A stretch of DNA of 37,251 nt from Patescibacteria group bacterium (GTDB taxonomy: Bacteria; Patescibacteriota; Minisyncoccia; Minisyncoccales; JANBVM01): NCBI GenBank assembly GCA_024239015.1, contig JANBVM010000006.1:1-37251 (forward strand), in the 5' to 3' direction. Below the pieces are notes generated by a model. That model was given only the letters and a program-made list of their open reading frames with translations. It was not told the DNA's origin and made no database searches. Below, piece by piece: positions 1 to 37,251 of this stretch (the first letter of the stretch is position 1; each line of letters begins with the position of its first letter). A program made the translations under genes and the position numbers.

Positions 1-1
1 A

Positions 2-85
2 AAATTCGATCAAGATGAATTTTCTAGTTTTTTACTACGACAAAAAGAGAGAGGTTCATTCTTTATTCCGACTAAAAAAGAATAG
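2..85 (+). CDS. 3' end of a CDS truncated by the window edge (...KFDQDEFSSFLLRQKERGSFFIPTKKE*)
   Basis: Open frame from base 2 to TAG at 83-85 with plausible composition; only 27 codons visible. Confidence 0.35.
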   Translation, partial: KFDQDEFSSFLLRQKERGSFFIPTKKE

Positions 86-290
86 TTGAAAAGATCTGAT
101 TTTTACTATCGGTGTTATTTTTTGCAAAATTAAAAAATCGAGATCTTATGATTAGCTTATTCAGAAGCAGATATTGATATTTGTAATCAAAATTGAGAAA
201 AATTTTTTAGAGAAAATTATTTTAGTCGTCTATCGATAATTTTGGACATTATAATGTCGCAAGTTATCTCGATTTTCCAGGTTTGTAGAA

Positions 291-350
291 ATCGATTTTA
301 TCTTGTAAAAATGCGATTTATCTTGTAAAAGTTCAATTTATCTTGTATTA
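291..350. repeat. Left 20-bp repeat array, about 3 units of nnncgattta tcttgtaaaa
   Basis: atcgattttatcttgtaaaa / atgcgatttatcttgtaaaa / gttcaatttatcttgtatta read directly. Confidence 0.92.
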
Positions 351-437
351 AGAGTTCCAACCCACTCTCCACCAATGACATCGTTTCCTTATTTTGAGCC
401 TATAAGCTTACTTCTCTATAATAATAATAAATAAATT

Positions 438-455
438 AAAAAAAAAAAAAAAAAA
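438..455. repeat. A18 homopolymer in an AT-rich segment between the two arrays
   Basis: aaattaaaaaaaaaaaaaaaaaatataatataac read directly. Confidence 0.9.
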
Positions 456-620
456 TATAATATAACAAGAAAAGAAACGTTATAATCTCAATATAGGTTT
501 TTTTGAAATTTTTGCTGATTATTTTTTTCCCACTTAGGTCCCTAAGATTTCTTCTCACCAAAAACAGCAAATAAAAAACTGAAGTCTTTATGAAGTGAAA
601 AGGGTAAAGCAGTAGTCACA

Positions 621-730
621 ATACAAGATAAATCGCATTTTTACAAGATAAATCGCATTTTTACAAGATAAATCGCATTTTTACAAGGTAAATCGCATTT
701 TTACAAGGTAAAATCAAGTTTTACAGGATG
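621..730. repeat. Right 20-bp tandem repeat array, about 5.5 units of ttacaagata aatcgcattt, inverted relative to 291-350
   Basis: Consecutive units ataCAAGATAAATCGCATTT, ttacaagataaatcgcattt x2, ttacaaggtaaatcgcattt, ttacaaggtaaaatcaagtt, ttacaggatg. Confidence 0.95.
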
Positions 731-765
731 ATTTTGAGCTCTTAGGGTTGAACTGAACTAAAATG

Positions 766-832
766 ATTAACCAATAATCTCTGGAAAATAGGATAAGATG
801 ATGTTCACTCCCTATTTTAAATAATGGTTAAT
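766..832. promoter_or_regulatory. Nested dyad: ATTAACCA...TGGTTAAT enclosing AAAATAGG...CCTATTTT
   Basis: 766-773 pairs with 825-832 and 785-792 pairs with 811-818, both perfect 8-bp arms; lies just past the stop of the 913-1524 gene. Confidence 0.55.
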
Positions 833-912
833 AATATAATTCTTTATGATTCGAAAATCTAGATTAAGCATAATTAAAAATCAAAAAATTTTAAAAAACC
901 AAAAAAGTTTAC

Positions 913-1524
913 TCACTTTTGTGATGTCTTAGCTATTTTTAGATTGAAAGGAAAAAGCTTATTTTTATAACCAATCCACTTTCCTTGAAACTCAGGACAC
1001 TCTAATACTAATTCACTACTATGAAACGAGACTTGTTTGCTCCCAAGCTGGAAGTAATAAATATAATAATGAAATGACTGCTGCGGATCCTCTTGCCATC
1101 CATATGAAAATACTTTTCTCTCAATCTTATTTGCGATTTTTAAAGCCAATTCTAAAAATCCTTGCTTATCATTATACGCTTTTTGAATCGCTGAATACAT
1201 CCTATTTTCTTTAGCCCTGTTGTTGCGCTGAAATATATATTTTAAAATTTGTATCAATTGTGTCAGGGGATCTTTTCGATAAAATCGCGCTCTTTTTTCA
1301 AGGATTTTTTTCTTAAAATCTGCTCTTAATCGATTAAAATCATTCTCTAAAATCAGATAAGAATCTACATTCCGATATTTCCCATGCCATTTATAATTTA
1401 TATCCAGGATAAGATCTTTTTTTTTTGCTTGTTTTATAATTTGGCTGCTAAATTGATTAGGATAAAAATAATAAATGAAACCTACTTTCTTATAGTTTAA
1501 TTTCTGCTTTAAAAGAAATTTCAT
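913..1524 (-). CDS. Hypothetical basic protein, 203 aa
   Basis: ORF; no recognised domain. Confidence 0.7.
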   Translation of the reverse strand: MKFLLKQKLNYKKVGFIYYFYPNQFSSQIIKQAKKKDLILDINYKWHGKYRNVDSYLILENDFNRLRADFKKKILEKRARFYRKDPLTQLIQILKYIFQRNNRAKENRMYSAIQKAYNDKQGFLELALKIANKIERKVFSYGWQEDPQQSFHYYIYYFQLGSKQVSFHSSELVLECPEFQGKWIGYKNKLFPFNLKIAKTSQK

Positions 1525-1537
1525 CTAATCTAGCTAT

Positions 1538-2035
1538 TTAATATCTAATAATTTTCTTCTCTTTATTATCAAATGAAATATGTTCTATTCCATAATGTTG
1601 TAAGACAAATTTATAGCTATTAAAGTGAATACCATCTTTTTCCCCAATCCTTTTGGCATGATCTAAGCATCTTTTAAGTAAAAATTTTTTTAATAAATCT
1701 AAGAAGGCCTTATTTTTCTTCCTGATAATTGAATTCTTATCTGAGCTCAGGACCATAATTAGAGGCTTTAATATACTCGAAAATAAGTAACAATCACCAT
1801 TGAAAGAGATTTTTCCTTTATCTGGTAAAAGTTCTAATTGAAAGGTAAATTTCAATAATCCCTCTGTTGGATTTAAAGGAACAATAATAGGTGTTTCAAG
1901 GTTATAAGAATATTCAGTATTAATTGATGACCCTATTTTTACCCATTTCTCTACATGCTCGTCTTCAAATCGAAATTTTCCCACTGCCCATCTTACTTTT
2001 TTAGATTCTCCTTCCAATTCACTCACTTCCTTCAA
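1538..2035 (-). CDS. Hypothetical protein; true start probably the TTG at 2017 after GGAAGTGAGTGA
   Basis: ORF with SD-like sequence at 2019-2030. Confidence 0.65.
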   Translation of the reverse strand: MKEVSELEGESKKVRWAVGKFRFEDEHVEKWVKIGSSINTEYSYNLETPIIVPLNPTEGLLKFTFQLELLPDKGKISFNGDCYLFSSILKPLIMVLSSDKNSIIRKKNKAFLDLLKKFLLKRCLDHAKRIGEKDGIHFNSYKFVLQHYGIEHISFDNKEKKIIRY

Positions 2036-2246
2036 ATTTGAATTCTATATTCTTACCAACAACTATCCAATACCACTCTGTAGCCCATTTGGTATTTATA
2101 CCAATGTATTTCATTCTACAAAACACTACTCTAAATAAACTGCAAAAATATGTAGGTAGGTCTTTAATTTTCAAGCTTCTTTCTTTTAAATCTTTAATAA
2201 AGCATGATAACCATATTAATATAGCAAAATTCCTTTTTAGTTTCAA
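2019..2246 (-). CDS. Hypothetical small protein, 75 aa, TTG start
   Basis: SD-like GGAAGTGAG directly upstream; abuts next gene. Confidence 0.5.
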   Translation of the reverse strand: MKLKRNFAILIWLSCFIKDLKERSLKIKDLPTYFCSLFRVVFCRMKYIGINTKWATEWYWIVVGKNIEFKFEGSE

Positions 2247-2249
2247 TTC

Positions 2250-2417
2250 TCACTCACTTCCTTTATTTAATTTTTTATAATTATCACATATATTTGCAAA
2301 TGATTGTATTTTATATTCTTTAAAAAATACCAATAATTCACTTCTCTTTTTTATTGTAAGATAAAAATAACAAATTCTACAATAAACACATTCATGGCAA
2401 CTCTTTTCTTTATCCAA
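2250..2417 (-). CDS. Small Cys-rich protein, 55 aa: MDKEKSCHECVYCRICYFYLTIKKRSELLVFFKEYKIQSFANICDNYKKLNKGSE; TTG start
   Basis: Manual translation; not in ORF track (<60 aa); SD GGAAGTGAG upstream; CxxCxxCxxC. Confidence 0.55.
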   Translation of the reverse strand: MDKEKSCHECVYCRICYFYLTIKKRSELLVFFKEYKIQSFANICDNYKKLNKGSE

Positions 2418-2418
2418 T

Positions 2419-2601
2419 TCACTCACTTCCTTTATTTAGTTCTTCATCAAATATGGAGTCTTTTTCTTCTGGAACCCAAACATACCAACCTTTAAAATTA
2501 TCAAGATCAATTTTTTCCCCATCAACTTCTATTTCAATTTCATCAATACCAATTTCTCCGATTTTCAGTTCTTCTTCTCTTTCCTTTTCCACTTCGCTCA
2601 C
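2419..2601 (-). CDS. Small acidic hypothetical protein
   Basis: ORF, GTG start, SD-like GGATGTGAG overlap. Confidence 0.5.
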   Translation of the reverse strand: MSEVEKEREEELKIGEIGIDEIEIEVDGEKIDLDNFKGWYVWVPEEKDSIFDEELNKGSE

Positions 2602-2611
2602 ATCCTTTAAA

Positions 2612-3418
2612 TTAACGGGGAATTTTAAATAAACAATATATCTTTTTTTTCCTGTTAAGCTTTAGACAATCTATGCATTCATTGCTTGAATAACCACAGA
2701 AACTATATGGGGCTACTGGTTCCGCTCGAAATCCTATTTCTGAACTATGAATAATTTCACCATGACCATGTATATGAGAATAATAAAATAAACCGTTTAA
2801 TGGGAGATTCTCTAAAATCTCATTCTTTGCGCGCGTCCAGTATAAGCCAGTACAAAAAGAATAGGCAAAAAGTATCTTATCTTTATGCATAAATTTGATA
2901 ATATCCCTCCTGGATTTGATTTTTTCTATATCAAATCGTAATTCCTTATCGATTCGTGCTATAGGGTTTCTTGTTCCATATTTTTTTAAAAAATAGTCTG
3001 AATTCCCCTTTAAAAAATAATAATTACCAATCTTCCTAAATTCGTTAATGATTAATTCAAAAGCAGTTTTAAGGTATTTGGTTGTTATAATTAGATTGAT
3101 ATCATCAACATGCTTTTTAAATTGATAATAATTCCTAATTTTAAAAATTTTATTTTCAAAATGTCCAATCACTTCTATTATAAAATAAGTTTCATCATTT
3201 TCAATTAGAACATCCTTTACGATAAAAGGAGTACGGAGCATACGCCAATACATTTTTATTTCTCCCTTATTATTATATGCACTCCGAATTAGCCCATAAT
3301 CCCCCATTTCAAAAAAATGATTATGCCTTTTATTACTCTTCCAGAGAATTCTAATATTTGTATTGTTTATTTTCGATTCTCTAAAGCTTTTTAACTTTTG
3401 AATCATTTCAGCATCCAA
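2612..3418 (-). CDS. Hypothetical protein with C-terminal Cys cluster
   Basis: ORF; no recognised domain. Confidence 0.65.
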   Translation of the reverse strand: MDAEMIQKLKSFRESKINNTNIRILWKSNKRHNHFFEMGDYGLIRSAYNNKGEIKMYWRMLRTPFIVKDVLIENDETYFIIEVIGHFENKIFKIRNYYQFKKHVDDINLIITTKYLKTAFELIINEFRKIGNYYFLKGNSDYFLKKYGTRNPIARIDKELRFDIEKIKSRRDIIKFMHKDKILFAYSFCTGLYWTRAKNEILENLPLNGLFYYSHIHGHGEIIHSSEIGFRAEPVAPYSFCGYSSNECIDCLKLNRKKKIYCLFKIPR

Positions 3419-3503
3419 TTTTTTTTCACTTTTGGTTCTGTTATTTTATAAAATATATTTCTAAGTTTTTAAAAAAATATTTATTAATCTTCGGACATTC
3501 ACC

Positions 3504-5924
3504 TTAAATCTTGGATTTTGAGGTTGATATTTTCAGTTTATTCCCTTCTTTGACAAAAGTCCCTTCTTTTATAAGGTCTCTAATTTGCTTTTCTATTAAT
3601 TCTTGAGTGAAGTTAAGATTTGTTTCTAATATTTGTATTATGCTGTCGTAGTCAAGAGCCTTTCTCTTATTATCCTTGAAAATTTCAGTTAATTTCTCAT
3701 TGATCTGATTAGAAACCCATTTTTCTTTAAGAAAATAAGTTGTTTTATTTTTCATAATATCAATGATATAACCCTGTCTATGAATAAAATCAATGTTTTG
3801 AGGATCTTCAAATAAAGCTTTATATTTAGTATTGGATTTATTGTTCTCCTTTCCAACGTAATCATATAACTTATATGGTTCAAGAGCTTCCTCTGGTGTT
3901 AGGGGAAAATAATGATTTCTAAGATATTCTTTTATAAAACGGACATGTTCCGAAATTGATATAAAATTATGTAATTCTGTAAGCATTTTAAAGCTAAGTT
4001 GGAAAATTTCATTAATGTTAATTATTCTTTCATCAGTTATAGCTATATTTTCATGAAAAGGTATAATTGTGTGTATTAAATGCTTTTTCAAAAATTCTAA
4101 ATCCCTTTCGTCAACAGTATCCTTTAGCTTTAATGCAGATATGGCCTTAATTATTTTTAGTAAAACAGCAAATTCTCTGGGTGTATTTATTTTTTTCACA
4201 TCTTTTAAATCTGTTATCGTATCATCAAGTTTCTCTACAATCTCAATCATTTTTTTTGGGAGTTTTATCCCTTCTGAATATAATCGTTTACTTTCAATAA
4301 GATAATTGAAGATATATTCATTAGAAACATCTTGGATGGGCGGCTTAAATAATCGTCTTCTAAGCGTTTTTTTGATTCTTTTTGATAATTTAGGAATTGC
4401 ATAATGCAAATCAAATCTATCTAAGATAGACTCTTGACCTTCTGGTAGACCAAGATTTTCATATAGTGGTTTACCATAATCATAAGCTTCCTTCTGCTCT
4501 TTATTTCCTTTATAATTCATTAACATTAATATAGCCGTTTCTGCAGGCGCATTTATGATCGTGCCATCCAAAGCTCTTGTAATTTTGCCAACTTCAAGAC
4601 ATTTCATTGATTCTAAAGAAGCTTCTTCTAAATATTGTGCTTCATCAATTACTAATAGTTTTCTTGAATAATAGGGGATTGCTCCTAATCGTTTTACTAA
4701 GTTTTTCTGATCACTAACTCGTTGTGATGTAGGAATTAAACCTTTGTTGGTAGTATCTTTCCCGCTTATTATTCCTACATTACTAATCCCTAAGATTTCT
4801 TGTAATGATTCTGCAATTGACGATTTAAACAAACCTCTATGCCCTCCAATTATCGAGTTTAACGTATTTCGCTTAGTTCCTCCATGCCTAAATGAGTCAC
4901 TCGTTATCCAGGCCAATACCATAATAATTTTTTCAATATAATACTCGTATATCTCTTTTGAATACGAGTGTATTGAATGGATTATTTTATCCTGATAATC
5001 AGGATCGTCATCAAAACGCTTATATATCGTTTTTAAGATATCCTTATCTAATTTTTTACTTTCCAACATTTTAATATCTAACACCTCAACATAATCAATA
5101 ATTTCATGATTATCTTTTTTTGAATCCAAATCGGAATAATCCAACTGGATGACACCAAGGATCTCAACTTCATCATTCGGGTTGAGTTCCTTAACTTTTT
5201 CATAGAAGTAGTCATAATTTTTCAAAGTATAACATACTTTCTCCCTTTCGGGGTTATTTTGATCCAGATCTCCAGCAACAAAATATCCGGCTTCAAACTT
5301 TTCCACTTGTTCTTTAATTAATTGAAAGTCTGAAGTTCCCTTTGCTTTACAGCTTCTTTTATTACAGAATTTAGGTTTTCTATATCTCCCCCGAAGCTTT
5401 GTTTCTTGGAGTATTTCAACATCCGCTCCGCACAATAAACACCTATAAGTGAGTTTAGTAGCAATATATTTTTTATGGAGTCCAAAATCCAAGAACCTGC
5501 ATCTTAAACGAACTAATTTCCCAATATAATCAACAAGACTTTTAGAGAATTCTGTAATCTCAGGTATAATCTCTTCGAATTCTGAAATATCTGGTATAAG
5601 AAGGATACCTTTAAATTGCTCCTTTTCTATTATTGTTTTAATCTCTTGATTAAACTTTAATTCTTCAATAATAATCTCATTTAATTCTTCACTGCATTTC
5701 TGAGTATTTTTACGATAATAATCAAATAACTCATCATCCTTGAAGTTCTTTAATAATATTCGTAAAATTGGGTAAGATTCACCCTTTAAAATCTGATTTT
5801 TTAAATTCTCAATGTATTCAGGACATTCAATTTTAAAATGAACTTTCATTATTTCAAATCGATTAAAATCAAACCCATTAGGATTTTCAGCTTCCTTATT
5901 CTTACTTTCTACTATTTTACTCAC
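3504..5924 (-). CDS. MCM-like AAA+ replicative helicase, divergent, element-encoded
   Basis: Zn finger CLLCGAD..FCNKRSCKAKG; MCM-type Walker A GGHRGLFKSS; Walker B LLVIDEAQYLE; sensor region AILMLMNYKGN; arginine-finger motif ILDRFDLHYAI; C-terminal helical region. Confidence 0.85.
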   Translation of the reverse strand: MSKIVESKNKEAENPNGFDFNRFEIMKVHFKIECPEYIENLKNQILKGESYPILRILLKNFKDDELFDYYRKNTQKCSEELNEIIIEELKFNQEIKTIIEKEQFKGILLIPDISEFEEIIPEITEFSKSLVDYIGKLVRLRCRFLDFGLHKKYIATKLTYRCLLCGADVEILQETKLRGRYRKPKFCNKRSCKAKGTSDFQLIKEQVEKFEAGYFVAGDLDQNNPEREKVCYTLKNYDYFYEKVKELNPNDEVEILGVIQLDYSDLDSKKDNHEIIDYVEVLDIKMLESKKLDKDILKTIYKRFDDDPDYQDKIIHSIHSYSKEIYEYYIEKIIMVLAWITSDSFRHGGTKRNTLNSIIGGHRGLFKSSIAESLQEILGISNVGIISGKDTTNKGLIPTSQRVSDQKNLVKRLGAIPYYSRKLLVIDEAQYLEEASLESMKCLEVGKITRALDGTIINAPAETAILMLMNYKGNKEQKEAYDYGKPLYENLGLPEGQESILDRFDLHYAIPKLSKRIKKTLRRRLFKPPIQDVSNEYIFNYLIESKRLYSEGIKLPKKMIEIVEKLDDTITDLKDVKKINTPREFAVLLKIIKAISALKLKDTVDERDLEFLKKHLIHTIIPFHENIAITDERIININEIFQLSFKMLTELHNFISISEHVRFIKEYLRNHYFPLTPEEALEPYKLYDYVGKENNKSNTKYKALFEDPQNIDFIHRQGYIIDIMKNKTTYFLKEKWVSNQINEKLTEIFKDNKRKALDYDSIIQILETNLNFTQELIEKQIRDLIKEGTFVKEGNKLKISTSKSKI

Positions 5925-6300
5925 CCCGATAATATTTTAAATATCTACCAATTGCACTTTGAGATTTATTAAAAATATTTGAAATAAACCTTTGACTCTT
6001 ACAACAGGTAAGTTTCCTACAAGCATAATAAAGAGCTGCTGCAACCGTGAGGTCAATTCTTAGATACTTGTTCTTTTTATTGCCATTCTCTACCATTTGT
6101 ACTATTGTTTTTTCAGTTTCAAAAAAAAGGTCACTAAAAAAGTTTACTGAAAACTCCTGTTTTCGACCCAAAATAGGTTTTAGAAATTCATTCTTGATCA
6201 TTTCTCTATTTTCTTCTAAAAATCTTAATTTTTTATTGATATCCTTCTCAGAGAAATTAAAGTGTAATTGATTTCTATTAATTATTTCAGTCAATTTCAA
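5917..6300 (-). CDS. TFIIB/TFB-like protein with a single cyclin fold, 127 aa
   Basis: LTVAAALYYACRKLTCCKSQRFISNIFNKSQSAIGRYLKYYRGE resembles a TFB cyclin repeat; no zinc ribbon and no second repeat. Confidence 0.6.
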   Translation of the reverse strand: MKLTEIINRNQLHFNFSEKDINKKLRFLEENREMIKNEFLKPILGRKQEFSVNFFSDLFFETEKTIVQMVENGNKKNKYLRIDLTVAAALYYACRKLTCCKSQRFISNIFNKSQSAIGRYLKYYRGE

Positions 6301-7028
6301 TCAACCTCTATATTATTTTTTTTACAAAAATTCACAATTGAATCTTTTAGTCGAATTTTCTTCCTGATATCTTCAGGTAAAAGTTTTAAATCACTCAATA
6401 TTGATGCAATATTTTTTATAGAATGGTATTTATATTTTCTTCCTGTCATTATACCAATCCATATCGTTTCAGTACAGAACTTTTCTATTAATTCTATTAC
6501 CCAAATCGGTGTTTTATCAAGAAAGGGTTCTACAGAAACGCTTGTATTCCATCCTTTACGATATGCATATTCTAAGCAGATTATTCTTTCAGATATGAAA
6601 GGGGCTTCTTTTTCCCACTTTACTGCTGTAGAATCCCATTTTGATGTTATAGTAAATCTAAATAAAATTCGTTCCTGGTAATTTTCTAATGCTTTACAGA
6701 GCTTTTTAATACATTCAATATTCGGCTTAGAAACAATTAGAAGCTTATTATTAGTTTCTTTAAGTAATCGTAATAGAAATTTAATGCAGGTATCGACATT
6801 CTCGGTTGTAATATCGTGAGAGGTTGGAAACATTACAACACCCCAATTATATAAACGCTGATTAAAAGCTCTTTCATTAAATTCCATATTAATCCAATCA
6901 TCTTTCTTTTTCCAACCGAAGTGATTACCGATTCTCTTCGCATAACAATACTCACAGTTATTAGGACATCCCTTATAGATATTTAATTCCTTATCACACC
7001 ATTCTTGAGTTCCTGAAGTTTTATTCAT
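6297..7028 (-). CDS. Radical SAM-like protein
   Basis: GCPNNCEYCYAKRIG (CxxxCxxC) near the N-terminus. Confidence 0.65.
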   Translation of the reverse strand: MNKTSGTQEWCDKELNIYKGCPNNCEYCYAKRIGNHFGWKKKDDWINMEFNERAFNQRLYNWGVVMFPTSHDITTENVDTCIKFLLRLLKETNNKLLIVSKPNIECIKKLCKALENYQERILFRFTITSKWDSTAVKWEKEAPFISERIICLEYAYRKGWNTSVSVEPFLDKTPIWVIELIEKFCTETIWIGIMTGRKYKYHSIKNIASILSDLKLLPEDIRKKIRLKDSIVNFCKKNNIEVD

Positions 7029-7239
7029 TTAGCTTTATCTCCCATTTCTCATGGTTTTTAATAGACATTTTATAACATTCACCATCAAAAACAAAATCGT
7101 TAAGAATCCTCTTTATTTGTCTATTCTTTGCTCTCTGTATAAGGATATGACATGGCTCTACTTTCTCCCAGTAATCCTTTTCAGTTAACACTCCTTCTTT
7201 AATCGCTGCTTTCCAATAGGAAGGTATTTCTCTACTCAT
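7021..7239 (-). CDS. Hypothetical protein
   Basis: ORF overlapping its neighbours. Confidence 0.5.
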   Translation of the reverse strand: MSREIPSYWKAAIKEGVLTEKDYWEKVEPCHILIQRAKNRQIKRILNDFVFDGECYKMSIKNHEKWEIKLNE

Positions 7240-7477
7240 GATCTTTCTCCGACAGATATTTCTCTATTTCATCTGATACTACTTTTACAGCATATTTATT
7301 AGGACTATTCCCTAATGCTCTTTTAATAGATTTTAAAACGTCAAGGAACTCCCGTGTCAAGCCCGTTGCGTCGGACGGACGCTTTTCATAACAGCTATTA
7401 CATACTAATTTTATATAAGATGGTATAGCTCGATATATTTCTCCGCATATATTACATCGTACTTGATCTTCACTCAT
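7232..7477 (-). CDS. Small zinc-ribbon protein
   Basis: CNICGEIYRAIPSYIKLVCNSCYEK. Confidence 0.6.
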   Translation of the reverse strand: MSEDQVRCNICGEIYRAIPSYIKLVCNSCYEKRPSDATGLTREFLDVLKSIKRALGNSPNKYAVKVVSDEIEKYLSEKDHE

Positions 7478-7488
7478 TCTTTATCCTC

Positions 7489-8052
7489 TTATTCTGTATA
7501 TCTTTTATGGTCTTCGTATTTCTGTCCTCTTATATGTTTATGTTTACATATTGGACAAAAGTAAGGACCTGTTATTTTCTTTGGTGGTTTGTTCCTTATC
7601 TCAAGATTGTTTATGTATTTTTCCAGTTCTTTAACTCTATTCTTTTCTATTAAACCTCTTTCATCCATATCATTCATTATACCTCTGAAGGTTTCAATAC
7701 TACGTTTTTTTTGTTCATAAGTTAATTCTTTACATCCAAGTGTAGCTGAAAAATAAATTCCCATAGCATCACTGTCAGAAAGATCCAATACTTTACACAT
7801 GATTGTTTCGTGACCTAAGATTTGTTTGGCTTTAAGTCTTCTATAACCTTTTACGAGAAGATATTTATTTCCATCATTATTTATTCTAACAATAATAGGA
7901 AGTATCAATCCTACAGTATGAATAGATTCTAACAGTTCTGTGTCTTTTTTATTATAATTCCATCTATTTAGATAACGATCCTGGAACAATTCGTCTAATT
8001 CAATATCTTTAATAGGTATTTCTTTTATTTCTATCATTTCAGTCAACCTCAA
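7489..8052 (-). CDS. ParB-like domain protein with C-terminal zinc finger
   Basis: TVGLILPIIVRINNDGNKYLLVKGYRRLKAKQILGHETIMCKV matches ParB/Srx-type pattern; C-terminal CPICKHKHIRGQKYEDHKRYTE. Confidence 0.8.
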   Translation of the reverse strand: MRLTEMIEIKEIPIKDIELDELFQDRYLNRWNYNKKDTELLESIHTVGLILPIIVRINNDGNKYLLVKGYRRLKAKQILGHETIMCKVLDLSDSDAMGIYFSATLGCKELTYEQKKRSIETFRGIMNDMDERGLIEKNRVKELEKYINNLEIRNKPPKKITGPYFCPICKHKHIRGQKYEDHKRYTE

Positions 8053-8782
8053 AAAATCCTTTTATTGTTTTTTGGTTAAATCTTTTATCTATATCTTGTT
8101 TATAAATTGGTTTATTCTCATATCCTAACCATTTAATACCCAAGATATCTGCTGCTTTTAGGAATGAACCAGAACCCGCAAAAGGATCGGTTAATGATTC
8201 TGGTTTCAGTTGTTTTAAAACCTCTAATGCTACAGTTATTCCTTTAGGAGAAGGATGTATAAAGTGTTTTTCTTTACTGCAGAATCCCCACTCAAGTGTA
8301 AATGGTTCAATAAAATGACTTTCTTTCGAATATAACCGTTTAGCGATATAATCATATTTGAGCTTTTTTCCTTTTTCAAATTTACCATAAAATAAATAAG
8401 TAGACTTTCTGCTTTGATTAGCAATTTTACTTCCAGAAAAACCATTCTTCCATAGAACAGGCGCGTCTCCCGTTGGTTCTGTATTCCTAATCCACCAATA
8501 TTTACTACTTTCAGGAATTACTAATACAATTTTTACACATACTCTTTCAAGTTGATAAAACCAATTCAGTGTCCATTCTTCAAAATTATCGATTTTGTCA
8601 TTAAAAAATACTTTATTTTTGTCATTATCTAATTCTCTGTTATGAAATTTTCTAATATTAGGTTTCATATCAGAATTCCAAACTGGATCAGTATATCCTA
8701 ACTCGATGGATTTATCCGGTAATGATGGTAATCCTATTTTTGAATCCATGCAATCAACATAAAAAACTTCGTTCCAATCCAT
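8039..8782 (-). CDS. DNA methyltransferase-like protein with degenerate catalytic motif (DPVW)
   Basis: LGYTDPVW plus LTDPFAGSGSFLKAADILG. Confidence 0.75.
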   Translation of the reverse strand: MDWNEVFYVDCMDSKIGLPSLPDKSIELGYTDPVWNSDMKPNIRKFHNRELDNDKNKVFFNDKIDNFEEWTLNWFYQLERVCVKIVLVIPESSKYWWIRNTEPTGDAPVLWKNGFSGSKIANQSRKSTYLFYGKFEKGKKLKYDYIAKRLYSKESHFIEPFTLEWGFCSKEKHFIHPSPKGITVALEVLKQLKPESLTDPFAGSGSFLKAADILGIKWLGYENKPIYKQDIDKRFNQKTIKGFFEVD

Positions 8783-9639
8783 TATTTTAATCCTCTAATT
8801 CGCTTTTTACATAATTCAATAGCATTAGGATTTTTATCACAGGCAATAAAATTCCTCTTTGCCTTTTTAGCAGCGATAATAGTTGTACCTGAACCACAAA
8901 AAAAGTCTGCTACTATATCATCTTCATTGGAAGAAGCTAAAATTATCCTTTGGATTAAGCTTAAAGGTTTCTGAGTAGGATATTTAAAATATTCTTTTGC
9001 GTTCGTTCGAGTTTGAAACGATAGAACATCATTCCAGACACTTCCAATGGGTTTACCTTTACTTTCATCTAAATATTGTCGTCCATTCCTTCTTTTTCGA
9101 TAGATCCTTCCATCCTCATCCTTATACCTAAACATCTTTTCGATGTAATTTACCGAATAAGGAAGAAACAGCTTATTAAATGTAAAATTGTTTGATTTGG
9201 TATAATACAAAATAGTATCATGCTGTCGAATCCATCCATTAACCTTACTTTTGAATCCTGAAACAGATCCAGTGTTCCAAATAATTTCTCGACGAAAATT
9301 CTTTTTCCCAAATATATTGTCTAATAGTAGTTTAAGCTCAAATTTTGCATGTTTATCGCATTGGAGATAAAAACTTCCCGTATTTTTCAATATTCTATGT
9401 ATTTCTAAAATTCTTTCCCTCATATACCCAATATAACCACTTACCGATTCCCATTTATCTGAAAATTCAATATAATCTTCTTCAGTGCAATAAGGGGGAT
9501 CAATGTAAATTAAATCAATTACTCCTGTACTTAATCTTTTTAATAGATCTATATTTTCGCATAAATACACTTGATTTAAATTGTTGTTAAACCTCGAGAC
9601 ATTGCTAATGATCTCTTCATTTAATATTGTATTAATCAA
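8782..9639 (-). CDS. DNA (adenine-N6/cytosine-N4) methyltransferase
   Basis: DLIYIDPPYCTEEDYIEFSDKW and ADFFCGSGTTIIAAKKAKRNFIACD. Confidence 0.87.
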   Translation of the reverse strand: MINTILNEEIISNVSRFNNNLNQVYLCENIDLLKRLSTGVIDLIYIDPPYCTEEDYIEFSDKWESVSGYIGYMRERILEIHRILKNTGSFYLQCDKHAKFELKLLLDNIFGKKNFRREIIWNTGSVSGFKSKVNGWIRQHDTILYYTKSNNFTFNKLFLPYSVNYIEKMFRYKDEDGRIYRKRRNGRQYLDESKGKPIGSVWNDVLSFQTRTNAKEYFKYPTQKPLSLIQRIILASSNEDDIVADFFCGSGTTIIAAKKAKRNFIACDKNPNAIELCKKRIRGLK

Positions 9640-9654
9640 TTGCTATAACCTCTC

Positions 9655-10335
9655 TCACTTTTCTTTTAGATACAGATAAGTTGCATATACAATCTTGGCT
9701 TCATGTTTAGCGTCGTCTAAAGCTCTATGTCGTTCTACATATCTTTCTTTTGGAAAGAAATAATCATACGCTTCTTGGACCGATGGCCATTTGTAGGAAC
9801 CATTATATCTCCGAATCTTAAGAATTGATGTTAATTTATGCATTGGGTCCCAAAATTTCGTTGGAATTTGAAAATTTCTAGCCTTTAAAAAACTGAAATC
9901 AAAGTTTTGGTTATAAGCAGTACAAGGAATTTTCATGTTAAAAAATCCTTGAAGCTCTTCTCTAAATTCGTTCAGAAAAGGTGCGTTCTTCACATCCTCA
10001 ATATCAAGATCACTATTCTGAAAGATCCATGAATCAAAGCTAAATTCCTTGTTTTCTTCCTGGCATGTAATATTTAAAATTGGTTCAATAACTCCCGTAT
10101 CCAATTCTAAAAAGCACAATCCAATTTCGCAAATCATAGCATAATAAGGATCTAATCCTGTAGTCTCAATATCAAGTATGAAGATTATATTCTTCTCTAC
10201 TCTCTCAATGCTTAGATTTTCTTCTTCCCAATTCTTTAGGAAATTTCTAAAATTATTTTCAGAAATTCCAAGGGTATTTTTCGGTTTAGACCTAAAAGAA
10301 TGTTCCCAATCATAATAAGACTGTGCTTTAGCCAT
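9655..10335 (-). CDS. DnaQ-like DEDDh 3'-5' exonuclease
   Basis: IFILDIETTGLDP, AYNQNFDFSFL, HRALDDAKHEAKIV. Confidence 0.85.
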   Translation of the reverse strand: MAKAQSYYDWEHSFRSKPKNTLGISENNFRNFLKNWEEENLSIERVEKNIIFILDIETTGLDPYYAMICEIGLCFLELDTGVIEPILNITCQEENKEFSFDSWIFQNSDLDIEDVKNAPFLNEFREELQGFFNMKIPCTAYNQNFDFSFLKARNFQIPTKFWDPMHKLTSILKIRRYNGSYKWPSVQEAYDYFFPKERYVERHRALDDAKHEAKIVYATYLYLKEK

Positions 10336-10337
10336 AG

Positions 10338-10487
10338 TTAGTCACCTTTTATTTTTAGTTCAGATTCTAGCTTTTTTATCTTATCATTACTCTGAGTTAG
10401 TTTTTGATACGAATTCTTGAAAGCATTAATGAGTATCTCTGAAACACCCTCTTCCTTATCTCTTTTTTTTGAATCCTTTATTACCAT
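10338..10487 (-). CDS. Small protein, 49 aa: MVIKDSKKRDKEEGVSEILINAFKNSYQKLTQSNDKIKKLESELKIKGD
   Basis: Manual translation; not in ORF track; its 3' end carries the SD (AAAAGGTGAC) for the exonuclease gene. Confidence 0.6.
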   Translation of the reverse strand: MVIKDSKKRDKEEGVSEILINAFKNSYQKLTQSNDKIKKLESELKIKGD

Positions 10488-10523
10488 AATTTTTCCTCCA
10501 CTTATTTTTTGTTAAATTTTTCG

Positions 10524-10554
10524 CCGGGCAGGTATTTTGCAACCTGAAACCCGG
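10524..10554. other. GC-rich hairpin CCGGG-c-AGGT-attttgca-ACCT-gaaa-CCCGG
   Basis: Inverted repeats read directly in an otherwise AT-rich intergenic gap. Confidence 0.65.
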
Positions 10555-10589
10555 TCTTGATTAAAAAAAATAAAAATTTAATTTGAATT

Positions 10590-10880
10590 TCAATATTCAA
10601 GTCTCTTGACTATTTTATATGTTTTGAACTCTCGAACCGGTTCATTATTCTCATCCATTTTTGTAATAGGTACACGTACATGGGTCTTATCGTCGAATTC
10701 CTCAACCTTTACGTCTTTAAATTTAATCATCTCATTGACCATTTTTAACTCTTTTATCAAGAATTCGCGAACGGCACAACGAATTAATTCAGAGCGCGAC
10801 GGATATAATCCACCTTCACCAACTAATCTCTTAATACTGTCGAGATAAGATTCTGGGACGTTAACAGTAACAATTTTCAA
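10590..10880 (-). CDS. Ribbon-helix-helix (CopG/NikR-N-like) regulator
   Basis: MKIVTVNVPESYLDSIKRLVGEGGLYPSRSELIRCAVREFLIKEL. Confidence 0.85.
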   Translation of the reverse strand: MKIVTVNVPESYLDSIKRLVGEGGLYPSRSELIRCAVREFLIKELKMVNEMIKFKDVKVEEFDDKTHVRVPITKMDENNEPVREFKTYKIVKRLEY

Positions 10881-10895
10881 ATTTTCACCTCATTT

Positions 10896-11105
10896 TTAAT
10901 TAAAATAACCTAAAACTTTCAGATTTTTGTATTCAGAATGTAAAAACTCCCGTATGGCTATTCTTATAGCCTCAGAGCGACTTGGAACTATTTTTCTCTT
11001 AATAAGCTTTTGAATATTCTCATCGTAGAGTTCGGGGAGATTGATTGTAATATTTTTCATCTTAGATTTTTTTGATTTACCCTTTTCTTCGCTTTTTGAG
11101 CCCAT
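10896..11105 (-). CDS. Ribbon-helix-helix regulator
   Basis: MKNITINLPELYDENIQKLIKRKIVPSRSEAIRIAIREFLHSE. Confidence 0.83.
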   Translation of the reverse strand: MGSKSEEKGKSKKSKMKNITINLPELYDENIQKLIKRKIVPSRSEAIRIAIREFLHSEYKNLKVLGYFN

Positions 11106-11311
11106 TATGATATCCTCTTTTTCTGATTCTCCAATATCAATTGTAATACGTCTCGAGTTTTTTCAAGAGACATATTAAGAACGTTATTTGATAATTTATG
11201 CAACAATTGATTCAGATCCTTTCCCTCAATTTCGAATTCTTTTGTGCTTTTATGATCTTTATTATATTGAATCTCAAGTTTACCCTTTAATTTCAAATAT
11301 GGTTTTTCCAT
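11105..11311 (-). CDS. Hypothetical protein
   Basis: ORF in operon. Confidence 0.5.
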   Translation of the reverse strand: MEKPYLKLKGKLEIQYNKDHKSTKEFEIEGKDLNQLLHKLSNNVLNMSLEKTRDVLQLILENQKKRIS

Positions 11312-11314
11312 GAT

Positions 11315-11476
11315 TTAATACCTCATAATGGATTTTTCTTCTTTAAATTCTAAATGAAATTCTTTACTTAAATCGCATCCACACATACCACATTCAAGAT
11401 TACCCTCCGTATCTATGACATATGTTTCTTCAATTGGATATTTACATTTCGGACATTTATATGACAGGTGGATCAC
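11315..11476 (-). CDS. Small zinc-ribbon protein, 53 aa, GTG start: (M)IHLSYKCPKCKYPIEETYVIDTEGNLECGMCGCDLSKEFHLEFKEEKSIMRY
   Basis: Manual translation; not in ORF track; CxxC..CxxC. Confidence 0.6.
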   Translation of the reverse strand: MIHLSYKCPKCKYPIEETYVIDTEGNLECGMCGCDLSKEFHLEFKEEKSIMRY

Positions 11477-11897
11477 CAGGATCTAAATAATTTATTTCGA
11501 TTTGATTTTCTAATTCTCTCTGAGCTTTATAATGTTCACAGAAATCACTATTATGTTCGTAAGGATAATGGCATTCTAACATATGACCAAATGGACAAGA
11601 TACATGGCACATCATAATATTTTGGATCTCCATGTGAAATTGTGGACAATATACGACAGGATTTTGTTTTTGGCCCTGAAGTTTTTTAAATCTATTTAAA
11701 TTTCGTTCTTTTAGATCTTTACCGGTAGGATAATCATCTTTAATTATTTGGATCTCTCTTTGTACTATGAATCTAAGAACCATATTCATCGATAATCCAT
11801 CTTTTTCTTTCCTCTCTCTTCGCAACTTCATAAGTTTTAATAGCAGCTGTACCGTTTCTGCGTCTAATACATCTTTCATAAACATTTTATCGCTCAT
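11457..11897 (-). CDS. Hypothetical Cys/His-rich protein
   Basis: VVYCPQFHMEIQNIMMCHVSCPFGHMLECHYPYEHNSDFCEHY. Confidence 0.65.
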   Translation of the reverse strand: MSDKMFMKDVLDAETVQLLLKLMKLRRERKEKDGLSMNMVLRFIVQREIQIIKDDYPTGKDLKERNLNRFKKLQGQKQNPVVYCPQFHMEIQNIMMCHVSCPFGHMLECHYPYEHNSDFCEHYKAQRELENQIEINYLDPGDPPVI

Positions 11898-11912
11898 CGA
11901 ATAATCACTTTC

Positions 11913-12320
11913 TCATCTATCATTTTTTAATTTAATTTCAAATACTTCATGTGCAAGAACATGACCTTGTTTTTCTGCTCTCTTTTTCATAGAATCCAGG
12001 AATTCTTTATTTATGAACGGATTTTGCTTTCTTTTTAAAAGTCTTAGTGCTTTTCCCATCATTGTATTAGTTATCAACTTCCTTGCGAAGTAATGATCCA
12101 ACATATCTAAGATTGCGTCTAAATTGCTTTCATAACGTCTATCTAAAGTAATATTTTGAAATCCCTTACCGATCTCCTCGCTTTTAATAGAGATTTTATT
12201 AACGGGTAATTCTGCATCAAATTCTCTTTCAGTTTTATCTGCTGCACACTCACAACATAATTCTAAGGTTTTCATTTCAATCCAATTTGTTTTTTTCCCG
12301 CATAATTCACATTCATTCAA
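11913..12320 (-). CDS. Hypothetical protein with N-terminal zinc ribbon
   Basis: CELCGKKTNWIEMKTLELCCECAADK. Confidence 0.65.
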   Translation of the reverse strand: MNECELCGKKTNWIEMKTLELCCECAADKTEREFDAELPVNKISIKSEEIGKGFQNITLDRRYESNLDAILDMLDHYFARKLITNTMMGKALRLLKRKQNPFINKEFLDSMKKRAEKQGHVLAHEVFEIKLKNDR

Positions 12321-12609
12321 TTTTTTTATTCACCTGTATTGTTTGTATCAAATTTATTGTAGAAAGCCCGTAGGCTACCCTGAAAGAAGCTTTCAAGGGC
12401 TTTAGCCAAGTTGGAAAAATTAATAATTTTATACTGCAAAAAATGAAAGTATAAAAATTGACCAAAAGACAAAAATCCAGGATGCAATTTAAATTATTAA
12501 CTACATTATTAAAATAAGGTTTTCCAGCCTTGTTTACTGATTCTACACCAATATTAATATTAAGATTGATATTAGTTTTTATTTTTGGAAGATAAATTTC
12601 ATTGGTCAT
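12313..12609 (-). CDS. Doubtful ORF, 98 aa; possibly frameshifted (see findings)
   Basis: Start region plausible; 3' half competes with another open frame at 12326-12487. Confidence 0.3.
   Translation of the reverse strand: MTNEIYLPKIKTNINLNINIGVESVNKAGKPYFNNVVNNLNCILDFCLLVNFYTFIFCSIKLLIFPTWLKPLKASFRVAYGLSTINLIQTIQVNKKIE
12363..12403. other. Multi-stem inverted-repeat region (AAAGCCC...GGGCTTT enclosing CCCTGAAAG-aag-CTTTCaAGGG)
   Basis: Complementary arms read directly. Confidence 0.55.
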
Positions 12610-12618
12610 TTCTAGTTC

Positions 12619-13176
12619 TCAGCTTCCAGTTCCTCTTTTATAATATCCGCTCCAATCTAAAACATTAAAAGTAAGAAATCTTCTGAATTCTTCAAGTTTT
12701 CTAAGTGTGTAATATTTACATCTTTTGGTTCTAATCCCTATTTCCACAGGACCATTGAAATCACATATATGTTTTATACTACCAACTATTCTTATTTCTC
12801 CTTCAAAATCTATTTCACATGAATCTTGATTTTTACCAAAATCGATATAACCAAAATCATAATAGAATCTATAATAGTAGCATTCTTTACAAGCATGTGG
12901 AAAATCGGGATTCAATATTGGATACTTATGATTATATTTTGCACTTCCCTTTTTTAAGTGTTCTAATTTCTCTTCTTTTGTTTTAGGCATTTTATCTCTA
13001 ATTTGTTTGCATCTTAGCCTATAAAATTCAATTCTTTGTTGCCTTTCTCCCTCCTCTGTCCTTCTCTCTTCTATTTCTGTTGGGGTTAATGGTCTACAGA
13101 ATAATTGAGAATGTAATACACTTCCATCTTTAAACTCTTCAAATTCTTCTGCAATTAATTTGCCTATCTTTTCCAT
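12619..13176 (-). CDS. Hypothetical Cys-containing protein
   Basis: HACKECYYYRFYYDFGYIDFGKNQDSCEIDFEG..HICDFNGP..KRCKYY. Confidence 0.65.
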   Translation of the reverse strand: MEKIGKLIAEEFEEFKDGSVLHSQLFCRPLTPTEIEERRTEEGERQQRIEFYRLRCKQIRDKMPKTKEEKLEHLKKGSAKYNHKYPILNPDFPHACKECYYYRFYYDFGYIDFGKNQDSCEIDFEGEIRIVGSIKHICDFNGPVEIGIRTKRCKYYTLRKLEEFRRFLTFNVLDWSGYYKRGTGS

Positions 13177-13195
13177 ATTTTAACTTAACCTCACT

Positions 13196-14965
13196 TCATA
13201 ATCCTTTTAATGTTTCTTTAATACTTTCTTTAAAATTTGTTAGGTTTGTCTCAACTTCATTATATTCTTCGCTCTCTTCAATTTTTAATTCAATTGAATC
13301 ATTTATTTTATTGATAAAATTTCTCAAAAAGCGTTGCTTTTTATCTCTTATTCCCCGCAGTTCTTTAGATTGTTCAGATATATAATTCTTGACTTTTTTA
13401 AGAGATTTGTCATATTCCTCGTTATCCTTGACCATTTCTCCTTTATGGTTTTCAAGAATCTTCATTTTCCTTTTTGTAGAAGCTTTTAAGTGTTTTTCAG
13501 CTGCTTCCATGACATCAGAGACGAAATCTCTCCAAAAATCTTCATCATCATATTCTTCTAAATATTCGTCAATTTTGTTCGAAAGTAAATTTATGATCTC
13601 TTCTCTCATTGATTCAATTAAACTTGGTTTAGCATCTACAATATTAGGTTCTGATATATCATCCCAAGTATATTCACCCCATTTTGGAGTACCAAATCGA
13701 TTCAAGTCAAATATTCGCTCATCATTTTCTAAAAGATACTCTATGTATTCCGCATAATCTCTTGCGGGATTTTGGGTCATATCTTCCTCAATTCGATAAC
13801 CAGTAAGAGATTGTAATTCTAATCTTCTTTTTGAACAAGCATTAATCCAACTCTCTAAATCTGCTTTTTCTTTCACATCGATTAGGTTTTTATCAAAAAT
13901 CTCTTGGATCATTGACATCGCACCTTTAATTTGGAATAGTTTTGCTTCTCCTGATTTTCCTTTGTATTCCTGCAATAGAGAATTAGTGTCGATCCCGACT
14001 CTCTCCAATAGGTGTGGATTTAATCCCACACTTTCACAGTGGAAATATCTTTTCATATCTAAATAGATTTTAATCCCATCAACATCAAAATCATGCAAAA
14101 CAAATACGAAAAACTTATCTGAAATCTCCTTTTTATATTCCATCAGAATACGGATTACTGCTGTGGAAGCATACCCTTGAGTACCCATTCCCAACCAACC
14201 ATACCTATATCCATCTTCTCGTAATTTCCGCATTGTTGATTTTAACACTTCTTCTTTTTCGCATATGATAAATCCAAATGGAGTTTCATTAATAATTTCA
14301 TAAAAATCATTTTTTTCATTATTAAACCATCTCTTTGTTATTGTTTCGGAATCCACCAAATAGGATTTACCCTCGATGGTAAACGCTACAGTCCGCGCTT
14401 TCGATTTAATTTTCAACTCATCCTGAACATAACCCCAATATGGGGCCTTAAAATATTTTTTTACTTTTTGGCAAAAACTTTTAACTGCACCATCGAAACT
14501 TATTTGTTGTTGTAGAGGATCTCCATTTAAGTCCATCTTGCCTTTCAATCTTTTATGAACTTGATACCATAAATCACGATTATCCGCGGGTGGCATTTTT
14601 AATTCTAATTGCTTTCTAACAAATCGCTCATTAAGGATGTTAAGAAGTTCTCGTCCCACGTTCTTTCGAGAACCATCTTTAACTAAATAAACTTCATTTT
14701 CATAGAATTGTTCAGGAATATTTTTGAGCCATCTCTCAGGTAAATCCTTAACCAGCACCCTTAAGAGATTTTTGTTAATTTCTGGTTTTTTTGCTAAATC
14801 ATTTTCTTTCTTTTTTCTTAATCTTCTCTCCCTAATCTTCTCTATTTTTTGTTCTAAGTCATAGCAGATCTTACATCTATGATGCTTAAATCCACTTTTT
14901 ACATAGGTACATTCTTCTTTAGCAACATCTCCACAAATATCACAATCTCGGTATTTTACACCCAT
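13196..14965 (-). CDS. TOPRIM-domain protein resembling TopoVI-A/Spo11-type TOPRIM, with N-terminal zinc finger
   Basis: CDICGDVAKEECTYVKSGFKHHRCKICYD; FIICEKEEVL and FVFVLHDFDVDGIKIYLDMKRY fit TOPRIM E and DxD motifs. Confidence 0.6.
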   Translation of the reverse strand: MGVKYRDCDICGDVAKEECTYVKSGFKHHRCKICYDLEQKIEKIRERRLRKKKENDLAKKPEINKNLLRVLVKDLPERWLKNIPEQFYENEVYLVKDGSRKNVGRELLNILNERFVRKQLELKMPPADNRDLWYQVHKRLKGKMDLNGDPLQQQISFDGAVKSFCQKVKKYFKAPYWGYVQDELKIKSKARTVAFTIEGKSYLVDSETITKRWFNNEKNDFYEIINETPFGFIICEKEEVLKSTMRKLREDGYRYGWLGMGTQGYASTAVIRILMEYKKEISDKFFVFVLHDFDVDGIKIYLDMKRYFHCESVGLNPHLLERVGIDTNSLLQEYKGKSGEAKLFQIKGAMSMIQEIFDKNLIDVKEKADLESWINACSKRRLELQSLTGYRIEEDMTQNPARDYAEYIEYLLENDERIFDLNRFGTPKWGEYTWDDISEPNIVDAKPSLIESMREEIINLLSNKIDEYLEEYDDEDFWRDFVSDVMEAAEKHLKASTKRKMKILENHKGEMVKDNEEYDKSLKKVKNYISEQSKELRGIRDKKQRFLRNFINKINDSIELKIEESEEYNEVETNLTNFKESIKETLKGL

Positions 14966-14979
14966 TTTTATTCACCCTA

Positions 14980-15492
14980 TTAGTTCAATAATTCATTCAT
15001 CCAATTATCAAAGATCGTAAACATTTTATGCTTTGTTGGCCATTTTCGCTTACTAAATGCAGAAGCAATAGAGGGACCTAAATCCTTCCAAGCTATTCTA
15101 ATATGCTCAGGTACCGTAATTTTATCTTTTTCAGTACTACTACTATGAATACTACTACTTCCTTGATCACCACTACTACTTGTAACACCTGAATTAAACT
15201 CTCTGTCTTCTGTTAAATCAACATCTTTCTCTTTTTCAGTACTACTACTATGAATACTACTACTTCCTTGATCACCACTACTACTGGCCATTGATTTTAC
15301 AATCTTCTGATTTCCTACTTTTTTAACAAGTAGTTGACCTTCTTTCGCCATTGGATTAATAATTTTCCCGATATTTGTCTTACTTAGTTCAAGCTCCTCA
15401 GCAATTGCACCATAAGTGAAATTTTTTGAAGAATTATCCCTTAACAATTCTAAAATCCGATCTTTAGCAGGTTTCTCTGACATTGAGCTCAT
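14980..15492 (-). CDS. Winged-helix-like protein with duplicated Ser-rich linker
   Basis: ILELLRDNSSKNFTYGAIAEELELSKTNIGKIINPMAKEGQLLVKKV; SSSGDQGSSSIHSSSTEK occurs twice. Confidence 0.65.
   Translation of the reverse strand: MSSMSEKPAKDRILELLRDNSSKNFTYGAIAEELELSKTNIGKIINPMAKEGQLLVKKVGNQKIVKSMASSSGDQGSSSIHSSSTEKEKDVDLTEDREFNSGVTSSSGDQGSSSIHSSSTEKDKITVPEHIRIAWKDLGPSIASAFSKRKWPTKHKMFTIFDNWMNELLN
15126..15180. repeat. 55-bp perfect direct repeat, copy 1
   Basis: ctttttcagtactactactatgaatactactacttccttgatcaccactactact. Confidence 0.95.
15231..15285. repeat. 55-bp perfect direct repeat, copy 2 (105-bp period)
   Basis: Same 55-nt string as 15126-15180. Confidence 0.95.
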
Positions 15493-15710
15493 TTCTTTAC
15501 ACCTTTTTTACCGTTATTTTGAACTGCTTTTAATAAATTATGCATATTGATTCTATCGAAGTTATTTTGGAATTCCTGAACGACCTTCCTATATTTTTCA
15601 TCAAAAGTTATATTTCCTTGAAATAAGCCAAGGGTTATTCGCATAAAATTATCTGCGTCTGATGACCCCACGATTTCAAATTCTTTATTAGTTTTTACCA
15701 ATCTTTTCAC
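15489..15710 (-). CDS. Hypothetical protein
   Basis: ORF with GAGGTGA SD overlap. Confidence 0.55.
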   Translation of the reverse strand: MKRLVKTNKEFEIVGSSDADNFMRITLGLFQGNITFDEKYRKVVQEFQNNFDRINMHNLLKAVQNNGKKGVKK

Positions 15711-15711
15711 C

Positions 15712-15879
15712 TCATAAGTTTATTGACAATTTTTTATATCCTTGAGGAATAGAATTTTTTACCTGATTATCTTGGTGTAATTTAAGCTCATCAAAATACC
15801 ATCCTTGGAGTCTTTGCTTTGAATTGTAAATCTCTATTTCAATTTCGAAAACATCTCTAAAATTAAATTTTAAACTCAT
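15712..15879 (-). CDS. Small protein, 55 aa: MSLKFNFRDVFEIEIEIYNSKQRLQGWYFDELKLHQDNQVKNSIPQGYKKLSINL
   Basis: Manual translation; not in ORF track; fills the gap between adjacent genes. Confidence 0.55.
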   Translation of the reverse strand: MSLKFNFRDVFEIEIEIYNSKQRLQGWYFDELKLHQDNQVKNSIPQGYKKLSINL

Positions 15880-16085
15880 AATGCTGCCTCCCCGTAATTA
15901 ATGTCTTCATTATCTAAACACAATCGAAAAATCTCAGGATCATCGCAAAAGACTAAATGATCTGTGTGGTGCTGAAATTGACATTTACATTCTGATAGCC
16001 AACACAGACATTTTGAATTTTCAGGAATTTGAGGTCTTTTGCGTTTTTCCCATGTAAGCTTTTGATGATTATAATAATATCCCAT
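15876..16085 (-). CDS. Small Cys/His-rich protein
   Basis: CLCWLSECKCQFQHHTDHLVFC. Confidence 0.55.
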   Translation of the reverse strand: MGYYYNHQKLTWEKRKRPQIPENSKCLCWLSECKCQFQHHTDHLVFCDDPEIFRLCLDNEDINYGEAAL

Positions 16086-16088
16086 TGC

Positions 16089-16322
16089 TTAGACCTCCAA
16101 ATTCATAACGCTGATTTCCCGTTCAATTTCTTCTTCACTAACTACCTCTCCAGCAATTTCATGTTCTACTGTTTTCAGGCAAAAGAGAAGGCTTTTTTTA
16201 TCTTCAGCATCTCCTTTTTCAAATCCTGTAGATGTACTAATGCAATGAGCCCAATTGGGACAAATTAGACGACAATATTCTACAATAAACGTAATACATT
16301 TTTCATGCATTTTTTTAATCAA
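16089..16322 (-). CDS. Hypothetical small protein
   Basis: ORF in operon. Confidence 0.5.
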   Translation of the reverse strand: MIKKMHEKCITFIVEYCRLICPNWAHCISTSTGFEKGDAEDKKSLLFCLKTVEHEIAGEVVSEEEIEREISVMNLEV

Positions 16323-16327
16323 CTCCT

Positions 16328-16573
16328 TTATGGTAATAAATCATAATCTTTCAAGATAGAATGATCGTAAAGCTTATTCCTCTGCTCTTCCGTTAGAATA
16401 GCTATAAAAGCTTCTAACTTGCCTGTGTTATGAAGAAGTTCAAGTGATTCGGTAAGATTAGTTAGTTTTTCTTCTCGGAAAAATTTCATTTCCTTAAGTT
16501 CTTTTTCAGTAATCCAATCGATTTCATTACCATCAATATCCAAATTATTATTAAGCCAATTTTCTGTTGACAT
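16328..16573 (-). CDS. Hypothetical small protein
   Basis: ORF in operon. Confidence 0.55.
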   Translation of the reverse strand: MSTENWLNNNLDIDGNEIDWITEKELKEMKFFREEKLTNLTESLELLHNTGKLEAFIAILTEEQRNKLYDHSILKDYDLLP

Positions 16574-16822
16574 CTATGAACTCTCCTCCGTAATGGTTTC
16601 TATTGGATTTTGATTCTCAGGATTTTTATCAGAATCATAGTTAACACTTAACATACCCAAGAAGTCAGATAATTTCATGTTTGAAGCAACTTTAAGGATC
16701 AGTCTGAGTACTTCAGAATTATTTTTTATACCTGTAGCTTTTTTTATTTTCAGAAATGCCTTATAAATTGGGTCATCAATCTTAAATGGTAATCTTAAAT
16801 CAATAGTCTCTTTGTTTGACAT
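16574..16822 (-). CDS. RHH-like regulator, first gene of the left operon
   Basis: IDLRLPFKIDDPIYKAFLKIKKATGIKNNSEVLRLILKVA. Confidence 0.65.
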   Translation of the reverse strand: MSNKETIDLRLPFKIDDPIYKAFLKIKKATGIKNNSEVLRLILKVASNMKLSDFLGMLSVNYDSDKNPENQNPIETITEESS

Positions 16823-16863
16823 TTTAAATCTCCCTTTTCATTCTTTTTTAGTTAATTATATTG

Positions 16864-16960
16864 TTTTTTATTCTTTTTTATTCGATAGTATACTATAAAT
16901 CTTTTTTATATTTATATGCTTGGATAAAATTGGATAAAAAAGAATAAAAAAGGATAAACC
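16864..16960. promoter_or_regulatory. Divergent promoter/operator: inverted 10-bp-phased repeats (GRATAAAAAA) flanking palindrome ATAGTATACTAT
   Basis: TTTTTTATTC x2 at 16864-16883, palindrome at 16885-16896, GGATAAAATT/GGATAAAAAA/GAATAAAAAA/GGATAAACC at 16922-16960. Confidence 0.75.
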
Positions 16961-16999
16961 TTTCAAAAGTTTAAAATTTTCAGAAATTAATTTAATATT

Positions 17000-17176
17000 A
17001 TGACTAAAAAAGAAGAGATGATACGTTTAGTTCTTAATCCTGACAATGATCAACCAATTTATGATTTCTTTATAGAAATCAAAAAGGCGTTAGGGTTAAA
17101 GGTTAATACAGAAGTAGCTAGATATTGCATTAAAAAGGCACATGAACTTATGTTTGAAAATAAAAAAGAAGATTAA
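17000..17176 (+). CDS. RHH-like small regulator, 58 aa: MTKKEEMIRLVLNPDNDQPIYDFFIEIKKALGLKVNTEVARYCIKKAHELMFENKKED
   Basis: Manual translation; not in ORF track; clear similarity to the divergent 16574-16822 product. Confidence 0.75.
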   Translation: MTKKEEMIRLVLNPDNDQPIYDFFIEIKKALGLKVNTEVARYCIKKAHELMFENKKED

Positions 17177-17179
17177 TAT

Positions 17180-17392
17180 TTAACTAAAAATGGCTTCTCT
17201 ATAAGTTGATTCTTCTAAAGCTTTTACTTCTCTTATTAAAAATTCGGCAATTTCTTCTTCGAGATTTTTATTTTTAATAATTGCACGAGTATTAAAAAAT
17301 TTGTAAACAGCATTAGGTATTTCAATCTCAATTTTTCTTCTACTTGTTTTATGATCCCCTAAATGTTTCTGATTCTTTACACACAAATTCAT
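17180..17392 (-). CDS. RHH-like small protein
   Basis: SRRKIEIEIPNAVYKFFNTRAIIKNKNLEEEIAEFLIREVKALEE. Confidence 0.5.
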   Translation of the reverse strand: MNLCVKNQKHLGDHKTSRRKIEIEIPNAVYKFFNTRAIIKNKNLEEEIAEFLIREVKALEESTYREAIFS

Positions 17393-17412
17393 TCTTAGCT
17401 CCTGGATTTTTT

Positions 17413-17471
17413 ACCACAAAAGCCATGTGGTTTAAATCTTTAGATTTAGATATATTAGTTTCGTCTAATAT
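17413..17471. promoter_or_regulatory. Three consecutive dyads upstream of the 17180-17392 gene
   Basis: ACCACA..TGTGGT (17413-17431), AAATCTTTAGATTT (17434-17447), ATATTAG..CTAATAT (17452-17471). Confidence 0.55.
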
Positions 17472-17537
17472 TTAAGAATTTTGTAATTTAGAAAATTAAT
17501 ACCGTATATTGATATTTCTAAGAGAGGGAGGGGGGTG

Positions 17538-17573
17538 ATTGGAAGTAAAAGGAAGCTTTAAAAATAATGTCGG
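17538..17573 (+). promoter_or_regulatory. Promoter-like block upstream of 17624 CDS
   Basis: ATTGGAAGTAAAAGGAAGCTTTAAAAATAATGTCGG; 32/36 identical to 18934-18969; BRE/TATA-like core. Confidence 0.65.
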
Positions 17574-17623
17574 CTAGATCATAATGTCGAAAATCTAATT
17601 TAGACAAAAAGATAGATTTTAAA

Positions 17624-18901
17624 ATGGGCTTTAAAATGCAAAAAAAAGGTTTCGTTTTAGGATTCATATTTTTATTTTTCGTGCTGCTTATAGGCTCAAC
17701 TATTCTACCAGCAAAAGCAGAAGTACAATCAAAAACGCTTTTACCTAATCAGTATTGGGGTTTAGGAACAGATTTAGATAGTGGTGATACATTATATTTT
17801 CAAATTACTTCACCTTCTATAGGTGTAAATATATATATCATGAATGATACTCAAATGTCAATTTATCAAAATAATCCCCAGGATTTAGCAACTAATTATA
17901 TATATCAATGGACAGGTTATTATCTATTGACATATTCTTTTATGGCTCCAGATAATCAGCATTATTGGGTTCTTATAATAAATCCAAATGACTCACTAAG
18001 TACATATGTAACTATTGATGCTTATATTGTTAAATCTCTTACTATTACCTCTCCAACGACAATAGATACTATTTTACCAGGATATTTTTATATTACTTGG
18101 ACATCTACAGGAGATATTTCACGTGTTAATATTGAACTATATAAAGCTGGAATGTTTTTAGAAACAATTAGTTTTTTTGACTTTAATGATGGCTCTTGTC
18201 TGTGGTCCATTTCTGATGATCAATATGAAGATGGAAGTTATTATCAGATTAAAATTATAGATTATTATGATGATTCTATATATGATTATACTAATTATTT
18301 CACTATAGAAACAGAAACAAAAACAATTACAATTACTTCACCAACAAGTACAGACACTTTTTTACCTGGACATAATTATATAACTTGGACTACAACTGGC
18401 TCTATTGATTATGTACGAATACGATTATATGATGGTTCTTATTTCTTAGAGACAATAGAATCCAGTGCATATAATGATGGGTCTTATGATTGGTATCTTA
18501 GTTCGTATGATACATACGATGGAAGTAATTATCGTATTGAAATATCTGATTATGATGACAACTTAGTTTATACATTTAGTAATTATTTTTCTATTGAAAT
18601 CGAACAAGGAAGTAATGGAGCTTCTGATGTACATATTCAAATAATTTTTTGGAATGTATTATTATTTATCATAATTCCTGTAGCTGTTATCTTAGCTATT
18701 GCTGTAGTCCTTATTCATAGACGTAGAAGACAAATTCCAGAAGAAATTATACCTATTACAAGAGAGATTTCTGTTAAAGAAGAACCAGTTAAATCGCAAG
18801 AAAGGGAATTACCTAAAATTACCTATTGTTCCTTATGTGGCACAGAAATTTTAGATAAGACAGGTGGTTTTTGCTCTAAATGTGGAGCGTCAATTAAATA
18901 A
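17624..18901 (+). CDS. Secreted/membrane protein: signal peptide, two KNH/Kre9-like Ig repeats, TM helix, cytosolic C-terminal zinc ribbon
   Basis: ITSPTTIDTILPGYFYITWTSTGDISRVNIELYKAG..DGSCLW repeated; TM VLLFIIIPVAVILAIAVVLIH; CSLCGTEILDKTGGFCSKCG. Confidence 0.85.
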   Translation: MGFKMQKKGFVLGFIFLFFVLLIGSTILPAKAEVQSKTLLPNQYWGLGTDLDSGDTLYFQITSPSIGVNIYIMNDTQMSIYQNNPQDLATNYIYQWTGYYLLTYSFMAPDNQHYWVLIINPNDSLSTYVTIDAYIVKSLTITSPTTIDTILPGYFYITWTSTGDISRVNIELYKAGMFLETISFFDFNDGSCLWSISDDQYEDGSYYQIKIIDYYDDSIYDYTNYFTIETETKTITITSPTSTDTFLPGHNYITWTTTGSIDYVRIRLYDGSYFLETIESSAYNDGSYDWYLSSYDTYDGSNYRIEISDYDDNLVYTFSNYFSIEIEQGSNGASDVHIQIIFWNVLLFIIIPVAVILAIAVVLIHRRRRQIPEEIIPITREISVKEEPVKSQERELPKITYCSLCGTEILDKTGGFCSKCGASIK

Positions 18902-18933
18902 TTTCTATCTTTTTTTAATTAGAAATTTAGGTC

Positions 18934-18969
18934 ATTGGAAGTAGAAGTAAGGTTTAAAAATTATGTCGG
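18934..18969 (+). promoter_or_regulatory. Promoter-like block upstream of 19009 CDS
   Basis: ATTGGAAGTAGAAGTAAGGTTTAAAAATTATGTCGG. Confidence 0.65.
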
Positions 18970-19008
18970 AAAAGTTACATCATTACTAAAATCAAAAATA
19001 TTAGAGTA

Positions 19009-19398
19009 ATGAAAGAAATGGAATATAAAAATTTGAGAATTTTAAGTATTTTATTGATTGTAGGTAGCAGTTTAGTTTGGTTTGTAATTATGGGACTAAT
19101 TAATAGCATAGGTTTTATAATATATATTCAACACACTGGTTTTTCTCATTGGGAAAGCTTTATGATGATGGAATTAAAAGCTATTCTATGGATTTTTTCT
19201 TCTATGATTTTTGGTGGAATTATAATTGCTTCAATATTATATTTAAGATTAAGAAAGAAAAGATTAACTAAAGTTGAAAAAATAGATAAGATGCCTATAA
19301 GACAAAATCGGGATGTTGGAATTTGTCCTTCCTGTGGTGCTGAAGTTTTAGATAAAACAGGTGATTTCTGCTCTAAATGTGGAGTTTCCTTAAAATAA
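19009..19398 (+). CDS. Two-TM protein with C-terminal zinc ribbon
   Basis: Two hydrophobic stretches; CPSCGAEVLDKTGDFCSKCG. Confidence 0.8.
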   Translation: MKEMEYKNLRILSILLIVGSSLVWFVIMGLINSIGFIIYIQHTGFSHWESFMMMELKAILWIFSSMIFGGIIIASILYLRLRKKRLTKVEKIDKMPIRQNRDVGICPSCGAEVLDKTGDFCSKCGVSLK

Positions 19399-19438
19399 AT
19401 AATAAAACTTTTTTTATGGCCATCTTGAGATCAAAATT

Positions 19439-19450
19439 TTACCCGGGTAA
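19439..19450. other. 12-bp perfect palindrome TTACCCGGGTAA
   Basis: Read directly; lies in the convergent intergenic region 19399-19828. Confidence 0.8.
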
Positions 19451-19828
19451 TTTTTTTCAGGCCCAGGATTTTATAATTATTTTTTCCATTATCTCTTATA
19501 AAGACAGATTTTTTAAAACTTTTTTATCTTGAGATTAATGTCGGCTCAAATTAAATCGTTTTTTCTAAAATTGATATAATAATTATCAATAAAAACTGCT
19601 GAAAATTACGTTTTTTGACACAAAAAAGGTAGATTTTTAGCACTGAGGACAGGTGTACAAAGTACATTTTATGGGTATTAGACAAGTCCCATTTTACATT
19701 TTTTTACCTGAAAACCCATCCCTTCAAAGAAGATCCCAAGGATAGGATAAGGGTAGGGGGTGTCTACTATTAGTTTTCGAAAGATTGAATTTCTAAATCC
19801 TGGTCTTGTAAAAAAGTTTCAGTAGCAG

Positions 19829-21496
19829 CTATATTTTAATTGGTTTTACAGGATAGGATAAATCAATGCTCTTAATTGAAAATATTTCTAGTATATTATC
19901 AAAAATCCCCAAATATGCATAAACTTCTTTTTTATGCCGTTCCTTCTGTTCACGGGCAAATTTTACTTCAGGATAATATTCTTCTCCAAGGATCGCATCA
20001 TAATGCTGTTTATCAACCTTAATATTTTTTAATGAAAAGACAAAAACTTTATTATTTTTGTAAGCAGCAACATCAAATTCTCCATGTGCGCCATTATTTT
20101 CTACTTTATCAAAAACCTCTAAGGATTGTAGATATTTAGTAAACGCATCTTCTAATAATCTTCCTTTAATCCTATTTACTTCACCTTGAACTTTTCTCAC
20201 TACTTCAGAAATACCTGTTTTACCCTTAATAGTCTTATAGGATTTAGCAATTTCATTATACAATAGTTTCTCCTTTGTTGCTTGTGAATAAATTTCAATA
20301 TCCCTTTCAACATTGCGCCAAACACCTTCCTTTTCTATTCTGATAAGATCATAAATATCAAGATCATCGAATCTGAAATCAAATTTAGTTAAATCTTTTT
20401 TAATATGTTGCTCTATTTCTATTTTAGCATGTTCTTTTCGTTTTTCTTCCATCTTTTTCTCATGGACCTTCTTTAATTCTTGCATTCTCTTCTTCCTACT
20501 TTCAATTCGCTTTCTCTTCCGTTTTACTTTGGACCAGGTTTTATTAATTAGCATAGGCATTGTACTTGAGTCCCACTTCACCATTTTATCTCTTTCAGTA
20601 TCAGGGTCAAATTTAGAATTGTATAAATAAATTTCAGGCTCAATCAAATTCTTTTGGTCAACTTTTTCTCTCATACACCATTTAAAAATAGAATTAATAT
20701 CACGTTTAAATCGTTCAAGGTCGATTTGAGCTGAATAATGGCCCCCATGCTTTATGCCATCAACTATGAAGCCATCTTTTCTTTTCTCATATAATTCTTT
20801 AAGCTTTGGATCTTCATCAATATCAAAATAAATCCTTCCAACGGGTTCTTTTCCATCTTTAAAAGAAGGATCATATAATAAACATCTAATTTGCCCAGTT
20901 TCTTTATTTTTACCGGCAGTCTCTAAGTAATATGTAACTAAAATACTGGTTAATTTTCTTGGCGCAATAAAGATAAATGAATTTAGGTGTTTTCTAATTA
21001 TATCAACGATGTTCCCTAAGTTTTCCTGCATGTTCCTTGTTCCTTTACCGTGCTCTTTAGGTGATTCATCGCGAATCATTACATCACCTATATTTAAAAG
21101 AGGTAATTTCATGTTAAATTCACTTGTAGTAAATGAATCTAATAACGCAATTTCCTTTTCCAAAATAATTTTATTCTGATCTATGATCTCATGACCAACT
21201 TTACGGCCAACTGTAGATTTACCAGAATTGGGTTCACCAAATATTATAAGAAGTAGATTAGTCTCATTTATGCTCCTTGTTATTATCGCGTTATGAAGAC
21301 TTTGAGTATAATTACAACTTTTAGAAAATATATGAATTAATTTTGGGTCGCTGTACTTATTATTGAAGGATTTTTCTTTTATCTCATCTTCAAGTCTAAA
21401 ATTCTTACAGAAATCATGAATTTTATACTTCTTTTTTTGCTCTGCTTTAAGATTTGCTTTCGCTCTTGATAATTTTTCTGTATAATCAACGGTCAT
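19829..21496 (-). CDS. P-loop ATPase with candidate C-terminal PD-(D/E)XK-like nuclease domain
   Basis: Walker A IFGEPNSGKSTVGRK; Walker B-like DVMIRDE; C-terminus KGRLLEDAFTKYLQ...GEFDVAAYKNNKVFVFSLKNIK. Confidence 0.6.
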   Translation of the reverse strand: MTVDYTEKLSRAKANLKAEQKKKYKIHDFCKNFRLEDEIKEKSFNNKYSDPKLIHIFSKSCNYTQSLHNAIITRSINETNLLLIIFGEPNSGKSTVGRKVGHEIIDQNKIILEKEIALLDSFTTSEFNMKLPLLNIGDVMIRDESPKEHGKGTRNMQENLGNIVDIIRKHLNSFIFIAPRKLTSILVTYYLETAGKNKETGQIRCLLYDPSFKDGKEPVGRIYFDIDEDPKLKELYEKRKDGFIVDGIKHGGHYSAQIDLERFKRDINSIFKWCMREKVDQKNLIEPEIYLYNSKFDPDTERDKMVKWDSSTMPMLINKTWSKVKRKRKRIESRKKRMQELKKVHEKKMEEKRKEHAKIEIEQHIKKDLTKFDFRFDDLDIYDLIRIEKEGVWRNVERDIEIYSQATKEKLLYNEIAKSYKTIKGKTGISEVVRKVQGEVNRIKGRLLEDAFTKYLQSLEVFDKVENNGAHGEFDVAAYKNNKVFVFSLKNIKVDKQHYDAILGEEYYPEVKFAREQKERHKKEVYAYLGIFDNILEIFSIKSIDLSYPVKPIKI

Positions 21497-21498
21497 TC

Positions 21499-21957
21499 TT
21501 AATCTAACTCAATATCTTCATCATTAGACTTATCATAATCTCTATAAGAAAGTTGAGCTTTATCTAAAATGTAGTCTTCACCCATTCCTTTTAACAGCAT
21601 TTTTTTCTTGGTTTGGTATGAATCTGCTTGATGAAATGTTAATGCCATCTTAAATGAACCCCATGTAAGATTTAACAATTGCCTGATCAATGCAGCACTC
21701 TGATGTGGTAGTTCACACCCTAATTCCACATCCAATAAATTTGAATAATATGTAAACATTGCATTTGCTACTGGATGACCTGTAGTATTCATTAATGCTC
21801 TTAACTGATGCATTCTCCCTTCTTGAGCTAACCCCTTAAAATCATCTTTAGATATTTTTTCTAACTGTGATTTAGTCAGCCTTTCTTCATCAATCGTTTT
21901 CATGGCCAGATTTAAACTGGCTATTGCTCGTTGATTATCTGATTCTTTTGTCATCAA
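21499..21957 (-). CDS. Hypothetical protein
   Basis: ORF overlapping upstream gene. Confidence 0.65.
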   Translation of the reverse strand: MMTKESDNQRAIASLNLAMKTIDEERLTKSQLEKISKDDFKGLAQEGRMHQLRALMNTTGHPVANAMFTYYSNLLDVELGCELPHQSAALIRQLLNLTWGSFKMALTFHQADSYQTKKKMLLKGMGEDYILDKAQLSYRDYDKSNDEDIELD

Positions 21958-22973
21958 AGCCCCCCAGACATTAATTTTAATATATTTGTTGAAGTGGATA
22001 AATTCTCAACAGACGTGGATCCTGTATTTATGGGTATAAAATTAAGAAAAAACCATGCAACAACAAGGGCAAGAACCGCAAAGAAGACAATTATTATTAT
22101 CGCGGTCCAATCTACGGAGACTTTCTTTTTCGAATATTCGCTTTCTTTAAGTCGTTTCTTGAATTCTTGTTCAAGATTATGCTGTCGTTCTGCTTGAATA
22201 TCTTTAGTTCTAACGATATATGCCGCTTTATACAATTCAGCTTTTTGAGCTGATTCATCAATTTGATCCTCTTTTAATTCTTTTTCTCCCATCAGGTGAT
22301 TGATCAATCGTTGCTGATCTTTTTTGATTGTTTGATCAATATTTTTAGCTTCGATCACTGCATTATACAAAAGATCGTAAGTACCAGGAGCATCTCGAAC
22401 TAAAATCACAAAACGACCATGTCTTGATTTTCCTAACATCATCATATTACAACGGCCCATCCTTACTCTGGTTGGATATCCATCCAATTTATGTTTATAA
22501 TTCTCAATCCAGTGGAGTGCATTTTCTAAATGTACCGGTGCTAAGAACTTTATTTCAGAAAATTTCTCTCCGGGAAAATTATCAAATTCTGTGGGATTAT
22601 CTAATACCACTATTGTTTCCTCATAACTATCTAAGATGATCCTCGGAACAACAGAATATATAGCAGGTTTTCTCTCTGTTCTGGAATAATAACAAGCTAA
22701 GTCTATTAAGTCTTTTTTATGCTCAATTAATTTCTCGAAATCATGATACATATCATTAATATAGCCAATGACTTGATACCTATTTTTCTCCAGTGCTTCC
22801 CTTAATTCTCTATGTTCAAATACGGTTGATAATTCCTTCGCTACTTCTTTAAGTCTCTCTCTAAATTGCTTCTTTTCCGTTGCTTTTTTCTCAAAATAAT
22901 TCTTAATTAAAATTCTTATCTTTTCCATCCTTACTTTTATTGGTTTCTTTTCCTTTATTGATTTTTTTTCCAT
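21954..22973 (-). CDS. C-terminally membrane-anchored hypothetical protein
   Basis: Charged coiled-coil-like body; TM VDWTAIIIIVFFAVLALVVAWFFLNF. Confidence 0.7.
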   Translation of the reverse strand: MEKKSIKEKKPIKVRMEKIRILIKNYFEKKATEKKQFRERLKEVAKELSTVFEHRELREALEKNRYQVIGYINDMYHDFEKLIEHKKDLIDLACYYSRTERKPAIYSVVPRIILDSYEETIVVLDNPTEFDNFPGEKFSEIKFLAPVHLENALHWIENYKHKLDGYPTRVRMGRCNMMMLGKSRHGRFVILVRDAPGTYDLLYNAVIEAKNIDQTIKKDQQRLINHLMGEKELKEDQIDESAQKAELYKAAYIVRTKDIQAERQHNLEQEFKKRLKESEYSKKKVSVDWTAIIIIVFFAVLALVVAWFFLNFIPINTGSTSVENLSTSTNILKLMSGGL

Positions 22974-23430
22974 TATCTTCAGCTAATAGTTCTTTTCTTT
23001 TTCCTTGATTTGTATGATCAGGAAGCCTTCCTTCAAGTTTAGCCTTCTCTAAAAGCGCCAGAAGTTCTTTTTTGTCTATTGCTGTGCTTTTTTTGGCTCT
23101 TTTAAATTTTTTAACCCTAAATTCGCAATCCTCCCCCATTTCAGGTCCTTGATCCATAGGTCCTTTTATAATGGAGGTGCCTGATCTTTTTTTTGCATGA
23201 CTATATAATGAATAAACGTACCCAATTGTATAGAGAAGTACATAATAAACTATCCCTTGTAGTAAATAACCTGTGGTCTGAGGATTCAGAATTGAAGTTG
23301 GATTTCCTTCGCTATCTGTGACTTTTAAATTTGTTAATACAAGTGCTACGATTAATAATGCCATTAAAGACCATGTTTGTATGTTTTCCCAGAGTTCCTG
23401 TCCTTTATACCATTTATTCCCAATTTTCAT
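22903..23430 (-). CDS. Membrane protein with basic tail
   Basis: Two hydrophobic segments then Lys-rich C-terminus. Confidence 0.65.
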   Translation of the reverse strand: MKIGNKWYKGQELWENIQTWSLMALLIVALVLTNLKVTDSEGNPTSILNPQTTGYLLQGIVYYVLLYTIGYVYSLYSHAKKRSGTSIIKGPMDQGPEMGEDCEFRVKKFKRAKKSTAIDKKELLALLEKAKLEGRLPDHTNQGKRKELLAEDNGKKINKGKETNKSKDGKDKNFN

Positions 23431-23646
23431 CTATAATTTACCTCTACGTTTAGATTTTCGAAATAGTAATGAGATGATTATTGCTATGGCCATCCCCGCA
23501 ATAGTCAATAGGAACATTTGATAATTAAAAAACTCATTCTCTTGAGGATAAGCAACATTTATTCTCGCAGAGATTACTGAAAGAATAATTCCAGTAAGTA
23601 ATGTTAACCCTATAAACAAACCAATTCTTTTTATTCTATTCTTCAA
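23431..23646 (-). CDS. Small two-TM protein
   Basis: Two hydrophobic segments in 71 aa. Confidence 0.65.
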   Translation of the reverse strand: MKNRIKRIGLFIGLTLLTGIILSVISARINVAYPQENEFFNYQMFLLTIAGMAIAIIISLLFRKSKRRGKL

Positions 23647-23670
23647 GTTTTACACCTTTAATATTATTCT

Positions 23671-24180
23671 TTATGTTTTTTTCCTTGATATAAATAAGAT
23701 TATAATTTTGACGATAAGATATGTGATCATTAATGATAAGAGGTTATTTTCTGAACTTGGAAATAAAAGTAATTGCAATAAGATTGTTGCTCCTATCATA
23801 AAAGTAATAGAGCTAAGGAGCATGGCTATAACCCAAGCACCATCCAATCGACTGAGTCCCTGATTTAATGATTCCCATCGTCTTACCTTACTTCCTTTTA
23901 TGACATATTTGAAAAATATTAGCTTTAAAAAGAGAAACGCAAGAACTCTTCCAGATACTGCAGCAAAAAGGGAAATAACAAAGACTAACCCTAATTTTTG
24001 GAGAAATTGTGCACCAACAATATTAAATAAACTAAATTCAGGGTATATTCTAAATAAATTTGTCAACCCAAAGAACAAAAACATTGAAATAATGTTATGA
24101 ATGATAAAATAGAAGTGTTTATCTCCTCTTGCATATCCTTCAGTATCTTGGCTTTCAGTCTTCATCCTTTTCACCCTCAC
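23671..24180 (-). CDS. Multi-TM membrane protein
   Basis: About four hydrophobic segments. Confidence 0.65.
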   Translation of the reverse strand: MRVKRMKTESQDTEGYARGDKHFYFIIHNIISMFLFFGLTNLFRIYPEFSLFNIVGAQFLQKLGLVFVISLFAAVSGRVLAFLFLKLIFFKYVIKGSKVRRWESLNQGLSRLDGAWVIAMLLSSITFMIGATILLQLLLFPSSENNLLSLMITYLIVKIIILFISRKKT

Positions 24181-24430
24181 TGTTTACAATTTTATTGATT
24201 TTCTTACGAAGCAATAGGTAAAAATATCCTGAAAGTGAGATTAAGATAAATATGAAAATCAAGCTAAATATCTCGCTGATCCTCCATATTGATTTATGAT
24301 CTATTACCCCGGGAAGTTGAATTAGTGTAATTAAATGTATTTGAACCCCAAAAATTAATATTGCTATTGACACTAATAATGGCCCATATATCCCTACTTT
24401 AAACCAAAATAATTTTCTCATTTCTTCCAT
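24155..24430 (-). CDS. Small two-TM protein
   Basis: Two hydrophobic segments. Confidence 0.6.
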   Translation of the reverse strand: MEEMRKLFWFKVGIYGPLLVSIAILIFGVQIHLITLIQLPGVIDHKSIWRISEIFSLIFIFILISLSGYFYLLLRKKINKIVNSEGEKDED

Positions 24431-24436
24431 ATCTTA

Positions 24437-24946
24437 TTACACCTGAATTTTTATTTCTATAATATAGAAATCATTTAAGAAAAGAATAAACAATAAGAAA
24501 TAACTAACAATGCTAAAAATGAACAGAGAGATGATATTTTCTAAGAAATAGATTGTAAATGTAATTATTACCTGTGGAAATATCATAAATAGAGCAAACC
24601 CATGAACTCGTCGAAAAAGTGCGGGATTATACATAAATAAAGTAACGTAGCTAATAATAATCAACGCATATAGAGTACCGAAAAATGCCATAAATGATGC
24701 AGATAATACTGATATACTACTAATATATTTCGTTATCAATTGACTTGCTATGATTGATGAGAGAAAAGAGATAAATAACAAGCCAAAAATGATTAAGAAT
24801 AACGTAAATTGTTTGTCAATATTAATTAAGACAAAATCCGTTAATAATTGAGCAAAACCAACCTGAATTATAAGGAAAATTAATAAGGAAATTCCAATTC
24901 CTACTCCTAAGATATTAATAATTTCTTTTCCTTTCATAAAACTCAT
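24437..24946 (-). CDS. Multi-TM membrane protein
   Basis: Multiple hydrophobic segments. Confidence 0.65.
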   Translation of the reverse strand: MSFMKGKEIINILGVGIGISLLIFLIIQVGFAQLLTDFVLINIDKQFTLFLIIFGLLFISFLSSIIASQLITKYISSISVLSASFMAFFGTLYALIIISYVTLFMYNPALFRRVHGFALFMIFPQVIITFTIYFLENIISLFIFSIVSYFLLFILFLNDFYIIEIKIQV

Positions 24947-24947
24947 T

Positions 24948-25643
24948 TCAGAAGTTCACCATCCAAAAATATTGACCTACAACCCATATATTCAAAAACA
25001 TATGTGCTAAAATATTTGCTGTTAAATCTCGCCAATACCAAAAGAAAAAGCTAAGTACCAATCCAGAAATAAACACTATTAGCATTAAATTGGGATTTCT
25101 GTAATAGTTTGTATGTAAATAGGCAAATACCAAGGAAGATATAATCATTCCTATAATTTCTGTAATAGTAATTTCTCGATTACCAGGAAGTTTATATTTC
25201 TTAAAGCCTGTCCCGCGACTAATTACTATGAATAATGAGATTAAAAAACCCCGAAAGAAGACTTCTTCTGCGGGAGCAGCAAAAACTATTGCTAAAGCTC
25301 TTTCAGTATCTTGAATCGTAAGTGGTATTCTCATTAAAAACACTTGAATTAAAACTATAATTAAGAAAATAGCTATGGCTCTTAAAAATGTAGATGGATC
25401 TGATTTCTTAAATCGTGGTTTAATTTTAAAAGGTTGACCAAGCAACGGATCAGTTAAAAATAATCCAACCACAGCCACAATTACGTATATCAGTGTAATT
25501 GTCCCAAAAAACTGTTCTTCAGGGTTTAAAGAACCAACATATTTGAATGTTAAGAAAAATTGAAAGATTATTGCTAATAAGATTGTAAGATAACTGATCC
25601 GTGTATTAACACTCTCAGATCCATATTCATCTTCATATTTCAA
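24948..25643 (-). CDS. CPBP family intramembrane protease (CAAX/Rce1-like)
   Basis: AAPAEEVFFRGFLISLF, FAYLHTNYYRNP, NILAHMFLNIW. Confidence 0.85.
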   Translation of the reverse strand: MKYEDEYGSESVNTRISYLTILLAIIFQFFLTFKYVGSLNPEEQFFGTITLIYVIVAVVGLFLTDPLLGQPFKIKPRFKKSDPSTFLRAIAIFLIIVLIQVFLMRIPLTIQDTERALAIVFAAPAEEVFFRGFLISLFIVISRGTGFKKYKLPGNREITITEIIGMIISSLVFAYLHTNYYRNPNLMLIVFISGLVLSFFFWYWRDLTANILAHMFLNIWVVGQYFWMVNF

Positions 25644-28600
25644 CCAAAAGTCACCCCATCATTATAGGTCCCTTCTCCAACCTTTCTACTTCTTTTCTTT
25701 TTGATTCTTGGATTAAGCTTCTTCTGTTGATATTTAATTCTAAAATAAAGAAACATCCCTATCATCCCAATTGCTGCTATCACCATTAAAAATATAGAAA
25801 AATTTACAAAATCCAAAAAAAAGGGATTTGGATCTGTTGGAACTGTCTCTTCAGAAAATCCAAAACTTACCACCTTGTTATTTTTATCTAATTCGATTTC
25901 TTTCTCTTCAATTAACGTTCCATTAGTATAATACGTTCGTAGTATATATTCTACATTTGGTAAGAAACGATAGCTTAAACTACTCTGAGCAGGTACAATT
26001 TGAGAAATCTCAATATCATTTCTTTCGATTTCTAACCGAATTGAATGAGTATAATTATTGTTTATTACAAGTGTGTAAACCTCAACATTGATACTATATT
26101 CTGTATAAGATCGTAGATTGAGATCCTGGTTAAATAGTGTTGCATTGAAATAATCTAAAACGTTCAAATTGTTAGTGTCTTGAGTTATGGTATTAAATCC
26201 TAAATCTTTTCTCAATCCGTTTATATAAAACCTAAATAAATTCGGATCTAATCCTAATCCATCGAAATTAAATAAGCTAAAATAAACATTGAAATAAGTA
26301 GAATTAATGATTAATATTTGATGTGAAACTAAATTGATATTAATAGATTGGAGAGAATTATCCTCTTGATTAGTGTAATTAAAAATATATACTCCAGAAC
26401 TAATTTGATATTCTATTATTTCTCCAGGAAAAATATTTCCCGATTTTTCTATATTCGAATTATTATTTGTTAAAGTAAAATTAACTAACTCTATAGCTTC
26501 ATTCTTAATTTTTAGAGAAAATATGTTTAAAGTAATATCTATAAATGTCTCTTCATAAGTTTCATAATTCTTTACTAAAACATCAAAGGAATCATAAATA
26601 TTAAATGTAATTAACGTATCATCATCTACAGATAATATTTTATTTGATAAGCGATCATTTAGAATATTTAATCCATCATACGTATAATTAACGTAAGTTG
26701 TAAACAAATTAAAATCAAGATACTCATTATTTACATCATAAAGAGAAATATAACATTCCTTTACTTTAGGAACTTCATAAATTAACGTAATCGTTTCATT
26801 AGAACTTGTAAAATTAACTGAATAAACTAATAGATTCTGTTCATATACATTACAAGTAAAATCGTTAGGATACTCAAGAAAAATCTGTTTAATACCATCT
26901 GGATCTACATTTTCTTCAATTATTTCTCCTGAAGAGATATACCTAAAAATTCTGATATTTTCTATGAATAGATTCTTTGTATCATCAAAAATTCCTTCAA
27001 ATTCTAACTGATCTACTGTCATATCAGAATCTATACTAATTGTTTTAGTATAAGTATCAAAATTAAGATTTCCTTGCTTAGAGATTTGATAACTTCCTTG
27101 TTCTACACCACTATTTAATACATTAATATCAATTTTATTTGATGAGCTAGTATTAAACTGAATCTCAATTTTATCTCCTGATAATAAAGTTAAATTGAGA
27201 TTATTTTTACTTCTTACCTTTAATGTTTCAGTTTCGTTAGTTTGGATATAAGTATATCCATCTCCATTAGAAACTTTAGAATTATCGAATATATTATCAC
27301 ATCTATAAACCAAATAACTAGGATTGGAAGCATACCAATATCCATCATAAAAAAACAGAGTATAAACTGATAAAATGTATTCCAATGGATAAGTATCTAT
27401 CTTATTCCAACTTGTATCGAATTTATATGCATATTGAGTACCACTTCTCGCACCAGAAACGTAGAACTCACCATTAACAACATCTAAGCCATATATCGAA
27501 GTTAATGATGTATCACTCATTACATCATAATCAGCAACATAATTAAAACTCGAATCATACTTATAGACAAGACCAGATTTATCTGCAACATACCAATATC
27601 CGTCATAATAAAAAAGATCTGTTGGATGAGCGATAGCACCACCACCAGAATTCTTCAGATCATAAGAAGTTCCCGTATAACTCCAATCAGGATTATATTT
27701 ATATGCTTTATTCCCTATATTTCCTGCCAAATACCAATATCCATCATAAAAATAAATTCCTTCAGGATAATCATCTTCAGAATTTATATTCCAAGAAGTT
27801 CCTGTATAACTCCAATCAGGATTGTATTTTATAATTAAATCATTAGTACCACCAGAATCATGACTAGAAACATACCAATATCCATTATAAAAAGATATAC
27901 CTCTAATAGAATCTGCTCCTCCAGATATAGTAAATTGAGATTCATAAGTAAAAGACATCATCTCAAAAGAACTATTTTCAACTAAATATGGATTATCCCT
28001 TTCTGATGTTAATATCGTAAAGTTTGTATTTGATACATCATGTAAAAGCCAATTATCAGAACTAACACCAAAATCCTGTTCATACAAATCATTTTCAGTA
28101 AAATCTGATCCTAAAATTTCCCATTCTGTATAATATTCACTCTCAGAAATTAACTCTACGTTAGGTTCAAATTGGACTATATTAATATATCTATAAGTTG
28201 AATTATGTTCCGTTCCTAATCCTTCATCCAAGACAAAACGATATTTCCAAGTACCGATTAAATTTAGGGATTTTTCGTATTCAAAATCTGTTTTAAAATA
28301 AATTATAATTGTAAGCTGATCTATTTTTAGATTAAATTCTGAGCTGTTAAACCCATAATACTTGAACCTCATGTTCCCATTAGAATCAAATAATCCACTT
28401 ATACCATCATAGCTTATTACATCATACTCAACCAGTGTTTCTGATGTATATATATCATTATCAATTAAAACCCAAGAAGTTGATGTAAAATTATAAATAC
28501 TGAAACTCATATTGGCTAAAATAGAAGTAAAATGTCTTGAATCGATATTAAGTTGCATAACTTCATGGTCGTAATACCCAAAAGGAATATCCATATAGAA

Positions 28601-30877
28601 ATCAATCATGGCTTCTATAATCCCATGTTGGTTATCTCCAACTGTGTTTCCAGATGTCCAAGAATAACTTATAGCATCAAAATATCCCGAATATGTAGCA
28701 ACAGAAGCTAAATAGCTTCGAAGTCTATCTACATTATCAACAGCATTCCAAAAAGGAAATGGGCCAAATCGAACGTTATCAATCCACACGTAAAACGTAT
28801 CAGCAGATAATCCTTTATATCCTCCAGATCCACATTCAAACTCAATCTTCACATGATACCATGTGTCATCGGTAGCTGCAACCCCTACATCTTTTGTAGC
28901 ACCATCATGATATTGCCATTTCTCGTTTTCTATTGATACCAAAAAGGCAGTTGTTGCTGTACCATCATTTAAGCGTAATTGAAAGGAATGAGTTGCATCA
29001 CTACTGTTCATCCAACCTTCTAACGTTCCAGAGGATTGAGATGCAAAAGTAGGACTATAGAAATAAGCATTTCCACCACCCACTGTCGTGTTTATTTGTA
29101 GTACTTTTTTATGTGCATTAAATTCTGGGATAATCTCTGCTGAAAGACCAGCTCCAATAGAGGAAACAAACCCTATTGAAGTCCCAGAAGTTCCCACGTC
29201 TTTACTTTCAAAATCAGAATCTTGATCTTTTAGGTTTGTGTAATAAACATTATCTCCAATATTGTAAGTAGTATCCCCAGACTCTCCATAAGCATCAATA
29301 TATGCTTCCAAACTATTAACACCATCACCTTCTTGAAGCTGAAATCTCCAATAGGGTATCGATGTTGCTACATAATCATTATAAAAGTTCTCATCATCTA
29401 CTACTAACACACCATTAAGCCAAATAGATTGTTTATCCGTAGCACAACTAAATTGCAACTTGATGTGATGCCATGTATCTGCAACAGCACTATAATCATC
29501 AATAGTAGTTCCTCCCACACCATTACCGTATCGTATGTAGATTTTATTATCTAATGAATCTATCCAAAAACTAATTATTGTAATTGAACCTTCATTAATA
29601 CCATAAAAAGCCAGTAGTCCTTGACCATTATCAATATATTTAATCCAAACTTCAACCGTTCCTGCTGTTTCTGTTTCAGTATGACGCCATTGACTGTATT
29701 TCGTATTATCTCCTGCTGATAAGATTTTCATTACACCTTTATGTCCATCTTCAGACGCAACAATTTCAGCACTATAACTGGAATCAGTTCCAGATTCATC
29801 ATCTACCCAAGAAATATCAGTCCCACTTGTATAAACTAATTCATTTTCAAAACCATATGTCGCAGGATAATGACCTAAAGGATCTTGGTCTTCTCGATTA
29901 TCGCCAACAGTATATCCAGAATCCCAAGAATAAGCAACAGCATCGAGATACATAGTGAAATCTGTTTGACTATTATCTGTAACAAATCTGATATAATCCA
30001 TAGCAGAAGGACTACCTTTATAACTGTATCCAACACCACTATCCATAGAAACTCCATTAATCCATAAATGCCAATCTGTTGCAGTATCAAACTCAATTTT
30101 AATGTGATACCAAGTATTAGCAGAATATGATTGTATCGTATGCCAAGACCCATCGTCATATTCTATATCTCCATTATCCATAAATCTAAGATAACTTCCT
30201 ATGTTCCATGAACCATCATTAACAGAAAAATACACAGGTTTATTAGTTTGAGCTACTCTTAACCAATATTCTACAGTTCCTGTTGCTCTTTCTGTAAAAA
30301 ACTGTTCAACTTGGTTTCCACTTACTCCAGAATTGTCATATATTTTTAAAACTTTTTTATGCCCATCTAAATTAGAAGTTATAGAAATATCACAGCCAGG
30401 TTGTTGATTAATAGAAAAACCAACTGGATCAGAGCCATCCAAATCACTTTCAAAACTATAAGTAGCATTATAAACACCAACTCCATCATAATCGAACTGG
30501 GCATTTGAATCATCGTTAGATTGCATATTATCAGTATCAAAATACGTCCCATTAGTCATAACAACATTAGTTTCATCAACAGGTTGCTGAGATTCTGTAT
30601 TTTCAAAAGAAGTTATCGCATGAGAATATGTAAGTGTTGGATCCTCTATATATACAAATTCTATTTTTGAAGTAGTCCATGCAAAAGTAGGATCCGAATC
30701 ATCATAGAACGTTCCCTGATATAAATAATTTTTTCCAACATTAACAAGTGTTCCTTTGGAAACAGAAATATCTTCTTCTTGTATTGCAGAATTTCCAAAA
30801 CTAACTAAACTTGAAAAAATTGGAATAAAAATTAATAATAATACCAGGAGAAAATTAAGTTTTTTTTTATTTAGCAT
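25640..30877 (-). CDS. Giant secreted surface protein, 1745 aa: signal peptide, about three LamG-like repeats, beta-propeller-like repeats, beta-rich stalk, C-terminal TM and basic tail
   Basis: Repeated DGHKKVLKI..GTVEYWL..NTWYHIKIEFD; repeated YDGYWYxxxxxxxxYKYNPDWSYTGTS; TM FSIFLMVIAAIGMIGMFLYF. Confidence 0.8.
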   Translation of the reverse strand: MLNKKKLNFLLVLLLIFIPIFSSLVSFGNSAIQEEDISVSKGTLVNVGKNYLYQGTFYDDSDPTFAWTTSKIEFVYIEDPTLTYSHAITSFENTESQQPVDETNVVMTNGTYFDTDNMQSNDDSNAQFDYDGVGVYNATYSFESDLDGSDPVGFSINQQPGCDISITSNLDGHKKVLKIYDNSGVSGNQVEQFFTERATGTVEYWLRVAQTNKPVYFSVNDGSWNIGSYLRFMDNGDIEYDDGSWHTIQSYSANTWYHIKIEFDTATDWHLWINGVSMDSGVGYSYKGSPSAMDYIRFVTDNSQTDFTMYLDAVAYSWDSGYTVGDNREDQDPLGHYPATYGFENELVYTSGTDISWVDDESGTDSSYSAEIVASEDGHKGVMKILSAGDNTKYSQWRHTETETAGTVEVWIKYIDNGQGLLAFYGINEGSITIISFWIDSLDNKIYIRYGNGVGGTTIDDYSAVADTWHHIKLQFSCATDKQSIWLNGVLVVDDENFYNDYVATSIPYWRFQLQEGDGVNSLEAYIDAYGESGDTTYNIGDNVYYTNLKDQDSDFESKDVGTSGTSIGFVSSIGAGLSAEIIPEFNAHKKVLQINTTVGGGNAYFYSPTFASQSSGTLEGWMNSSDATHSFQLRLNDGTATTAFLVSIENEKWQYHDGATKDVGVAATDDTWYHVKIEFECGSGGYKGLSADTFYVWIDNVRFGPFPFWNAVDNVDRLRSYLASVATYSGYFDAISYSWTSGNTVGDNQHGIIEAMIDFYMDIPFGYYDHEVMQLNIDSRHFTSILANMSFSIYNFTSTSWVLIDNDIYTSETLVEYDVISYDGISGLFDSNGNMRFKYYGFNSSEFNLKIDQLTIIIYFKTDFEYEKSLNLIGTWKYRFVLDEGLGTEHNSTYRYINIVQFEPNVELISESEYYTEWEILGSDFTENDLYEQDFGVSSDNWLLHDVSNTNFTILTSERDNPYLVENSSFEMMSFTYESQFTISGGADSIRGISFYNGYWYVSSHDSGGTNDLIIKYNPDWSYTGTSWNINSEDDYPEGIYFYDGYWYLAGNIGNKAYKYNPDWSYTGTSYDLKNSGGGAIAHPTDLFYYDGYWYVADKSGLVYKYDSSFNYVADYDVMSDTSLTSIYGLDVVNGEFYVSGARSGTQYAYKFDTSWNKIDTYPLEYILSVYTLFFYDGYWYASNPSYLVYRCDNIFDNSKVSNGDGYTYIQTNETETLKVRSKNNLNLTLLSGDKIEIQFNTSSSNKIDINVLNSGVEQGSYQISKQGNLNFDTYTKTISIDSDMTVDQLEFEGIFDDTKNLFIENIRIFRYISSGEIIEENVDPDGIKQIFLEYPNDFTCNVYEQNLLVYSVNFTSSNETITLIYEVPKVKECYISLYDVNNEYLDFNLFTTYVNYTYDGLNILNDRLSNKILSVDDDTLITFNIYDSFDVLVKNYETYEETFIDITLNIFSLKIKNEAIELVNFTLTNNNSNIEKSGNIFPGEIIEYQISSGVYIFNYTNQEDNSLQSININLVSHQILIINSTYFNVYFSLFNFDGLGLDPNLFRFYINGLRKDLGFNTITQDTNNLNVLDYFNATLFNQDLNLRSYTEYSINVEVYTLVINNNYTHSIRLEIERNDIEISQIVPAQSSLSYRFLPNVEYILRTYYTNGTLIEEKEIELDKNNKVVSFGFSEETVPTDPNPFFLDFVNFSIFLMVIAAIGMIGMFLYFRIKYQQKKLNPRIKKKRSRKVGEGTYNDGVTFG

Positions 30878-31418
30878 GTGAATACCTTCTTAATTTTCTA
30901 ATAAAAATAAAAATACTTAGAATGATACCAAAAACAAAAATTAGATAAAATATTACTCCAAAAATGAATAGAGTTTTCAAGTCAATAAATCTTTCATAAA
31001 GAACGCTAATATCTCCTATATTTAATATTCCACTAATACCCAAATACCAAATTTCTCTTAATATAGACCAAAATCCAAAAGCAAGTAAATAATAATTCTT
31101 TCGAAATAATCCAGAAATTAGAAAAGGAATTGAGAGAAGAACTGATCCAATTACTCCTGCTAATAGTGTTAGAGTAAATGGAACAGGAAGAGTATTAGTA
31201 AAAAATATATCTGCATAAACCATTGGAATTCCTTTTTGAGTTAAATAACCAATTCCATCAACTCTATATCCACATAGAATTGCAACAAACATGTGAGAGA
31301 ATTCATGCATAAATAAACCATAATATTGAGAACCGATAAGTAATATTATTGTAATTAATCCAACACTAATTTTTTCTGGATTAAGTCTAATTACTTCAAT
31401 CGAATTTTTATACCACAT
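30867..31418 (-). CDS. M50/S2P-like intramembrane metalloprotease; start proposed at ATG 31418 (track ORF extends to 31472)
   Basis: LFMHEFSHMFVAILCGYRVDG (HExxH in TM); SD GGTGAG before ATG at 31418. Confidence 0.65.
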   Translation of the reverse strand: MWYKNSIEVIRLNPEKISVGLITIILLIGSQYYGLFMHEFSHMFVAILCGYRVDGIGYLTQKGIPMVYADIFFTNTLPVPFTLTLLAGVIGSVLLSIPFLISGLFRKNYYLLAFGFWSILREIWYLGISGILNIGDISVLYERFIDLKTLFIFGVIFYLIFVFGIILSIFIFIRKLRRYSHAK

Positions 31419-31425
31419 CTTTTTC

Positions 31426-32268
31426 TCACCGTTTTTTTCTTTTATATAAAAAACAAAATCCAATAACAACAATCGAAATTATCACTAAAATGATAACGTT
31501 CCCAGGATGTATATAATCAACAGGTTGGGATAACGTAATTTTAATATTATCTACATAAAATCGAAAATTTCTTGGTGTTGCTATTGCTATAAAATATAAC
31601 GAAGCAAAATAAGGGGGATTGTATTTCGGATAATAAAATACCCCTAAAAAATCCCCATTTATAGTTAATAAAAATCTTTCCCGAGTAAAATCTATTCTTA
31701 TTAAGTACCAAGAATTTGCGTCATAATTCATAACAGGAACAGAGTTTAAAAGATTCTGTTCATCAATAGCCCATGACAATTCATCATTTAATAATATTAG
31801 CCTCTCCCCAAACGAAGGGGGATTCTCTGATTCAATAATATCATCCTCTCCAACCACATATATTCCTCCTTTCAAAAACATAATCATAATGTCATCATAA
31901 GGATTATATTCACGATCCAATTGAGGAATATGAATCGCAAACCCATTCTGTATATCAAGAGGTTTTACCTTACACTCAATAATCCCTTCAGATGTTCTTT
32001 TGAACCTTTTCACGATTTCCGTTATTTGGGAAGTTGTGCCTCTGACTTCCATAACCTTATTTCCACTGTCAGAAACAACTCTTATATTAAATGGATTTAC
32101 AGCAGATATCCATCCTATTGGAAAAAGACCAGGAATTTGATCTTCAAAATTATCTTCTAAATAATTATAAGAAAGGATAGGTTTGTTTGCATGATATAAA
32201 AACGCTCCTACAGGTATAGAAATTAAAATGAATCCTGCAATCAACAATAAATTTCTCTTGTTCTTCAT
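31426..32268 (-). CDS. Membrane-anchored LamG-like domain protein
   Basis: N-terminal hydrophobic segment; EGIIECKVKPLDIQNGFAIHI..SWYLIRIDFTRERFLLTINGDFLG; C-terminal TM VIILVIISIVVIGFCFLY. Confidence 0.65.
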   Translation of the reverse strand: MKNKRNLLLIAGFILISIPVGAFLYHANKPILSYNYLEDNFEDQIPGLFPIGWISAVNPFNIRVVSDSGNKVMEVRGTTSQITEIVKRFKRTSEGIIECKVKPLDIQNGFAIHIPQLDREYNPYDDIMIMFLKGGIYVVGEDDIIESENPPSFGERLILLNDELSWAIDEQNLLNSVPVMNYDANSWYLIRIDFTRERFLLTINGDFLGVFYYPKYNPPYFASLYFIAIATPRNFRFYVDNIKITLSQPVDYIHPGNVIILVIISIVVIGFCFLYKRKKR

Positions 32269-32273
32269 TTTAA

Positions 32274-32432
32274 TTAATCTCTTAATGTATTTTGGGAAAG
32301 GATGGAATTTGGTTCAAAATTAGAGTGAGGTGTTTCCCTAAAGTATGAACCAACTTCCATGTTAGCTGAAAATAATAAATTAAAAATAAGTGTGAGAATA
32401 CGTTTTTTAGCTTTTTTCAGTTTTTTTACCAT
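32274..32432 (-). CDS. Small protein, 52 aa: MVKKLKKAKKRILTLIFNLLFSANMEVGSYFRETPHSNFEPNSILSQNTLRD
   Basis: Manual translation; not in ORF track; signal-like N-terminus; GAGGTG-type upstream sequence. Confidence 0.5.
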   Translation of the reverse strand: MVKKLKKAKKRILTLIFNLLFSANMEVGSYFRETPHSNFEPNSILSQNTLRD

Positions 32433-32468
32433 TTTTATAACACCTCATCATAAAACTTAAAAAAAAAA

Positions 32469-33404
32469 TTATTTCGACTTTAATTTACTTCGTTTTCTGT
32501 ATTTTAGATAAATTATTGTGGCAATTAATCCTCCAAGGCCCCCAAGTAGAATATATAAAATCGTATAGTCAGTTATAGGTGTTGATTGTTCAGTTGGCGG
32601 TGGTAGTGGTGGTGGCGGTGGTGATTGAATGGTAGGAATCGTTACAGTTACGGTTATAATGTTGGAGTCAGGAGACCTCTTTGTTGGATTAACACCAATA
32701 ATTTTGTAATTATAGTTTCCATTAGTTATAATTGTGTCAGTATACGTGCCTGTTATTATTAAATCTGCTATTCTTACATAAGGAGCACCATCATCGCTAC
32801 GCCAGACCTCATAAGATAAAGCTGAAGATTCTTTAGTCCAACTTAATTGTATTATTCCATCAGAACTTACACTGGGAATAATTACTGTTAAAAATAGTGC
32901 AGGAATTTCGGGTATTATGATGATTGGTGGTGGTGGTGGTTCTAAAGGAGATATTATTGATATATCTACTATAACTGATTTTATATTAGATAAAATAGAA
33001 ATTCCATATTCTGAATATGCTTTTACAGCGTATTCAAATGTTCCACTTGTTAGTCCTCTATGTGTATATGCAATTAAAACTGTAGTTTTTATAAGAACCC
33101 AACTTCCTCCTCTTGGACGAAAATAGAGCTGATATCCAACTGAACTTATAGAGCTAACAATACTCCATTGTAAACTGATATCTCCATCTGTATCAGGATT
33201 CGGGATTATTGATGCAAGAATTGGTGCAGGAGGAGGGAAAACCTGTACTGGCGGTGGTGGTGGCGGTGGTAAAGAACCACCACCATCATCATGCAATATA
33301 AATGCTAGAGGAATAACTTGTGTTAAGGTAAAGCCCACAATTGTTATTGATAATATTCCTACTATTAAAGACACAATTAAGAAGTTTTTTTGTTTTTTTT
33401 TCAT
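32469..33404 (-). CDS. Secreted protein with two FnIII-like domains separated by poly-Pro linkers and C-terminal TM
   Basis: DGDISLQWSIVSSISSVGYQLYFRP and DGIIQLSWTKESSALSYEVWRSDDG; LPPPPPPP, PPPPPIIII, PPPPPLPPP. Confidence 0.75.
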   Translation of the reverse strand: MKKKQKNFLIVSLIVGILSITIVGFTLTQVIPLAFILHDDGGGSLPPPPPPPVQVFPPPAPILASIIPNPDTDGDISLQWSIVSSISSVGYQLYFRPRGGSWVLIKTTVLIAYTHRGLTSGTFEYAVKAYSEYGISILSNIKSVIVDISIISPLEPPPPPIIIIPEIPALFLTVIIPSVSSDGIIQLSWTKESSALSYEVWRSDDGAPYVRIADLIITGTYTDTIITNGNYNYKIIGVNPTKRSPDSNIITVTVTIPTIQSPPPPPLPPPTEQSTPITDYTILYILLGGLGGLIATIIYLKYRKRSKLKSK

Positions 33405-33409
33405 ATCAA

Positions 33410-34888
33410 TTATCTCCTCTTTGAACCTCTCATTATTTCCCTAATTTCATTTCGTCTCTGTCTTCCCCGTATTATTGGACCTCCAATTTTAATGAATAAA
33501 TAACCTCCAATAATGACACCAAGGATTATTATTATAGGCAACCATCCAATTCCAAAAGGATTTAACCAATCTAATCCCGGTGTTTCTGTGTGCTGTTGTC
33601 CACCACCAAATCCATCTACAGTTGTTAGCCATGTAAGAAGATCGTAATATTCCATCGGAAAATCTAAATTATAATCTTCAATTCCATCAGCACCTACATC
33701 AATTTTATAGGATGTAAATATATCAAAAACCACTTTGACTTCTGACTGAATATATCTATTGGTGACATGTAAAGCAATAGGTCTTGTATGTGAATAATCT
33801 TGTGGCTCATTCCTTTTTGTGCCAATCTGCCAAAATGGTTCATCTACTGTTTCATAATATAAATAAGTGTATGATAACGTAGCTGAATATTCCATCACTA
33901 CTGGCGAAATTGATCCAAGATTGTAAATAAATCTGGCATCAGTCATAGAACTCTGTTGAAGTTTAGGATCCCATATTGGACTTCCACTTTTTGTTCTTGG
34001 ATTCATAGAACTCCCTGCTGATTGTGGCATAATACCACCATCAAATGAATCCGAGAAATCACTAAGTATATTTAAATTTATATCTGGATCATAATAAGCG
34101 TTCCATTTATTACCAGCAGTACCTCCAAAAGAATCTAAAGGACTAAGAATATTTTTTTTTTCTTCATATTTTCTTGGAGTTAAACCAACAATATCAGGTA
34201 GAGAATCATCTAATTTACCATAAAGATTATCAACTACACCAATGGAAGAAACAGCTACATAGTCAAAACTCTTTGTTAAACTATCTCCAGAAAGTGTTTG
34301 AAAATTAGGAAGTGGACTTTGAGCTATATCAAATGACATTACCAAATCTCCCCCAAAATCATTATGTATGGAATTCCATTGTTTTACATTACCAAAATCA
34401 TAATGAGTCCAGTGAAGATATGCTTCCCATCCAAACATTCTATGTCCAAAAAGACCTGAATGTTGATACTCAGCTACTAAAAAATCTTCAGTTATTCTAT
34501 TTAATAGATTATTTTCTGCTCCTTGATTTATCTCTACAGTTGTATACATATTGATCTTACTTGTCATCCCTACTTTATATCTAATATAAACATCATCTCC
34601 CTGTGTAAAAATGTTAACTAACTGTATATCATTTGGATTAATTCTCCATGAAGCCTGTGATTCAAATTGGAGTTTTTGGTCATTTGTTTGACCAGATAAA
34701 CCCACAGGATTACCATCAAAAGATTCAAACTTAAAATTCTTTATAATATCATTTGATATTAAATAAACGTCATCTCCAACAGCGTGTACTATTGGAATAA
34801 ATAGAATTAAAGAACTACAAAAAAATAAAATAAGAAAAAAAAAACTTTTAGATTTGTGTGTTTTCATAGGTTTGATCACCTCAAACAC
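33410..34888 (-). CDS. Secreted single-TM surface protein, unknown fold
   Basis: Signal peptide; C-terminal TM WLPIIIILGVIIGGYLFI and basic tail. Confidence 0.7.
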   Translation of the reverse strand: MFEVIKPMKTHKSKSFFFLILFFCSSLILFIPIVHAVGDDVYLISNDIIKNFKFESFDGNPVGLSGQTNDQKLQFESQASWRINPNDIQLVNIFTQGDDVYIRYKVGMTSKINMYTTVEINQGAENNLLNRITEDFLVAEYQHSGLFGHRMFGWEAYLHWTHYDFGNVKQWNSIHNDFGGDLVMSFDIAQSPLPNFQTLSGDSLTKSFDYVAVSSIGVVDNLYGKLDDSLPDIVGLTPRKYEEKKNILSPLDSFGGTAGNKWNAYYDPDINLNILSDFSDSFDGGIMPQSAGSSMNPRTKSGSPIWDPKLQQSSMTDARFIYNLGSISPVVMEYSATLSYTYLYYETVDEPFWQIGTKRNEPQDYSHTRPIALHVTNRYIQSEVKVVFDIFTSYKIDVGADGIEDYNLDFPMEYYDLLTWLTTVDGFGGGQQHTETPGLDWLNPFGIGWLPIIIILGVIIGGYLFIKIGGPIIRGRQRRNEIREIMRGSKRR

Positions 34889-34892
34889 GACT

Positions 34893-35936
34893 TTATACTC
34901 CTATTGAGCTATATGCTGTAAATGTAACTGGTACATCATTAGGAACTGTGACACGTCCGCTTTGTACAGTTGAAACTGAAATATTGTCTCCCATATACAT
35001 CTCAAATTTGAAATCGTAAGCACCATTTTCAAAGTTAATTACTTCAGTAACAAGAAGATATACAAAAGTACCACTAATTACTGCTCTGACATTTTCACCT
35101 TTAGCAACAGTGACATTGACTTCAAGTACATTTCCAATTATAGTACTAATTGAAGCATCGAACGTAATTCTTATAGCAAAGAATTCTGTATAAGCTTCTA
35201 AACCCTCAATGTATTCATGGTCTGCGGTATCGAGAGTAGGATCAAGATAAGGAGCTTGAACTCTCCAGTTCTTTTCATCCCACACTTCATTCTTTTGAGC
35301 ATCAGTGTAATCAGCGAAATCAGTAGCAGATAAATCCCAACCAGTACCATAATGCATATCAGCAACAGTCTGAGTTAGATGTGGAGCATCGAGTAAAACT
35401 GTATGATTATCATCCCCATTATAATTATAAGCACCAACATTATCAGGCCATGAAGCATTCAAGTTAGAATCCAAGATGTTAAAGTTTACATCAGAAGTCG
35501 GGTGATATACATAGAATTCATAATCATAGTTCACGCCACCAACTAATAAACGAAATATATTGGCAAACACAGAATTCCCAGTAATTTCAGCCCATACATG
35601 AGCCTCATCTCGTAAATCAATTGAAATATCATCAGCGTCTTTACCAGATTCTGCTCGTTCAAAATTAGACATTGTATAGACGTCATCCATGTCATCAAAA
35701 GTCGCACTTGACTTCGGTGTCCAAATATCCATTTCTACGAAATTACTAACGTCTTCCCCATCTGGATAAGACCATAATGTAAAAGTAGAAGTTGTTTTCT
35801 CCGGTGTTGTAACCGTACCACCTAAATTTATATTTCCCAATTGAATTACTCCTGTTCCCATAAGAACTACGATGACGAAAATGATGATACTCCCGCCCAA
35901 AATCAACCTTTTATGTCCTTTTTTCAATTTTTTCAC
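34893..35936 (-). CDS. Acidic N-terminally anchored exoprotein, first gene of the surface operon
   Basis: TM LILGGSIIIFVIVVLMGTGVI then about 310-aa acidic ectodomain. Confidence 0.7.
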   Translation of the reverse strand: MKKLKKGHKRLILGGSIIIFVIVVLMGTGVIQLGNINLGGTVTTPEKTTSTFTLWSYPDGEDVSNFVEMDIWTPKSSATFDDMDDVYTMSNFERAESGKDADDISIDLRDEAHVWAEITGNSVFANIFRLLVGGVNYDYEFYVYHPTSDVNFNILDSNLNASWPDNVGAYNYNGDDNHTVLLDAPHLTQTVADMHYGTGWDLSATDFADYTDAQKNEVWDEKNWRVQAPYLDPTLDTADHEYIEGLEAYTEFFAIRITFDASISTIIGNVLEVNVTVAKGENVRAVISGTFVYLLVTEVINFENGAYDFKFEMYMGDNISVSTVQSGRVTVPNDVPVTFTAYSSIGV

Positions 35937-36523
35937 TTTTCTAAATATTTTTTTTTGAAATTTTTTAATAAATTAGATTTTTATGTAAAGATTATACAAC
36001 CTTATATTTATATTTTTAGGAGAATGTTTAGTTTATCTTTAAATAATTAGACATTGTTCATTGTTTATATTAATGTGTTAATAAAAATGAAGAAAGCTAA
36101 AATACTTTCATTTTTTTGATTAGATAATGAAAAATATTTAACAAAAAAAAATTGTTCAAAATTTAGCTTTATTCTATGCATTCTGAAAGAAATTTTAAAT
36201 AAATTCAAAAATAGATCATCGAAATTCGAAAAGGTGCTAAAAGTAAAATTAAGCAATAACAATTTCAATTAAAAATTGCTCCTGATTAATAAAAATCTCA
36301 GATTTAATTATAGATTTCAAAAAAATCCTAAATTTAATTATTTTACAGAAATTTTTAGATCATTAAGGAAATTAGAGATTTTCAAATTCAGTTTTTTAAA
36401 AGAAAGTAGGCCCAGTAAAGAAGAGTATAAAGTTTATACTTTTTCTGACGTGAAAGACTTGTTTCACGAATCTGTTTTAGAATAAATGTTCCTTCCCAAA
36501 GATAAGAATGAAGGTTATTTAAT

Positions 36524-37225
36524 CTATTTCTCAATATTTCTTACTTTTAAAGGAGGTCTGGGAGGAGCTCGAGGATAATTTACAGCAGGATATCCGAGGG
36601 TCATAACACCTAATATGTAGCTTTTAATCCCGGTTAGTTTAACTCGGATTTCGGAATTTTTCATAAGAACACCATGAGCATAACCTATCCAACAACTACC
36701 TAATCCCAAAGATTGAGCGCTTAGCATTCCAAATGTCATGGCAATAGTCGCATTCCTTGTATTCCATTGATTATTTGAGTAGAAGATCACTACAATAGGG
36801 GCATTGTAAAATATCGGATCAATTCCCAAGTTTCTTTTTGTAACTAAATTAATATTAGGATTTTCTTGGGCAATGAAGTCAATAATAGAATCGGATAATA
36901 TTTTTATTCTCGTATCATCTGAGATTATTAAACATTTTAAAGTTCGAATATTAGCACCTGTACAAGCATATCGCATGGACTCCAGGACTTTCTCGATTAC
37001 ATCCTTAGGAACTTTTTTGTTTTTATATTGACGAATTGATCTTTTTGCTCTTAAAAATGGATGTAAACTTTCATAAGATATCAATGTGGTTGGATCTTGA
37101 TTTTTCTCAAAATCTAATGCTTCACCTTTCATATTTTGATATAAAATCGCATCTACAGGACAAACAGCTATGCAATGACCGCATAAGATACAACCTTTAG
37201 AATTATCGAACGAGATTTTATTCAA
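36524..37225 (-). CDS. Ferredoxin-domain nitroreductase family protein
   Basis: CILCGHCIAVCPVDAI; RAKRSIRQYKNKKVPKDVIEKVLESMRYACTGAN; LGLGSCWIGYA. Confidence 0.85.
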   Translation of the reverse strand: MNKISFDNSKGCILCGHCIAVCPVDAILYQNMKGEALDFEKNQDPTTLISYESLHPFLRAKRSIRQYKNKKVPKDVIEKVLESMRYACTGANIRTLKCLIISDDTRIKILSDSIIDFIAQENPNINLVTKRNLGIDPIFYNAPIVVIFYSNNQWNTRNATIAMTFGMLSAQSLGLGSCWIGYAHGVLMKNSEIRVKLTGIKSYILGVMTLGYPAVNYPRAPPRPPLKVRNIEK

Positions 37226-37251
37226 CTGCTTATCCTCTCCAAAACATAAAG

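Follow-up and report, generated by a model that had tools for sequence, protein, structure and literature searches.

Theta-plasmid iterons usually run in one orientation and adjoin a rep gene. Archaeal origins of the ORB/Orc1-Cdc6 type use MCM as the helicase, and whiP at Sulfolobus oriC3 is the gene of a non-Cdc6 initiator (PMC4010727), which provides a precedent for a different initiator. At the predicted origin of the Methanoperedens HMp plasmids, repeats occur together with an extended AT-rich intergenic region (PMC9674854). Among partition sites, ParR of pSK41 binds 20-bp repeats (PMC9426499), and the R1 parC site consists of two separate parts (PMC5016525).

Here, we analyzed a locus in which two oppositely oriented arrays of one 20-bp unit flank an AT-rich core. 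The window is a complete contig of 37,251 bases (C6) belonging to a 1.03-Mb, 58-contig bin (G000). Our best reading, at a probability of about one half, is that an archaeal plasmid or virus with an MCM gene of its own starts its replication in this region.

Mirror-image repeat arrays around an AT-rich core

The initial annotation had described oppositely oriented 20-bp arrays around an AT-rich core with an A18 run, and this arrangement was confirmed by repeat finding, inverted-arm matching, shuffling and a stability scan (Table 1). Both arrays are built from the same unit, and their inner ends are separated by 270 bp; the copy numbers first estimated, about 5.5 on the right and about 3 on the left at a distance of about 270 bp, agree with the units counted. 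The range originally given (291–730) is slightly narrow, the arrays spanning about 283–740. In the window, Tandem Repeats Finder reported the right array at 622–712 (period 20, 4.6 copies, 98% matches) and the left array at 283–347 (period 20, 3.3 copies, 85% matches). Moreover, the inverted arms 283–349 and 620–686, which lie 270 bases apart, align without gaps over 67 bases and are complementary at 88% of them. From the core outward, the right-array units are ATACAAGATAAATCGCATTT, TTACAAGATAAATCGCATTT (twice), TTACAAGGTAAATCGCATTT, TTACAAGGTAAAATCAAGTT and the decayed TTACAGGATGATTTTGAGCT, and the left-array units are ATACAAGATAAATTGAACTT, TTACAAGATAAATCGCATTT and TTACAAGATAAAATCGATTT.

Table 1. 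Coordinates of the repeat arrays, the AT-rich core and candidate genes in the window
Feature	Position	Strand	Remarks
Largest gap between annotated ORFs	1-912		Houses the whole structure; gap list over the chosen ORF set
Left iteron array	283-348	minus	Three 20-bp units, directed outward from the core
Core between arrays	349-620		Nearest-neighbour stability scan
A18 run	438-455	plus	Sole run of at least 11 A or T in the window
Right iteron array	621-740	plus	Five good units of TTACAAGRTAAATCGCATTT and a decayed one, directed outward from the core
Divergent MCM-family helicase, 806 aa	3504-5924	minus	MCM P-loop domain PF00493, E 1.8e-11
RHH (CopG-type) DNA-binding protein	10590-10880	minus	RHH_1, E 4.1e-8
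Second RHH protein	10896-11105	minus	RHH_1, E 3.1e-8; paralogue of the 10590-10880 protein (48% over 46 aa)

The lag-20 self-match over 60 bp was 59/60, compared with 39/60 for the best of 200 dinucleotide shuffles of positions 1–912, and the inverted match over 60 bp was 53/60, compared with 43/60 for the best shuffle. As no shuffle came close to either of these matches, the mirror-image arrays are far beyond chance. RNA folding of the array region was also strong (z = −8.1), for which the inverted arrays alone account. The equation of the 20-bp period with roughly two helical turns is fair: with 10.5 bp to a turn, the period amounts to about 1.9 turns.

Alignment of the nine units outward from the core of the locus revealed that the motif TACAAGRTAAA (unit positions 2–12) is kept across them. 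This 11-bp motif shows 5 differences in 99 positions (two of which are A/G at position 8), whereas the other nine positions of the unit show 19 in 81 (Fisher p = 3e-4, a value that is only indicative because the motif was picked post hoc from the alignment and the units are mutually related copies). A kept motif with drift in the other 9 bp is as would be expected of a binding site. The motif occurs nine times in approximately 381 kb of AT-rich bin contigs (this contig included), and eight of these occurrences lie within the two arrays. In addition, the whole 20-bp unit was found nowhere else in the 1.03-Mb bin with up to 3 mismatches; rather than being scattered over unrelated loci, it is confined to the two arrays within the bin.

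Single matches elsewhere were set aside. A TTTTACAAGAT match upstream of the Orc1/Cdc6 gene on another contig of the bin, C2, was discarded as a lone site without an array, and single 18-mer matches in six IMG/VR contigs were judged to be chance, the unit not being tandemly repeated in their surroundings. A two-core match at locus L032 consists of two short cores in a different setting, also with no array.

The nearest-neighbour scan placed the least stable windows of the 37-kb contig between the arrays, the 40-bp window starting at 424 and the 60-bp window at 417; at the 100-bp scale, the inter-array stretch was the second least stable in the contig, after 35945. Apart from A18, no run of at least 16 A or T was present in 369 kb of AT-rich bin contigs.

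Gene content, relatives and host of the contig

An MCM-like helicase had been placed near the arrays, and its gene indeed lies about 2.8 kb from the right array and is the sole MCM gene in the bin. From its domain match, this divergent protein is a candidate replicative helicase of the element. The absence of Orc1/Cdc6 from the window also held, as the contig gave no match and the only bin match over the cut-off lies on contig C2, which is likewise AT-rich. Pfam searches identified two clear RHH_1 proteins in the window and a weak third, with the RHH genes lying about 10 kb from the arrays; the protein at 10590–10880 is a possible candidate for a repeat-binding protein. The neighbouring ORFs 913–1524, 1538–2035 and 2612–3418 gave no significant Pfam match, and the structure models of the first two were unusable (pLDDT 37 and 39). 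Thus, no recognisable initiator gene adjoins the arrays among the neighbouring ORFs searched in Pfam, on a contig that ends 282 bp left of the left array, and an orc1/cdc6 gene may lie beyond that end.

The contig also encodes a ParB_N protein at 7489–8052, a DnaQ-like exonuclease, two N6/N4 methylase-like proteins, winged-helix proteins, including the one at 14980–15492, a weak DUF5131-like radical-SAM protein, and membrane and surface proteins; a nitroreductase gene lies at its right end. A TFIIB-repeat match on it is weak (E 0.004), and neither a capsid gene nor a transfer gene was recognized on the contig. Because of this mixed gene content, we infer that the contig is a plasmid or a virus.

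Several other features of the contig were observed. AT-rich 10-bp repeats at 16835–16958 form two inverted blocks, TTTTTATTCT and GGATAAAAAA, between the divergent small genes 16574–16822 (weak RHH_1 match) and 17000–17176, and are operator-like in appearance. A 589-aa protein at 13196–14965 has a weak JetD match (E 2.6e-4) and no PDB match, and its DFDVDGIKIY resembles a Toprim motif. In the methylase-like protein at 8039–8782, which adjoins a regular N6/N4 methylase (8782–9639), the DPPY-type motif is apparently DPVW. The segment 19829–24430 encodes a 555-aa protein that contains the Walker-A-like sequence GEPNSGKST and, after it, several small membrane proteins in a row; it has no family match and is possibly a transfer or virion module.

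The bin is mixed, with approximately 13 contigs at 27–31% GC without tRNAs and a remainder at about 35% GC with tRNAs; all tRNAs found sit on the contigs of about 35% GC. By tetranucleotide use, the present contig groups with 12 other AT-rich contigs, none of which carries a tRNA. Contig C2 (loci L015 and L041) encodes the Orc1/Cdc6 protein (256 bits), a TFIIB-like protein, a roadblock protein, two Ras/Arf-type GTPases and a large ATPase with membrane segments, a gene set that points to an Asgard-like archaeon inside a mostly bacterial bin. The contig under study itself looks archaeal because of its divergent MCM and TFIIB-like protein, and, judging from family hits, it is probably Asgard-like and misbinned with a small bacterium. 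Its ends shared no 16-mer with the other bin contig ends examined.

Searches of IMG/VR, GTDB contigs, phages, plasmids and a set of genomes brought up no relative of either the MCM or the array; several of these scans detect close relatives only, and the genome searches covered the bacterial relatives of the bin. Apart from the contig's own gene, MCM gave no match in 389 genomes of the bin's phylum (bin included), and no viral-contig relative was found for the MCM, the ATPase-like, Toprim-like or radical-SAM proteins or the methylases. Comparative support is therefore missing. Similarity searches with 250–760 against plasmids and phages returned weak short matches only, nearly all inside the AT-rich core, and the nitroreductase scan of GTDB contigs returned one bacterial match at 31%. 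A circular join via the contig ends was not adopted: there is no terminal overlap, and the reading frame was uninformative.

A proposed replication origin and alternative readings

The anatomy of the site favors the proposal of an origin: mirror-image arrays flank the least stable stretch, their motif is conserved, they lie in the largest non-coding gap, and an MCM gene is located about 2.8 kb from the right array. GC skew does not favor the proposal. An inflection in GC skew, which the initial annotation had named as a mark of an origin here, was not found. Fourfold-site skew of minus-strand genes was −0.08 for 0–17 kb and −0.13 for 20–37 kb, negative on both contig halves with no replichore signal, and the skew tracks gene orientation. 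The lack of a sign change lends no support to a circle replicated bidirectionally from about 450. It leaves an origin unrefuted, since replication may proceed in one direction, or the element may be young, linear or integrated. The ORB consensus TCCAGTGGAAAYGAA gave zero matches with up to 3 mismatches; ORB motifs are themselves diverse.

In the mechanism that we propose from this layout, a sequence-specific protein would bind the 11-bp motifs in phase, on nearly the same helix face, on either side of the AT-rich core. DNA opening would follow around 417–476, and the element's own MCM would be loaded at the opened stretch. Possible initiators are one of the element's small DNA-binding proteins (RHH or winged-helix), the MCM itself through its C-terminal part, and a host protein.

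The main rival, which we consider unlikely, is that the region serves as a partition site (centromere), where an RHH protein of the element would bind the tandem units and form a segrosome moved by a motor protein. Such a site would be in keeping with the 20-bp repeats and split arrays of ParMRC centromeres (pSK41 and R1), and the window does encode the RHH_1 proteins and the ParB_N-domain protein described above; however, no ParM, ParA or TubZ-like motor gene was present among the ORFs searched in Pfam, and within the window the arrays do not precede a par operon and are distant from the RHH genes. Moreover, the described parC repeats are direct whereas the two halves here are inverted, and a centromere needs no melting-prone core.

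Tandem dyad-containing sites are typical operators, and the arrays could accordingly be repressor sites controlling a gene beyond the left contig end, with no role in replication. As the contig begins at base 1, only 282 bp left of the left array, the start of a leftward gene could be nearby. We regard this as quite improbable, since the right-hand gene (913–1524, minus strand) has its end, not its start, at the array, no ORF of at least 60 aa is listed in 1–290 on either strand, and an operator with eight good units arranged as mirror-image blocks would be uncommonly complex.

A non-functional repeat, either a slippage-grown minisatellite that was partly inverted or a MITE-like remnant with tandem subrepeats in its ends, might explain the decayed outermost units and the different copy numbers of the two arrays, which slippage would leave, but it is very improbable, given that a mobile family should have further copies and none was found in the bin, archaeal contigs being covered as far as the bin contains them, that the motif is kept while the remainder of the unit drifts, that slippage alone does not produce mirror-image arrays, and that the coincidence with the least stable stretch would be left unexplained.

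Returning to the proposed replication origin, the origins of mobile elements in Asgard-like archaea are poorly known. It is doubtful, on the present evidence, that the locus stands for an Orc1/Cdc6-independent class of origins in Asgard-type mobile elements, in which 20-bp iterons and a novel initiator would load a highly divergent, element-encoded MCM. If the locus is an origin of such an element, of whatever class, the unit would be a ready bait for a new initiator, and the 510-bp region would be a candidate replicator for vectors. At present, it is a single candidate, well formed but with no counterpart to compare it with.

Comparison with known systems

Borg-like linear elements differ from this contig, in that no inverted 13-mer is common to the outer 1500 bases of its two ends, which may not be the ends of the element. 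The parC of ParMRC systems resembles the locus in its 20-bp units (pSK41), its split arrays (R1) and the RHH proteins encoded by the element, whereas here no motor gene was found, the site is not upstream of a par operon, and the halves are inverted. Compared with ORB/Orc1-Cdc6 origins, the locus shares an MCM helicase, here encoded by the element, but has no ORB motif and no orc1/cdc6 gene on the contig, and its 11-bp motif recurs in a strict 20-bp tandem period. The predicted origin of the HMp plasmids has Orc1/Cdc6 at the site, unlike the present one; the likeness lies in the combination of repeats with an extended AT-rich intergenic region on an archaeal plasmid, a setting that is presumed here. 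Theta-plasmid iteron origins differ from the locus, whose two arrays are opposed and which has no recognisable rep gene, and they resemble it in having tandem direct units of about 20 bp (within the 17–22 bp range) beside an AT-rich stretch.
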